Source: Pseudolabrys sp. FHR47 (lineage in GTDB: Bacteria; Pseudomonadota; Alphaproteobacteria; Rhizobiales; Xanthobacteraceae). From it: DNA of 64,000 nucleotides. The translations under genes and the position numbers were made by a program. The notes under the pieces are model-generated. The model was not told where the DNA came from. It ran no database searches and saw only the letters and a list, made by a program, of their open reading frames with translations. Positions 1 through 64,000 of this stretch are shown in pieces; the first letter of the stretch is position 1, and every line of letters begins with the position of its first letter. The stretch lies in contig NZ_CP039740.1 of assembly GCF_005153485.1 (NCBI RefSeq), positions 1,491,001 through 1,555,000 of the forward strand, in the 5' to 3' direction.

Positions 1-276
1 TTTATTGTGACGTCCGTTTATCGCCATAGACCGGGTTGCCCCGGCACTTGCCAATATAAGGCGGTTTGGCGCCGAGGGTAAGGGTCAACCCGTCCCTCCG
101 CCGGTAAATGGCGGGAAACCGCGCCGGAAAGGGGCACAGACCGCCGAAATTTCGCTTTTTCCGCGATCCGGCTAACCCTCCGTCAACCACGGAACGGGGA
201 ACCAGCGGTAAATGCTATCGGCGCAAATGTACATTAACGTTCAACCCGGAGGGTGGCCGGCGACAGAAAGGCCGCC
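1..276. other. Intergenic start of window, no gene seen
   Basis: This stretch precedes the TadG-like gene. Short open frames on both strands have no recognisable product and no convincing ribosome binding site. It probably holds the promoter of the downstream gene, but I cannot place a -35/-10 pair with confidence. Confidence 0.4.
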
Positions 277-1614
277 ATGGGCAGAACGCTCACCCAACTT
301 CTCAGCCGTTTTCGGGCTTTCGCCGCCAACCGTTGCGGCAACATGGCGGTCACATTCGCGCTCGTCTCCGTGCCGGTGGTGGTGTCGGTCGGCGCGGCCG
401 TCGACTACAGCCTGGCCAACCGGACCAAGGCGACGCTCGATGCCTATGCCGACGCCGCGGCCCTGTCGGTCGTCAACACCAAAGCCATGACGATGACGGA
501 GACGGAGGCGCAAAACTCGGCCGTCGCGTTCTTCAAGGCCCAGGCCGCCACCCTCAAGCGCGGCTCGATCGGCACAGTGACGGCCAAAGTGACCGACTCC
601 TCCACCGGGCGCGCGGCTCTTCTCACCTACACCGCGAGTGTCGAGACGACCCTGGCGAACGTCGCCGGAATCACCAAGATCGACATCGGCGGCAAGGCGA
701 CCGCCAATTCGGCGCTGCCGGTCTACATGGATTTCTACATGCTGCTCGACAACACGCCATCGATGGGCGTGGCGGCGACGCCGACCGACATTTCGCGCAT
801 GGTCAACAACACGTCGGACAAGTGTGCCTTCGCGTGCCATCAGATGGACACCACGCCGAACGACTACTACGGCCTTGCCAAGAAGCTGGGCGTGACCATG
901 CGCATCGATGTCGTGCGTAGTGCCACGCAGCAACTGATGGATACGGCGGATGCGAGCGAGGTGGTGCAAAACCAGTTCCGCGCCGCCGTTTATACCTTCG
1001 GCAAGTCGGCCGAGAAGATGGGACTGACCAAGGTCTCGCCATTGTCGCCGAATCTCAGCACCGTGAAATCGAAAGCGGAAGACGTCGATCTGATGACCAT
1101 TCCCTACCAGAATTATCAGAGCGACACCCAGACCAACTTCGACAAGATTCTCGACAGTCTGGACGATGAGATTCCGACGCCGGGGGACGGCAGCAAGTCG
1201 AACGCGGCACAGGCCTTCGTGTTCTTCGTGTCCGACGGCGTGCAGGATGCGGCCAATGTGAGTTGCATCAAGCCGACGGTGCAGGGGCAGGATCCCAAGA
1301 CGGGAACCAAGTACACGCGCTGCCAGTCGCCGCTGAACACGAAGTACTGCGACGCGCTGAAGAAGCGCGGCATCAAGATCGCGGTGCTGTATACGACCTA
1401 TCTCGCTTTGCCGACGAACGGCTGGTACATGAGTTGGATCGATCCGTTCAACAAAGGGCCGCATGGTCCGTCGCCAAACAGCGAAGTCGCGAAGAACATG
1501 CAGGCTTGCGCGACGCCCGGCTATTATTTCGAAGTCAGCCCGACCGAAGGCATTGCCGAAGCAATGACGGCGCTTTTCCTGAAGGCGTCGCAGTCGGCGC
1601 GCATCAGCAAGTAG
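277..1614 (+). CDS. TadE/TadG-like pilus assembly protein with vWA-like C-terminal domain
   Basis: The N-terminus has the Tad/TadG pattern: a basic start, then GNMAVTFALVSVPVVV as a single membrane anchor, then DYSLANRTKATLDAYADAAA (residues about 20-65 of 445). Such proteins sit in the inner membrane and are linked to Flp (tight adherence) pili. The rest resembles a von Willebrand A domain; its metal-site motif reads DNTPS instead of the usual DxSxS. I chose ATG 277 because AAAGG lies 5 nt upstream. An in-frame GTG at 253 would add 8 residues but has no properly spaced Shine-Dalgarno. No other tad genes are in the window. The specific role is inferred. Confidence 0.8.
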   Translation: MGRTLTQLLSRFRAFAANRCGNMAVTFALVSVPVVVSVGAAVDYSLANRTKATLDAYADAAALSVVNTKAMTMTETEAQNSAVAFFKAQAATLKRGSIGTVTAKVTDSSTGRAALLTYTASVETTLANVAGITKIDIGGKATANSALPVYMDFYMLLDNTPSMGVAATPTDISRMVNNTSDKCAFACHQMDTTPNDYYGLAKKLGVTMRIDVVRSATQQLMDTADASEVVQNQFRAAVYTFGKSAEKMGLTKVSPLSPNLSTVKSKAEDVDLMTIPYQNYQSDTQTNFDKILDSLDDEIPTPGDGSKSNAAQAFVFFVSDGVQDAANVSCIKPTVQGQDPKTGTKYTRCQSPLNTKYCDALKKRGIKIAVLYTTYLALPTNGWYMSWIDPFNKGPHGPSPNSEVAKNMQACATPGYYFEVSPTEGIAEAMTALFLKASQSARISK

Positions 1615-1634
1615 CACGCATTAGCAAGTAGAAT

Positions 1635-1679
1635 GCAAGGTCATCCGGCCGTCGCATCATGCGACGGCCGGATGCTTGC
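1635..1679. terminator. Bidirectional hairpin between convergent genes
   Basis: Arms 1642-1656 and 1660-1674 form a perfect 15-bp stem with a 3-nt loop. GCAAG (1635-1639) and CTTGC (1675-1679) can extend it across a 2-nt bulge. It lies between the plus-strand TadG-like gene and the minus-strand hydrolase, so it probably ends both transcripts. There is no long T tract. Confidence 0.65.
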
Positions 1680-1684
1680 CCCCT

Positions 1685-2383
1685 TCAGGCCGCGGCCTGA
1701 ACCTGGCCCCGCTCCAGCGAGGCAATCGCTTCATCCACGGTCTGAACATCGCCGAAGATCGAATAGAAGGCATTGAGCGACGCGGCGTGAATCTCGTCGG
1801 TGTAAGTCGCGAGCGCGTTTGAGACCATCGTGACCTTGAAGTTCAGCATCATCGCGTCACGGGCTGAGCTCTCGCAGCAGACATTCGTCGCCGTGCCGCC
1901 GATCAGCAGATTGTCGATGCCGCGGGCGCGCAAGTGGCTTTCGATCTCCGACGAACCCTGGATAAAGGCGCTGAAGCGTTTCTTGACGATCTGCGCGTCT
2001 TCCGGCTTGGCCTCCAGCTCGCCCCAGAGATTGTGGCCTTCGTGCGCGGTATCCATCGTTGCGTAGCGGGTGTCGCGGCGGTCCGGCGTCATGAGGTGAT
2101 CGTGAAATACCGACCAGGATTCGCGCGTATCGTTGGTCGCGTTCTTGATCCAGACGACATGGCCGCCCATGGCGCGGAGCGCGGCGGCCATCTTGTTCAC
2201 GGCCGGAACGATCTTGCGCGCCGGCGGCACTTCGCCCTGGAAGCCGGGCTTCATGAAATAGTTCTGCATGTCGATGACGACGAAAGCAGTCTTCGCCGGG
2301 TTCATCACATCGAATGGATGCGCGCGCCCGGTCCGGTTGGTGACGCCTTCGATCAGGTCGGGTGGCAGCGAGAACTCGTGCAT
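1685..2383 (-). CDS. Isochorismatase-family cysteine hydrolase
   Basis: 232 residues with the isochorismatase-like hydrolase fold: FVVIDMQNYF near residue 35 gives the catalytic Asp (D38), a Lys pair sits near 134, and GGTATNVCCESSARDA (about 162-176) holds the nucleophilic Cys and the cis-peptide region. Family members hydrolyse amides or enol ethers (N-carbamoyl compounds, ureidoacrylate, maleamate). The substrate here is unknown. It is divergent from an NMT1-type ABC importer, which suggests it acts on an imported nitrogen compound; that is inference. GAGAGGA lies about 7 nt before the ATG. Confidence 0.85.
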   Translation of the reverse strand: MHEFSLPPDLIEGVTNRTGRAHPFDVMNPAKTAFVVIDMQNYFMKPGFQGEVPPARKIVPAVNKMAAALRAMGGHVVWIKNATNDTRESWSVFHDHLMTPDRRDTRYATMDTAHEGHNLWGELEAKPEDAQIVKKRFSAFIQGSSEIESHLRARGIDNLLIGGTATNVCCESSARDAMMLNFKVTMVSNALATYTDEIHAASLNAFYSIFGDVQTVDEAIASLERGQVQAAA

Positions 2384-2709
2384 GATCAGTTCCTCTCAAT
2401 TCATGGTCGCAACGGGGCGGTGCTTGTGAATTCAAGCACGTTCTGTGCCATTGATGAAACATGGTGCAGAGGCTCGCCGCTGTTGCCGGCGCTGCACGGT
2501 TCCGTCTCCGAATAACGCAGACATCGTAGAACGCAGGAGCATGGCAGGCGATGAGCATGCCAAATGCTTGTGCGTCATGCCGCGCACGCTGCTTATAAAG
2601 CGCGCCGCGTGATGCGAATTGCAGCGTTGACGTGGCGCGCGATCGGCAAGCGACGCAACGAATATCAAATGGCCCGGTTGTTGCATTTGTTGCTCCAGCA
2701 AAAGGAGCC
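2384..2709. promoter_or_regulatory. Divergent intergenic region between hydrolase and ABC genes
   Basis: 326 bp without a supported gene. It must carry the promoters of the hydrolase (minus) and the ABC operon (plus). An inverted repeat GTGCTTG (2420-2426) / CAAGCAC (2433-2439) lies 37 bp from the hydrolase start and could be an operator. A possible plus-strand promoter is TTGTGC (2568-2573) with TTATAA (2592-2597), spacer 18. No regulator gene is adjacent. Confidence 0.4.
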
Positions 2710-3741
2710 ATGACGATGATCGCATACCTCAAGACGTTCCGTTCGCTGGCGCTCGCCGGTGCTGTCGCAACCGTAACGTTCGGCTCGATGAGCGGCGCAA
2801 CCGCGGCCGATCTCGTCAAGCTCAAGATGGCGGAGGTTGTGCGCTCGCAGTTCTACATTCCGATGTATGTCGCGCTCGGCAAGGGCTTCGTGAAGGAAGA
2901 GGGGCTCGACGTCGAGATGATCACCACCAATGGCGGCGATCGTGCCGGCGCCTTGGTGCTGTCGGGGCAGGCCGACTTCGGCCTCGCCGGTCCCGAGGTG
3001 CCGATCTACATCTACAACGGCGAGTCCGCCGACAAGCCGTATATCTTCTGCGCGTTGACCGCGACCGACGGTCTGTTCCTGGTGTCGCGCGAGAAGATCG
3101 AGAACTTCAAATGGTCGATGATCGACGGCAAGAAGATCATGGGCTGGCGGCCGGGCTCGACGCCGGAACTCTATCTCGAATATGTGCTGAAGAAGAACGG
3201 CGCGAAGGCCGACACGGTCAAGAGCATCATCACCAATATCGGTCCGGCGGCGCGCGATGGCGCTTGGCTCGCCGGCACCGGCGACTTCGCCATCTTCAAC
3301 GAGCCGAACTTCACCAAGCTCGAGAAGGAAGGCAAGGCACATCTGATCGCCTCGATCGGCAAGGAAGTCGGCCGCGCCGACTACACGCTGTTCTTCGCCA
3401 AGAAGAGCTGGCTGGAGAAGAATCCGGGTCTTGCGCAGAAGTGGACCAACGCCATCGCCAAGGGGCAAGCCTTCGTCAAGACCGCGAGCGCCGAAGACAT
3501 CGCGGCGGCGATCGCGCCCTTCTTCCCGTCGCTCAGCAAGGAAGAGAACGTCACGGTCGTCAATCGCTACCGCACCGTCGGCGTGCCGATCTGGGCGACC
3601 ACGGTGATGCCGGACAAAGGCGGCCTCGCCAAGGCGCAGGAGATCATGGTCGAGGGCGGCGTGCTGACCGAGGACAAGAAGGTGCCGTTCGAGAAACTCG
3701 TCATCACCACCTTCGCCGATAAGGCGACGGCCAGCCAGTAA
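2710..3741 (+). CDS. ABC transporter substrate-binding protein (NMT1/SsuA-like)
   Basis: 343 residues from ATG 2710, which has AAAGGAG just upstream; a longer frame opens at 2632 but lacks a binding site. A Sec signal peptide (about residues 1-29) ends near TAADLVKLKM. The mature part has the NMT1/THI5-like layout: FYIPMYVALGKGFVKEEGLD, then the GGDRAGALVLSGQADFG ligand region. It would bind a small solute in the periplasm and deliver it to the permease and ATPase that follow. The family covers sulfonates, nitrate, pyrimidines and aromatics, so the solute cannot be named. Confidence 0.85.
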   Translation: MTMIAYLKTFRSLALAGAVATVTFGSMSGATAADLVKLKMAEVVRSQFYIPMYVALGKGFVKEEGLDVEMITTNGGDRAGALVLSGQADFGLAGPEVPIYIYNGESADKPYIFCALTATDGLFLVSREKIENFKWSMIDGKKIMGWRPGSTPELYLEYVLKKNGAKADTVKSIITNIGPAARDGAWLAGTGDFAIFNEPNFTKLEKEGKAHLIASIGKEVGRADYTLFFAKKSWLEKNPGLAQKWTNAIAKGQAFVKTASAEDIAAAIAPFFPSLSKEENVTVVNRYRTVGVPIWATTVMPDKGGLAKAQEIMVEGGVLTEDKKVPFEKLVITTFADKATASQ

Positions 3742-3765
3742 CGGCGAGCCAACGGAGGTCCGACG

Positions 3766-4563
3766 ATGTTGCGCAACACGGCGATCCCGGCGGTCGAAAT
3801 TCGCGACGTGACGTTGAACTACTTCACGCCGGAACGTGAAACGCTGGCTCTGTCCAACATCTCCCTCGACGTCGGCAAGGGCGAGTTCATCGCCCTTGTC
3901 GGCTCGTCGGGTTGCGGCAAGAGCACGCTGCTGACTTTGGTGTCCGGCCTGATGCCGGCTTCGCGCGGCAGCATCAAGGTCGACGGTCTCGAGGTGACGG
4001 CGCCGTCACCGCGCGTCGGCTTCATGTTCCAGAAGGACACGCTGCTCGACTGGCGCAGCATCGTCGATAACGTGATGCTGGGCGCGGAACTCTTAGGGCT
4101 CGACCGTCGCCGGTCGCGCCAGCGCGCCGAGATGCTGCTGACGCGCTACGGACTCGGCGAGTTCATGCACAGCCTGCCGCATCAGTTGTCCGGCGGCATG
4201 CGCCAGCGCGCGGCGCTGGCGCGTACCTTGTGCTGCGAGCCGGACCTCTTGCTGCTCGACGAGCCGTTCTCCGCGCTCGACTATCAGACGCGCTTGGCGC
4301 TGTCCGACGAGATCGCCGCCATTCTCCAGGCGGAGGGCAAGACGGTCATTCTGGTCACACACGATATCGGCGAGGCGATCAGCATGGCTGACCGCGTTAT
4401 CGTCATGAGCCGGCGGCCGGGCCGCATCAAGAGCGAGCACCACATCTCGTTTCCGTCCTTCGGCGACAAGCGGCCGACGCCGTTCGAGGCGCGCAAGTGC
4501 CCCGAATTCGCTCAGTACTTCCAGACCATATGGGACGAACTCGATCTGCATGAGGTCCACTGA
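3766..4563 (+). CDS. ABC transporter ATP-binding protein (SsuB/TauB-like)
   Basis: 265 residues. Walker A GSSGCGKST (about 46-54), signature LSGGMRQR, Walker B LLLLDEPFSALD and the switch His in THDIGEA are all present, so it should be an active ATPase. It is second in an importer operon, 24 bp after the binding protein, and its TGA overlaps the permease ATG by 1 bp. Length and the C-terminal MSRRPGRIK stretch fit nitrate/sulfonate/taurine-type ABC ATPases. Confidence 0.9.
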   Translation: MLRNTAIPAVEIRDVTLNYFTPERETLALSNISLDVGKGEFIALVGSSGCGKSTLLTLVSGLMPASRGSIKVDGLEVTAPSPRVGFMFQKDTLLDWRSIVDNVMLGAELLGLDRRRSRQRAEMLLTRYGLGEFMHSLPHQLSGGMRQRAALARTLCCEPDLLLLDEPFSALDYQTRLALSDEIAAILQAEGKTVILVTHDIGEAISMADRVIVMSRRPGRIKSEHHISFPSFGDKRPTPFEARKCPEFAQYFQTIWDELDLHEVH

Positions 4564-5420
4564 TGAGCAGCGAAGCGATGGTCAGCACCAAGGTCGCGGC
4601 GAAAGCCGCGGCGCCGAGCGGCCGCAGCGCCGGCTATGAGGCTTATCTCCGCGCATTGCGCTTGCGGGCCTGGTCAATCAGCCTGTGGCAGATCGGCCTG
4701 ATCGCGGCCTTCCTCGTGATCTGGGAGGTGGCGCCGCGCGCCGGCTGGATCAATCCGATGCTGACCAGCTATCCGTCGGCGGTGGCGCGCACCTTCATGG
4801 CCGGCGCGAGCGACGGCACCTTGCTGATGCACACCTGGGTGACTTTGTTCGAGACCATTGTCGGCTTTGCCGGCGGCATGATCCTCGGCCTCTTGTGTGC
4901 CATCGCGCTGTGGTGGTCGGATTATCTCTACCGCGTGCTCGATCCGTTCATCGTCGTGCTCAACGCCATCCCGAAAATCGCGCTGGTGCCGATCTTCTAT
5001 ATCTGGCTCGGCGACGCTGCTTCGATCTATGCGATGGCCATTGCCGTGAGCGTGTTCGTCACCGTGCTGATGCTATTCACCGGCTTCAAGGCCATCGATC
5101 CGGACAAGATCAAGCTGGCGCGGCTGTTCGGCGCCTCGAAGCGGCAGATCCTCGACAAGATCGTTTTGCCTGGCAGCGTGCCGACCATCATCTCGGCGCT
5201 GAAGGTCAATGTCGGTCTGGCGCTGGTCGGCGTGGTGGTCGGCGAATTCCAGGCGGCGAAAGCGGGCCTTGGCTATCTGATCACCTATGGCAGTCAGATA
5301 TTCCAGATGAATCTGGTGATGACTGCCATCGTCGTGCTGGCGGCGATCTCGACCGCATTGTTCGTCATCATCCAGGCCGTCGAGTCGACGGTCCTGCGCC
5401 GCCACGGCGTGTCGCGTTAA
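4563..5420 (+). CDS. ABC transporter permease (SsuC/TauC-like)
   Basis: 285 residues with about six hydrophobic segments. The binding-protein-dependent permease coupling region is visible around KLARLFGASKRQILDKIVLP. The start overlaps the preceding ATPase stop, which indicates translational coupling. The TAA stop lies at 5418-5420 and overlaps the stop of the convergent gene at 5417-5419, so no room remains for a separate terminator. Confidence 0.9.
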   Translation: MSSEAMVSTKVAAKAAAPSGRSAGYEAYLRALRLRAWSISLWQIGLIAAFLVIWEVAPRAGWINPMLTSYPSAVARTFMAGASDGTLLMHTWVTLFETIVGFAGGMILGLLCAIALWWSDYLYRVLDPFIVVLNAIPKIALVPIFYIWLGDAASIYAMAIAVSVFVTVLMLFTGFKAIDPDKIKLARLFGASKRQILDKIVLPGSVPTIISALKVNVGLALVGVVVGEFQAAKAGLGYLITYGSQIFQMNLVMTAIVVLAAISTALFVIIQAVESTVLRRHGVSR

Positions 5421-6187
5421 TCCCGCGCCACATATTTCTTTACGGCCGCGCCGAACGCTTCGAACAGCGCGCGGTTGACCGGATTGGTCTGCGGATCATA
5501 CTCGGCGTGCCACTGCACGCCGAGTGCGAAGCCTTCGGCGCCTTCGATGTGGATCGCCTCGATGGTGCCGTCGTCGGCGAGACCTTCGACGACGATGCGC
5601 TTGCCGGGCTCGAGGATGCCCTGGCCGTGCAGCGAGTTCACGCGAATGGTGTCGGCGCCGAAGATGCCGGCGAACACGCCGCCCGAGGTCAGATGCACGG
5701 CGTGGCGGTCGCCGTAGATCACGGCCTGATCGGGATGGATTTCGCCGTTCGGCAGCCGCGGCATGCGGTGATTGATGCGGCCCGGCAGTTCGCGGATTTC
5801 CGGGTGCAGCGTCGACCCATAGGCGACCGCCATCTCCTGAAAGCCGCGGCAGATGCCGAGCAGTGGCACGCCGCGCGCAACGCAGGTGTTCACCAGATCG
5901 AGCGCCAGCGCATCGCGCGGCTCGTCATAGGGCTCGTAGCTCAGATGCGGTTCGACGCCGAAGCGGGTCGGGTGGACGTTGGCGCGTGCGCCGGTGAGCA
6001 CGATGCCGTCGACGACATCGAGCAAGGCGTCAACGTCGGTGATGTCCGGCGTGCCGGCGAACATCAGGGGCAGGGCGCCGACGACATCCTTCACCGCACG
6101 CAGGTTACGCTCGCCGACGCGCTGCGCCGGAAAGCGGTTCTCGACGAGATGCATGTTGCCGATGACGCCGACGACGGGCCGCTTCAT
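5417..6187 (-). CDS. Class I glutamine amidotransferase-like hydrolase (peptidase C26, PuuD-like)
   Basis: 256 residues from ATG 6187. The class I amidotransferase triad is visible: nucleophile Cys113 in GICRGFQ and the His of VQWHAEY with the following Glu near residue 220. DGIVLTGARANVHP matches the gamma-glutamyl-GABA hydrolase group. Relatives remove glutamate from gamma-glutamylated amines in the cytoplasm. The frame stays open far upstream, but that part is a shadow of the aminotransferase gene. It lies 44 bp after the aminotransferase on the same strand, so the two probably share a transcript. The substrate is unknown. Confidence 0.85.
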   Translation of the reverse strand: MKRPVVGVIGNMHLVENRFPAQRVGERNLRAVKDVVGALPLMFAGTPDITDVDALLDVVDGIVLTGARANVHPTRFGVEPHLSYEPYDEPRDALALDLVNTCVARGVPLLGICRGFQEMAVAYGSTLHPEIRELPGRINHRMPRLPNGEIHPDQAVIYGDRHAVHLTSGGVFAGIFGADTIRVNSLHGQGILEPGKRIVVEGLADDGTIEAIHIEGAEGFALGVQWHAEYDPQTNPVNRALFEAFGAAVKKYVARD

Positions 6188-6231
6188 GGAGAGGTTCTTC
6201 GGGCAAGATTCACGGCGGAAACTTATAGCAT

Positions 6232-7413
6232 CTATTTGCGCAGATCGGCGAAAGCCTCGTCCAGCCGGTCGAGGGCTTCGTTCAGGATCGGCCGCGGCGT
6301 CGCGAAGTTGAAGCGCAGCCAGGTCTCGCCGCCGGGGCCAAATTGCGGGCCGGGCGAGGCGAAGATACGCGCGCGTTTGGCCACGCGGTCGGCGACATCC
6401 TCGGCGGAAAGCCCGGTGCCGGAGAAGTCGACCCAGGCAAGGTAAGTCGAATCGAGTTTCATGGCGCGGGCGCCGGGCGCGGCCTTCTCGATCCGGGAAC
6501 CGAGCAGGTCGCGGTTTGCCTCGAGATAAGGCAGCAGCGCGTCCAGCCAGGCCTCGCCGGTGCGCCAGGCGGCTTCGGTCGCGATCATGCCGAAGCTGGC
6601 GAGCGAGGTGAGATTGGCGGCGGCGACGCGCGCCTCGATCTTGCGGCGCAGCACCGGGTTCGACGTCACCAGCGCGCCCATATGGGCGCCGGCGAGGTTG
6701 AAGGTCTTGGTCGCGGCAAAGCACGACACGATCCGGTCGGCGATCTCCGGCGCCGCGTTGAGCGTCGGTATGTGCCTGGCGCCGCTGAAGATGAGATCGC
6801 AGTGGATCTCGTCGGAAGCGAGGATGAGATCGTGCTCGGCGCAGAACTGGGCGAGGGCTTTGAGCTCCTCGGCGGACCATACGGTGCCGCCGGGATTGTG
6901 CGGGCTGCACAGGAACACGATCTTGGTGCGCGGCGTGATCAGCTTGCGCAGGGCCTCGAGGTCCATGACATAGCGGCCCTGCTGGTTGCCGAGCCGGGCA
7001 TCGATAATGCGGCGGTCGTTGGCGAGGATGATCTTGCGGAAGGCGTGATAGGCCGGCGGAAACAGTACGATCTCGTCGCCCGGTTCGCTGACGGCCTGGA
7101 TGAGCATGCCGAGGCCGGCGACGATGCCCGGCACCGGCGTGACCCAGGCGGGATCGACGGTCAGTTGGTGCCGGCGCTTGAGCCAGGCGACGAGCGCCTC
7201 CGACCAACTGCCGGTGTCGGCATAATAGCCATGCACGCCGCGGCTCACCTCGGCCATCAGCGCTTCGGTGACGCCGGGCGGGGCCGCGAAGTCCATATCC
7301 GCCACCCACATCGGCAAGGCGTCCGTCGCGGTGATGCCGGACAGCTTGGCCATGTTGTCCCACTTCGATGAATGGGTGCCGCGGCGGTCAATGATGCGGT
7401 CGAAATCGAACAT
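6232..7413 (-). CDS. MalY/PatB-type aminotransferase class I/II (putative C-S lyase)
   Basis: 393 residues. The N-terminus FDRIIDRRGTHSSKWD and the segment LPMWVADMDF are typical of MalY/PatB enzymes, PLP proteins that often act as cystathionine beta-lyases. CSPHNPGGTVWS and the PLP-lysine segment AATKTFNLAGAHMG are present. It may cleave a cysteine conjugate or act as an aminotransferase. It is transcribed with the PuuD-like hydrolase and convergent to the ABC importer, so a joint catabolic role is possible but unproven. Confidence 0.85.
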   Translation of the reverse strand: MFDFDRIIDRRGTHSSKWDNMAKLSGITATDALPMWVADMDFAAPPGVTEALMAEVSRGVHGYYADTGSWSEALVAWLKRRHQLTVDPAWVTPVPGIVAGLGMLIQAVSEPGDEIVLFPPAYHAFRKIILANDRRIIDARLGNQQGRYVMDLEALRKLITPRTKIVFLCSPHNPGGTVWSAEELKALAQFCAEHDLILASDEIHCDLIFSGARHIPTLNAAPEIADRIVSCFAATKTFNLAGAHMGALVTSNPVLRRKIEARVAAANLTSLASFGMIATEAAWRTGEAWLDALLPYLEANRDLLGSRIEKAAPGARAMKLDSTYLAWVDFSGTGLSAEDVADRVAKRARIFASPGPQFGPGGETWLRFNFATPRPILNEALDRLDEAFADLRK

Positions 7414-7633
7414 GGGCGCGGGGGCTCCTGGAGGTGCGGCGGTGGGGTGGCCTCCTTGATGATCGTCGCCGCGTGCCGGGTCAAGGTTGCGATCGCGTTT
7501 CGCACGCGTGGTCGTAGCAGGACTGCGCTGTGGCCGTTCCCCACTTGCGTATCCGGTTACAGTTTGCTTTCGGTTGCCGGCTCGTCTGTGCTAGAGGCGG
7601 CAGGGGCATCAAATTCGGCTGGAGACTATCGAT

Positions 7634-8170
7634 ATGGCGGAGGACGCAAAATCCTCCCCCGCGAGTGGGGGCAATTTTTCGTTGCGGATTCGCGGGCCTC
7701 GCGACTTTTACGGTGGCCTCGCGCTGATCGCGCTCGCGGTCTTCGCGCTGTGGGCGGGCAGCGATCTTGCCGGCATGCGCGGCTTCTCCTTCGGCCCGGG
7801 CACGACGCCGCGGCTGTTCGCCTGGCTCCTGATTGTCGTCGGCGCGGCAATCATGATCTCGGGACTGCTGTCCGACGGTCCGCCGCTGGAAAGCTATGCG
7901 CTGCGTGGCCCCGCTTTCGTGGTGTGCGCGATCGTCGCTTTCGCTGTCTCGATCCGCGGCTTCCATTTCTCGTTCTTCGGCTTCGCGGTGAAGATCCCGG
8001 AACTCGGCCTGATCGTCGCGACCTTCCTCGCCTACATGATAGCCGTCATGGGCGGGCGCGAGGTCCGCTGGAAGGAGAGCATCATCGCCGGCGTGGCCAT
8101 GACGGTGTTCTGCGTCGTGCTGTTCCGCTATTTGCTGCAACTGCCGTTTCCACTCTGGCCTGCTTTCTAG
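7634..8170 (+). CDS. Tripartite tricarboxylate transporter, TctB family subunit
   Basis: 178 residues with four hydrophobic segments and the TctB-like first helix DFYGGLALIALAVFALW followed by FSFGPGTTPRLFAWLL. It is the small membrane subunit of a TTT-family secondary importer. TGGAGA lies about 8 nt before the ATG. TctA starts 12 bp after its stop. No TctC (Bug) binding protein is found in the window. Confidence 0.88.
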   Translation: MAEDAKSSPASGGNFSLRIRGPRDFYGGLALIALAVFALWAGSDLAGMRGFSFGPGTTPRLFAWLLIVVGAAIMISGLLSDGPPLESYALRGPAFVVCAIVAFAVSIRGFHFSFFGFAVKIPELGLIVATFLAYMIAVMGGREVRWKESIIAGVAMTVFCVVLFRYLLQLPFPLWPAF

Positions 8171-8182
8171 GACAAGCCTGCA

Positions 8183-9697
8183 ATGTCCGATCTTCTTTCC
8201 AATCTGTGGCTCGGCTTTTCGATCGCCGGGCATCCCGTCAATCTCGGTTTTTGTCTTCTGGGTGCGCTGGTCGGCACGCTGGTCGGCGTGTTGCCGGGTA
8301 TCGGCACGGTCGCGACCATCGCGATGCTGCTGCCGATCACCTTCGGGCTCGATCCGGTCGGCGCGCTCATCATGCTCGCCGGCATCTACTACGGCGCGCA
8401 GTACGGCGGTTCGACGACGTCGATCCTGGTCAACATTCCGGGTGAGGCGACTTCGGTCATCACCTGTCTCGACGGTCATGAGATGGCCAAGCAGGGCCGC
8501 GCCGGCGCGGCACTGGCGATTGCCGCAATCGGTTCGTTTTTCGCCGGATGCGTTGCCACTGTTCTGGTCGCCGCGCTCGGCCAGCCTCTGACCAAGGTCG
8601 CGCTGGAATTCGGCCCGGCCGAGTATTTCGCGCTGATGCTGCTTGGTCTCATTTTCGCGGTGGTGCTGGCGAAGGGCTCCGTCCTGAAATCGATCGCCAT
8701 GGTCGTGACGGGCCTGCTCCTGTCGACGGTTGGTTCCGATCTCGACACCGGCGTCGGCCGCATGACGCTCGGAATGCCGGAGCTGCTCGATGGCATCGGC
8801 TTCACGAACGTCGCGATGGGCCTGTTCGGTTTTGCCGAAATCATCCGCAACCTTGAGGGAGGGAGCGGCAGTCGCGAAGTCGTCGAGAGCAAGATCAGAG
8901 GCCTGATGCCGACCCGGAAGGACCTGAAGGACTCCGCATGGCCGATCGCGCGCGGCACCTTCCTCGGCTCGCTGCTTGGCATCCTGCCCGGCGGCGGCGC
9001 TGTGGTAGCGTCCTTTGCGTCCTATACGCTGGAAAAGCGTATCGCCAAGGATCCGAAGCGCTTCGGTCGCGGCGCCATCGAAGGCGTGGCGGGTCCTGAG
9101 TCGGCCAACAACGCCGCGGCGCAGACCTCGTTCATTCCGCTGCTGACGCTTGGCATTCCGCCGAATGCGGTGATGGCGCTGATGGTCGGCGCCATGACCA
9201 TTCACGGCATCGTTCCAGGTCCTCAGGTGATGATCAAGCAGCCGGACCTGTTTTGGGGCATGATCGCCTCGATGTGGTTTGGCAATCTGATGCTAATCAT
9301 TATCAACCTGCCGCTGGTCGGCGTCTGGGTGCGGCTGCTGCGCGTGCCCTACCGTATCCTGTTCCCGTCGATCATCGTGTTCTGTTGCATCGGCATCTAC
9401 TCGATCGACAATTCGCCGAGCGACGTGATGATCGCCGCGATCTTCGGCATTCTTGGCTACTGGCTGGTGAAGCACGATTTTGAGCCGGCGCCTTTGGTGC
9501 TCGCTTTCGTGCTCGGTCCGCTGATGGAAGATAATCTGCGCCGCGCCATGTTGATCGCCCGCGGTGACACGTCAGTCTTCGTCACGCGGCCGATCTCGGC
9601 GGTGCTCATCGCCATCTCGGTGGCGCTGCTGGTACTGGCGCTGCTGCCGATGATCCGCAAGCGGCGCGATGAGGTGTTCGTCGAGTCGGAGAACTAG
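8183..9697 (+). CDS. Tripartite tricarboxylate transporter, TctA family permease
   Basis: 504 residues, close to the family length, with about 11-12 hydrophobic segments. Characteristic stretches are [39 protein letters not shown] and [20 protein letters not shown]. It is the large, channel-forming permease of a TTT importer for carboxylates. It works with TctB immediately upstream and needs a periplasmic TctC protein, which must be encoded elsewhere. The substrate is unknown. Confidence 0.92.
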
Positions 9698-9800
9698 AGC
9701 GTTTTCGAGCGAAGTGGAAACCGGTTCGCGTAAAGAAAACGCGTCAAAGCAAAAAGCTAGAGCCCCGGCTTTGATTCCACCAAAGCCGGAAAGGCTCTAG
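9698..9800. repeat. Alphaproteobacterial intergenic repeat with hairpin
   Basis: The first part (GAGCGTTTTCGAGCGAAGTG onward) matches my recollection of a short dispersed intergenic element common in Bradyrhizobium relatives. The second part is an imperfect inverted repeat, CTAGAGCCCCGGCTTTG against CAAAGCCGGAAAGGCTCTAG (about 9758-9800), which could terminate tctA transcription. Only one copy is in the window. Confidence 0.6.
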
Positions 9801-9830
9801 ACCGAACTCGCTACCGAAGGAGCGACCGTC

Positions 9831-10346
9831 TTGGCGCTTGGCGTCGTGAGAAAGGCCACTGACAGCCTCCTGCTTCGGGCGGGCGGGCCGGGCGTCAGCC
9901 GTCAGTTCGGCGCCATTCCCTATACCGTCGTCAAAGGGCAGGTGGTGTTTCTTCTGGTGACATCGCGCGGCACCGGTCGCTGGATCTTCCCGAAAGGCGA
10001 TCCGATGGAAGGCCTTGCTCCATCGCAGGTCGCCGCGCAGGAGGCGGCGGAGGAAGCCGGGGTCGAAGGCGAGGTCGACCCGATGCCCATCGGCAAATAT
10101 CGGGCGTTCAAGACGCTGCCGTTTCGGCGCAAGGTTATCGAGGTCGAGCTGTATCCGTTGCGCGTGACGGAGCAGTGGGACGAGTGGCCGGAGAAGGGCC
10201 GTCGCCATCGCCACTGGGCCATTCTGCCGGAGGCCCGGCGTCTGCTGTCGGATGCGCGGGTCGCCGACGTCGCCCTCAGGCTCAATCAGCGCCTGCACGC
10301 TGGCGGGTTGCCGTTTTATCCGCCGATCGCCCACATGAGGCGATAG
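9831..10346 (+). CDS. Nudix hydrolase (diphosphoinositol-phosphatase-like)
   Basis: 171 residues. The start is a TTG supported by AAGGAG 8 nt upstream (9817-9822); no ATG fits. The Nudix region reads GRWIFPKGDPMEG then QEAAEEAGV, with Gln for the usual Arg of the REUxEE motif and no canonical Glu in the first half. The WxxPKG pattern resembles the DIPP/MutT-like group that removes phosphate from nucleoside or inositol polyphosphates. The exact substrate is unknown. Its 3' end overlaps the convergent phosphate permease by 31 bp. Confidence 0.8.
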   Translation: MALGVVRKATDSLLLRAGGPGVSRQFGAIPYTVVKGQVVFLLVTSRGTGRWIFPKGDPMEGLAPSQVAAQEAAEEAGVEGEVDPMPIGKYRAFKTLPFRRKVIEVELYPLRVTEQWDEWPEKGRRHRHWAILPEARRLLSDARVADVALRLNQRLHAGGLPFYPPIAHMRR

Positions 10347-11815
10347 AGCAGGGCGGACAGGATCGCCGCCGCCGGCACGGTGATGACCCAGGCCGCGGCG
10401 ATGCCCAGCACATGCTGACGCCGCACCAGCCGGCGCCTCTCGCGCTTCTGATAGTTCAGCAGTGCCATTTCCGGCGTCTCGTTGAGGCGCGACGGCTCGA
10501 GGAAAAGGGTACGCGGCTTGACCGCCGGGTTGGGCACGCCGGTGTTGGTGATGAATTCGCGCAGATAGCCGACGCCGAATACGGCGCCGACGGCGATATG
10601 GGTGGATGAGACCGGCAGGCCGAGCGCGGAAGCCACCAGCACCGTCACCGCCGCGGACAAGGCCACGCAATAAGCGCGGATCGTATCCATGCGGGTGATC
10701 TTCTCGCCGACGGTGCGGATGAGGCCCGGGCCGAACAGCGCTAGGCCGAGTGCGATGCCGGTGGCGCCGATTGCCAGCACCCAGAACGGCAGGTCGACCC
10801 TTTCGGCGTCGGCGAAGCCGGTCTGCGCCGAGGCGACGATGGCCGCCAGCGGTCCGACCGCGTTGGCGACGTCGTTGGCGCCATGCGCGAAGGACAACAG
10901 GCCGGCGGCGAAGACCAGCGGCATCGTGAACAGGCCGGCGATGTGCTTGCGGCGGTTCTCCATGCCCTGCGAACGCCGCATCACCCAGGGGCGTGCCGCC
11001 ATGAACGCCCCCACTGTGAAAACGACGCCAACCGCTATGATCACGGCCATCGGCGGATGCCAGACACGCTTGAGGCCCTTGGTGACGAGATAAACGGCGA
11101 AAACGCCGGTCATGACAGCGACGAGTACGGGCACCCAGCGCCGGGCCGCCGCCACGCGGTCGTCGCGGTAGATCACCCGCCATTTGATGAAGCCGAGCAG
11201 CATGGCGGCAATAATGCCGCCGAAGACCGGCGAAATGACCCAGCTCAGGACAATGCCGCCGATCACGTTCCACTCGACGGCGGCGGTGCCGGCGGCGGCA
11301 ACACCGGCACCAACAACACCGCCGACGATCGCATGCGTCGTCGACACCGGCGCGCCGAGATAGGTTGCCAGATGAATCCACAGCGAGGCGGCGAGGAGCG
11401 CTGCCGTCATGACGAAGATGAAGGAAACGACGGAGAGCGCCTGCTCCGGATGCAGCAGGTTTTTCGAGACGGTGTCGACGACGTCGCCGCCGGCCAGCAT
11501 CGCGCCGGCGATTTCCGCGATGGCGGCGATCACCAGAGCATGCGTCATGGTCAGGGCGCGGCTGCCGACGGCGGGGCCCATGTTGTTGGCGACGTCGTTG
11601 GCGCCGATGTTGAGCGCCATATAGGCGGCGATGACCGCGGCGAAGAACACGAAGTATTTGAGCGGGCCGCCGACCGACAGGCTGGCGATGACCACGGCGC
11701 CGATCATGAAGACGATCAGCAGGCCGGGAGTCGCCAGCGAGCGCGACCGCGCATAGGTCGCGGTCTCGATCTGGACGACTTTCTTGAGGTCTTTATCGAG
11801 AGCGCTTTTGGCCAA
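10316..11815 (-). CDS. Inorganic phosphate transporter, PHO4/PitA family
   Basis: 499 residues, inner membrane. Both PHO4 signature repeats are visible: NIGANDVANNMGPAVGSRAL (about 85-105) and SFAHGANDVANAVGPLAAIV near residue 310. It should be a low-affinity metal-phosphate/proton symporter. The start is TTG 11815 with GGAG 6 nt upstream; no nearby ATG exists. That Shine-Dalgarno lies inside an inverted repeat (11820-11845), and a Pho-box-like repeat lies 65-81 bp upstream (11880-11896). No DUF47 partner is adjacent. Confidence 0.92.
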   Translation of the reverse strand: MAKSALDKDLKKVVQIETATYARSRSLATPGLLIVFMIGAVVIASLSVGGPLKYFVFFAAVIAAYMALNIGANDVANNMGPAVGSRALTMTHALVIAAIAEIAGAMLAGGDVVDTVSKNLLHPEQALSVVSFIFVMTAALLAASLWIHLATYLGAPVSTTHAIVGGVVGAGVAAAGTAAVEWNVIGGIVLSWVISPVFGGIIAAMLLGFIKWRVIYRDDRVAAARRWVPVLVAVMTGVFAVYLVTKGLKRVWHPPMAVIIAVGVVFTVGAFMAARPWVMRRSQGMENRRKHIAGLFTMPLVFAAGLLSFAHGANDVANAVGPLAAIVASAQTGFADAERVDLPFWVLAIGATGIALGLALFGPGLIRTVGEKITRMDTIRAYCVALSAAVTVLVASALGLPVSSTHIAVGAVFGVGYLREFITNTGVPNPAVKPRTLFLEPSRLNETPEMALLNYQKRERRRLVRRQHVLGIAAAWVITVPAAAILSALLYRLMWAIGG

Positions 11816-11819
11816 AACG

Positions 11820-11845
11820 GGCTCCGCAGGCGGGGAGGCGGAGCC
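11820..11845 (-). promoter_or_regulatory. Hairpin covering the pitA Shine-Dalgarno
   Basis: GGCTCCGC (11820-11827) and GCGGAGCC (11838-11845) are perfect 8-bp arms with a 10-nt loop. On the minus-strand transcript the 3' arm contains the GGAG of the permease gene. The hairpin could limit translation, or, with the four T that follow, act as a weak terminator after mlaD. The sequence does not decide between these. Confidence 0.5.
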
Positions 11846-11879
11846 GAGCGCCGCCTGGCGAAGAGCCCGTTAGCACTCT

Positions 11880-11896
11880 TGTCACAAACCTGTCAC
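11880..11896 (+). promoter_or_regulatory. Pho-box-like direct repeat upstream of pitA
   Basis: TGTCAC occurs at 11880-11885 and 11891-11896, exactly 11 bp apart, the spacing of PhoB half-sites (consensus CTGTCAT). It is oriented opposite to pitA. In Sinorhizobium meliloti PhoB is known to repress a pit operon, so a repressive role is plausible. Confidence 0.5.
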
Positions 11897-11945
11897 AGAA
11901 AAAGTGCCGCAGCCTACGGTTGTTGAAAACCGGCCGGCGGTGGAC

Positions 11946-12845
11946 TTAGCGCCGGGGGCCGGGGCCGCTTTCACTCGATCCGCCGAACAGGATGCGTTGC
12001 GGATTCTTGGCCAGGTCCGTTACGGCCCGGTCGATATTGCCGATCGATCGGCGCAGGTCGGTGCCGACGAGGTTGATCTGCTTGTTGGTGCTGTCGGTGA
12101 CCTTGAGCACGCCCTCCGTGATCTCGGCGGTGCGCTTGTCGAGGTTCTCCGCAAGCATCGTGGTCTGCTTGTCGAGATTGGTCGTCAGCTTGTCGAGATT
12201 GGCGGCGACCCGGCTCGTATCGGCCTTCAGGCTGACGGCAAGCTCGTTGATCGAGCCCATGGCTGTCGCGCCGTTTTGGATCAGTTCGTCGATCTTGCCG
12301 CCGTTGCGGGCCAGCGCCTCGGTGAAGACTTCGAGGTTCTTGATGGCGTTGCGCAGCGATTCCTGGTTCTCGAGGATGATGGTGTCCGCCTTGGCCAGGG
12401 TCTCGCGCACCGCCGTTCCCATGTCGCCGGCCGTGGAGCCGGCGCGCAAGGTCGGCAAGCCGCCGTTTTTCGAGGGCGGCACCGCCGGTGAGGACGCGGT
12501 TGCGCCCTTCAGCGACACCGAGGCGATGCCGGTCAGGCCGGCGTATTCCAGCGTCACGGACGTATCCGAACGCACCGGCGTCGACGGCGTGATTGAAATG
12601 ACGGCCGCAACTTCAGACGGCTTGTCGGTAAGCCGCATTTCGGTGACCTCGCCGACGCGGATGCCGTTGAACAACACCGGACCGCCGACGCGCAGGCCTG
12701 ACACGGAGCCTTCGAACACAACCAGATAAGGCTGGGTTTCCTTCGAGGTTCCGGCGCTGTGAATCCAGTAGATGAAGACAAAAGCAGCGGCGACCACCGC
12801 GAAGGTGAACATGCCGATTAACGCGAATTTTGCCCTGTCTTCCAT
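11946..12845 (-). CDS. mlaD: MlaD/MCE-family lipid-binding protein
   Basis: 299 residues. One N-terminal membrane anchor (about 8-28) precedes an MCE/MlaD domain with GLRVGGPVLFNGIRVGEV and YAGLTGIASVSLKG. A long helical tail follows, with repeated LDK and NLDKQT segments that look coiled. The family forms periplasmic hexameric rings that pass phospholipid between the membranes together with an MlaFE ABC transporter. It is third in the mlaE-mlaF-mlaD order, 15 bp after mlaF. No MlaC or MlaB gene is seen, but a STAS-like segment is fused to MlaE. Confidence 0.88.
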   Translation of the reverse strand: MEDRAKFALIGMFTFAVVAAAFVFIYWIHSAGTSKETQPYLVVFEGSVSGLRVGGPVLFNGIRVGEVTEMRLTDKPSEVAAVISITPSTPVRSDTSVTLEYAGLTGIASVSLKGATASSPAVPPSKNGGLPTLRAGSTAGDMGTAVRETLAKADTIILENQESLRNAIKNLEVFTEALARNGGKIDELIQNGATAMGSINELAVSLKADTSRVAANLDKLTTNLDKQTTMLAENLDKRTAEITEGVLKVTDSTNKQINLVGTDLRRSIGNIDRAVTDLAKNPQRILFGGSSESGPGPRR

Positions 12846-12860
12846 CGTCTCAACTCCACA

Positions 12861-13667
12861 TCAGGCGCGACGTTCTGTGACGCGCCGGCCTTTAATCGGT
12901 ACATGGAAATCGTCATGGGCGCGCTCACCGTGGAAATACGATTTCAACCACGGGTGCTGCGATTCCAGCATGACGTCCATGGTGCCGGCCTCGATAATCT
13001 TGCCGTCGGCGAGCACTGCGATGCGGTCGCAGGTGCGATGCAGACTGTCGAGGTCGTGAGTGACCATGAACACGGAAATGCCGAGCGTTTCCTGCAGCGT
13101 CAGCAGCAGGTGATCGAACTCGGCGGCGCTGATCGGATCGAGGCCGGAGGTCGGCTCGTCGAGAAACAGGATTTCGGGATCAAGGGCCAAGGCCCGCGCC
13201 AGCGCGACGCGCTTGATCATGCCTCCCGACAGTTCGGAAGGATAGTTGCGATAGACGTCGGGCTTGAGGCCGACCATTTCCAGCTTGGCGATCGCGATCT
13301 CGGTGGTCAGCTTTTGCGACAGCCGCAGATATTCGCGGATCGGGAATTCGACATTCTTGCCCGAGCTCAGCGACGAGAAAAGCGCGCCCTGCTGGAACAG
13401 CACACCCCAGCGCCGGTCCACGGCCTGGCGCTCCTTCAGCGTCGCCTTGCCCAGATCGGTGCCGAGCACTTCGATTGTGCCCTCCCGGAAGGGCAGGAGA
13501 CCGATGATGGTGCGCGTCAGCACCGACTTGCCGGCGCCAGAGGCGCCGACGAAGCCGAGAATCTCGCCACGCTTCAAATCCAGATTGACGCCGTTGAGGA
13601 CGCGACGTGACGCGAAATCGACCTTGAGGTCGCGCACCTTGATGACGGGTTCGCCACGCGCGGCCAT
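12861..13667 (-). CDS. mlaF: Phospholipid ABC transporter ATP-binding protein MlaF
   Basis: 268 residues from ATG 13667, two bases after the mlaE stop. Walker A GASGAGKS, signature LSGGMIKR, Walker B ILFLDEPTSGLDP and VTHDLDSL are all present. The ATPase powers lipid movement by MlaE. A longer open frame runs upstream but is only a shadow of mlaE. The C-terminal HPWLKSYFHGERA stretch is typical of MlaF-like ATPases. Confidence 0.92.
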   Translation of the reverse strand: MAARGEPVIKVRDLKVDFASRRVLNGVNLDLKRGEILGFVGASGAGKSVLTRTIIGLLPFREGTIEVLGTDLGKATLKERQAVDRRWGVLFQQGALFSSLSSGKNVEFPIREYLRLSQKLTTEIAIAKLEMVGLKPDVYRNYPSELSGGMIKRVALARALALDPEILFLDEPTSGLDPISAAEFDHLLLTLQETLGISVFMVTHDLDSLHRTCDRIAVLADGKIIEAGTMDVMLESQHPWLKSYFHGERAHDDFHVPIKGRRVTERRA

Positions 13668-13669
13668 GA

Positions 13670-14851
13670 TCAAATCCCGACCGCGGCGAAGAAGACGGCG
13701 AACAGGCCGTCGATGACAATGACGAGGAAGATCGACTTCACCACCGAGTCGGTGGTTTTGGCGCCGAGCGACTCCGCGGAGCCCTTGACCTGCATGCCTT
13801 CCATGCACGCCACCAGACCGATGATCAGCGCCATGAACGGCGCCTTGATCATGCCGACGGCGAAGGTCTTCATGCTGATCGACTCGTGCAGGCGCGACAT
13901 GAAGATTTTGGGATCGATGCCGCCATAGAGCCACGACACCAGTCCGCCACCATAGAGCGCTGCCATTGCGCCGATGAAGGTCAGAATCGGCACGGCGATG
14001 ATGAGCGCCAGGATGCGCGGCAGCACCAAGACCTCGACCGGGTCGAAGCCCATGGTGCGCAGCGCGTCGACTTCCTCGCGCATCTTCATCGAGCCGAGTT
14101 CGGCGGTGTAGGCCGAGCCGGAGCGGCCTGCGATCATGATGCAGACGATCAGCACGCCGAGCTCGCGCAGTACCAGCACGCCGACCATGTCGACGACATA
14201 GATGTCGGCGCCGAAGGTGCGGAAGTGGAAGATGCCCTGTTGGGCGATGATGGCGCCGATCAGGAAGGTAATGAGAATGATGATGGGCACCGCGTGCCAG
14301 CAGACCCGCTCGAGATGATTGATGAGCGAGGTGAAGCGGAAGCGCCACGGATTGGCGCACACGCTCAGGAATGCGACGACGAGCTGACCGGCCATCTGGA
14401 AGATGGTGAACAGGTCCGAGAACACCGCGGTCATGGTGCGGCCGACGCTTTCCAGCGTGGCGCCGATGCCGGTCTGCTTGTGCTTGAGCGGCGTCAGCTT
14501 CTGCTGGCCGGCGCGGACCTTCGCGAACAGGTTGCCGTAGGTCGGCGGCAGGCCGACCAGGCGGACGTCGGCGCCGCGGCCCGCCCAGATCCGCAAGGTG
14601 CGCTCGATCAGCCAGGCGCCGTAGGTGTCGAGCTGGGTGATGCGGGTGGCGTCGAAAACGAGGCGGGAGACCTGTTCATGACCGTAGGTCAGTTTGTCGG
14701 CCAGCGGCTCGAGCGCGCGGGCGTGCTCCGCCGTCCAGTGTCCTTCGGCCCGGAGGTCCAGACCGTCGCCGTGCGACGAGCCGTGCTGGAGGGTACCCGC
14801 GGTCAAGAAGTCACTCCCGAAAATGGCCGTTTCGTTGCCGAAAGGGCCCAA
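13670..14851 (-). CDS. mlaE: MlaE-type ABC permease with N-terminal STAS-like domain
   Basis: 393 residues. Residues about 25-110 look like a STAS domain (VSRLVFDATRITQLDTYGAW), a role played by separate MlaB in E. coli. The MlaE/YrbE permease follows, with IILITFLIGAIIAQQ, ELGVLIVCIMIAGRSGSAY and EEVDALRTMGFDPVE. It is first in the mlaEFD operon. The region upstream is shared with thyA, which is divergent, and carries a CtrA-like box. Confidence 0.9.
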   Translation of the reverse strand: MGPFGNETAIFGSDFLTAGTLQHGSSHGDGLDLRAEGHWTAEHARALEPLADKLTYGHEQVSRLVFDATRITQLDTYGAWLIERTLRIWAGRGADVRLVGLPPTYGNLFAKVRAGQQKLTPLKHKQTGIGATLESVGRTMTAVFSDLFTIFQMAGQLVVAFLSVCANPWRFRFTSLINHLERVCWHAVPIIILITFLIGAIIAQQGIFHFRTFGADIYVVDMVGVLVLRELGVLIVCIMIAGRSGSAYTAELGSMKMREEVDALRTMGFDPVEVLVLPRILALIIAVPILTFIGAMAALYGGGLVSWLYGGIDPKIFMSRLHESISMKTFAVGMIKAPFMALIIGLVACMEGMQVKGSAESLGAKTTDSVVKSIFLVIVIDGLFAVFFAAVGI

Positions 14852-14892
14852 TGCGTCGCGGGCGGCTGGTCGCCCCGCCGCCCCATGGCAAA

Positions 14893-14907
14893 TTAACCGA
14901 TTGTTAA
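14893..14907. promoter_or_regulatory. CtrA-type box between mlaE and thyA
   Basis: TTAA (14893-14896), seven bases, TTAA (14904-14907) matches the alphaproteobacterial CtrA consensus TTAA-N7-TTAA. It lies 42 bp upstream of the mlaE start and about 165 bp upstream of thyA. More TTAA motifs follow at 14924 and 14937 but with 9-nt spacing. Confidence 0.45.
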
Positions 14908-15070
14908 GGTTAGAAAATGCCGATTAACTTTTACGGTTAATTGGTTGACCGGGGCCGGACGGCGACCAGGTTCCATGCTTGGCGCGGTTGAAAAGCGGTG
15001 CGGCGGCGTTGCCGGCCGGCGTAATGTTCACCATGTTGAGCCGAGTCGCCCGAACCGCCCCGAGCCGCCG

Positions 15071-15865
15071 ATGCGCCAGTACCTTGACCTGATGGACCAC
15101 ATTCTCCGCAACGGCGCGGAGAAGCGCGATCGCACCGGCACTGGAACGCGTTCGGTGTTCGGTCATCAGATGCGCTTCGATCTAGGGCAAGGCTTCCCGC
15201 TGCTCACGACCAAAAAGCTGCACCTGAAGTCGATCGTCCACGAGCTGCTGTGGTTTCTCGCCGGCGACACCAATATCAAATATCTCAACGACAATGGCGT
15301 GCGCATCTGGGACGAGTGGGCGGATGAGCGCGGCGATCTCGGCCCTGTCTATGGCCACCAGTGGCGTTCATGGCCGGCGAAGGATGGCCAGACCATCGAC
15401 CAGATCGCCAACGTGATTGCGATGATCAAGCGCAGTCCGGACTCGCGCCGCCTGATCGTCACGGCGTGGAATCCCGCTGACGTCGACAAAATGGCGCTGC
15501 CGCCGTGTCACTGCCTGTTTCAGTTTTACGTCGCCAACGGCAGGCTGTCGTGTCAACTTTACCAGCGCTCGTGCGACGTCTTTCTCGGCGTGCCGTTCAA
15601 CACCGCTTCTTACGCGCTACTGACGATGATGGTGGCACAAGTCACCGGCTACAAGCCGGGCGATTTTGTGTGGACCGGCGGAGACACGCATCTTTATCTC
15701 AATCACGTCGAGCAAGCCGAGTTGCAATTGTCGCGCGCGCCGCGCGCGTTGCCGACGATGCGCATCAACCCGGACGTGACGGATATTTTCGCGTTCCGCT
15801 ATGAGGATTTTGCGCTCGAGAATTACGATCCGCATCCGCATATAAAGGCAGTGGTGGCGGTGTGA
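15071..15865 (+). CDS. thyA: Thymidylate synthase
   Basis: 264 residues, the same length as the E. coli enzyme. It makes dTMP from dUMP with methylene-tetrahydrofolate. The catalytic Cys146 lies in [11 protein letters not shown], and [23 protein letters not shown] and [10 protein letters not shown] are all conserved. I chose ATG 15071 ([12 protein letters not shown]) rather than the upstream frame opening because it matches the family start. Its stop overlaps the next gene by 4 nt, and folA, the partner that regenerates folate, comes third. Confidence 0.97.
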
Positions 15866-16350
15866 CTATTGCGATCCGCGCAGCGACGACCGCCGACACG
15901 TCGCTGATCTTCGACCTCATCCGTGAACTCGCTGACTATGAGAAGCTCAGCGATGCCGTTGATGCAACGCCGGCGATGATCGCCGATGCCTTGTTCGACG
16001 AAAAGCCGCGCCTGTTCTGCGACATCGCCGAATGGAATGGCGAGGCGGCCGGACTCGCCGTTTGGTTTCTCAATTTCTCGACCTTCCGCGGCCGCCACGG
16101 CATTTATCTCGAGGATCTGTTCGTGCGGCCCGCCTATCGCGGCAAGGGATTAGGCAAGGCGTTGATGGAGCAACTCGCGCGGCGCTGCGTCGAGGAAGGT
16201 TATGCTCGCTTCGAGTGGTCGGTGCTGGACTGGAACGCGCCATCGATTGCTTTTTACGAGTCGATCGGCGCGCAGGTGTTGCCCGACTGGAAGATCTGCC
16301 GCATGAGCGGTGAGGCGCTTGCATCGTTCGGCAAAGGAGCGCGCGCATGA
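15862..16350 (+). CDS. GNAT family N-acetyltransferase
   Basis: 162 residues. The acetyl-CoA site reads [20 protein letters not shown], followed by the FYESIGAQV motif near the C-terminus. It starts at a GTG that overlaps the thyA stop (GTGA) and its own stop overlaps the folA ATG (ATGA), so it is translationally coupled in a three-gene unit. It resembles the diamine/spermidine-type acetyltransferase group, but the acceptor is unknown. Confidence 0.88.
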
Positions 16351-16880
16351 CCACGCGGCCGCGCAACACCGCGCCCTACAAGATCGTGCTCGTCGCCGCG
16401 ATCGGCGAGAACGGCGTTATCGGCAGCGGCGGCCAATTGCCATGGCGGTTGAAGTCCGATCTACAGCATTTCAAGCGCATCACGCTCGGCAAGCCGGTCG
16501 TGATGGGCCGCAAGACCTATGAATCGATCGGCAAGCCGCTGCCGGGCCGGACCAACATCGTGATGACGCGCGACCTCGGCTTTGCCGTACCGGGCGGCAT
16601 TCTCGCTACCAGCCTGGATGCAGCGCTCGGCATCGCCGTTGAAGATGCCGCCAAGCGTGGCGTGAATGAACTGATGATCATCGGCGGCGGCGACGTGTTC
16701 GATCGCACCATGGAAATGGCGGACCGGCTGGAAATCACGCATGTCCACGCCAGCCCGCCGGGCGATGTCTATTTTCCCGCGATCGATCCCGCCGAGTGGC
16801 GCGAGGTCGAGCGCCATCATTATGATGCCGGGCCGGACGACGACGCCGGCTTCGACACCGTGGCCTATGTTCGCCGCTAG
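16347..16880 (+). CDS. folA: Dihydrofolate reductase
   Basis: 177 residues. IVLVAAIGENGVIGSGGQLP, WRLKSDLQHFKRITLGKPVV and GRKTYESIGKPLPGRTNIV are classic DHFR motifs, and GGGDVFDRTMEMADRLEITH carries the NADPH-binding part. It reduces dihydrofolate made by ThyA. It overlaps the GNAT gene by 4 nt and is convergent with the SDR, 3 bp apart. Confidence 0.96.
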   Translation: MTTRPRNTAPYKIVLVAAIGENGVIGSGGQLPWRLKSDLQHFKRITLGKPVVMGRKTYESIGKPLPGRTNIVMTRDLGFAVPGGILATSLDAALGIAVEDAAKRGVNELMIIGGGDVFDRTMEMADRLEITHVHASPPGDVYFPAIDPAEWREVERHHYDAGPDDDAGFDTVAYVRR

Positions 16881-16883
16881 TTG

Positions 16884-17648
16884 TCAGGCCATCACCGAAT
16901 AGCCGCCGTCGACGGGAATCGCCGTGCCGGTGAGGAAGTCCGAGGCGGGCGAGGCGAGAAACACCGCGATGCCCGCGAAATCGTCCGGCGCGCCCCACCG
17001 CGCCGCCGGCGTGCGGGCCAGGACGCGCTCATAAAGGCCGGGGACCTGTTCGCGCGCCTTCTTCGTCAGTTCGGTGTCGATCCAGCCGGGCAGGATGGAA
17101 TTGACCTGGATGTTGTCCTTGGCCCAGGCGACCGCGAAGGAACGGGCCATCTGCACGATGGCGCCCTTGCTTGACGCATAGGGAGCGGCATAGGACGAGG
17201 CGAAGATCGTCATCATGGAGCCAATATTGATGATCTTGCCGGCGCCCGCCTTCTTCATGTGGGGATAGACCGCCTGAGAGCACAGGAAGGCGCTGGTGAC
17301 ATTGGTGTCCATCACCAGATGCCATTCCGCCGCGGTCAGTTCTTCCGGCGGCTTGCGCACGGCGGTGCCGGCATTGTTGACGAGAATGTCGAGCCGGCCG
17401 AGTTTGTCGGCAACCGCGTTTACGGCGCCGCGGCAGGATTCTTCCTTCAGCACATCGATCTCGACGAAGTCCGCCCGGGAGTCGATCGCCCGCAGTTCGG
17501 CCAGCGCCGTGTCTGCCTTGGCCTTGTTGCGTCCGGCGATGACCACCGTGGCGCCGGCGCCGGCCAGGCCCTTGGCCATGCCGAGACCGATGCCGCCATT
17601 GCCGCCGGTGACCAGCGCGACGCGCCCGCTGAGATCGAATGCGCTCAT
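16884..17648 (-). CDS. SDR family oxidoreductase
   Basis: 254 residues with all classical short-chain dehydrogenase motifs: TGGNGGIG (about 15-22) for the dinucleotide, NNAG, the catalytic Ser in INIGSMM, Tyr and Lys in YASSKGA, and the PGWIDTEL loop. It resembles gluconate 5-dehydrogenase or 2-deoxygluconate dehydrogenase-type SDRs, so an NAD(P)-dependent sugar or alcohol oxidation is likely. The substrate is not determined. Confidence 0.88.
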   Translation of the reverse strand: MSAFDLSGRVALVTGGNGGIGLGMAKGLAGAGATVVIAGRNKAKADTALAELRAIDSRADFVEIDVLKEESCRGAVNAVADKLGRLDILVNNAGTAVRKPPEELTAAEWHLVMDTNVTSAFLCSQAVYPHMKKAGAGKIINIGSMMTIFASSYAAPYASSKGAIVQMARSFAVAWAKDNIQVNSILPGWIDTELTKKAREQVPGLYERVLARTPAARWGAPDDFAGIAVFLASPASDFLTGTAIPVDGGYSVMA

Positions 17649-17806
17649 TGAATGCTTCCCCGCCCGATGCTTTTGTGTTCTGCCATCTGTCGAAGCGCGG
17701 TATTTACCACAAGCAGGCGGCGCGCGGGCGCAAGGCGAGCCGAGTTTTTGCGGCGATGCTTGCGCATGTGCCCGTAACTTCGATGAAAATGCGGCATGAC
17801 AGCGCG

Positions 17807-17835
17807 TTGTAACGAGACCTTGCGTCCCCTATAAC
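17807..17835 (+). promoter_or_regulatory. Predicted sigma-70-type promoter of hflKC
   Basis: TTGTAA (17807-17812) and TATAAC (17830-17835) are separated by exactly 17 bp. Transcription would start near 17842, leaving a 5' leader of about 46 nt before the hflK ATG. This is the best-scoring promoter in the divergent gap by eye. Confidence 0.55.
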
Positions 17836-17887
17836 CCCTCCCAACTAAAGGCAGGGCGTGTCGGCCGAGTGCCGGGAGACAAGATTT

Positions 17888-19033
17888 ATGCCGTGGAGCA
17901 ATCAAGGCGGTGGTGGCAGCGGGTCCGGTGGACCGTGGGGGTCCGGTGGGGGCGGCAAGAGCCCTTGGGGCTCGAGCCCGCCGCCGTCCGGCGGCCGCCC
18001 GCCCGATCTGGAAGAAATCCTGCGCCGTGGCCAGGACAGGTTGCGCGGCGTGCTGCCCGGCAATATGGGCGGCAAGGGCATTGCGCTCGCCGCGCTTGCT
18101 GCGCTGGCGCTGTGGGGCTTCTCCGGCTTCTTCCGCGTCGAGCCCGATGAACTCGGCGTCGTGCTGCGCTTCGGCAAGGAAGTGCGCGAAGTCCAGCCGG
18201 GTCTGAACTATCACCTGCCTTATCCGATCGAGACCGCGCTCACGCCGAAGGCGCTGCGCGTCAACAAGATCGATATCGGCATGCGTGTCAGCGACGACGC
18301 GCGCCGCGGCGCGACCGTCCGCGACGTGCCGGAGGAGAGCCTGATGCTCACCGGCGATGAAAACATCGTCGACGTCGACTTCGCCGTGCTGTGGCGGGTC
18401 AAGCCGACCGGCGTCGGCGAATACCTGTTCAACATCCAGAATCCGGAAGGCACCGTGAAGGCGGTCGCCGAAAGCGCGATGCGCGAAGTGGTCGGCCGCT
18501 CGGACATTCAGCCGATCCTGACCGGCGCCCGGCAGACCATTGAAAACGCCGTGCACGAACTCATGCAGAAGACGCTGGATGGCTACGGCGCCGGCATCCT
18601 GATCCAGCAGGTGCAATTGCAGAAGGTTGACCCGCCGCAGCAGGTCATCGATGCCTTCCGCGACGTGCAGGCCGCGCGCGCTGACCTCGAGCGCGCTGTC
18701 AACGAGTCGCAGAGCTACGCCAACCGCGTCGTGCCGGAAGCGCGTGGCCGTGTGGCGCAAATCACGCAGGCCGCCGAAGCCTACAAGTCGCAGACAGTCG
18801 CCGAAGCTACCGGTCAGTCGGCGCGCTTCGATAAGATCTATGAGGAATACAGGAAGTCTCCGAACGTGACGCGCGAGCGTATGTACCTCGAAACGATGGA
18901 GCGCGTTCTGGGCGGTGCAGACAAAGTGATCCTGGATTCGGGTGCCGGCGGCTCTGGCGTCGTGCCTTATCTACCGCTCAACGAACTGGCGCGTCCGCAG
19001 CCGCGCACGCCGACGACGGGAGTTCGTCCATGA
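17888..19033 (+). CDS. hflK: FtsH protease modulator HflK
   Basis: 381 residues from ATG 17888, which has GGGAG 9 nt upstream; a GTG at 17858 is less likely. A glycine-rich cytoplasmic N-terminus is followed by one membrane segment (about 65-85) and an SPFH/band-7 domain (VEPDELGVVLRFGK, VDVDFAVLWRV). HflK pairs with HflC in the inner membrane, facing the periplasm, and restrains the FtsH protease. Its stop overlaps the hflC ATG by 4 nt. Confidence 0.94.
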   Translation: MPWSNQGGGGSGSGGPWGSGGGGKSPWGSSPPPSGGRPPDLEEILRRGQDRLRGVLPGNMGGKGIALAALAALALWGFSGFFRVEPDELGVVLRFGKEVREVQPGLNYHLPYPIETALTPKALRVNKIDIGMRVSDDARRGATVRDVPEESLMLTGDENIVDVDFAVLWRVKPTGVGEYLFNIQNPEGTVKAVAESAMREVVGRSDIQPILTGARQTIENAVHELMQKTLDGYGAGILIQQVQLQKVDPPQQVIDAFRDVQAARADLERAVNESQSYANRVVPEARGRVAQITQAAEAYKSQTVAEATGQSARFDKIYEEYRKSPNVTRERMYLETMERVLGGADKVILDSGAGGSGVVPYLPLNELARPQPRTPTTGVRP

Positions 19034-19944
19034 AACTTAATGTCATCGGCGGCGTCGCCGTCGTCATCCTCGTGGCCGCTCTGATCGTTGGCTACTCGTC
19101 GCTGTTCACCGTCTACCAGACCCAGCAGGCCCTTGTGGTTCGTCTCGGTCAGCCGGTGCGCGTCGTCACCGAGCCGGGTTTGAACTTCAAAGCTCCGTTC
19201 ATCGACAACGTCATCACGATAGACAAAAGAATTCTCGATCTTGAGGCGCCGGCGCAGGAAGTCATCGCCTCCGACCAGAAGCGCCTCGTGGTCGATGCCT
19301 TCGCGCGTTACCGCATCAAGAACGCCCTGCAATTCTACCAAACGCTTGGTTCGATCCAGGGCGCCAACTCGCAATTGACCATTCTGCTCAACTCGGCCCT
19401 TCGCCGCGTGCTGGGTGAGGCGACGTTCACCCACGTGGTGCGCGATCAGCGCTCCGAACTGATGGAGCGCATCTTGCAGCTCGTCGACCGTGAGGCTGCC
19501 GGTTACGGCATTCAGGTCGTCGATGTCCGCATCCGCCGGGCAGACTTGCCAGAGCAGAACAGTCAGGCGGTATATCAGCGTATGCAGACTGAACGTGCCC
19601 GCGAAGCGGCCGAATTCCGTGCTCAGGGCGCCCAGCGCGCCCAGGAAATTCGATCCCGCGCCGACCGTGACGTCACGGTACTGGTGGCCGATGCGCAATC
19701 GAAATCGGAGCAGATCCGCGGTGAAGGCGATGCGATTCGCAACCAGATCTTCGCTGAGGCTTTTAACAAAGATCCGGAGTTCTTCGCCTTTTACCGCTCG
19801 ATGCAGGCGTACGAGACCAGCCTGAAGCCGGGCGATACGCGGCTGCTGCTCAAGCCGGACAATAGCTTCTTCCGCTTTTTCAACCAGCCGACTGGCGTCC
19901 AACCCGGTCAGCCGGCTACCCGGCCGACGGCGCCCGCTCAGTAG
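19030..19944 (+). CDS. hflC: FtsH protease modulator HflC
   Basis: 304 residues. One N-terminal anchor (VIGGVAVVILVAALIVGYSS) is followed by an SPFH domain (QTQQALVVRLGQPVRVVTEP) and a long helix rich in Ala, Arg and Glu. It completes the HflKC complex. It is translationally coupled to hflK and followed after 13 bp by a DUF2065 gene, the usual arrangement in proteobacteria. Confidence 0.94.
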   Translation: MKLNVIGGVAVVILVAALIVGYSSLFTVYQTQQALVVRLGQPVRVVTEPGLNFKAPFIDNVITIDKRILDLEAPAQEVIASDQKRLVVDAFARYRIKNALQFYQTLGSIQGANSQLTILLNSALRRVLGEATFTHVVRDQRSELMERILQLVDREAAGYGIQVVDVRIRRADLPEQNSQAVYQRMQTERAREAAEFRAQGAQRAQEIRSRADRDVTVLVADAQSKSEQIRGEGDAIRNQIFAEAFNKDPEFFAFYRSMQAYETSLKPGDTRLLLKPDNSFFRFFNQPTGVQPGQPATRPTAPAQ

Positions 19945-19957
19945 CGGGTGCTAGCGG

Positions 19958-20143
19958 ATGTCCGACTTTCTGGCCGCACTCGGGCTGGTCTTCGTGATTG
20001 AAGGCCTGATCTTCGCGGCTTTTCCGGCGCACGGCAAAAAGGCGGTCGAAAGCGTGCTCAACACGCCGCCGGCCACCTTGCGGCTGATTGGGCTGGGATC
20101 GGCCGTTGTCGGTATATTGATCGTCTGGATGGTGCGATCCTGA
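19958..20143 (+). CDS. DUF2065 family small membrane protein
   Basis: 61 residues with two hydrophobic helices (LAALGLVFVIEGLIFAAFP and LIGLGSAVVGILIVWMV). It matches the DUF2065/YjeT family, commonly found just after hflC. The function is unknown; the conserved position suggests a link with HflKC or FtsH. Confidence 0.85.
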   Translation: MSDFLAALGLVFVIEGLIFAAFPAHGKKAVESVLNTPPATLRLIGLGSAVVGILIVWMVRS

Positions 20144-20164
20144 GGCTTTTGGCCCGAGATAAAA

Positions 20165-20186
20165 CCGCCGGCCAAAGAACCGGCGG
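20165..20186. terminator. Hairpin after DUF2065 gene
   Basis: CCGCCGG (20165-20171) and CCGGCGG (20180-20186) form a 7-bp GC stem with an 8-nt loop. Only CTTCTC follows, so as a plus-strand terminator it would be weak. Confidence 0.45.
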
Positions 20187-20286
20187 CTTCTCGCGCGGTC
20201 TTGATGGCAATCTCCTGTCGCTGCCCTTGAATCGCCGCTAATTCAGGGTCACTTTGTGGTGACCCCTCCCTGGAGAATCGACGCCA

Positions 20287-21774
20287 ATGGGCGCCCCTAA
20301 ACTTCGTTTCAGAACGACTTTCGCACTCGTGCTCGCCGCCACCTTGGCCGGCCCGCTGACCGCCGCGCCGGCGCTGGCGCGCGGCCCGGAGGGCATCGCC
20401 GACGTCTCCGAGCAGGTGATCGACGCTGTGGTCAACATCTCGACCAAACAGAAGGTCGACCTCAATTCCGGCGCCATGCCGCAGCTTCCGCCGGGCTCGC
20501 CCTTCGAGGAATTTTTCGAGGAGTTCTTCAAGAACCGCCGCGGTCCGGGCGGACAGGGCCCGAACGGCAACACGCCGCAGTCGCGCCGTGTCAATTCACT
20601 CGGCTCCGGCTTCATCATCGATGCCGAAGGTTATGTCGTGACTAACAATCACGTCATCGCCGATGCCGACGAGGTAAGCGTTATCCTCAATGACGGTACG
20701 ACGCTCAAGGCCGATCTGGTCGGCACCGACAAGAAGACCGATCTCGCGCTCCTGAAGGTGACACCGACGAAGCCGCTCAAGGCGGTCAAGTTCGGCGACA
20801 GCGATAAATTGCGTCTCGGCGAATGGGTCATCGCGATCGGTAACCCGTTTTCGCTCGGCGGCACCGTGACCGCCGGCATCGTCTCGGCACGCAACCGCGA
20901 CATCCAGTCCGGTCCGTACGACAACTATATCCAGACCGACGCTTCGATTAACCGCGGCAACTCGGGCGGCCCGCTGTTCAACCTCGATGGCGACGTCATC
21001 GGCGTCAATACCGCGATCATCTCGCCATCCGGCGGCTCGATCGGCATCGGTTTCGCCGTGCCGTCGAAGACCGCGGTTGCGGTCATCGATCAGCTGCGCA
21101 ACTTCAAGGAAGTGCGCCGCGGCTGGCTCGGCGTCCGCATCCAGCAGGTGACCGAAGAGATCGCCGACAGCCTCAACATCAAGCCGGCGCGCGGTGCGCT
21201 GATCGCCGGCATCGATGACAAGGGGCCAGCCAAACCGGCCGGCATCGAGCCCGGCGACGTCATCGTCAAATTCGACGGCAAGGACGTCAAGGAAATGCGT
21301 GACCTGCCGCGCATCGTTGCCGACACCGCGGTTGGCAAGGATGTCGAGGTGACCATCATCCGCAAGGGCAAGGAAGAGACCAAGACGGTGAAGCTCGGCC
21401 GTCTTGAGGACGATAAGCCGACGCCGGCATCGCTGACGCCGAAGAAGGATCAGCCTGACGAGGACAAATCTTCGGTCAGGAAGGCGCTTGGCCTCGATCT
21501 GGCAAACCTCAACGAGGCCAACCGCAAGAAGTTCAAGATCGACGACAAGGTGAAAGGCGTGGTCATCACCGGCGTCGATCCGAACTCGGCAGCGGCCGAG
21601 AAGCGTTTGCAGCCCGGCATGGTGATCGCCGAGGTGCAGCAGCAGCCGGTGACCAGCGCGGCCGATCTGCAGAAGCGCATCGACCAGCTCAAGAAAGAAG
21701 GCAAGAAGACCGTGGTGCTACTGGTGCAGTCGCCGTCGGGCGATCCGAGCTTCGTGGCGATCGGGTTGCAGTAG
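20287..21774 (+). CDS. DegP/Do-family periplasmic serine endoprotease
   Basis: 495 residues. A signal peptide (about 1-31, ending PALA) leads to a trypsin-like domain with His122 in NNHVIA, Asp152 in TDLALLKV and Ser226 in GNSGGPL. Two PDZ domains follow (GWLGVRIQ, about 275-365; and about 400-490). It should degrade or refold damaged envelope proteins. It follows hflKC, another envelope quality-control system, but a hairpin and 143 bp separate them, so it may have its own promoter. Could be named degP or mucD. Confidence 0.93.
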   Translation: MGAPKLRFRTTFALVLAATLAGPLTAAPALARGPEGIADVSEQVIDAVVNISTKQKVDLNSGAMPQLPPGSPFEEFFEEFFKNRRGPGGQGPNGNTPQSRRVNSLGSGFIIDAEGYVVTNNHVIADADEVSVILNDGTTLKADLVGTDKKTDLALLKVTPTKPLKAVKFGDSDKLRLGEWVIAIGNPFSLGGTVTAGIVSARNRDIQSGPYDNYIQTDASINRGNSGGPLFNLDGDVIGVNTAIISPSGGSIGIGFAVPSKTAVAVIDQLRNFKEVRRGWLGVRIQQVTEEIADSLNIKPARGALIAGIDDKGPAKPAGIEPGDVIVKFDGKDVKEMRDLPRIVADTAVGKDVEVTIIRKGKEETKTVKLGRLEDDKPTPASLTPKKDQPDEDKSSVRKALGLDLANLNEANRKKFKIDDKVKGVVITGVDPNSAAAEKRLQPGMVIAEVQQQPVTSAADLQKRIDQLKKEGKKTVVLLVQSPSGDPSFVAIGLQ

Positions 21775-21800
21775 GCCGAACCACCACGCGGAACATCGAG

Positions 21801-21826
21801 CGGCCGGGCTTTGCCCGGCCGTTTGT
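21801..21826 (+). terminator. Rho-independent terminator after degP-like gene
   Basis: CGGCCGGGC (21801-21809), loop TTT, GCCCGGCCG (21813-21821), then TTTGTTTT. This is a strong 9-bp GC stem with a T tract. It lies between two convergent genes, so it may serve both. Confidence 0.85.
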
Positions 21827-21827
21827 T

Positions 21828-22730
21828 TTAAGCGTCGACGAATTCGTCGCGCCGATAGCCCTGGATATACAGAAGCGCGGTGAGGTCGCCGTGCTCAATG
21901 CGCGCGGGGGCCGCTTCGGCCACCTTCGGCTTGGCGTGATAGGCAACGCCAAGGCCGGCCTCGGCGATCATGTCGAGGTCGTTGGCGCCATCGCCGACCG
22001 CCATGGTCTGCTCCTTGGTCAGGCCGAATTCCTGACGCAGTTCGAGCAGCGCGGCGCGTTTGGCGTCACGGCCGAATATCGGCTCGGCCACGGTGCCGGC
22101 CAGCTTGTGGCCGTCGATCACCGTCAGGCTGTTGGCGCGGTTCTCATTAAAGCCGATCATCGCAGCGACACGATCGGTAAACAGAGTGAAGCCGCCGGAC
22201 ACGAGAGCAGTGTGCGCACCGTTTGCACGCATCGTGCGGACCAGCGCCCGCGCGCCAGGCGTCAGCCTGATGCGGTCGCGAAGAACCTCGTCGATCACCG
22301 AAACCTTAAGGCCCTCGAGCAGCGCCACGCGCTCCCGCAAGGCGGGCTCAAAAGCGATTTCGCCGCGCATGGCGCGCTCGGTGATCGCCGCCACATGGGC
22401 TTTCAGGCCCGCATAGTCGGCAAGCTCGTCGATGCATTCCTGGCCGATCATGGTGGAATCCATGTCGGCGAGAAACAGCTTCTTGCGCCGGCCTTCGGAT
22501 GGCTGCACGACCGCGTCAGTACCAGCTAGGGCGGCGCGCAGGCTCTCGGCAAGGGCGCGTTGGTCGGCGTCCGGGGCTGCGGTAAAGGAAATATCTGCGG
22601 CACGGCCGGGATCGAGCCAAACCGGTACGCCGGGCGCGGGTAGGGCGACACGGGCGCGCGCGAGCGCGTCGTCGTCAAGAGGTTCGCGGCCGGCGATGAT
22701 GGTGGCGGTGAGGGATGAGGACGAGGTCAT
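21828..22730 (-). CDS. serB: Phosphoserine phosphatase
   Basis: 300 residues from ATG 22730. HAD motif I is [10 protein letters not shown], motif II lies in [10 protein letters not shown], and the C-terminal [10 protein letters not shown] carries the Mg-binding Asp residues. An N-terminal region of about 80 residues precedes the catalytic domain, as in alphaproteobacterial SerB. It makes serine from phosphoserine in the cytoplasm. Its ATG is four bases from the divergent miaA ATG, so its promoter must lie inside miaA. No good Shine-Dalgarno is seen. Confidence 0.92.
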
Positions 22731-22734
22731 TGCG

Positions 22735-23655
22735 ATGCCAGATGTGAAGCAGGCGGTGCTTATCGCCGGTCCGACCGCCAGCGGCAAGTCGGCTTTGGCG
22801 CTGGCGCTGGCCGACCGCCTCGGCGGCACCATCGTCAATGCCGACTCCATGCAGGTCTATGCGGGCCTGCGCGTCATCACCGCGCGGCCGACGGCGGAGG
22901 AGGAGGCGCGCGCCCAACATATGCTCTACGGTCATGTCGACGCCGCCGAATCCTACTCGACCGGCCAGTGGCTGCGCGAGGTTACACAGGTGCTGGACGA
23001 CATCGCCGCTGCCGGCCGCGTCCCGATCGTGGTCGGTGGTACCGGGCTTTATTTCAAGGTGCTGACCGAAGGGATTGCGGCCGTACCGGCGATCCCGGCC
23101 GAAATCCGCGAAAGCGTGCGCGAACGGCTGGCGCGCGACGGCGTCTCGTCCCTCTATACCGAACTGACCGCGCTCGATCCGGTGACGGCGGCGCGGCTGA
23201 TGCCGCTCGACCGCTCCCGCATTGCCCGCGCCCTGGAAGTCGTGCTGGCCACCGGGCGCTCGATCAGCGACTGGCACGGCGAGGGCACCGCGCCGCTGCT
23301 GCCACCGGAGCGCGCGGTGAAAATCTTCGTGACCCTCGAACGCACCCAACTGGTCTCGCGGATCGAGGCACGCTTCGCCGCGATGATGCAGGCCGGCGCC
23401 CTCGACGAGGTCCGGGCGCTTGCTGCACGCGATCTCGATCCGCTGCTGCCCGCGATGAAAGCCCACGGCGTGCCGTGGCTGATCCGGCACCTCAAGGGCG
23501 AAATCCCGCTCGACGAGGCTGTCGCCGGGTCGATCATGGATACCCGGCGCTATGCCAAGCGCCAGCACACCTGGTTCCGTGGTCAGATGAAGGACTGGCC
23601 TATGGTTCCGATCGAGCGCGCCCTTGATGTGATAACGGGTGCATTGACCGACTAA
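22735..23655 (+). CDS. miaA: tRNA dimethylallyltransferase
   Basis: 306 residues from ATG 22735. P-loop GPTASGKS (12-19), then [29 protein letters not shown] and the C-terminal [14 protein letters not shown] are all conserved. It adds a dimethylallyl group to A37 of tRNAs that read UNN codons. A longer frame opens upstream at 22432 but overlaps serB antisense and has no homologous look. Its regulatory DNA must lie inside serB. Confidence 0.95.
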
Positions 23656-23826
23656 ACACAGAATCTACGGTATCCCGATAGCGATCATAATCTAGTTTAT
23701 CAAATAACTCTATCCATAGCCTGTAAAATTTTCTGCCAAGTTTAGGGCTCTTTAATGCGCCGCAGGGACATTGGAACAAATCCGCAGAAGGCGGATGTAA
23801 TTGTTTCTTTGGCTGGAGCGCGACCC
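23656..23826. promoter_or_regulatory. AT-rich leader of the chemoreceptor array
   Basis: 171 bp that are visibly more AT-rich than the flanking genes, as expected for a promoter region. No clear -35/-10 pair or operator can be assigned. Confidence 0.35.
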
Positions 23827-25887
23827 ATGGCGATTTTTTCTTTCAAGAGCATTTCGACGCGAATTGCCGTCACTTTCGCGCTCGTCGTGCCGATCGCGGT
23901 GTGGGCTCTATCGTCCGAGACCTGGCGCTCCTACGAACTCTACAGCAAGGCGCAGAAGGCGGATCGCCAGAACACCGCTGCCAACGCACTCATTCTCGGC
24001 GTCTACGATATTCTAATCGAACGCGCGCTGGTCAGCAGCGCGCTGCAGGCTGCCGACTCCGCCAGCGCGGCCGCACTCAAGGAGATTCAGGATCAGCGGA
24101 TCGGCGCCAAGACCAAGATCGACGCCGCCTTCAAGGCGTTGCAGTCGGAGGACTTCCCGCGCAAGCAGGAACTGATCAAGGAATTCAACGAGGCGCGCGC
24201 GAAAGTCGACCAGTACCGTCAGAAATCCGAGGAAGCGATCAAGCTGCCGAAGGCGCAGCGTGATGCCGACACTGTCAAGAATACCGTTTCGGCGTTGACC
24301 GCCTTTGCCGGTACCGCGCAGAAACTGTGGAATCGCGTGCTGAGCAGCACCAGCGCGATGGACCCTGAACTGGCGCGGCTTGCCTCGATCCGTATCTATG
24401 CGTGGAACATGCGTGAGATCGGCGGCAGCGAGCGCTCGACGCTGGCGCAGTCCATATCTGCCGGCACGCCCATTCCGCCGGCCAATCTCGAAAAGATACA
24501 GGTGATCCGCAACCAGGTCAGCCTGCTATGGCGTTTGCTGCAGGCCACGATCATTGACGGCGAACACGCCACCATCACCGCAGGCGTCAAGGCGGCAACG
24601 GGCGGGTACTTCGGCAAGTTCCAGCCGCTGGCCGACGAGATCCGCAAGGTCTCGGCCGCGGGCGGCAAGTATCCGATGGCCACGCCGGAATGGGTCGACA
24701 CGACCACGCCGCTCCTGGCGACGCTGCTCGATGTCATGAATGGGGCCGGCGCGGCGAGTGAGGCCTATACCGAGGCTCTTATCGCTTCGAGCCTTCAGAC
24801 GCTGATCATCAGCAGCATTCTTCTTATCGCATGCGTTGCGATCTTCTTCGGCGCTATCGCTTTCAGCGTCATCACTGTGGCACGCCCGCTGCGGATGCTC
24901 ACCAAGCCGCTCGGTCAGATCGCAGAAGGTAACTTCGCCGTCGATGTGCCGTATCGCGAACGGCCGGACGAGATTGGTCAGATCGCAGTCGCGGTCAACG
25001 GCATGGCTGACAAGGTGCGTGAGGCCCTGCTGCAAATCAAAGCGGCGGCGACCGAAGTCACCAACGCTTCCATCGAAATTTCGAGTGCCACGACCGATCT
25101 ATCGCAGCGCACCGAAGAACAGGCCGCCAGTCTGGAAGAGACAACCGCGGCGATGGAGGAGATTTCTTCGATCATCAAGCAGAACGCGGAGAACGCCCGC
25201 GAAGCGAGCCGCTCGGCCGACGAAACGCGCGCCGTTGCCAATCAGAGCGGCGAAGTCGTCGCCAAGGCGGTTGAAGCCATGGCGCGCATCGAAGAATCGT
25301 CCAAGAGCATCTCCGAGATCATTGTTGTGATCGACGAGATTGCGCGCCAGACCAACCTTCTCGCCTTGAATGCGGCCGTGGAAGCCGCACGCGCGGGCGA
25401 GGCAGGGCGCGGCTTCGCCGTCGTCGCTTCCGAAGTGCGCAGCCTGGCGCAACGCTCTTCGCAAGCCGCCAAGGACATCACCACGTTGATCACCAAATCC
25501 GGCGGTCAGGTCCAAGAGGGAGTCGACCTGGTCAACAAGGCCGGCGCCGCGCTTGGCCGCATTACCGATTCCATCCAGAAGGTCACTAGCCTGATTAACG
25601 ACATCGCCAGCGCTAGCGCCGAGCAGTCGACCGGCGTCGACGAGGTCAACAAGGCGATGAACATGATGGATGACACCACGCAGAAGAACTCTGCGCTGGT
25701 CGAAGAGAATGCCGCGACGGCCAAGATGCTGGAGCAACAGGCGCGGATGATGGACGGGCAGATCGGCTTCTTCCGCTTCGGCGACGAGGCAACTTCGACC
25801 AAGGCTGTCCCCCGCCACGCGGGACGTGTCGCCGCGCGGGGCCGCGCCGAACGGGCCGCCGCTGAGGATATCGACGAGGCGGCGTAA
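23827..25887 (+). CDS. Methyl-accepting chemotaxis protein (first of three)
   Basis: 686 residues from ATG 23827, with GGAG 8 nt upstream; an ATG at 23755 would add 24 residues. TM1 is about 12-30, a helical periplasmic sensor region runs to about 320, TM2 is [20 protein letters not shown], then HAMP and the signalling hairpin. The tip segment [17 protein letters not shown] is intact, so it can couple to CheW/CheA. No C-terminal CheR-binding pentapeptide is visible. The ligand is unknown. Its sensor region differs clearly from the next two receptors. Confidence 0.92.
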
Positions 25888-26073
25888 GTCGCATCCTCCG
25901 CTGGGATCAGCGGCTTGTTGCCGCGCGGGTGGGCCTGCGACCTACTTTAATCTATTTGAATAAAACGCTGGGCCTAAATTCCAGGTCCGGCGGACGCTGG
26001 TACTCATAAACTCTTCAGTTCTTCCCACGAGATTGGTTCGAGATCCGGGCTCGACTCGAATTTGGGATAGAAC

Positions 26074-28116
26074 ATGCTCAATCGCCTGTCGGTGAATGCA
26101 CTTCTGAAATCCGTTATCGGTTTGATGGCAGGCGTCATCATTATCACGGTTGCCGTTGGCGGCTGGCAGTCGTGGCGAGAATATCAGTCGGCCAACCTCC
26201 TGTCGAAAGTGGCGGCGGTTTCGTCTCACCTATTTAAAGCGCTGCCGGAAATCCGCGTCGAGCGGGCACAAACCGCGCGCTACCTTGGGCTTGAACGGGC
26301 GCCAAGCGACCGAACGCTGTTGACCGATGCGAGAAAAGCCGAAATGCCGGCGCTGAAAGCCGGTCTCGCTGCGCTCCGTGACATCGATGAGCCGGGTATT
26401 GCAGAGCAGGCCGCCACGCTCGCCGCCATGATCAAGAAGTGGGAGGCGCTGCAAGTCGAGACGGACGCCGCATTCGACAAGCCGAAAGCTGAACGGCCAG
26501 TTGGTCTTGGCGACACGTATTACAAGACCGGCGGTGAATTTCTCGATCTTCTCGACCGCATTTCGAGGAACCTGACCGCGCTGATAAAGCTGCGCGATCC
26601 CTATGTCGACCAATTGTTCAACGTCAAACAGTTGGCATGGGCGGCGCGCAATCAGGCTGGCGATAGCAATACGATCATTTCGAATGCTGTCGGCGGGTTG
26701 AAGCCGGCGCCTGACGCGGTGGAGAAGTACCAAGCCAATCTCGCCGCCGGCTACGCATCATGGTCCGCCATCCAGGATATTGTCGATGGCATCGAGCTTC
26801 CGGTCGCCTTTAAACAGGCGCTACAGACCGCAACGAAAGATTTCTTCTCGCCGGACTACGCCAAGCTGCGGCGTGACCAGCTCGATGCGGCGCTATCCGG
26901 TCAGACGCTGAGGGTTCCTGCCAAGGATTGGGTCAAGTTCTCTGTCGACAGGCTCAATCTCATCCTCGGGGTAGCCAACGCCGCGCTGGCGTCCATCGCC
27001 GGGCATGCCGACCAACTTAAACAGCAAATGATCTGGAAGCTGTCGATACAGTTTATCGTGCTTTGTTTCGCTATCGCGTTGACCGGAGGAGTTGTGGTTC
27101 TGCTGGCCCGCCGCGTTACCGAACCGCTGCGCCGTATTCAGACCGGCATGATGAAGGTCGCCGAGGGCGACTTCAATGTCACACTGCCGCGCATGGAGGC
27201 CAAAGACGAAATCGGGCAGATCGTCAATGCAGTTGGTGTGATGATCCAGCAAGTTCGTAGCACGATCTTCCAGATCAAGAACTCGTCGAACGAGGTCACC
27301 AATGCCTCGGCGGAAATCTCGCTGAGTACGGCCGATCTGTCGCAGCGCACCGAAGAGCAGGCGGCAAGCCTGGAGGAAACCTCCGCGTCGATGGAGGAAA
27401 TCGCCAACACAGTCCGCCGCAACGCCGAGAGCGCGCAGGAGGCGACGAAGTCGGCGCAGGCAACACGTCAGGTGGCGGATCGTGGCGGCGAAGTGGCCGG
27501 CCGCGCCGTTCAGGCCATGGCGCGCATCGAGGAATCCTCGCGCAAGATTTCCGACATCATCAGCGTGATCGATGAAATCGCGCGGCAGACCAACCTTCTG
27601 GCTCTGAACGCGGCGGTGGAAGCCGCGCGTGCCGGCGAGGCCGGCCGCGGTTTTGCGGTGGTCGCCTCCGAGGTGCGCAGCCTGGCGCAGCGCTCGTCAC
27701 AGGCGGCGAAGGATATCGCCCAACTCATTACCAACTCGACCGGGCAGGTGAAGGAGGGCGTCCAACTCGTCAATCAGGCGGGTAGTGCGCTCAACGAGAT
27801 CGTCGAGTCGATCCGTCATGTCGCCGACGCGGTGTCCGAGATCGCCAATGCCAGCAGCGAACAGGCGACCGGCATCGAGGAAATCAAGCGTACCCTCGAT
27901 CAGATGGACGAACTCACGCAGCGTAACTCGGCGCTGGTGGAGGAAAACGCCGCCACCGCCCAAACGCTCGAGCAGCAGGCCAGGGCCATGGATGAGCAAC
28001 TTGCTTATTTCCGGACCGAAACCGGGACGTTTGCGACAAACAAAGTTGAAGCGCGCGGTCCTGCCGGCACCAAGCGTCCCGCATCGTGGGCCGCTCCGGC
28101 GAAAAACGCTGCGTAG
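26074..28116 (+). CDS. Methyl-accepting chemotaxis protein (second of three)
   Basis: 680 residues. The start [20 protein letters not shown] is very like that of the third receptor. TM1 is about 10-32, a helical sensor domain follows, TM2 is [19 protein letters not shown] near 320-340, then HAMP and a signalling domain with the conserved [17 protein letters not shown] tip. It senses an unknown periplasmic ligand and signals to CheA. It probably arose with the third gene by tandem duplication. Confidence 0.92.
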
Positions 28117-28230
28117 ATGCTTTTTCATTAAAACTGCATTCAGAGGTGTTGAGCCATTCTCCTTTTACATCTGCAACGTGAATCGTCTCGGTGACCGCGG
28201 TCGCTGAGGGCGCGGAAACGGAAAGAGAGC

Positions 28231-30279
28231 ATGCTCAATCGTATTACCGTCAGCGCACTTTTGAAATCGGCCTTCGGCGTGATGGCGGCGGCCATCATTG
28301 CCGTTCTTGCAACGGGCGCCTGGAACGCTTCGAAGCGACTGATCATCGCTAACGGGATTGTCGCCGATGCCGAAGCGTCGGCTTATCTCTTCACGTCATT
28401 GCACAATCTGCGCATGGACCGAGCGTTCACGTCCAATGACTTGCTCAGCGAAAAGACCGGCGAATTCGGTGCGGTTGTAAAAAAAGTGCGGCCGGCTGGG
28501 CTCGATGCCCTGACGAGTGGCTTGTCGGCTCTGGAGCAAGTCTCGTTCCCGGCGGGCAGTACGACCATCGCTGATCTGCGAGCAGGGCTCGAGCGCCTTC
28601 TGGCCTTCCACAGGCAAGCCAATGCGGCGATCATGCTTCCCAAGGCGCAACGACCCGCCAATCTGGCCAAAGAGGGTTTCGACACGACCACTGCGCTTGT
28701 CGACATGATCGAGAAGGCGTCTTCGCGGCTGGGCGAAATGATGAAGTTCGAAGACTCTCACGTTGACCAATTGCTCCAGTTGAAGACGCTTTCTTGGATG
28801 TTGCGTGTTGCGAGCGGCGATACGGCGATGTACGTCACCACCAGCTTCGTGCGCCAGCCTGCCCCGGATGTGATGCAGGCTTATTCGGAGGCGCTTGGTC
28901 GCGCGAACGCCTCCATGGCCGCAATCGATGAAACGATCAAGCGACTCCCGCTGCCAACGAGCATAATCGAAGCTATCGAAAAGTTCCGGACGGGATACTT
29001 CGGCGACTACAATAAACAACAACAGGTTATGCTCAAGACGCTCATCGCCGGCGAGAAGCCCAGTATGGACCGGGCGAGCTGGGACAAAATGGCGACCGAG
29101 CGCGTCAACGTGTCGGTCGATGTTGCCGAAGGCGCATTGCAGGCCGTCAAGGCCCGGGCCGTGGCAATACGTGGCGAGGCGCAGGTGGGCTTTTATCTGC
29201 AACTCGCCCTTTTGGTGGTCGCGATCGCGATCAGCATCGGCATGATGCTGATCATTACGCGGCGCATCTCCAATCCGTTGATCACGGTGCAGAAAGCGAT
29301 GGTCGAGATCGCTGGCGGCAATTTCAATGCATCGCTGCAGTATACCGGTCGCCAGGACGAAATCGGTCAGATCATCACCGCCGTCAACACTATGGTCGAG
29401 CAGGTACGCGGGATCATCGTTCACATCAAGCAATCGGCCCATGAGGTGACCAGCGCCTCGGGCGAAATCGCCGTGGCGACGACCGATCTGTCGCAACGGA
29501 CCGAAGAGCAAGCGGCCAGCCTGGAGGAAACCTCCGCGTCGATGGAGGAAATTTCCGCCACGGTGCGCAAGAACGCTGATAACGCCCAGCGTGCGCGGCA
29601 GTCGGCGCTTAACACCCAGCAGGTGGCCGACCGCGGCGGCGAGGTTGCGAGCAAGGCGGTGCAGGCCATGGCCCGCATCGAGGAGTCGTCCGGCAAGATC
29701 GCTGACATCATCGGCGTCATCGACGAAATTGCCCGGCAGACCAACTTGCTGGCGCTGAATGCGGCGGTGGAAGCGGCGCGGGCCGGCGAAGCAGGCAGAG
29801 GCTTTGCCGTCGTCGCGACCGAGGTGCGCAGCCTGGCGCAACGTTCGTCGCAGGCCGCCAAGGATATCGCCGAACTCATCACCAACAGCGGCAGCCAGGT
29901 GAAGGACGGCGTGGCACTGGTCAACCAGGCCGGTACGGCGCTTAACAACATCGTGGAGTCGATCCGCGAGGTGGCCGTGTTGGTTTCGGATATTGCCACT
30001 GCCAGCACCGAGCAGGCCCAGGGGTTGGGTGAGGTCGGTAAGGCGCTGGCCCAGATGGACGAGGTGACGCAGCGCAATTCGGCGCTGGTCGAAGAAAACG
30101 CCGCGACGGCGCAGACGCTGGAAAACCAGGCCCGGGCGATGAACGAGCAGGTGGCGTTCTTCCGGATCGATGGGATCGACCAGCCGATTGCGAACGCTGC
30201 TGAGACTCCCGCATCCGTTCGCAAGGCACCGGTCAGGCCGGCCGTCGCCCGACCGTCGGGCCGGGCCTGTGCCGCCTAA
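28231..30279 (+). CDS. Methyl-accepting chemotaxis protein (third of three)
   Basis: 682 residues, same plan as the gene before it: N-terminus [20 protein letters not shown], sensor region to about 325, TM2 [23 protein letters not shown] and a signalling hairpin with [17 protein letters not shown]. The cytoplasmic half is close to the other two while the sensor half has diverged, suggesting a different ligand. GAAAGAGAG lies before the ATG. No che genes are in the window. Confidence 0.92.
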
Positions 30280-30434
30280 GGGCGCGCGCGGAACGCACCC
30301 ATGAACCGGGGCCGGCAAGCGCCGGCCCTCCGCGTTCAAGGGGCCTGGCCGGTCGCGGTAGGGCTCCTGCTGGTAGCTTCCTCGGCGTTGCTATTGCCGC
30401 CGCGCGGGACTGCCATTACCCTCCGTTTTCGCGC

Positions 30435-30463
30435 TTGACCGGGCAAAAAGCCGCCCCTATAAG
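30435..30463 (+). promoter_or_regulatory. Promoter of the ilvB leader
   Basis: TTGACC (30435-30440) and TATAAG (30458-30463) with a 17-bp spacer, a near-consensus sigma-70-type promoter. Transcription would begin near 30470, about 25 nt before the leader peptide start, which fits an attenuator-controlled operon. Confidence 0.7.
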
Positions 30464-30494
30464 GCGCGCAACGAAAGTTCGGACGACGCAAGCA

Positions 30495-30545
30495 ATGCGC
30501 AATATTATTATTCTCGTAGTCGAGGTTCGGACACTGGCCGGGTAG
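30495..30545 (+). CDS. ilv leader peptide (attenuator)
   Basis: A 16-residue open frame, MRNIIILVVEVRTLAG. Three ATT (Ile) codons, one CTC (Leu) and three Val codons occur within the eight codons 4-11. It lies between a good promoter and a terminator hairpin, upstream of ilvB. The composition is that expected of a leader whose translation stalls when Ile, Leu or Val are short. It is too short to be a functional protein otherwise. Confidence 0.85.
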   Translation: MRNIIILVVEVRTLAG

Positions 30546-30597
30546 CTGCCGCTACCCTCGGTGAGTGTCCGGACATGGCCCCTTGCGGGCCTTTTTT
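30528..30597 (+). promoter_or_regulatory. Transcription attenuator of ilvB
   Basis: A pause-type structure forms from CGGACACT (30528-30535) with AGTGTCCG (30564-30571), enclosing GGGTAGC (30540-30546) with GCTACCC (30551-30557). The terminator follows: GGCCC (30577-30581), loop CTTGC, GGGCC (30587-30591) and six T (30592-30597). The pause stem overlaps the leader codons, as in classical amino-acid attenuators. I could not assign a unique antiterminator pairing by eye. Confidence 0.8.
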
Positions 30598-30657
30598 ATT
30601 GGCTGCAACGACAGCTACGGCGAAAGCGACAGGACGAGCGAGAGAAGGAAGCCGATC

Positions 30658-32445
30658 ATGACCAAGCACACGGCGACGAAGGACGAACCCCGGCAGATGA
30701 CCGGCGCCGAAATGGTGATTCAGGCCATGGCCGATCAGGGCGTGAAGCATCTGTTCGGTTATCCGGGCGGCGCGGTGCTTCCGATTTACGACGCGCTGTT
30801 CGCCCAGAAGGAAGTCCGCCACATCCTGGTCCGCCACGAGCAGGGCGCGGTCCATGCCGCCGAAGGCTATGCCCGTTCCACCGGCAAGGTGGGTTGTGTC
30901 CTGGTGACCTCCGGTCCCGGTGCCACCAATGCCGTGACCGGTCTCACCGACGCGCTATGCGATTCAATCCCGCTGGTCTGCATCACCGGCCAGGTGCCGA
31001 CGCATCTCATCGGCAACGACGCCTTCCAGGAGTGCGACACGGTCGGCATCACGCGGCCCTGCACCAAGCACAATTATCTGGTGAAGCGCATCGAGGACCT
31101 GCCGCGCATCCTGCATGAGGCCTTCCACATCGCCGCCAGCGGCCGTCCGGGTCCGGTCGTGGTCGACATCCCGAAGGACATCCAGTTCGCCACCGGCATG
31201 TACTCGCAGCCGACGGAATTCCCGCACACCGGCTATCACCCGAAGCTGAATGCCGATCCGGCGCCGATCCGGGCGGCGATCGAGCTGATGGCGCGCGCCA
31301 GAAAGCCGATCTTCTACACCGGCGGCGGCGTCATCAATTCCGGCCCGCAGGCCAGCAAGCTGCTGCGCGAACTGGTGCAGGCAACCGGCTTCCCGATCAC
31401 CTCGACCTTGATGGGGCTAGGGGCCTATCCGGCGGCCGATCCGCAGTGGCTCGGCATGCTCGGCATGCACGGCACGCTGGAAGCGAACATGGCGATGCAT
31501 GACTGCGACGTCATGGTTTGCGTCGGCGCACGCTTCGACGATCGTATCACCGGCCGCCTCGATGCATTTTCACCGAACTCGAAGAAAATCCACATCGACA
31601 TCGACCCGTCGTCGATCAACAAGAACGTTCATGTCGATATCCCGATCATCGGCGATTGCGCGCATGTCCTTCAGGACATGCTGCATCTGTGGAAGTCCGA
31701 GAAGAAACAGGCCGACAAGAAGGCCGTGGGCGATTGGTGGAAGCAGATCGACAAGTGGCGCGCCCGCAAGTCGCTCGCTTACCGGCCGTCGAATGAGGTG
31801 ATCAAACCGCAATACGCCATCCAGCGGCTGTTCGAATTGACCAAGGACAGGGACACCTACATCACGACCGAAGTCGGTCAGCACCAGATGTGGGCGGCGC
31901 AGTTTTATCACTTCAACGAACCGAACCGCTGGATGACGTCCGGCGGCCTCGGCACGATGGGCTACGGCCTGCCGGCCTCGGTCGGCGTGCAACTCGCGCA
32001 TCCCAAGGCGCTGGTCATCGACATCGCCGGCGAGGCCTCGGTGCAGATGACGATGCAGGAATTGTCGACGGCGGTGCAGTACCGGCTGCCGATCAAGATC
32101 TTCATTCTCAACAACAGCTACATGGGCATGGTCCGCCAGTGGCAGGAATTGCTGCACGGCAGCCGCTACTCGGAGAGCTATTCCGAAGCGCTTCCGGATT
32201 TCGTCAAGCTGGCCGAGGCGATGCACGCCGTCGGCATCCGCTGCGAGAAGCCGGGCGACCTCGATCACGCCATCAAGGAGATGATCGATATCGATCGCCC
32301 GGTGCTGTTCGACTGCGTCGTCGATCAGAAGGAAAACTGCTTCCCGATGATTCCGTCGGGCAAGGCGCACAATGAAATGATCCTCGGTGACTCGGGCGTG
32401 TCTCTCGACGATGCCATCACCGAGGAAGGCAAGATGCTGGTTTAA
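30658..32445 (+). CDS. ilvB: Acetolactate synthase large (catalytic) subunit
   Basis: 595 residues from ATG 30658, with AGAAGGAA about 8 nt upstream. It condenses pyruvate with pyruvate or 2-oxobutyrate, the first common step to Val, Leu and Ile. The TPP-type N-terminal domain (FGYPGGAVLPIYDAL, HEQGAVHAAEGYAR), the central FAD-binding part and the C-terminal TPP domain (NNSYMGMVRQWQ) are present. The Mg-binding motif reads GEA (IAGEAS), with Glu for the usual Asp. It is controlled by the attenuator upstream and followed by the small subunit. Confidence 0.95.
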   Translation: MTKHTATKDEPRQMTGAEMVIQAMADQGVKHLFGYPGGAVLPIYDALFAQKEVRHILVRHEQGAVHAAEGYARSTGKVGCVLVTSGPGATNAVTGLTDALCDSIPLVCITGQVPTHLIGNDAFQECDTVGITRPCTKHNYLVKRIEDLPRILHEAFHIAASGRPGPVVVDIPKDIQFATGMYSQPTEFPHTGYHPKLNADPAPIRAAIELMARARKPIFYTGGGVINSGPQASKLLRELVQATGFPITSTLMGLGAYPAADPQWLGMLGMHGTLEANMAMHDCDVMVCVGARFDDRITGRLDAFSPNSKKIHIDIDPSSINKNVHVDIPIIGDCAHVLQDMLHLWKSEKKQADKKAVGDWWKQIDKWRARKSLAYRPSNEVIKPQYAIQRLFELTKDRDTYITTEVGQHQMWAAQFYHFNEPNRWMTSGGLGTMGYGLPASVGVQLAHPKALVIDIAGEASVQMTMQELSTAVQYRLPIKIFILNNSYMGMVRQWQELLHGSRYSESYSEALPDFVKLAEAMHAVGIRCEKPGDLDHAIKEMIDIDRPVLFDCVVDQKENCFPMIPSGKAHNEMILGDSGVSLDDAITEEGKMLV

Positions 32446-32456
32446 TTTCTTTCTTT

Positions 32457-32574
32457 ACCTCTCCCATTGGGAGAGGTCGACGCGCGAAGCGCGGCGGGTG
32501 AGGGGTTAGTGCCTAACGAGGCTCACTTGCCCCCTCACCCCAACCCTCTCCCCCAAGGGGAGAGGGAGCGCGCC
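32457..32574. repeat. Palindromic intergenic element between ilvB and ilvN
   Basis: A compound inverted repeat. CCTCTCCCATTGGGAGAGG at one end and CCCTCTCCCCCAAGGGGAGAGGG at the other are each palindromic, and GGGTGAGGGG pairs with CCCCTCACCC near the middle. It resembles the REP-like elements scattered in alphaproteobacterial genomes. It interrupts the ilvBN operon. Confidence 0.7.
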
Positions 32575-32612
32575 AAGCTCGCCGCAGATGCAAGCGAACA
32601 AGGATCAGACCC

Positions 32613-33173
32613 GTGAACGCCAACGCCAACGTCCCGTCGAGCACGTCGCACTATCCGACCGCGACCAATGTGCAGAAGCCGGAAACCCACACTCTGTCGG
32701 TGCTGGTCGATAACGAGCCGGGCGTGCTCGCCCGCGTCATCGGCCTGTTCTCCGGCCGCGGCTACAACATCGAATCGCTGACGGTGTCGGAGACCGAGCA
32801 CGCCAAGCACCTATCGCTGATCACCGTCGTCACGACCGGCACGCCGATGGTGATCGAGCAGATCAAGAACCAGCTCGACCGGCTCGTGCCGGTGCACCGG
32901 GTCGTCGACATGACGCTCTCCGGAAAGGCCATCGAGCGCGAACTCGCCATGGTGAAGGTGCGCGGTAAGGGCGACAACCGTGTCGAGGCGCTGCGTCTGG
33001 CCGATGCCTTCCGCGCCCGCGTTATCGACGCCACCACCGAGAGCTTCGTCTTCGAGATCACGGGCAAGAGCGACAAGATCGAGCAGTTCGTGGCGCTGAT
33101 GCTGCCGCTCGGCCTTGTCGAAGTTTCTCGCACGGGTATCGCGGCGATCGCGCGCGGTCCGGACCCGATGTAA
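32613..33173 (+). CDS. ilvN: Acetolactate synthase small (regulatory) subunit
   Basis: 186 residues from GTG 32613. The ACT domain starts at THTLSVLVDNEPGVLARVIG (about 26-45) and continues with FSGRGYNIESLTVSETE; the C-terminal AHAS-small-subunit domain follows (VKVRGKGDNRVEALRLADAF). It binds valine or other end products and stimulates and controls IlvB. Residues 1-25 are an unusual Asn/Ser/Thr-rich extension. Could also be called ilvH. Confidence 0.94.
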   Translation: MNANANVPSSTSHYPTATNVQKPETHTLSVLVDNEPGVLARVIGLFSGRGYNIESLTVSETEHAKHLSLITVVTTGTPMVIEQIKNQLDRLVPVHRVVDMTLSGKAIERELAMVKVRGKGDNRVEALRLADAFRARVIDATTESFVFEITGKSDKIEQFVALMLPLGLVEVSRTGIAAIARGPDPM

Positions 33174-34899
<1,726 letters not shown>

Positions 34900-34921
34900 C
34901 CTTCTGCTTGCTGCAACAGCG

Positions 34922-34947
34922 AAGGGCCCGCTCCCGCGGGCCCTTTT
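34922..34947 (+). terminator. Rho-independent terminator after ilvC
   Basis: AAGGGCCCGC (34922-34931), loop TCCC, GCGGGCCCTT (34936-34945) and TTTT. A strong stem with a T tract 22 bp after the ilvC stop. Confidence 0.9.
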
Positions 34948-35051
34948 GCATTGTGAGAACAGGTCAATTCGTCGCCGACCTCGGTGTTTGCATTAGCCGC
35001 GTGAGCCGCTAGTTTGCGCGCCAAGCAATGCAGATGAGGGGCGGGACCCGA

Positions 35052-35879
35052 ATGGCGGCGATGGGAGCAATAGCGACGAGCGAAGCGGCGGTCGCCCTGA
35101 CCGAGGTCGACGTCGCGTTTCGCCTCGCCGACGGTGGCGTGTTTCGCGCCGTGCACGATGCCTCGCTCAAGGTGGCCGATGGCGAGTTCGTTGCCATTGT
35201 AGGGCCGACCGGCTGCGGCAAGTCCACGCTCCTGAATATCGCTGCCGGCCTGCTGGCGCCCGCCGCGGGTTCCGCCGACATTTTCGGCGCGCCGCTCGCC
35301 GACCTCAACCGGCAGGCCGGCTACCTGTTTCAGGCCGATGCGCTGTTCCCCTGGAAGACCGCGCTGGAGAATGTCGCGATCGGACTGGAGATCGCCGGCG
35401 TGCCGCAGACCGAAGCGCGGGCCCGCGCCAGGGAGTGGCTTGGCAAAGTTGGCCTCGGCGCCTTCGGCGACCGCTATCCGCACATGCTGTCGGGCGGGCA
35501 GCGCAAGCGCGTGGGTCTCGCCCAGGTGCTCATTCGCGATCCGAAAATCCTCTTGATGGACGAGCCCTTCGGTCCGCTCGACGCGCAGACGCGGCAGATC
35601 ATGGGTAATCTGCTGCTCGATTTGTGGAGCGCGGATCGCAAGGCTGTGTTGTTCGTCACCCACGATCTGGAGGAGGCGATCGCGCTCTCCGATCGCGTTG
35701 TGATCATGTCGGCCGGGCCATCGTCGCGCATCATCGGCGACTGGCGCGTGACGTTGCCACGGCCGCGCGATATCGCTGAGGTCAAGCTTGATCCGGCTTT
35801 CCACGATCTCCATCGCGATATCTGGAACATGCTCCGCGAGGAAGTCGTCAAGGGTTATGCCCAGGCGGAGGGCCGGTGA
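35052..35879 (+). CDS. ABC transporter ATP-binding protein (nitrate/sulfonate type)
   Basis: About 275 residues from ATG 35052, with GAGGGG 10 nt upstream; ATGs at 35028 and 35034 are also possible. Walker A GPTGCGKST, Q-loop FQADALFPWK, signature LSGGQRKR and Walker B ILLMDEPFGPLD are present. It energises the permease encoded next, whose ATG overlaps its stop by 1 bp. Together with the binding protein at 36767 it makes a complete importer of unknown substrate. Confidence 0.9.
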   Translation: MAAMGAIATSEAAVALTEVDVAFRLADGGVFRAVHDASLKVADGEFVAIVGPTGCGKSTLLNIAAGLLAPAAGSADIFGAPLADLNRQAGYLFQADALFPWKTALENVAIGLEIAGVPQTEARARAREWLGKVGLGAFGDRYPHMLSGGQRKRVGLAQVLIRDPKILLMDEPFGPLDAQTRQIMGNLLLDLWSADRKAVLFVTHDLEEAIALSDRVVIMSAGPSSRIIGDWRVTLPRPRDIAEVKLDPAFHDLHRDIWNMLREEVVKGYAQAEGR

Positions 35880-36667
35880 TGTCACGCGCAACGCTCCTGT
35901 CGCTGCAAATCCTCGTCGCGATCCTATTCTTCGCCGTATGGTACGTGCTGACGACTTATCCCATCTTCGGCACGGTGATTTTGCCTCCGTTCTTCTTCTC
36001 CAACCCGGTCGATGTCGCAAAACAGATCGTCGCCTGGTTCGCGTCCGGCGTGATTTGGAAGCATCTGTGGGTGACGTTGCTGGAATCGATGCTGGCCTTC
36101 GTCATCGGCTCGATCGGCGGCGTGCTGGTCGGCTTCTGGTTCGCACGCCAACCGCGCACCGCTGCGGTGTTCGATCCTTATGTGAAGATGGCGAATGCGC
36201 TGCCGCGCGTCGTGCTGGCGCCGATCTTCACACTGTGGCTCGGCCTTGGCATCTGGTCGAAGGTGGCGCTCGGCGTCACGCTGGTGTTCTTCATCGTATT
36301 CTTCAACGTTTACCAGGGCGTCAAGGAAGTCTCGCCGACCGTGCTCGCCAATGCGCGCATGCTCGGCATGAACGAGCGGCAACTGATGCGCCACGTCTAT
36401 TGGCCGTCGGCCTTGTCGTGGATGTTCTCGTCGCTGCACACCTCGGTCGGCTTTGCTGTGGTCGGTGCCGTGGTCGGCGAATATCTCGGCGCCGCCGCGG
36501 GCCTCGGCTATTTGATCCAGCAGGCGGAAGGCATCTTCGATGTCGCCGGCGTTTTCGCTGGCATGTTCGTGCTGGCGGCCTTCGTCATCGCGATCGACAT
36601 TGTCGTCACGCTGGTTGAGAAGCGTCTGCTTGTCTGGCGCCCGACCGTGGGCGAGGCCAAGCCCTGA
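35879..36667 (+). CDS. ABC transporter permease (SsuC/TauC-like)
   Basis: 262 residues with about six membrane segments. The coupling region VLANARMLGMNERQLMRHVY is typical of the nitrate/sulfonate family permeases. The start overlaps the ATPase stop (TGATG). A GTG three bases upstream is also possible. It forms the membrane channel of the second NMT1-type importer in the window. Confidence 0.9.
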   Translation: MSRATLLSLQILVAILFFAVWYVLTTYPIFGTVILPPFFFSNPVDVAKQIVAWFASGVIWKHLWVTLLESMLAFVIGSIGGVLVGFWFARQPRTAAVFDPYVKMANALPRVVLAPIFTLWLGLGIWSKVALGVTLVFFIVFFNVYQGVKEVSPTVLANARMLGMNERQLMRHVYWPSALSWMFSSLHTSVGFAVVGAVVGEYLGAAAGLGYLIQQAEGIFDVAGVFAGMFVLAAFVIAIDIVVTLVEKRLLVWRPTVGEAKP

Positions 36668-36766
36668 TAGGCCGCCGTGATCGCCTGTTTCGTCTTTTCG
36701 GCCTAGGCAATCTCGTGCGGCTGGCCTAAATTCCGCACCAACGATCCAAAAATACGGAGGAAACGA

Positions 36767-37792
36767 ATGTCAAAGCTGTTCCGCCGCGCTGCCACCGCAG
36801 CCGCCGCGCTCGTTCTGTCGGCCGGCCTGATGGCGGGCACTGCGCTTGCCCAGTCTACGGTGAAACTCGCCATCGGCGGCGCTTCGTGCCTGTGCTACCT
36901 GCCGACCATGCTGGCCGACGCGCTCGGGGAATACAAAAAGGCCGGCGTCAATGTCGAGGTCATCCAGTTCAAGGGTGGCTCCGAGGCGCTGAAGGCCGTG
37001 ATGGGCGGCAGCGCCGACGTGGTCTCCGGCTATTTCGACCACACCGTCAATCTCGCCGCCAAGGGCCAGAACCTGCAATCCTTCGTGGTCTATGACCGCT
37101 TCCCCGGCTTCGCGCTGGTCGTGTCGCCCAAGCACACCGCATCGATCAAGTCGATCAAGGACCTCGCCAACAAGAAGGTCGGCGTCAGTGCGCCGGGTTC
37201 GTCGACCGACTTCTTCCTCAAATACATCCTCAGCAAGAACGGCGTCGATCCGAATTCGGTCGCGGTTATTGGCGTCGGTCTTGGCGCCACCGCGGTCGCA
37301 TCAATGGAGCAGGGCGAGATCGAAGCCGCCATCATGCTCGACCCGGCGGTGACGCTGCTGGCCGGCAAGTATTCGGACCTGAAGATTCTCAGCGATACAC
37401 GCTCGCAGAAGGACACGCTCGCCGTGTTCGGCGGTGAGTATCCGGGCGGCGCGCTCTATACCAAGGCCGACTGGATCGCCTCGCACGAGAAGGAGGTGCA
37501 GGGCATGACCAAGGCGATCATCGCCACGCTGAAGTGGATCCACTCGCATACGCCGGAAGAGATCGCCGACAAGATGCCGGCGGAGCTCGTCGGCAAGGAC
37601 AAGGCGCTCTATGTCGCGGCGCTGAAGAACACGCTGCCGATGTTCTCGGAAACCGGCCTGATGGACCCGAAGGGCGCGCAAGCCGTGCTCGCGGTGTTCA
37701 GCCAGTCTGTGCCGGCCATCCGCGACGCCAAGATCGACTTGTCGAAGACCTACACCAACAAATATGTCGAGGCGGCGGGCAAGACGAACTAG
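36767..37792 (+). CDS. ABC transporter substrate-binding protein (NMT1-like)
   Basis: 341 residues. A signal peptide (1-28, ending GTALA) precedes QSTVKLAIGGASCLCYLPTM. The NMT1 family pattern continues with KKAGVNVEVIQFKGGSEALK and SADVVSGYFDHTVNLAAKG. It supplies ligand to the two ABC genes upstream, 99 bp away. The vicinal CLC motif in the mature N-terminus is unusual. A CGGAGGAAACGA Shine-Dalgarno lies before the ATG. Ligand unknown. Confidence 0.88.
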   Translation: MSKLFRRAATAAAALVLSAGLMAGTALAQSTVKLAIGGASCLCYLPTMLADALGEYKKAGVNVEVIQFKGGSEALKAVMGGSADVVSGYFDHTVNLAAKGQNLQSFVVYDRFPGFALVVSPKHTASIKSIKDLANKKVGVSAPGSSTDFFLKYILSKNGVDPNSVAVIGVGLGATAVASMEQGEIEAAIMLDPAVTLLAGKYSDLKILSDTRSQKDTLAVFGGEYPGGALYTKADWIASHEKEVQGMTKAIIATLKWIHSHTPEEIADKMPAELVGKDKALYVAALKNTLPMFSETGLMDPKGAQAVLAVFSQSVPAIRDAKIDLSKTYTNKYVEAAGKTN

Positions 37793-37830
37793 CAAGCGGT
37801 CGCTCCGACATATTTGACACAAAGACTACG

Positions 37831-37921
37831 TCATGGCCGGGCTTGTCCCGGCCATCCACGTCTTTGGGATATGAGCGAGATGCAGTAAGACGTGGATGCC
37901 CGGCACAGGGCCGGGCATAAC
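37831..37921. repeat. Palindromic REP-like intergenic element
   Basis: TGGCCGGGCTTGTCCCGGCCA at one end and GCCCGGCACAGGGCCGGGC at the other are imperfect palindromes; ATCCACGTCTT and AAGACGTGGAT between them pair as an inverted repeat. This architecture is familiar from Bradyrhizobium and Rhodopseudomonas genomes. It probably terminates the ABC operon. One copy in the window. Confidence 0.7.
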
Positions 37922-37941
37922 GGCTGAGCGCATTGGGTCCC

Positions 37942-38826
37942 ATGAATCTCGTTTCCGTCCAGTCCCACGTCGTTTACGGCCATGTCGGCAACTCGGCGGC
38001 GGTGTTTCCGTTGCAACGCATGGGAGTCGAGGTCTGGCCGATCCATACCGTGCAGTTCTCCAACCACACGGGCTACGGCGCCTGGGAGGGCGAGGTATTC
38101 GGGCCCGGGCTCATCCGCGACCTGATGGCGGGTCTGGACGCGCGCGGCGTGCTGTCCTCATGCGATGGTCTGCTGTCGGGCTACATGGGCAGCGCGGAAA
38201 TCGCCGAAGCCATTGTCGAGGCCGTGGCCACCGTCCGCCGTGCCAATCCGTCGGCGCGCTATTGCTGCGATCCGGTCATCGGCGATGTCGGCCGCGGCAT
38301 CTTCGTGCGCGAGGGCATCCCTGAGTTCATCAAGGCCAAGGCGCTGCCGGCCGCCGATATCGTCACGCCGAACCAGTTCGAGCTCGATTGTCTTACCGGG
38401 CGCACCTCGCGGACGCGCGATGAGGTGCGCGATGCCGTCAAGGCGCTGCACGATCTCGGCCCGCGCGCGGTGCTGGTGACGTCGCTGCATACCGATGAGA
38501 CGCCAGCCGATGCGATCGACATGCTCGCCTCCGACGATACCGGCTGTTACCTGTTGCGCACGCCGCGTCTTAAGGCCCATATCGATGGCGCGGGCGACCT
38601 CGTCGCGGCCCTGTTCTTCGCCCATTATCTGCGGCAGGGCTGTGCCAGGGAAGCCTTGGCGCACGCCGGCAACTCGGTGTTCGGCATTCTGCAGAAGACG
38701 GTGGAAGCCGGCGCCCGGGAGATCCAGACGGTGCTGGCACAGGACGAAATCATCGCGCCGACCAGCAGCTTCGAGGTCGTGGCGGCGGGTATGCCGCTGC
38801 ACGATCTTGGCGAAAGGGCCCTCTGA
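37942..38826 (+). CDS. pdxY: Pyridoxal kinase PdxY
   Basis: 294 residues from ATG 37942. It starts with VSVQSHVVYGHVGNSAAVFP, the hallmark of PdxY, and continues with TVQFSNHTGYG, CDPVIGDVGRG and a ribokinase-type GAGDLVAALFF motif with the catalytic Asp. It phosphorylates pyridoxal to PLP in the cytoplasm. It stands two bases before phzF and is probably co-transcribed with it. Confidence 0.93.
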   Translation: MNLVSVQSHVVYGHVGNSAAVFPLQRMGVEVWPIHTVQFSNHTGYGAWEGEVFGPGLIRDLMAGLDARGVLSSCDGLLSGYMGSAEIAEAIVEAVATVRRANPSARYCCDPVIGDVGRGIFVREGIPEFIKAKALPAADIVTPNQFELDCLTGRTSRTRDEVRDAVKALHDLGPRAVLVTSLHTDETPADAIDMLASDDTGCYLLRTPRLKAHIDGAGDLVAALFFAHYLRQGCAREALAHAGNSVFGILQKTVEAGAREIQTVLAQDEIIAPTSSFEVVAAGMPLHDLGERAL

Positions 38827-38828
38827 CC

Positions 38829-39725
38829 ATGCGCCGTCGTTTCATCACCCTCGATGTCTTCACGCGCCGGCGTTTTGCCGGCAATCCGCTCGGCATGGTG
38901 TTCGAGTCCGAAGGCCTCGACACAGATGCGATGCAGACCATCGCCCGCGAGATCGGCCATCCGGAAACCGTCTTCGTGCTGCCGCCGCAGGATGGCGCCC
39001 ACAAGGCCGCGATGCGCATCTTCACGCCGGCCTCCGAATTGCCGTTTGCCGGCCATCCGACGGTCGGCGCGGCGGTTGGGTTGGCGCGCGCGTCCGGCGG
39101 TGGCCGGCAAAGCCTCATCATCGAGGAAAAGGTCGGGCCGGTGTCCTGTGTCGCGCAGATGCACGACGCCGATTCCGGCTTTGCCGAATTCAAGCTGCCG
39201 CAATTGCCGCAGCGCGTCGGCGATCTGCCCGATGCTGCTACCATGGCCGCGGCGCTGAGTCTGAACGCGGCCGATATCGATGCGGACGCCTATCCGCCGT
39301 CGCGCTGGTCGGCCGGCGTTGCCTTCAGCATGGTGCCGGTGCGCTCGCTCGACGCCGCGGCGCGGGCCAAGCCCGATCCGGCCCTGTTCGACAAGGTCTT
39401 CGCCTTCGGCGGCCACGCGATGGTCTATGTCATCTGCACCCAGACGACGAACGCCGCGCACCAGGTCCACGCCCGCATGTTCGCGCCGTCGCGCGGCATC
39501 GCCGAAGATCCCGCCACCGGCAGTGCGGTTGCTGCTTTCGCCGGGCTATACGCCACGAGCAAAGGGCTTGCCGACGGCACCCACAAGCTCACCATCGAGC
39601 AGGGTTGCGAAATGGGCCGTCCCAGCGAGATGCGGCTGTCGCTCAGGATCGAAGGCGGCAGTCTTCGCGAAGCCTCTATCGGCGGCGATGCCGTCGTCGT
39701 GAGCGAGGGGGTCATCGAAGCATGA
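38829..39725 (+). CDS. PhzF family protein (phenazine biosynthesis-like isomerase)
   Basis: 298 residues with the PhzF fold motifs FTRRRFAGNPLGMV at the start, the catalytic Glu in GHPETVFV, FTPASELPFAGHPT and the C-terminal EDPATGSAVAAFAGL. PhzF itself isomerises a dihydroxyanthranilate, but most homologues have unknown substrates, and no phenazine genes are nearby. It overlaps the next gene by 4 nt (ATGA). Confidence 0.88.
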   Translation: MRRRFITLDVFTRRRFAGNPLGMVFESEGLDTDAMQTIAREIGHPETVFVLPPQDGAHKAAMRIFTPASELPFAGHPTVGAAVGLARASGGGRQSLIIEEKVGPVSCVAQMHDADSGFAEFKLPQLPQRVGDLPDAATMAAALSLNAADIDADAYPPSRWSAGVAFSMVPVRSLDAAARAKPDPALFDKVFAFGGHAMVYVICTQTTNAAHQVHARMFAPSRGIAEDPATGSAVAAFAGLYATSKGLADGTHKLTIEQGCEMGRPSEMRLSLRIEGGSLREASIGGDAVVVSEGVIEA

Positions 39726-40447
39726 CCGGCAGCGCCAAGGTCGTCCATATCGACCGGCTTGAGCTGACGCTCGAGCCGCAGCCCTGGGCTTACGCCGATG
39801 CGAACCGTCGGGCGATTGATGCCTTGTTCGCCGAAGCCAAAAGCAGGAAGCCGGCATTGTTCAACGGCCGCGTGCTGCTGATGCATCGTTGCCGCATCGA
39901 AAATGGCGTCATGAGCGGCGGCTTCATGGAGGCGGACTACGCAAGCTTCACCTTCTGGACGGCCTCGAAGCACCCGGAGGCTGGCGTTTATGACTGTTTC
40001 GGAGCGGCGGCAGTGATGTCATCGGACGGCGCCTTCCTGCTCGGCGAAATGGGTGCCCATACCTACAATGCCGGTCAGATCTATTTTCCCTGTGGCACGC
40101 CGGACCTGGACGATCTGGTCGGCCATCGCGTCGATTTTGACATGAGTGTACGACGGGAGCTCAAGGAGGAGACAGGTATTGACGCAAGTGAACTCGTCGA
40201 GGAGCCCGGCTGGACTCTGGTCATTGACGGCAGTCTGATCTGTGCGCTCAAGGTCATGCGATCGCCGCTTGCGGCAAAAGCATTGCGCGTGCGGGTGCTC
40301 AAGCATCTTGCCAACGAAAGACAGCCGGAACTGGCCGATATCAAGCTGGTACGCCGGCACGACAACTTCAGTCCGACCATGCGGGCATTCGTGCGTACCT
40401 TTCTGGCCCACCGGTTTGCCGCACCCGACAGCAGGAGCCTCCGATGA
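39722..40447 (+). CDS. Nudix-like hydrolase
   Basis: 241 residues starting at ATG 39722 inside the phzF stop. The second half of a Nudix box is visible as [11 protein letters not shown]; the first half is not canonical. Around residues 40-60 the protein has [19 protein letters not shown], which resembles Nudix-like proteins with an extended N-terminal part. The substrate is unknown. Its stop overlaps the ppk2 start, so phzF, this gene and ppk2 are translationally linked. Confidence 0.75.
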
Positions 40448-41325
40448 AACTCGGCGAGATTGCCAGTCGCTATCGTATCGATCAGCCCGGCAAATTCAGG
40501 CTCGCCGACCACGATCCAGCGGATTGTTGCGGCCTTACCATCGACAAGGACGAGGCCAAGGAACTGCTGAAAGAGGGCGTCGAACGCCTGGCGGAACTGC
40601 AGGAGCGGCTCTATGCCGATAATCGCTGGTCGGTGCTGGTGGTGCTGCAGGCGATGGATGCCGCCGGCAAGGACAGCCTGATCGAGCACGTTATGAGCGG
40701 GGTCAATCCGCAGGGCGTGCAAGTCGTATCCTTCAAGCAGCCGAGCGCCGAAGAGCTCGACCACAACTTTCTCTGGCGCATCGCCCGTGCATTGCCGGAA
40801 CGCGGCCGCATCGGCATCTTCAATCGTTCGCATTACGAGGAAGTGCTGGTGGTGCGCGTCCACCCCGAATATCTCAAAGGGCAGCGCCTCCCGGATGCGA
40901 AGAACGGCAAGGACATCTGGCATCAACGCTTCGACGACATCCGCGCCTTCGAGAAGCACTTGGCGCGCAACGGCACCTTGATCCTGAAATTCTTTCTCAA
41001 CGTTTCGCGCGATGAGCAGCGCAAGCGCTTTCTCGATCGTATCGACGAGCCGGGCAAGCGCTGGAAATTTTCCATGGGTGACGTCGCCGAGCGCAAGCTG
41101 TGGCCGCAATACATGGCGGCCTACGAGGACGCGATCCGTGAGACCTCGACGCCGGAGGCGCCGTGGTACGTGATCCCGGCCGACAAGAAGTGGTTTACCC
41201 GTTTGGCGGTTGCCGGCGCGTTGGTCGATGCGCTGGAGAACCTCAAGCTCGAATATCCCAAGGTGGAGGGCGCGGCGCTGGAGGAGTTGGAAAAGGCCAA
41301 GGCGGCGCTGAAGGCGGAGAAATGA
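40444..41325 (+). CDS. Polyphosphate kinase 2 family protein
   Basis: 293 residues. The PPK2 nucleotide-binding part reads [20 protein letters not shown] (about 66-85), followed by [11 protein letters not shown] and [20 protein letters not shown] with the Walker B region. It uses polyphosphate to phosphorylate nucleotides (NMP or NDP). The length matches single-domain PPK2. It is last in a coupled set after a Nudix enzyme, both dealing with phosphoanhydrides. Confidence 0.92.
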
Positions 41326-41680
41326 GGGGGGCGGTAGAACGGTCAGCCATGCTGACCTATTGAAGGCTTGCCCGCCGCCGCCGCCATCGGCTAGAAGGGC
41401 CCGATCCGGCCCCCGTTTAAGACGGGCTTTACCGGAATCGCCGACCGTACCGGTCGAAACGAGGGTTTTGATGCCAATGCCGACGCGGCAGCAGTTCTGC
41501 GCGATCGACCCGGCGGCCACCATGGCCAAGCCGGCGGCCTCCCTCATTCTGGGCTCGCTCCTTCTCCTTACCCGCCCCTGAGGGCCGGCAGGGCTTTGCG
41601 CCTTGGCACTCGGGGGACTGACGGAGACACCCCTTAGGAGCGCCCTGAAGCGGCGCATGAGCGAGAGAAGGACAATTCCA
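41326..41680 (+). promoter_or_regulatory. leuA leader region
   Basis: 355 bp upstream of leuA. It contains the leucine-rich leader frame (41522-41581) and, near leuA, a GCGCC (41640-41644) / GGCGC (41652-41656) hairpin just before the GAGAAGGA Shine-Dalgarno. I see no terminator with a T tract, so control might act on translation or through a less obvious structure. No promoter can be assigned. Confidence 0.5.
41522..41581 (+). CDS. leuA leader peptide (leucine-rich)
   Basis: A 19-residue frame, MAKPAASLILGSLLLLTRP, starting at ATG 41522. Six Leu codons fall within ten codons (8-17), four in a row as CTC CTT CTC CTT. It ends 99 bp before the leuA ATG. The position and composition match leucine attenuator peptides. 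A longer in-frame start exists at 41471 and would keep the same Leu-rich end. Confidence 0.75.
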   Translation: MAKPAASLILGSLLLLTRP

Positions 41681-43258
41681 ATGGCTACCCAGACCCCGTC
41701 CGATAAGGACCGCGTCGTCATCTTCGACACCACCTTGCGCGACGGCGAGCAGTGCCCCGGCGCCACCATGACCCACGAGGAAAAGCTCGAGGTCGCCGAA
41801 CTCCTGGACGATATGGGCGTCGACATCATCGAGGCCGGCTTCCCGATCGCCTCGGAGGGCGACTTCGCCGCCGTCAACGAGATCGCCCGCCGCGCCAAGA
41901 ATTCGGTGATCTGCGGCCTGTCGCGCGCCGCGCCGAAGGACATCGACCGCTGCGCCGAGGCCATCAAGCCGGCCAAGCGCAACCGCATCCACACCTTCCT
42001 GTCCACCTCGCCGGTGCACATGAAGTACAAGCTCCAGAAGGAGCCGCACGAAGTCTTCGAGATGGTGGTCGCGCAGGTGACGCGCGCCCGCAGCCATACC
42101 GACGACGTCGAGTGGTCGAGCGAGGACGGCACCCGCACCGAGTTCGATTTCCTGTGCCGCTGCGTCGAGGCCGCGATCAAGGCCGGCGCGACCACCATCA
42201 ACATTCCGGACACCGTCGGCTACACCACGCCGGAGGAATATCGCGACCTGTTCCGCCGCGTGATCGAAAACGTGCCGAACTCCGACAAGGCGGTGTTCTC
42301 GGTGCATTGCCATAACGATCTCGGCATGGCGGTCGCCAACTCGCTCGCCGGCGTCATGGGCGGTGCGCGGCAGATCGAGTGCACCGTCAACGGCATCGGC
42401 GAGCGCGCCGGCAATGCCGCGCTGGAAGAGATCGTGATGGCGATCAAGACGCGCAACGATGTCTTCCCGTTCGTTACGGGCATCGACGCCACCATGCTGA
42501 CCCGCGCCAGCAAGCTCGTTGCAGCGGCGACGTCGTTCCCCGTGCAGTACAACAAGGCCATCGTCGGCCGTAACGCCTTCGCGCATGAGAGCGGCATCCA
42601 TCAGGACGGCATGCTCAAGAATGCGCAGACCTACGAGATCATGACGCCGGAATCGGTCGGCGTGAAACAGACCTCGCTGGTCATGGGCAAGCATTCAGGC
42701 CGCCATGCCTTCCAGCACAAGCTGGAGGAACTGGGCTACCAGCTCTCGGACAACCAGTTGCAGGACGCCTTCGTGCGCTTCAAGGCGCTGGCCGATCGCA
42801 AGAAGCAGATCTATGACGAGGACATCGAGGCGCTGGTCGACGAGGAAATCGCCACCGCGCATGACCGCGTCAAGATCGTGTCGCTCACGGTCATCGCCGG
42901 CACGATGGGCCCGCAGACCGCGACGCTCACCGTCGACATTGACGGCAAACACGTCACGCATCAGGCAGTCGGCAATGGCCCGGTGGACGCCATTTTCAAC
43001 GCGATCCACGCGATCGTGCCGCACGAGGCCAAGCTCGATCTCTATCAGGTGCACGCCGTCACCGAAGGTACCGATGCGCAAGCTGAGGTGTCCGTACGTC
43101 TGGCGGCGGAAGGTCGCTCCTTTACCGCCAAAGGCGCCGATCCGGACACGCTGGTTGCCTCGGCCAAGGCCTATCTCGGCGCGCTCAACAAGATGATGAG
43201 CAAGCGTGGCAAGACGCCGAGCATCGAGAAGCGTATCCACGCCAACGAGGTTGGCTAG
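41681..43258 (+). CDS. leuA: 2-isopropylmalate synthase
   Basis: 525 residues from ATG 41681, with GAGAAGGA about 9 nt upstream. It condenses 2-oxoisovalerate with acetyl-CoA, the first step of leucine synthesis. The TIM-barrel catalytic part begins FDTTLRDGEQCPGATMT, the metal ligands lie in VHCHNDLGMAVANS, and GRNAFAHESGIHQDG is conserved; the C-terminal leucine-binding regulatory domain covers about 390-510. A frame opening at 41603 lies in the leader and is unlikely to be the start. Confidence 0.96.
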   Translation: MATQTPSDKDRVVIFDTTLRDGEQCPGATMTHEEKLEVAELLDDMGVDIIEAGFPIASEGDFAAVNEIARRAKNSVICGLSRAAPKDIDRCAEAIKPAKRNRIHTFLSTSPVHMKYKLQKEPHEVFEMVVAQVTRARSHTDDVEWSSEDGTRTEFDFLCRCVEAAIKAGATTINIPDTVGYTTPEEYRDLFRRVIENVPNSDKAVFSVHCHNDLGMAVANSLAGVMGGARQIECTVNGIGERAGNAALEEIVMAIKTRNDVFPFVTGIDATMLTRASKLVAAATSFPVQYNKAIVGRNAFAHESGIHQDGMLKNAQTYEIMTPESVGVKQTSLVMGKHSGRHAFQHKLEELGYQLSDNQLQDAFVRFKALADRKKQIYDEDIEALVDEEIATAHDRVKIVSLTVIAGTMGPQTATLTVDIDGKHVTHQAVGNGPVDAIFNAIHAIVPHEAKLDLYQVHAVTEGTDAQAEVSVRLAAEGRSFTAKGADPDTLVASAKAYLGALNKMMSKRGKTPSIEKRIHANEVG

Positions 43259-43286
43259 AGCCGTTCTGATTGTGCAATGCAATGCG

Positions 43287-43314
43287 ATGCCGCGCCTTCG
43301 GGCGCGGCATTTTT
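43287..43314 (+). terminator. Rho-independent terminator after leuA
   Basis: ATGCCGCGCC (43287-43296), loop TTCG, GGCGCGGCAT (43301-43310) and five T. A textbook hairpin 28 bp after the leuA stop. Confidence 0.92.
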
Positions 43315-43528
43315 ATTGCCTCTGCGCGGGCAAATCCGATATTGGCCGAACCGTGTGGGAACCCCGTCGCACGAGGTACCGGCGCCCCTGGCAAATTTTT
43401 GATCTTGACGGCTGCCGTGCCGGATGGTGGCCTTTGGCCCACTTGCCGAGAAAGGCATTTAGTGCGATTTTGGCGGCAATAACGCCAAGAAAAATCAAAT
43501 CGTTAGGTTAAACCCGGAGGAAACTTAA

Positions 43529-44524
<996 letters not shown>

Positions 44525-44595
44525 GAACGGTACGACAGATGGCGGTCGCAGCCGACGCTGCGGCCGTCATGGACTCAACGTGGGGGGAGTGAGCG

Positions 44596-45153
44596 GTGAC
44601 ACTGCGGGGGATGTGGCACCGCGCCGAGGAAGGCTTGATCGCCTTCATTCTCGGCGTGATGACCATTCTGACATTCGTGCAGGTTGTCCTGCGCTATGGC
44701 TTCAACTCGGGATTTATCTGGGCCCTCGAGGCCAATTTCTACCTCTTCTCATGGCTGGTCATGATCGGCATCTCCTACTGCGTGCGGATACGCGCGCATA
44801 TCGGTGTCGACGCCGCCGTGAAGCTTTTCCCGACGCCAGTCCGTCGCGCTATCGGCATGATCGTCGTGGTGCTGGCGCTGATTTACGCCGGTCTGATGAT
44901 TTACGGCTCGGTCGAGTACATCAACCGCATGATGATCATCGACATCGAGGCCGAGGATATTCCGGTCAAACGCTGGATCTTGTCGATCTGTCTGCCGATC
45001 GGTTTCGGGCTACTTTTCATCCGCTTGCTGGCCATGGCGTGGCGCATCTTCACGGGTGAGTCGGAAGGCTATGAGCTCGCCGACGAGGCCGCGGAAGCAC
45101 TGCACGACGTAACCCACGATCAGGCTCCCGACGCGACCACGGTGCAGCGATGA
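44596..45153 (+). CDS. dctQ: TRAP transporter small permease (DctQ family)
   Basis: 185 residues, starting at a GTG with GGGGGGAG about 7 nt upstream. It has four membrane helices, with RYGFNSGFIWALEANFYLFS and RAHIGVDAAVKLFPTPVRR typical of DctQ. The small subunit stabilises the large permease. It overlaps dctM by 4 nt. Confidence 0.88.
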   Translation: MTLRGMWHRAEEGLIAFILGVMTILTFVQVVLRYGFNSGFIWALEANFYLFSWLVMIGISYCVRIRAHIGVDAAVKLFPTPVRRAIGMIVVVLALIYAGLMIYGSVEYINRMMIIDIEAEDIPVKRWILSICLPIGFGLLFIRLLAMAWRIFTGESEGYELADEAAEALHDVTHDQAPDATTVQR

Positions 45154-46442
45154 ATACCGTCTTTCTGTTCGTAACGCTCTTCGCCATGCTGGGTATCGGC
45201 ATGCCGATCGCGATGGCGCTCGGCCTGTCCTCGATCTTCACCATTCTGCTGTTCCAGAACGACAGCCTCGCCTCGCTGACGTTGAAATTCTTCCAGACCA
45301 TGGAGCAGTTCACGCTGCTCGCCATTCCATTCTTCATTCTGGCCGGCAATTTTCTCACCACAGGCGGCGTCGCCAAGCGCATGATCAATTTCGCCATCGC
45401 CGCGGTCGGCCATCTGCCGGGCGGCCTCGCGATCGCGTCGGTGCTGGCCTGCATGCTGTTTGCCGCCGTGTCCGGGTCGTCGCCAGCGACCGTGGTGGCG
45501 ATTGGTTCGATCGTCATCGCCGGCATGGTCAGGGTCGGCTATTCTCAGGCTTTTGCCACCGGCGTCATCGTCAATGCCGGTACGCTCGGTATCCTCATTC
45601 CGCCGTCGATCGTGATGGTGGTTTTCGCGGCGGCAACGGAATCCTCGGTCGGGCGGCTGTTCGTCGCCGGCGTCATTCCCGGCATCCTGCTCGGCGCGAC
45701 CCTGATGATCGCGATCTACATTGTCGCCAGGATCAAGAAGCTGCCGCGCCAGCCGCTCGTGCCCTGGGGCGAACGCCTCAGGCTGTTCCGCGACTCCATG
45801 TGGGGTCTTCTGCTCATCGTCATCGTGATGGGCGGCATCTATGGTGGCATTTTCACGCCGACCGAAGCGGCCGCGGTCGCTGCGGTTTACGCCTTCGTCG
45901 CCGCGGTGTTCATCTACGGCGATCTCAAGATCGTCGACGTGCCGCGCGTGCTCCTCGATTCCGGGCGCGTCACGGTGATGTTGATGTTCATCATCGCCAA
46001 CGCGTTCCTGTTCGCGCATGTGCTCACCACCGCGCAGATACCGCAGGACATCGCGCGCATGATCAGCGACGCGCAGCTTGCGCCGTGGCAGTTCCTGCTC
46101 ATCGTCAACATCATCCTGCTGGTCGCCGGAAACTTCATGGACCCGTCGGCGATCGTGCTGATCACCGCGCCGATCCTATTCCCGGCGGCGATGCATCTCG
46201 GCATCGATCCGATCCACCTCGGCATAGTCTATGTGGTCAATATGGAGATCGGTCTGGTGACGCCGCCGGTTGGCCTCAACCTATTCGTTGCATCCGGTAT
46301 CACCGGCATGCCGTTGACGGCCGTCGTGCGCGCGGCGATGCCATGGCTCATGGTCCTGCTCGGCTTCCTGGTCGTCGTCACTTACGTCCCCGAGATATCC
46401 CTCTGGCTGCCGAATTTTGTGTTCGGGCCGGCGCTGAAATAG
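45150..46442 (+). CDS. dctM: TRAP transporter large permease (DctM family)
   Basis: 430 residues with about 12 hydrophobic segments. The DctM motifs LAIPFFILAGNFLTTGGVAK, AAVSGSSPATVVAIGSI and the FTPTEAAAVAAVYA segment are present. It forms the ion-driven translocation pathway of the TRAP importer. It is translationally coupled to dctQ. Confidence 0.93.
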   Translation: MNTVFLFVTLFAMLGIGMPIAMALGLSSIFTILLFQNDSLASLTLKFFQTMEQFTLLAIPFFILAGNFLTTGGVAKRMINFAIAAVGHLPGGLAIASVLACMLFAAVSGSSPATVVAIGSIVIAGMVRVGYSQAFATGVIVNAGTLGILIPPSIVMVVFAAATESSVGRLFVAGVIPGILLGATLMIAIYIVARIKKLPRQPLVPWGERLRLFRDSMWGLLLIVIVMGGIYGGIFTPTEAAAVAAVYAFVAAVFIYGDLKIVDVPRVLLDSGRVTVMLMFIIANAFLFAHVLTTAQIPQDIARMISDAQLAPWQFLLIVNIILLVAGNFMDPSAIVLITAPILFPAAMHLGIDPIHLGIVYVVNMEIGLVTPPVGLNLFVASGITGMPLTAVVRAAMPWLMVLLGFLVVVTYVPEISLWLPNFVFGPALK

Positions 46443-46598
46443 CCGCGTTCATTAACAATGACAAAGGAGCCGGTTTGCCATCCATGAATACCGGTTCATC
46501 GACATTGCGATCCCGTAATCATTGCCATCATTTAATGTCTGTCCGAACCTTAACTTGATCAGGCGGCGCAGGGTTTCTCTACTCACCTCCGTTGAATG

Positions 46599-46613
46599 GC
46601 TATCAATGATAGC
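46599..46613. promoter_or_regulatory. Palindrome upstream of the Spy-like gene
   Basis: GCTATCA, one base, TGATAGC: perfect 7-bp arms ending 16 bp before the ATG and 6 bp before the Shine-Dalgarno. It could be a small operator or a hairpin affecting translation. Confidence 0.35.
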
Positions 46614-46629
46614 TGCCATGGAGGTTTCT

Positions 46630-47199
46630 ATGCTGAAGTACATTCTAGCCGGCACGACCGCGCTTGCGATCGCCGGTGGCTCGCTTGCCTATGCCCAGAA
46701 GGGGCCCGACGGTCCCCGTGGGGCCGAGCGCTGGCGTCCGACCGCGGAGGATATGGCCGCGTTCGGCGATGCACGTATCGCGGCGCTGAAGGCCGGCCTC
46801 AAGCTCACGCCGGAGCAGGAGAAGAACTGGCCGGCGGTGGAAGCCGCGCTGCGCGATCTGGCCAAGCAGCGCTCGGAGCGCTTTGCCGCGCGCGCGTCGG
46901 CCGATAAGCCGACCGACCAGTTCGAGCGGCTGAGCCAGCGCGCCGACGCAATGGCGCAGCAGGGCGCGGCGCTGAAGAAGCTCACCGAGGCGGCGGGCCC
47001 GCTCTACAAGAGCCTCGACGACTCCCAGAAGAAGCGCTTCTGGGTGCTGGCGAAGCTCGGTGGCGAGCGCGGCGGTTGGCATCGCGGCGGCCATCACGGC
47101 CATGGCGGGATGATGCATCACCAAGGCCCGCGCGGGCCGATGGGCGGTCCTATGGGCGGTCCTGGCGGCGGCCCGGATAGCCCCCCGCGGCCGCAGTAA
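46630..47199 (+). CDS. Spy/CpxP-like LTXXQ-motif periplasmic protein
   Basis: 189 residues from ATG 46630, with GGAGG 5 nt upstream; ATG 46618 in the same frame lacks this. A signal peptide (about 1-22, ending SLAYA) is followed by an all-helical part with LKLTPEQEKNW, matching the LTXXQ motif of Spy/CpxP chaperones. The C-terminal 45 residues are very rich in His, Gly, Met and Pro (HRGGHHGHGGMMHHQ), which suggests metal binding. Role in envelope stress or metal response is inferred. Confidence 0.82.
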   Translation: MLKYILAGTTALAIAGGSLAYAQKGPDGPRGAERWRPTAEDMAAFGDARIAALKAGLKLTPEQEKNWPAVEAALRDLAKQRSERFAARASADKPTDQFERLSQRADAMAQQGAALKKLTEAAGPLYKSLDDSQKKRFWVLAKLGGERGGWHRGGHHGHGGMMHHQGPRGPMGGPMGGPGGGPDSPPRPQ

Positions 47200-47290
47200 T
47201 AACGGCCAGGGCGCAGCAAAGCGTCCTGTCCTGACGCGAAGTGGATGGGCTGCTGCCACCTCTCCCGGGAGACTGCTCCCTGTCCCAGAA

Positions 47291-47317
47291 ACCGCCGGGT
47301 TCGCCCCGGCGGTTTTT
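47291..47317 (+). terminator. Rho-independent terminator after Spy-like gene
   Basis: ACCGCCGGG (47291-47299), loop TTCGC, CCCGGCGGT (47305-47313), then TTTT. It lies 90 bp after the stop and before the tRNA gene. Confidence 0.85.
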
Positions 47318-47439
47318 GCGTTGTGGATCGAGGGTTTAGCGGGCCCACGGGAGCGGGTATCTTTGCTTGCCACGGCAGGATCGCTTTGCTAGAGGACGGC
47401 CTCGCCGAAAGCGGCCCTCCGCGGCCCTTCTGGCACTCC

Positions 47440-47515
<76 letters not shown>

Positions 47516-47577
47516 TTACCTCCGGAAAGTCTTGCGGAATCTGTGATGACGGCGCGCGGTCGTGCGCGTCCGCAGGC

Positions 47578-49002
47578 CTAGGCGCGGCTATAGACGTCCT
47601 CCAGCCGCTCGATGTCGTCCTCGCCGAGGTAGCTGCCCGTCTGCACCTCGATGAGTTCGAGCGGAATCTTGCCCTTGTTGGCGAGGCGGTGCACCGAGCC
47701 GATCGGGACATAGACCGATTCATTCTCGTGGACGGCCCTGACGGCCTGCTCGATCGTCACCTCGGCGGTGCCGCTCACGACAACCCAGTGCTCGGAGCGA
47801 TGCCGGTGGCGCTGTAGCGACAGCACGCCGCCGGGCAGGACGACGATACGTTTGACCTGGAAGCGCTCGCCCATGTCGATGGACTCGTAATAGCCCCATG
47901 GACGATGCACGCGGCGGTGCACCACGGCTTCCGGTCGCTTGTCGGCTTTCAGCTTCGCAACGAGGTCCTTGACCTCCTGCGAGCGCGAGCGCGGCACGAC
48001 CAGCGTCGCATCGGCGACGCTGACGACGACCAGATCCTCGACGCCGATCAGCGTCGTAAGGCGGCTCTCCGAGTGGACGACGCAGTTCCTGGAGTCCATC
48101 AGCGTCACTTGACCTTGCAGCACGTTGCCGTTGGCATCGGTCGGCGCGATGTCGAACAGGGCATCCCAGCTTCCGATATCCGACCAGCGGAAATTGCCGG
48201 TCACCACCGCGGCGCGGTCGGTGCGCTCCATCACCGCGTAGTCGATCGACTTCTGCGGTGAGCGGGCGAAGGCCTCGGCGTCGAGGCGCACAAAGCCGAG
48301 GTCGGTGTTGGAGCGGGCAACGCTATCCTCGACAGCGCTCGCCATGTCGGGCTCAAGGCGCCTGAGTTCGTCGAGCAGCACGTCGGCGCGGAACAGGAAG
48401 TTGCCGGAATTCCAAAGATAGCCGTCCTGCACATAGCGCGCGGCAGTGGCGAGATCCGGCTTCTCGACGAAGCTCTCGACTTCGGCGGTCGTCGTGCCGT
48501 CGATCGGCTTGCCTGGCCGGATGTAGCCGAAGCTGGTCTTGGGTTCGGTTGGCTTGATGCCGAAGGTGACAATGCGGCCGAGGTCGGCGGCGGCGCGGCC
48601 GGCGACGCAGGTTTTGCGGAAGTCTTCCGGGTCGAGCACGATGTGGTCGGCGGCCAGCGCCAGGATGACGGCTTGCGGATCGCGCATGAGCGTGATGGCG
48701 GCGCCGGCGGCGATGGCCGGTCCGGAGTCGCGGCGCATCGGCTCGATGACGACGGTGACGTCAATGCCGAGCTCCTCGGCCTGGCGGCGGGCGAAGAAAT
48801 GAAAATCGGGACCGGTGACGACAATGGGCGTGCCGAATTCGGGGCCGCGGACGCGGAGCAGGGTCTCCTGATAGGTCGAGTGCTTGCCCATAAGCGGCAG
48901 GAACTGCTTGGGCAGGGCGTCACGGGAGACCGGCCAGAGCCGCGTCCCGGCGCCGCCGGCAAGGAGAACGGGAACGATCGGAGAGGCCATCGCCATACTC
49001 AT
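47578..49002 (-). CDS. manC: Mannose-1-phosphate guanylyltransferase / mannose-6-phosphate isomerase
   Basis: 474 residues, the usual length of the bifunctional AlgA/ManC type. The N-terminal nucleotidyltransferase has PVLLAGGAGTRLWPVSRDAL and PKQFLPL; FVEKPD lies near residue 180. The C-terminal cupin isomerase domain has GERFQVKRIVVLPGG and LQRHRHRSEHWVVVSG. It makes GDP-mannose for surface polysaccharides. Other in-frame Met codons are at residues 3 and 5. It is divergent from the damaged rfbC-like gene, also a sugar-nucleotide gene. Confidence 0.94.
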   Translation of the reverse strand: MSMAMASPIVPVLLAGGAGTRLWPVSRDALPKQFLPLMGKHSTYQETLLRVRGPEFGTPIVVTGPDFHFFARRQAEELGIDVTVVIEPMRRDSGPAIAAGAAITLMRDPQAVILALAADHIVLDPEDFRKTCVAGRAAADLGRIVTFGIKPTEPKTSFGYIRPGKPIDGTTTAEVESFVEKPDLATAARYVQDGYLWNSGNFLFRADVLLDELRRLEPDMASAVEDSVARSNTDLGFVRLDAEAFARSPQKSIDYAVMERTDRAAVVTGNFRWSDIGSWDALFDIAPTDANGNVLQGQVTLMDSRNCVVHSESRLTTLIGVEDLVVVSVADATLVVPRSRSQEVKDLVAKLKADKRPEAVVHRRVHRPWGYYESIDMGERFQVKRIVVLPGGVLSLQRHRHRSEHWVVVSGTAEVTIEQAVRAVHENESVYVPIGSVHRLANKGKIPLELIEVQTGSYLGEDDIERLEDVYSRA

Positions 49003-49235
49003 TCTATGCGGCCGCCGAGCGGCGTCTTTCGCCCGAGGGAATAGCTGCGGGGGCCGGTTTTACCAAGCCCGTCGGAAAACGGTCAGGCTTCTGTTAACGT
49101 GCATTTTGCAGCGGATACTACCATGTCCGGGCATCGGCTCCAGCCAAGGGCGCACGATTCCGGGCCTTGCTTTGCCGATTTCGACCACGAAGGGCTGCGA
49201 ATGTAGGTCGACCGTTTTGACATTGAAGGCCGCTC

Positions 49236-49754
49236 GTGCTGATCCCGGAACGCCACGAGGACGACCGTGGCTGGTTCGCCGAGACGTTCAGGCTGGACCG
49301 GTTTGAAGCCGAGGCCGGCAACGTAACTTTCGTCCAGCACAGCCGATCGCTATCCCAGCAAAGGGGAACGGTGAGGGGGCTCCATTTCCAGGTAGAGCCG
49401 GCCGCGCAAGGCAAGCTCGTCAAGGTTTCGCGCGGACGCATCTTCGATGTGGCGGTCGATCTGAGGTCGTCGTCGCCGACCTATGGCGGGCACGTGGCTG
49501 TCGATCTATCGGCCGACAATGGACGGCAGTTATGGATTCCCGCCGGCTTCGCCCATGGCTTCTGTACGCTCGAGGACGATTGCGAAGTCGCCTACATGCT
49601 GACGGACTACTACAGCGTTCAGCACGAACGCGGCCTTCGGTGGGACGATCCGGCCCTGGCGATCCGATGGCCGGTGGATACCGATCGGGCCACTCTGTCG
49701 GCTAGGGACAAGCAACAACCGTCGCTGGCGCAGCTGCGCGCGGTGTTCACTTAA
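49236..49754 (+). CDS. rfbC: dTDP-4-dehydrorhamnose 3,5-epimerase (5' end apparently damaged)
   Basis: 172 residues from GTG 49236. The cupin epimerase motifs are clear: DDRGWFAETF, VQHSRSLSQQRGTVRGLHFQ with the catalytic His, FDVAVDLRSSSPTYG, and the IPAGFAHGF turn. It would make dTDP-L-rhamnose precursor. The first family strand is missing. Upstream, GAAGGG then ATG 49201, a TAG codon and VDRFDIEG in another frame look like the lost N-terminus, needing one stop reversal and one inserted base near 49231. The GTG has TGAAGG 6 nt upstream and might rescue expression. Likely a decayed start or sequence error. Confidence 0.78.
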   Translation: MLIPERHEDDRGWFAETFRLDRFEAEAGNVTFVQHSRSLSQQRGTVRGLHFQVEPAAQGKLVKVSRGRIFDVAVDLRSSSPTYGGHVAVDLSADNGRQLWIPAGFAHGFCTLEDDCEVAYMLTDYYSVQHERGLRWDDPALAIRWPVDTDRATLSARDKQQPSLAQLRAVFT

Positions 49755-49789
49755 GGTACGAGCAGCGGTTCAATCCGACCGGACCGGCG

Positions 49790-50113
49790 CTATCGCCCCT
49801 GATAGGACGGCGTGCGCACGACAAGCCCGTCGAGCGCCTCGGTCACCGTGATCTGACACGACAGCCGCGAGTTGGCGCGCACGTCGAAGGCGGCGTCAAG
49901 TTCGGCGTCCTCGGACGGCGAGGGCGGGCCAACGCGCTCGACCCAGGCTTCATCGACATAAATATGACACGTGGCGCAGGTGCAGCCGCCGCCGCATTCG
50001 GCGACGATGCTGCTGATGTCGTTGCGTAGCGCCGTCTCCATGACCGAGGCGCCGAGTTCGGCCTCGACCTCGTGAACGGTGCCGTCATGTTCGATGAAGG
50101 TGATCTTGGGCAT
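49790..50113 (-). CDS. 2Fe-2S ferredoxin
   Basis: 107 residues. Cluster ligands are in CGGGCTCATC (C-x5-C-x2-C, about 40-49) with the last Cys in SRLSCQITV near residue 85. It resembles adrenodoxin/putidaredoxin-type ferredoxins that feed oxygenases. It lies 19 bp after the ferredoxin reductase gene, and both follow boxR on the minus strand, so it could carry electrons to the BoxB epoxidase. That link is inference. Confidence 0.9.
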   Translation of the reverse strand: MPKITFIEHDGTVHEVEAELGASVMETALRNDISSIVAECGGGCTCATCHIYVDEAWVERVGPPSPSEDAELDAAFDVRANSRLSCQITVTEALDGLVVRTPSYQGR

Positions 50114-50132
50114 GATGCTTGTTCGTTGATGT

Positions 50133-52096
<1,964 letters not shown>

Positions 52097-52111
52097 GAGC
52101 TACCTGTATCA

Positions 52112-52125
52112 TGCACTATAATGCT
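52112..52125. promoter_or_regulatory. Candidate BoxR operator, boxR side
   Basis: TGCA (52112-52115), six bases, TGCT (52122-52125), 16 bp upstream of the boxR start. It matches the second site with one half-site change. BzdR is known to bind TGCA repeats in larger palindromes. Confidence 0.5.
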
Positions 52126-52193
52126 AAATCAACGGAATTTTCGAACTATTGTGAATTAAAACGTTGCCCGCTACCGGGAGAGGTGTTAGAGAC

Positions 52194-52211
52194 TATGCAA
52201 AATAATGCATA
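52194..52211. promoter_or_regulatory. Candidate BoxR operator, boxC side
   Basis: TATGCA (52194-52199), six bases, TGCATA (52206-52211): a perfect inverted repeat 33 bp before the boxC ATG, where a repressor would block the promoter. Confidence 0.6.
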
Positions 52212-52244
52212 TCTCGCCATTTCTCGCAGGGAAGATACGCCGGG

Positions 52245-53930
52245 ATGACCGACACCGCCGAACCCCGCATCGTCGATTACCGCACCGATCCATCGCGCTA
52301 TCGTCATTGGCGCATCGAGATCGACGGTAACGTCGCCAATTTGATCATGGACGTCGATCCGGCCGGTGGCCTCAAGCCGGATTACGAACTCAAGCTCAAC
52401 TCCTACGATCTCGGCGTCGATATCGAACTCAACGACGCGGTGCAGCGCCTGCGTTTCGAGCATCCGGAAGTCCAGGCCGTCGTCATCAAGTCCGGCAAGG
52501 ACAATGTGTTCTGCGCCGGCGCCAATATCCGCATGCTCGGCAAGTCGACGCACCAGTGGAAGGTGAACTTCTGCAAGTTCACCAACGAGACGCGCCTTGC
52601 CATTGAAGATGCCAGCGCCAATTCCGGCCAGAAGTATATGGCGGCCGTCAGCGGCGCCTGCGCCGGCGGTGGCTATGAACTCGCGCTCGCGGCCGAGCAC
52701 ATCATGCTGATTGACGATCGTCGCTCGGCGGTGTCGCTGCCGGAGACGCCGCTGCTCGCAGTGCTGCCGGGTACCGGCGGCCTCACGCGCGTCACCGACA
52801 AGCGCAAGGTGCGCCGCGACCGCGCCGATTTCTTCTGCGCCACGGAGGAGGGCCTGCGCGGCGCCAAGGCGGTGGAATGGAAGCTGGTCGACGAGGCAGT
52901 GCCGCCGTCGAAGTGGCAGGACGCGGTGAAGGCCCGCGCCGCCGAGATCGCCAAACAATCCGATCGTCCGGCCAATGCCAAGGGCATTGCGCTGACGCCG
53001 CTTGAGCGCACCATCACCGAAGGCCGCGTCAGCTACTCCCATGTCGAAGTCGAGATCGAGCGCGACAAGTCGATTGCGACCATTATCGTCAAGGCGCCGA
53101 ATGAAGCGGCTCCTGACTCGGTTGAGGCGGTGCACACAAAGGGCGCGGCTTTCTGGCCGCTGGCGATGGCGCGCGAACTCGAGGATGCCATTCTGCATCT
53201 GCGCACCAACGAGCCGACGATCAATCTTGTGGTGCTCAAGACCGAAGGCGATGCCAAGGCGGTGCTGAGCCATGACGACGTGTTGCTCAATGGCCATGAT
53301 GGTGGTCACAATGATTGGCTGCTGCGCGAAATCCGTCATTACGTGAAGCGTGTGTTCAAGCGTCTCGATGTGACGCCAAAGACGTTGATGGCCCTGGTCG
53401 AGCCCGGTTCGTGTTTTGCCGGCACGCTGGCCGAACTCGTCTTCGTTGCCGACCGGTCGGCGATGCTGATCGGTACGCGCGAGGGCGACAACCGCGCGCC
53501 GGCAGCGATCACGCTGGGCAAGGCCAATTTCGGGTCCTATCCGATGGGCAATGGTCTGACGCGCCTCCAGACACGCTTCCTCGACGACGACGTGTCGCTC
53601 AAGGCCGCCGAAGCGAAAATCGGCGAGCCGCTCGAAGCCGAGGACGCGCTTGATCTCGGCCTCGTCACCTTCGCTTATGAGGATTTTGACTGGGACGACG
53701 AATTGCGCGTAATGACGGAAGAGCGCGCTTCGTTCTCTCCAGATGCGCTGACGGGCTTGGAGGCCAATTTGCGCTTCGCCGGTCCCGAGACCATGGAAAC
53801 GAAAATCTTCGGCCGGCTGACCGCCTGGCAGAACTGGATTTTCCAGCGCCCCAACGCCATCGGCGAGCAGGGCGCTTTGAAGCTCTACGGCAGCGGCGTG
53901 AAGCCGACGTTTAATAAAGAGAGAGTTTGA
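52245..53930 (+). CDS. boxC: 2,3-epoxybenzoyl-CoA dihydrolase BoxC
   Basis: 561 residues, the usual length. It belongs to the crotonase superfamily: VVIKSGKDNVFCAGANIRML and CAGGGYELALAAEHIMLID carry the oxyanion-hole segments, and a second crotonase-like half follows (LVEPGSCFAGTLAELVFV). It opens and cleaves 2,3-epoxybenzoyl-CoA made by BoxB, releasing formate and a C6 semialdehyde-CoA. It is divergent from boxR and first in a boxC-boxB operon. Confidence 0.94.
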   Translation: MTDTAEPRIVDYRTDPSRYRHWRIEIDGNVANLIMDVDPAGGLKPDYELKLNSYDLGVDIELNDAVQRLRFEHPEVQAVVIKSGKDNVFCAGANIRMLGKSTHQWKVNFCKFTNETRLAIEDASANSGQKYMAAVSGACAGGGYELALAAEHIMLIDDRRSAVSLPETPLLAVLPGTGGLTRVTDKRKVRRDRADFFCATEEGLRGAKAVEWKLVDEAVPPSKWQDAVKARAAEIAKQSDRPANAKGIALTPLERTITEGRVSYSHVEVEIERDKSIATIIVKAPNEAAPDSVEAVHTKGAAFWPLAMARELEDAILHLRTNEPTINLVVLKTEGDAKAVLSHDDVLLNGHDGGHNDWLLREIRHYVKRVFKRLDVTPKTLMALVEPGSCFAGTLAELVFVADRSAMLIGTREGDNRAPAAITLGKANFGSYPMGNGLTRLQTRFLDDDVSLKAAEAKIGEPLEAEDALDLGLVTFAYEDFDWDDELRVMTEERASFSPDALTGLEANLRFAGPETMETKIFGRLTAWQNWIFQRPNAIGEQGALKLYGSGVKPTFNKERV

Positions 53931-53936
53931 CAATGC

Positions 53937-54057
53937 GTGCCCCGGGCGCGCTGCGGCATGAAATGCCGCTGCGCAGAACCGGGGCCGTCACAACCGACGA
54001 CCTGGAACGGTCCCGGGTCTGCAGCGCACCGCAAGCGCGCTGCGCTGCGCCCGGGAA
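53937..54057. repeat. Palindromic element between boxC and boxB
   Basis: The arm GCGCTGCGGCAT pairs with ATGCCGCTGCGC with one mismatch and a 3-nt loop, and CCCGGGCGCG at the left pairs with GCGCCCGGG at the right. The pattern resembles the short GC-rich intergenic palindromes common in Bradyrhizobium relatives. Confidence 0.65.
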
Positions 54058-54077
54058 AAGTGGATAGGAAACAGCCC

Positions 54078-55523
54078 ATGAACATCGTCAATGTCGATTA
54101 CGACGGCCTGATCCCCAACAATGTCGGCCTCAACTCCGATGCACGCGTCAAGCGCGCGCTGGAGAAGTGGCACCCCGGCTACATCAATTGGTGGAACGAC
54201 ATGGGGCCGGAAGGCTTCCAGGAAGCGCTGGTTTATCTGCGCACCGCGGTGTCGGTCGATCCGAAGGGCTGGGCCAAGTTCGATTACGTGCGCATGCCGG
54301 AATATCGCTGGGGTATCCTGCTGGCGCCGCAGGTCGAGGATCGCAAGATCCCGTTCGGCGCGCACAAGGGCGAGAAGGCCTGGCAGGAAGTGCCTGGCGA
54401 GTATCGCGCTCTGCTGCGCCGCCTCATTGTCATCCAGGGCGACACCGAGCCGGCTTCGGTCGAGCAGCAGCGCCATCTCGGCAAGACCGCGCCCTCGCTC
54501 TACGACATGCGTAACCTGTTCCAGGTCAATGTCGAGGAGGGCCGTCATCTGTGGGCGATGGTCTACCTGCTGCACAAGTATTTCGGCAGCGAAGGCCGCG
54601 ACGAGGCTGACGCGCTGCTCGAGCGCCGCTCGGGCGACGCCGATACGCCGCGCATGCTCGGCGCCTTCAATGAAAAGACGCCGGACTGGCTGTCCTTCTT
54701 CATGTTCACCTACTTCACCGATCGCGACGGCAAGATGCAGCTCGAAGCGCAGGCGCAGTCCGGTTTCGATCCCCTGTCGCGCACCTGCCGCTTCATGCTG
54801 ACGGAAGAAGCGCACCACATGTTCGTCGGTGAGACTGGCGTGACGCGCATCGTCGAGCGTACCTGCGAGGCGATGAAGCAGGCCGGCATCGACGATCCGA
54901 ACGATATCGAGGCGGTGCGCAAGCTCGGCGTCATCGACTTGCCGACCGTGCAGAAGAAGCTCAACCTGCATTGCTCGCTGTCGCTCGACCTGTTCGGCAA
55001 CGAAATCTCGACCAACGCGGCCAACGCCTTCCACGCCGGCATCAAGGGCCGCTTCCGCGAAGAGCGGCTCACCGGCGACGACCATAGGCTGGAGAACGAT
55101 AGCTACAAGGTCGCACGCCTTAAGGACGGCAAGATCGTGACTGAGGACGCCCCGGCCTTGTCGGCGCTCAACATGCGCCTGCGCGATGACTATCTGAAGG
55201 ATTGCGAACTCGGCGTGTCGCGCTGGAACAAGGCCATCGAGGCATCAGGCATACAGTTCCAACTCAATCTGCCGCATCAGGCGTTCCACCGGCAGATCGG
55301 CGAGTTCTCCAAGATCAAGGCCGATCCGAAGGGCAACGTTCTCGACGAGGCGGCCTGGGATAAGGTGCGGGACGACCATCTGCCGAACGACAATGACCGC
55401 GTCTATATCGAGAGCCTGATGCAGCCCGAGATGGAGCCCGGCAAATTCGCATCGTGGATCGCGCCGCCCAAGGTCGGCATCGACAACAAGTCGGGCGATT
55501 TCGAGTATGTGAAGCTGGCGTAG
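54078..55523 (+). CDS. boxB: Benzoyl-CoA 2,3-epoxidase, oxygenase subunit BoxB
   Basis: 481 residues from ATG 54078, close to the known BoxB length; the open frame to 53937 is inside a repeat. Diiron-type segments are seen as NVEEGRHLWAMVYLLHKYFG and TEEAHHMFVGETGV, both with the E-xx-H pattern, plus an earlier Glu. It epoxidises benzoyl-CoA with O2 and electrons from a reductase. ATAGGAAA precedes the ATG. Its reductase partner BoxA is not seen, but a ferredoxin and reductase lie across boxR. Confidence 0.95.
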   Translation: MNIVNVDYDGLIPNNVGLNSDARVKRALEKWHPGYINWWNDMGPEGFQEALVYLRTAVSVDPKGWAKFDYVRMPEYRWGILLAPQVEDRKIPFGAHKGEKAWQEVPGEYRALLRRLIVIQGDTEPASVEQQRHLGKTAPSLYDMRNLFQVNVEEGRHLWAMVYLLHKYFGSEGRDEADALLERRSGDADTPRMLGAFNEKTPDWLSFFMFTYFTDRDGKMQLEAQAQSGFDPLSRTCRFMLTEEAHHMFVGETGVTRIVERTCEAMKQAGIDDPNDIEAVRKLGVIDLPTVQKKLNLHCSLSLDLFGNEISTNAANAFHAGIKGRFREERLTGDDHRLENDSYKVARLKDGKIVTEDAPALSALNMRLRDDYLKDCELGVSRWNKAIEASGIQFQLNLPHQAFHRQIGEFSKIKADPKGNVLDEAAWDKVRDDHLPNDNDRVYIESLMQPEMEPGKFASWIAPPKVGIDNKSGDFEYVKLA

Positions 55524-55524
55524 C

Positions 55525-55669
55525 GCCTTTTACCCTCCCCCTTGTGGGGAGGGTCGACTGCTTGAGCGTAAGCGAAAGCAGTCGGGGTGGGGGTGATTGC
55601 TACTCATCGCTACCCCCACCCCGGCTCACTTCGTTCGCCGACCCTCCCCACAAGGGGGAGGGTAAAGGC
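55525..55669. repeat. Large inverted repeat after boxB
   Basis: Arms at 55531-55556 and 55639-55664 are exact reverse complements over 26 bp, and the pairing extends two bases further. Each arm is itself a palindrome (CCCTCCCC / GGGGAGGG). GTCGACTGC and similar short palindromes lie in the middle. It sits between convergent boxB and the thioesterase gene and would act as a strong hairpin. Confidence 0.8.
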
Positions 55670-55674
55670 AAGCG

Positions 55675-56097
55675 CTACTCGAAAGCCGTAATCACCTCTT
55701 CCGGTATCGCCGCCGTCTTGATCTTCTGCGGGTCGTCCGGGTGCTTCACCGCCCAGACCCGCGTCTCGGTGCCTTCGTTGCGCAGGTCGCCGCCGAGCAG
55801 GATCTTGTGCTCGACCACGAAGCTCGAGCGACGGAATTCGGCGACCCGCGACACGATCTCGATCTCGTCGCCGTATTTGACAGGTTTCATGAAATTGGCG
55901 CCGGCATCGACCAGCGCGATGCCGATAATGCCGAAATGCTCATTGATGTCGTGGACCTTCACGCCGGTGGCGGCCGAGAACATCAGCCATGTGCTGGCGT
56001 CGAAGTAAGTGAAGAATTTCGGATTGAAGACGATGCCGGCCGGATCGCAGTCGCCCCAAGGCACGGTGAAGGAGCGGCGGTAGGTGAAGGACGTCAC
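55675..56097 (-). CDS. Acyl-CoA thioesterase, 4-hydroxybenzoyl-CoA thioesterase family
   Basis: 140 residues from GTG 56097, the usual hotdog-fold length; a longer frame to 56214 adds only Arg/Pro-rich residues. The catalytic motif WGDCDPAGIVFNPKFFTYFD is intact, and FMKPVKYGDEIEIVSRV follows. It probably hydrolyses aromatic or other acyl-CoA. Box clusters often include such an enzyme, perhaps to rescue CoA when benzoyl-CoA accumulates. GGAG lies about 10 nt before the GTG. Confidence 0.87.
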   Translation of the reverse strand: MTSFTYRRSFTVPWGDCDPAGIVFNPKFFTYFDASTWLMFSAATGVKVHDINEHFGIIGIALVDAGANFMKPVKYGDEIEIVSRVAEFRRSSFVVEHKILLGGDLRNEGTETRVWAVKHPDDPQKIKTAAIPEEVITAFE

Positions 56098-56149
56098 GCG
56101 CGAAGGTCTCCGCTTTTGATGCCGCGATTGTAGAGGGTCGGGTGCGCCG

Positions 56150-56824
56150 TTACGAGGCCTTGCCAGCGGTTTTCTTCGGACGCGGATCGGGCCATTCGGT
56201 CCGGTTGTGAGCATCGCGCTCGAAGGCGGTCGAACGGCGTTGCAGCTTCAGCGAGGCTTGGGGCGCGATCGGCAAATGCGGGGCCTCATCCAGCGCCAGC
56301 ATCAGCCAATCGAGGTCATCTTCCGGGGTCAACCAGCGCTCCGGCGCATAGCGCGTCAGCGCAAAGGGGCGTGAATATTCCATCAGCGATTTCTTGCCGC
56401 CCGGCAGGCAGTATTCGTGGACATACGACATGACCAGTTCGCGTGGGCTACGGTATACGGGATCGCGCCAGCGCAACACCGGATGGTTGGTCTTGCTGAT
56501 CGCACCCCACAGGCCGCGCTCCTGGAACACGGTGATGATGTGATCGCTATCGCTCGGCAGCGCCCTCAGATCGATCAGCCATGAGCGGCGGCCATGAAAG
56601 GCCAACGCCGCAACCGCGAACACCGCGCCTTCGGAGCAATGCGCCACCTTCTCCTTCAGCATCCGTCGCGGCGACATCGCGGTATCGCCGTCAATGCTGA
56701 AATTGGCGGGCATCTTGTCGAGAAAGGTCTGCACTTTGTGCGGCCTGTCGAGGCGCGCGAATAGGCGCCGCTCGGCGGGCGTGAGCAGGCTGGTCAGGCG
56801 TTTGCGGTAGGTAGGTGTCACCAT
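56150..56824 (-). CDS. Conserved-looking protein, possible transglutaminase-like fold
   Basis: 224 residues from ATG 56824. I do not recognise the family with certainty. AHCSEGAVFAVAALAFHGRR near residue 60 and DSDHIITVFQ near 95 place a Cys at the start of a helix and a His on a strand, the arrangement of transglutaminase-like cysteine enzymes. No signal peptide is seen. Its C-terminus is Arg/Lys-rich. It lies 40 bp after the giant TPR gene and might share its transcript. Confidence 0.65.
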   Translation of the reverse strand: MVTPTYRKRLTSLLTPAERRLFARLDRPHKVQTFLDKMPANFSIDGDTAMSPRRMLKEKVAHCSEGAVFAVAALAFHGRRSWLIDLRALPSDSDHIITVFQERGLWGAISKTNHPVLRWRDPVYRSPRELVMSYVHEYCLPGGKKSLMEYSRPFALTRYAPERWLTPEDDLDWLMLALDEAPHLPIAPQASLKLQRRSTAFERDAHNRTEWPDPRPKKTAGKAS

Positions 56825-56864
56825 CGCCTTCAATCTAGGCGATTCGGGTGGTCGTCGTTCGAGT

Positions 56865-59800
56865 CTAGCGCCTACCGAGTGGGCGACGTTCGGGCGGATG
56901 CGGCACCCGTGCCACTTGACGGCGTGTCGCGCGCGGTCGTGCCTGCGGCATCGGCACGTCGACGCCCTCGACCGCCTGGGCATGGGCGGCGATGGCCGGC
57001 GCTTCGGCGCGCGGGGACGGGCTCGGCATCGGCACATCGACCTTCACGTCGGGCTTCGCCGGCGTCACAGGCGCCAATAGCGCCGGGCTCGGCGGCGGGA
57101 AGGTATCGGGCGAATAGGCGTAGCTGTTGTAACGGTTGTTGCGGATCGGCTGGCCGGCATCGCGAATGATGCGGTCGCCTTCGCGCCGGTTCTCATAGGC
57201 GACGCCGCGGCCCGAGAACGACACGGCATAAGAGGGCGTCAGGTCGATGGTCGCATCGGCCGCGGACACGGTGCGGTCGAAATCGCGACGGTCGGGCGTG
57301 AGGCCGCGGTCGAGGAAGGCCGAGGCGAAGTTCGGATTGAACTTGATCGCCTGGTTCATGTCGCGGCTGGAACGGTCGAAATCGCGGGTGTCGTAGTAGG
57401 CGAAACCGCGGTTATAGAGCGCCAGAGCATAGTTGGGATCGATCGCCAGCGCGGCGTTGTAATCGGCGATGGCGCGGTCCATGTCGCGCTTGTTGCGATA
57501 AGCGAAGCCGCGGTTGTTGAGCGCGCGGGCGTTCTTTGGCTCGAGCTTGATGGCCTGGGCAAAGTTTGCAATCGCCTCGTCGAAACTGCCTTTGCTGTCA
57601 TAGGCGAGGCCGCGGCCGTTATAGGCGTCCGCGTTGCTGGCATTGAGTTTGATGGCGGCATCGTAGTCGGCAATGGCGCGGTCGTAATCGCGCCTCTCGG
57701 CATAGACGCTGGCGCGATTGAAGTAGGCGAGGGCGTAGTTGGCGTCGCGCTTGATGGCATCGCCGAAATCGGCGAGGGCGCGATCGTTATCGCCCTTGTG
57801 GCGCAGCGCGAAGCCGCGGTTGTTGTAGGCGACCGCGTTGTCGGCATCGAGCTTGAGCGCCGCGTCGAAATCGGCGATGGCGGCATCGAATTCCCCGCGC
57901 AGGCCGCGCGTCGTGCCGCGATCGGTGAAGGCGGCCGACGACTTGCCGTCGAGCTTCACGGCCTGATCGAAATCGGCGACGGCGCGCTCGATATCGCCTT
58001 TCATACGGAAGGCGCGGCCGCGGCTCTGATAGGCCAGCGCATTCCTCGGTTCGATGCGGATCGCCTGGCTGAAGTCGTTGACAGCACGATCGAAGTCACG
58101 CTTGTCGCGCCAGGCGACGGCGCGGCGGTAATAGACGTCGGCGGAGTTGCCGTCGTGGCGGAGCGACTCGGTGAAGTCGGCAATGGCGCGGTCCAGATCG
58201 CCGCGCGTGTAGACCGCGGCGCCGCGCTGGGCGTAAGCGAGTGCGAACTTGCCGTCGAGCTTGATGGCCTCGCCGAAGTCGGACACGGCGCGGTCGATGT
58301 CGTTCTTGAGACGGTAGGCGATGCCACGGTTATAGAAGGCCAGCGCATTGGTCCGGTCGTACTTGATCGCCTCGGTGAGGTCGATGATGGCGCGGTCGGC
58401 GTCGCCCAGGGCGCCGTAGGATAGGCCGCGGTCGTAATAGGCCAGTGCATAATCGGGTTTGAGCTTGAGCGCGGCGTCGAAGTCGGCGATGGCGCGCTGG
58501 AATTCGCGCTTGAGCTCGTAGGCATTGCCGCGGTTGTAGTGGGCGACTGCATAGGCCGGGTTCAGCTTCAGCGCCTGTTCGAAGCTGGCAATGGCCTGAT
58601 CGACCTGCTTCTTGTCGCGCAGGGCAAGGCCGCGATTGTAGAAGGCGAAGCTGTTGGACGGATCGAGCTTCACCGCCTGCTCGAAATCGGCCAGCGCACG
58701 GTCGACATCGCCGCGCGCGCCGTGCGCGACGCCGCGGTCGTTGTAGCCCTGCGCGTAGCCCGGATTGACCTTGATCGCCTGCGACAGGTCGGCGACGGCG
58801 CGGTCGAAGTCGCGAACATTGGCGAAGGCATTGCCGCGGTTGTTGAGGGTGGCGGCGTCCGACGGCGACAGCTTCAGCGCGCTGGAATAGTCGGCGGCGG
58901 CACCGGCATAGTCGCCCTTGTCGTATTTGGCGTTGCCGCGGTTATAGAAGGCGGCGGCGTAATTCGCGTTCAGCTTCACCGCCTGGTCGTAATCGGCGAT
59001 GGCCTTGTCGAGCTGGCCGGTGGCGGCGTGGACGATAGCGCGGTTGTTGTAGAGCGGTGCGTATTTCGGATCGAGCGCGATGGCCTGGTCGAAATCGGCA
59101 ATGGCACGGCCCGTCTCGCCCTTGATGCCATAGACGATGCCGCGATCATTGAAGGCCAGAGCCTGGCCGGAGCTCAGCCGGATGGCCTGCGTCAGGTCTG
59201 CAAGCGCCTTGTCGAAATCGCCTTTGCTGGCCAGCGCGTAGCCGCGTGCCGAATAGGCGGGGGCGAGCTTGCCGTCGATGGCGAGCGCCTGATTGTAGTG
59301 CTGGATGGCGCGGTCGAATTCGTATTTCTCCTGAAGCGCGGCGCCCAGATTGTAGAAAGCCTGCGCGTTCTTCGGGTCGAGCTTCACCGTCTGCTCGAAA
59401 TCGGCGATGGCGCGGTCGAACGAATCACGGTCGTAGTGGGCGACGCCGCGGTCGAACCAGGCCAGCGCGTCCTTCGGATTGAGTTTGAGCGCGGCGTCGT
59501 AATTGGCGATCGCCTTGTCGATGTCGCGCTTCTGGTACCAGGCGTTGCCGCGGTTGTAATAGGCCACTGAGAAGTTCGGATTGATTTTGATGGCGCGGTC
59601 GAAATCGGCGATGGCGCGGTCATAGTCCTTGCGCGCCGCCAGCGCGATGCCGCGGTCGTTATAGGCCAATGCGAAGATCGGGCTCGCCTGCAGTCGCGTT
59701 TCGGTCTCCTCGAGGTCGCGGTCATAACCGCGCTGGCCGCGGATGTCGTTGCCGCGCGGGCTCGAGGCGATCGAGTAGGCGGGGTTGAGCCTGGTCGCGG

Positions 59801-62800
59801 CCTCGAAATCGGCGATGGCATGTTCGTAATCGCGCTTTTCGTAATAGATCACACCGCGGTCGTGCAACGCATAGGCGTCCTTTGCATCGATCTTGAGCGC
59901 GCGCTCGAAATCGGCGAAAGCCCGGTCGGTATCGCCCTTGTCGGCGTAGGCATTGGCGCGATTGTAATAGGCCGCCGCATAACTGTCGTTGAGCTTGATC
60001 GCCTCGGCAAAATCCGCAATGGCGCGGTCGGTGTCGCCCTTGCCACGCCAGGCGACGCCGCGGTTGTTGAAGGCAACCGCATTCTTGGGATCGAGCTTGA
60101 GCGCGGCGTCGAAGTCGGCGATGGCGCGCTCCGTGTCACCCTTGGCGCCATAGGCGATGCCGCGATCGTAATAGGCCCGCACCGAGTTCGGATTGAGCTT
60201 GATGGCCTGCGTCAGATCGCCGATGGCGCGGTCGTAGTCGCGCTTGTCGTAATAGGCCGTGGCGCGGTTGGAGAACGCCATGGCGAAGTTCGGGTCGATC
60301 TTCGCTGCCTGGCTGAAATCGGCGATGGCGCGCTCGCGCTCGCCGCGCGCGCGATAGGCCATGCCGCGGCCGTTGTAAGCGGCGGCCAGTGAACCGTCGA
60401 GTTTGATCGCCTGGGAAAGATCGGCGATGGCGCGATCATGGTCCGGCTTGCCGCCGTAAGCGAGGCCGCGGAAGAGGTAGGCCTGCGCATTGCCGGGATT
60501 GAGCCGGATCACCTGATCGAGATCGCGGATGGCGCGTTCATGATAGCCGGCGGCCTGCAAAGTCTCGCCGCGATTGAGCAACGCCGCAGCGAAGCCCGAA
60601 TTGATGGTGATGGCCTGGTCGAAATCCTTGAGCGCCTTTTCGGTCTGGCCCTTCGCCTTGTAGGCGAGGCCGCGGCTATTATAGGCGAAATCGGAGTGCG
60701 GATCGGCGGCGATGGCGCGGTCAAAATCGGCAACGGCGCGGTCGAGGTCTCCGCGAGCCTGATAGATGGCACCACGGCTCGCCAGCGCCAGCGCGAATTG
60801 CGGGTCGAGCTTGATCGCCTGGTCGAGGTCGGCAACCGCCTTGCCGAGATCGCCCTTGCGTTGCCAGAGCTTGGCGCGGCTCATGAACACGCCGGCATAG
60901 TTCGGGTTGAACTTGATCGCCTGCTCGTAGTCCTGCAAGGCACGGTCGACGTTGCCGCGCAGGGCATAGGTATTGCCGCGCTCGGTGAAGGCGGCGCCAT
61001 ATTTCGGGTCTAGCTTGATAGCCAGATCGTAGTTGGCGATCGCGCGTTCGTACTCGCCTTTGCCTTGATAGGCGTTGCCGCGATCGACATAGGCCGCGGT
61101 GAACTTTGGGTCGATCCGCAGGGCCTGGTCGAAATCGGCAATGGCGCGGTCGAAGTCGCGGCGTTCGCGATAGGCCAGGCCGCGCGCATGAGCGACGAGC
61201 GGATCGCGGGGCTCGAGCCTTACCGCATGAGATAGATCGCCAACGGCGCGGTCGTAGTCGCGGCGTTCGTAATAGGCTTTGCCGCGGTTGTAATAGGCCG
61301 TGCCGAAATTGGGGTTGAGCTTGATCGCCTGCTCGTAGTCCTGGAAGGCGCGCTCGTCTTCATTGAGCTGCTGATGAGCGAAGGCGCGTCCGTTATAGGC
61401 GGCGGCGTTCTTCGGATCGAGCTTGATCGCCTGCGAAAAGTCGGCGATGGCGGCCTTGAAGTCGCCCTTGTCCTGCAGGGCCATGCCCCGATTGAAGAAG
61501 GTGCCGGGATAGTCCGGATTGACCTTGATCGCCTGATTGAAGTCTGCGATGGCGCGGTCGTACTGGCGCTTCTTCTGGTAGGCGTCACCACGATTGGCCA
61601 GAGCCGGCGCATAATTCGGGTCGATGCGCAGCGCGGTATCGAAGTCGGCAATAGCTCGGTCGCCGTCGCCCTTGGCGACGTAAACCTGGCCGCGCTGGTT
61701 GAGTGCAGCGGTGTAGTCCGGCTTGATATTGATCGCCTGATTGAAATCGGCGATGGCGCGGTCGTAGTCCCGTTTCTCGACCAGAGCCAGGCCGCGTTCA
61801 TACCAGGTTTGCGCCTGTTTGGAATCGAGCTTAAGCGACTGCTCGAAGTCGGCGAGGCTGCGCTCGGTGTCGCCGCGCGAGCGATAGGCGAGGCCGCGGT
61901 TGAAGAAGGCGAGCGCATTCTTGCCGTCGAGCTGGATAGACTGCGTGAAATCCGCGATGGCGCGATCGTCATTGCCCTTGGCTTTGAGCGCCAGACCGCG
62001 ATTGTAGAAGGTGCGGGCGTTCTTCGGGTCGATGCGAATCGAGCGGTCGAAATCGGCAATGGCGGCGTCGTACTCGCTGCGTGCGATGTAGACGACGCCG
62101 CGATTATAGTACGACAGCGAATCCTTCGGATCGAGCTTAACCGCTTGAGAAAGATCGCTCAGCGCCCGGTCATAGTCGCCTTTGGCGAAGTAGGAGACGC
62201 CGCGGTCGTAATAGGCCAGAGCATAGTCGGCGTCGAGGCGGATTGCCTGATCGTAATTGCGGATGGCGCGGTCGTAGTCGTTCTTGTCGTAGAAGGCGTT
62301 GCCGCGATTGTAATAGGCCAGAACATAGTTCGAATTCAGCAATACGGCCTGGTCGTAGTCCTTGATGGCGCGATCGACTTCGCCACGATTGCGGTAGGCC
62401 AGGCCGCGGTTGTTGTAGGCAAAGGCGTCGCGCGGATCGAGCAGGATGGCCTGATCGAAGTCCTGGATGGCGCGCTCGACCTGGCCCTTGGCGGAATAGG
62501 CGATGCCGCGGTCGTTCAGCGCGAGGATGAAATCCGGCTTTAGCTTGATTGCCTGATCGAGGTCCTGAATGGCGCGCTCGTAATCGCGGATGTCGCGATA
62601 GGCGAGACCGCGGCTGTGGAAGGCCACGGCGTCGCCGGCATTGAGCTTGACGGCACGGTCGTAATCGACGATGGCGCGATCGGGTTCGCCTTTCGCGCGG
62701 TATGCCATGCCGCGGTTGTAATAGGCGATGTTGTCGTTGGCATTGAGCTTGATTGCGGCATCGAGCGCGCCGACGGCGGCGTCGTACTTACGCTTGTTGT

Positions 62801-63293
62801 AGTAAAGGTGGCTAAGCGTTTTCAACGCTTCGGCATTGCGCGCGTCTATCTTGATGGACTGCTCAAGGTCCTGAATGGCGCGCTCGCTGTCGCCGCGATC
62901 GCGCAGGGCCTGGCCGCGATGATAGAGTGCCTCGGCATTTCGGGGGTCGAGCCTGATCGCTTCGTCAAGGTCGCGAATCGCGCCCTCGGCATCGCCCCTG
63001 ACGCGTTTGTCCTTGCCGCTGGCAGTCAGGTCCTCGGCCTTGCGATGTTGGGCCGCGGTGCGGCTTTTGACGAGCCTGGATTTGTGCGTCTGCGCGTTGG
63101 CGCGCTGCTTCGCGTTATTCGACCCATCGATAACGGCATCACAGGCGGCAATGCGCTGTTCGGTCGTGCCGTCGCTCTTGCCTTCGCAAAGCTTGATCTG
63201 ATCGCGCGTTACCGCGTGCGCCGGCATCGCCGCGGTCGACACGACGGCAGCGACTGCAAACTCAATGAAGACGATGCGTGCTCCCCGAAGCAT
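56865..63293 (-). CDS. Giant exported tetratricopeptide-repeat protein
   Basis: 2142 residues from ATG 63293, with AGGAAAAG about 4 nt upstream; the frame opens 31 codons earlier. A signal peptide (1-27, ending MPAHA) suggests export. Two Cys (36 and 51) follow. From about 85 to 2010 there are some 56 TPR units of 34 residues, consensus YYNRGxAYxxKGDxDRAI then ADFDQAIKLDPKN. Near DNA position 59,740 one unit is degraded (SPRGNDIRGQRGYDRDLE) but keeps its length. The last two or three are also worn. The C-terminus is Pro/Arg-rich with VDVPMP twice. A scaffold for protein contacts is likely; partners are unknown. Confidence 0.88.
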   Translation of the reverse strand: MLRGARIVFIEFAVAAVVSTAAMPAHAVTRDQIKLCEGKSDGTTEQRIAACDAVIDGSNNAKQRANAQTHKSRLVKSRTAAQHRKAEDLTASGKDKRVRGDAEGAIRDLDEAIRLDPRNAEALYHRGQALRDRGDSERAIQDLEQSIKIDARNAEALKTLSHLYYNKRKYDAAVGALDAAIKLNANDNIAYYNRGMAYRAKGEPDRAIVDYDRAVKLNAGDAVAFHSRGLAYRDIRDYERAIQDLDQAIKLKPDFILALNDRGIAYSAKGQVERAIQDFDQAILLDPRDAFAYNNRGLAYRNRGEVDRAIKDYDQAVLLNSNYVLAYYNRGNAFYDKNDYDRAIRNYDQAIRLDADYALAYYDRGVSYFAKGDYDRALSDLSQAVKLDPKDSLSYYNRGVVYIARSEYDAAIADFDRSIRIDPKNARTFYNRGLALKAKGNDDRAIADFTQSIQLDGKNALAFFNRGLAYRSRGDTERSLADFEQSLKLDSKQAQTWYERGLALVEKRDYDRAIADFNQAINIKPDYTAALNQRGQVYVAKGDGDRAIADFDTALRIDPNYAPALANRGDAYQKKRQYDRAIADFNQAIKVNPDYPGTFFNRGMALQDKGDFKAAIADFSQAIKLDPKNAAAYNGRAFAHQQLNEDERAFQDYEQAIKLNPNFGTAYYNRGKAYYERRDYDRAVGDLSHAVRLEPRDPLVAHARGLAYRERRDFDRAIADFDQALRIDPKFTAAYVDRGNAYQGKGEYERAIANYDLAIKLDPKYGAAFTERGNTYALRGNVDRALQDYEQAIKFNPNYAGVFMSRAKLWQRKGDLGKAVADLDQAIKLDPQFALALASRGAIYQARGDLDRAVADFDRAIAADPHSDFAYNSRGLAYKAKGQTEKALKDFDQAITINSGFAAALLNRGETLQAAGYHERAIRDLDQVIRLNPGNAQAYLFRGLAYGGKPDHDRAIADLSQAIKLDGSLAAAYNGRGMAYRARGERERAIADFSQAAKIDPNFAMAFSNRATAYYDKRDYDRAIGDLTQAIKLNPNSVRAYYDRGIAYGAKGDTERAIADFDAALKLDPKNAVAFNNRGVAWRGKGDTDRAIADFAEAIKLNDSYAAAYYNRANAYADKGDTDRAFADFERALKIDAKDAYALHDRGVIYYEKRDYEHAIADFEAATRLNPAYSIASSPRGNDIRGQRGYDRDLEETETRLQASPIFALAYNDRGIALAARKDYDRAIADFDRAIKINPNFSVAYYNRGNAWYQKRDIDKAIANYDAALKLNPKDALAWFDRGVAHYDRDSFDRAIADFEQTVKLDPKNAQAFYNLGAALQEKYEFDRAIQHYNQALAIDGKLAPAYSARGYALASKGDFDKALADLTQAIRLSSGQALAFNDRGIVYGIKGETGRAIADFDQAIALDPKYAPLYNNRAIVHAATGQLDKAIADYDQAVKLNANYAAAFYNRGNAKYDKGDYAGAAADYSSALKLSPSDAATLNNRGNAFANVRDFDRAVADLSQAIKVNPGYAQGYNDRGVAHGARGDVDRALADFEQAVKLDPSNSFAFYNRGLALRDKKQVDQAIASFEQALKLNPAYAVAHYNRGNAYELKREFQRAIADFDAALKLKPDYALAYYDRGLSYGALGDADRAIIDLTEAIKYDRTNALAFYNRGIAYRLKNDIDRAVSDFGEAIKLDGKFALAYAQRGAAVYTRGDLDRAIADFTESLRHDGNSADVYYRRAVAWRDKRDFDRAVNDFSQAIRIEPRNALAYQSRGRAFRMKGDIERAVADFDQAVKLDGKSSAAFTDRGTTRGLRGEFDAAIADFDAALKLDADNAVAYNNRGFALRHKGDNDRALADFGDAIKRDANYALAYFNRASVYAERRDYDRAIADYDAAIKLNASNADAYNGRGLAYDSKGSFDEAIANFAQAIKLEPKNARALNNRGFAYRNKRDMDRAIADYNAALAIDPNYALALYNRGFAYYDTRDFDRSSRDMNQAIKFNPNFASAFLDRGLTPDRRDFDRTVSAADATIDLTPSYAVSFSGRGVAYENRREGDRIIRDAGQPIRNNRYNSYAYSPDTFPPPSPALLAPVTPAKPDVKVDVPMPSPSPRAEAPAIAAHAQAVEGVDVPMPQARPRATRRQVARVPHPPERRPLGRR

Positions 63294-63481
63294 TCGTCTT
63301 TTCCTGTTCCTCCGCGGTGAGCCTGACCGGGGCTCTGGTCCTGCTTCGGTGCGATCATGCAGCGCGGAGGGGGAGGATGCGCGCATAAGACGAGATTAAC
63401 ATTAACCCGGCTGACGCATGAGGACTCGCACGCGGGAGAGCGCGCGACGATTAATACTAACGCTATCGCTGGCCCCGGAAT

Positions 63482-63511
63482 GAAAACGCCGCGCGAGGGC
63501 GCGGCGTTTTC
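63482..63511. terminator. Terminator hairpin after the CHAP gene
   Basis: GAAAACGCCGCGC (63482-63494), loop GAGG, GCGCGGCGTTTTC (63499-63511): a perfect 13-bp stem whose minus-strand reading ends in TTTTC. It follows the CHAP gene stop by 21 bp, upstream of the TPR gene. Confidence 0.8.
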
Positions 63512-63532
63512 ATCTAATGCGACGTCGTTTCT

Positions 63533-64000
63533 CTACTGTGCTTGCTGCTGTTTGACCGCTTCGGCGCGCGCCGCACTGGCGATCTCACGCAGCACGTAAT
63601 CCGGCGGCATGACGTAGGCGAGGACCTTTTCCTTTGGATAGGACGACTGCCGCACCATGTTGCCGCTGTTGCCGGAAATAAGGATCGGATTGCCCTGGCC
63701 ATCGGTGCCGCGCACGATGCCGACATGGCCGTTCTGTGGGCCGCCCCGACGGAGAATGGCGATGGCGCCGACGCGCGGGCCATCAAGCTTCTTGCCGAAG
63801 TCGAGGAACGAGCGCGCGGCGCGAGACTGGGTGCCCTTGTTGCCGCCGGCTTTCTTGATGACGAAATTCATGAAGTCCGCGCACCACAACTGTGCCGGCA
63901 GGCCGAGCTGTTTGGCGTTGGCGCCGCGATAGCGCAACGCCTCCAGCAAAAGGCTGGCGCCGCCCGGCACCTGCGCCGCATGGTCGGCGGCTTCGGCGCG
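63533..64000 (-). CDS. TIGR02594-type CHAP-domain protein, 5' end outside window
   Basis: The C-terminal 155 residues are present; the frame runs open to the window edge, so the start is missing. LLLEALRYRGANAKQLG, the catalytic Cys in LWCADFMNFVIKKAG, the His in NGHVGIVRG and ISGNSGNMVRQ match the CHAP/NlpC-P60-like TIGR02594 family of putative peptidoglycan amidases. It lies before the giant TPR gene on the same strand but a terminator separates them. A GTG at 63970 is possible but probably internal. Confidence 0.85.
   Translation of the reverse strand, partial: RAEAADHAAQVPGGASLLLEALRYRGANAKQLGLPAQLWCADFMNFVIKKAGGNKGTQSRAARSFLDFGKKLDGPRVGAIAILRRGGPQNGHVGIVRGTDGQGNPILISGNSGNMVRQSSYPKEKVLAYVMPPDYVLREIASAARAEAVKQQQAQ

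Follow-up and report, generated by a model that had tools for sequence, protein, structure and literature searches.

A putative ribosome-mediated attenuator in front of ilvB in Pseudolabrys sp. FHR47

The leader preceding ilvB in Pseudolabrys sp. FHR47 is best read as a ribosome-mediated transcription attenuator of ilvB that would sense the charged tRNAs for Ile, Leu and Val, a reading to which a probability of about 0.88 was assigned from the sequence comparisons described below. The product of ilvB is the first enzyme shared by the Ile, Leu and Val pathways. The downstream gene ilvN is probably under the same attenuator. The regulatory parts of the leader stand in the canonical order of trp-type attenuation. 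The type of attenuator has long been known, and the present example is an ordinary, well-conserved ilvB attenuator in a further genus. All coordinates refer to the window, i.e. the whole stretch of 64,000 nucleotides that was analysed. The features are as follows.

30435..30463, + strand: sigma-70-like promoter TTGACC-N17-TATAAG, from the sequence (TTGACC 30435-30440, TATAAG 30458-30463)
30470..30494, + strand: short 5' UTR, with the transcription start placed from the -10 box
30495..30545, + strand: leader-peptide ORF MRNIIILVVEVRTLAG (ATG 30495-30497, 16 sense codons, TAG 30543-30545)
30504..30521, + strand: regulatory run Ile-Ile-Ile-Leu-Val-Val (ATT ATT ATT CTC GTA GTC), from the sequence and kept within the genus
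30525..30574, + strand: pause-type hairpin 1:2 (50 nt), from the MFE fold and compensatory changes among relatives
30577..30597, + strand: intrinsic terminator, stem 30577-30591 (GGCCC/GGGCC) and six T 30592-30597, conserved in the genus
30658..32445, + strand: ilvB, acetolactate synthase large subunit (NCBIfam NF006581 and TIGR00118 above cut-off)
32613..33173, + strand: ilvN/ilvH, acetolactate synthase small subunit (NCBIfam NF008864 and TIGR00119 above cut-off; start codon provisional)
33880..34899, + strand: ilvC, ketol-acid reductoisomerase (NCBIfam NF004017 and TIGR00465 above cut-off)

The promoter, a 16-codon frame with clustered Ile, Leu and Val codons, a pause hairpin overlapping the last codons and a terminator with six T before ilvB had all been named in an earlier sequence-only reading of this DNA, and each was found again at the coordinates listed. 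The promoter scores below the threshold of a consensus promoter scanner; a TTGAC hexamer and a TA-hexamer occupy the equivalent position at 29/29 congeneric loci, with a spacing of 17 nt in 28 of these. Beyond the ATT ATT ATT CTC GTA GTC run, the frame contains GTT and CTG further on, and in the MFE fold the hairpin spans codons 11-16 together with the stop codon. A terminator scan of 1 kb on both strands returned five sites, including the one at 30577-30597, where 1.0 was expected. The segment 30470-30600 (131 nt) folds with an MFE of -57.4 kcal/mol; shuffles averaged -39.7 (z = -5.01), and 0/200 equalled the native value.

Being highly structured and ending in a terminator before ilvB, the leader might also be a riboswitch or protein-binding leader, with the terminator under the control of a ligand (an amino acid or ppGpp) and the ORF spurious, and passages of PMC8632094 mention weak candidates proposed on ilv genes elsewhere, e.g. 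on ilvB in Leptospira. This is a very remote prospect for FHR47: no Rfam riboswitch matched in the window, nor in 30300-30800 at E up to 10, and the conserved part of the leader includes a codon run for exactly the products of the pathway.

Amino-acid attenuation of ilv, as proposed earlier, is supported because ilvB, ilvN and ilvC lie downstream and because close relatives have kept the codons, the hairpin and the terminator. Sequence and comparison show the promoter, the leader with its codon run, the pause hairpin and the terminator, as well as their place before ilvB and their conservation, and from them we infer the transcription start, translation, termination and stalling; antiterminator pairing is the weakest of the inferred steps. 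A LysE/RhtB-type transporter ORF (33174-33773) is present between ilvN and ilvC, with six NCBIfam matches that are all below the curated cut-offs. Upstream of the attenuator are two similar tandem ORFs, 26074-28116 (680 amino acids) and 28231-30279 (682 amino acids), for which no link to the attenuator was seen; they presumably encode proteins resembling methyl-accepting chemotaxis proteins.

In the proposed mechanism, RNA polymerase would initiate near 30470 and copy the leader, and a ribosome would start at the AUG at 30495. With ample amino acids, the ribosome would reach the stop codon at 30543-30545 and cover the adjoining downstream segment, and RNA polymerase would end transcription at the terminator at 30577-30597. 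When Leu or Val (perhaps also Ile) is scarce, the ribosome would halt within the codons at 30504-30527, covering the 5' arm of the hairpin at 30525-30574 and freeing the segment past the stop codon. The freed segment would then delay or replace the terminator, so that ilvB would be transcribed.

Conservation was assessed on 110 ilvB loci, comprising 30 from a search of 36 genomes of the genus and the best 80 of a larger set from GTDB species. Three loci (L018, L031 and L068) lacked upstream sequence and were dropped, leaving 107. The arrangement was scored as an ORF of 9-30 codons with at least four Ile, Leu or Val codons in eight (at least five in the stricter version) and a terminator within 80 nt. 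It was found before ilvB at 83/107 loci at the threshold of four and at 69/107 at five; the corresponding counts within the genus were 28/29 and 27/29, and 0/535 dinucleotide shuffles contained it, so that chance is a poor explanation for the arrangement. The distance from the stop codon to the terminator stem was 25-45 nt at 82 of the 83 loci and 55 nt at the remaining one. The 24 loci without the arrangement at these thresholds include L029 from the genus, the three Parvibaculum loci L060, L080 and L092, as well as L035, L041 and L042, at which a matching ORF is present and the terminator pattern is absent.

The 29 genus leaders align well, and the Ile/Leu/Val run and the terminator are conserved within the genus; a synonymous ATT to ATC change occurs in the codon run of L004 and L006. 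Conservation of the Ile, Leu and Val codons and of the hairpins among close relatives, which the earlier reading had put forward as a check, was therefore borne out by the alignment. The earlier description of the peptide MRNIIILVVEVRTLAG as new-looking was too strong, since it is a local variant of a leader that many Hyphomicrobiales possess and since this type of leader was cited already in 2005.

The start of the leader was examined at two positions. An in-frame ACG (30471-30473) lies near the expected +1, and in 29/29 congeners a triplet A[CTG]G stands in frame, exactly 27 nt upstream of the codon that aligns with Arg2 and 5-8 nt past the -10 box. The triplet is ATG in nine (L015, L017, L019, L020, L023, L024 and L028-L030), ACG in 19 and AGG in one. 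For the window's clade the ACG at 30471 was rejected as the leader start: in L003, a near relative, a stop codon interrupts the frame between the ACG and the ATG, two codons upstream of the latter. This stop supports 30495 as the start of the peptide. Outside the genus, an ATG 6-8 nt past the -10 box was present in 31/65 loci with a promoter call, mainly from Rhizobium, Sinorhizobium, Mesorhizobium and similar genera. Nearly all of these 31 ATGs are at the leader frame, as in leaderless mRNA, the exception being L052, which is without such a leader. The comparison suggests that the genus shifted from leaderless to leadered initiation and that the leaderless start was possibly lost in the window's clade.

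Codon choice was compared with that in 35 window ORFs picked by length and GC3 (16,078 codons). ATT accounts for 58 of the 67 Ile codons in the 29 leaders (16.5% of Ile codons in window genes) and GTA for 44 of the 74 Val codons (3.3% of Val codons in window genes); p-values for this bias are overstated because the leaders are related. Passages of PMC1183508 treat synonymous choice in leaders as a source of sensitivity and 'rare' alone as too simple a rule.

The consensus pause hairpin and terminator of the 29 genus leaders contain 94.0% standard pairs, compared with 88.5% in shuffles and at most 53.1% for slid partners. Changes on both sides were observed in ten of the 22 pairs and in 38 cells (shuffle means 4.4 and 11.9), values reached by 0/500 shuffles; this control is lenient, as the rows are related and kinship alone can give such values. 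One consensus pair switches between A-U and G-C, in a ratio of 15 to 14, and three of the five terminator pairs are invariant and hence uninformative on covariation. A covariance model built from the 29 congeners matched 39/60 relatives, with a single hit in each: 34/36 genomes of the genus and 5/24 outside it. The source sequences of the model make up 29 of the 34 genus matches, the independent five being G001, G009, G019, G024 and G034. In the FHR47 genome, the sole match at E<=0.01 was the ilvB leader (window 30465-30601).

Folding of 30470-30600, suggested earlier as a check for terminator and antiterminator forms, gave the terminator and pause-hairpin forms, and the antiterminator form did not rise above shuffles. 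The ribosome was assumed to cover 13 nt, counted from the first base of the A-site codon. In the window leader, the alternative form lies 5.3 kcal/mol above the terminator form, and 94/100 shuffles were equal or better. The nascent 5' arm of the terminator was paired upstream at 0.33 for a stall at Val9 and 0.54 at Val11, compared with 0.72 and 0.68 in shuffles. Over all 29 congeners, the mean alternative-minus-terminator value was 1.5 (0.7 in shuffles, i.e. no better) and nascent-arm pairing was 0.64 (0.73 in shuffles); native leader-terminator combinations were not clearly better than between-species mixes within the genus. A dedicated genus-wide antiterminator is thus unsupported by nascent-arm pairing, species mixing, equilibrium probability and alternative-form energies. 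The earlier wording of a 'complete' attenuator was too strong because the antiterminator in FHR47 is no better than in shuffles; its presence there would be expected from the attenuator family. Under the assumed footprint, a stall at the Ile codons of the window leader leaves the pause hairpin intact, and for this reason a response to Ile is unexplained by the simple model.

The leaders of E. coli K-12 trp, ilv, thr and his were used as controls. All four gave equilibrium terminator probabilities of 0.95-1.0, and their alternative forms lay 2.2 to 23.9 kcal/mol above the terminator form, with 5-75/100 shuffles equalling them. The equilibrium and alternative-energy tests are blunt, because known E. 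coli attenuators also stay on the terminator side. In the nascent-arm test, ilv and thr were matched by 0/100 shuffles at some stall sites, trp by 20-26/100 and his by 10-26/100.

A candidate antiterminator was found in nine of the 29 congeners (L007-L013, L016 and L017), in which 12-13 pairs can form between the terminator and the segment just past the stop codon. With the ribosome placed on the tenth codon from the conserved Arg, these nine favour the alternative form over the terminator, the gain being 0.7 to 6.0 kcal/mol, a difference equalled by 6-39/100 shuffles. This tenth codon encodes Val in six of the nine and Trp, Ala or Arg in L009, L011 and L017. When only Ile, Leu or Val codons were used as stall sites, the terminator probability at the Val codon nearest to this place was <0.1 in L007, L008, L010, L012, L013, L016 and L017 and not in L009 or L011. 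The equilibrium comparison sets aside L029 and L030, whose terminator arms were out of register. The alternative is also favoured in L023 and L024, by 0.5 and 0.2 kcal/mol, respectively, via other pairings. A candidate antiterminator that is present in some congeners and absent in others would provide a handle on the terminator-exclusion step.

For the leaders of the window's clade (L001-L006), the balance lies with the terminator form, by 2.2 to 5.3 kcal/mol; 65 to 94/100 shuffles are as good, and the terminator probability is >=0.96 at every stall tested. Set against the nine congeners that favour the alternative, these values would fit a decay of attenuation in L001-L006, in which the pause hairpin was strengthened, the antiterminator was lost and the terminator now sets a constant low level of ilvB. 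Decay is rather unlikely, however: the clade has kept both the codon run and the terminator, the change in L004 and L006 being a synonymous one, and the working E. coli attenuators also have a positive alternative-minus-terminator energy.

The leader was also compared with the Rfam family RF02502 (Atu_C8, 'Rhizobiales sRNA'). The window matched it with 26.9 bits (E 0.003), below the gathering cut-off of 50, and hence is not a filed member; the family aligns end to end (1-122) with window 30497-30608, several non-standard pairs being marked. At the cut-off, RF02502 was found at 14 of 20 loci tested, each time on the ilvB leader, and it missed five loci of the FHR47 genus and the Bosea locus L035. 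Coincidence of the family with the ilvB leader and terminator was noted at L081, L082 and L093, among others. At E<=0.001 it matched 76/150 genomes of the order, 22 of them over the cut-off, and 0/14 control genomes; no match was obtained in the FHR47 genome in this search. Where the position was checked, in 12 positive genomes, 13/13 matches lay just upstream of an ilvB-like gene. Genome G058 has two ilvB-like genes (contigs C1559 and C1049), each preceded by a separate RF02502-type leader that scores above the cut-off, and contig C2 of G162 has two RF02502 matches, one of them under the cut-off.

Atu_C8 and the FHR47 leader share the pause-hairpin and terminator helices, in register and at the same genomic place; they differ in that the family model begins inside the leaderless-type ATG, whereas the FHR47 leader uses a later AUG. 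Because 14/20 loci place the family on the ilvB leader, Atu_C8 looks like, and probably is, a terminated ilv attenuator RNA. A literature search on the name Atu_C8 found no relevant paper, and the main texts of PMC3738593, PMC3927594 and PMC4201532 are free of words beginning with ilvB, ilvI or acetolactate; Atu_C8 may have been recognized earlier as an ilv leader.

The full-length sub-threshold match to RF02502, an Rfam family of type sRNA gene, could alternatively mean that the FHR47 locus is an independent small RNA of the Atu_C8 kind with its main job in trans, the leader ORF being incidental. In passages of PMC10117765 and PMC7298713 the Sinorhizobium trp attenuator RNA is reported as a dual-function sRNA. 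An independent small RNA is nevertheless highly unlikely here, given a position directly before ilvB and a conserved Ile/Leu/Val run, which are the needs of a cis attenuator, and given the 13 position-checked family matches, all of them upstream of ilvB-like genes. The roles of cis attenuator and trans sRNA could coexist. A broader proposal, unlikely as a whole, is that Atu_C8 would be the terminated ilvB leader of Hyphomicrobiales, that the released RNA (and peptide) would also act in trans as the Sinorhizobium trp attenuator RNA does, and that the leader of the genus would have shifted from leaderless to leadered. If the link between Atu_C8 and the ilvB leader is right, an amino-acid attenuator carries the label of a free-standing sRNA wherever the Atu_C8 family is used.

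Among known systems, the attenuators of E. coli ilvXGMEDA, thr, trp and his share leader codons, hairpins and a terminator with the FHR47 leader; those of ilv and thr differ in beating all or nearly all shuffles in the nascent-arm test at some stalls, which the FHR47 leader does not. Among the matches listed in a search of the open literature, no earlier description of an ilvB attenuator was found for the genus, and the present work extends a known regulator, with a covariation record, to it. The sequence-only reading had stated that alphaproteobacterial versions are known, and passages of PMC1273637 and PMC4117421 agree. The former (2005) refers to 'an ilvB leader peptide' that was already known in alphaproteobacteria, for which it cites Vitreschak et al. 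(2004; FEMS Microbiol Lett 234:357), and the elements listed in PMC2573895 include an 'ilvIH cis regulatory' one from S. meliloti, again credited to Vitreschak et al. According to these passages, the FHR47 leader has in common with that system a leader peptide before ilvB (ilvIH in Sinorhizobium) and a proposed attenuation; the FHR47 peptide is its own variant, and its genus is unnamed in the passages of PMC1273637 and PMC2573895. Attenuation of Caulobacter crescentus ilvBN is described in a passage of PMC4117421 citing Tarleton et al. (1994). The Caulobacter system was studied experimentally, whereas the FHR47 leader is known from its sequence and the likeness is drawn from the description only; by that description, the two share tandem Ile and Val codons, a Rho-independent terminator and the class of bacteria.
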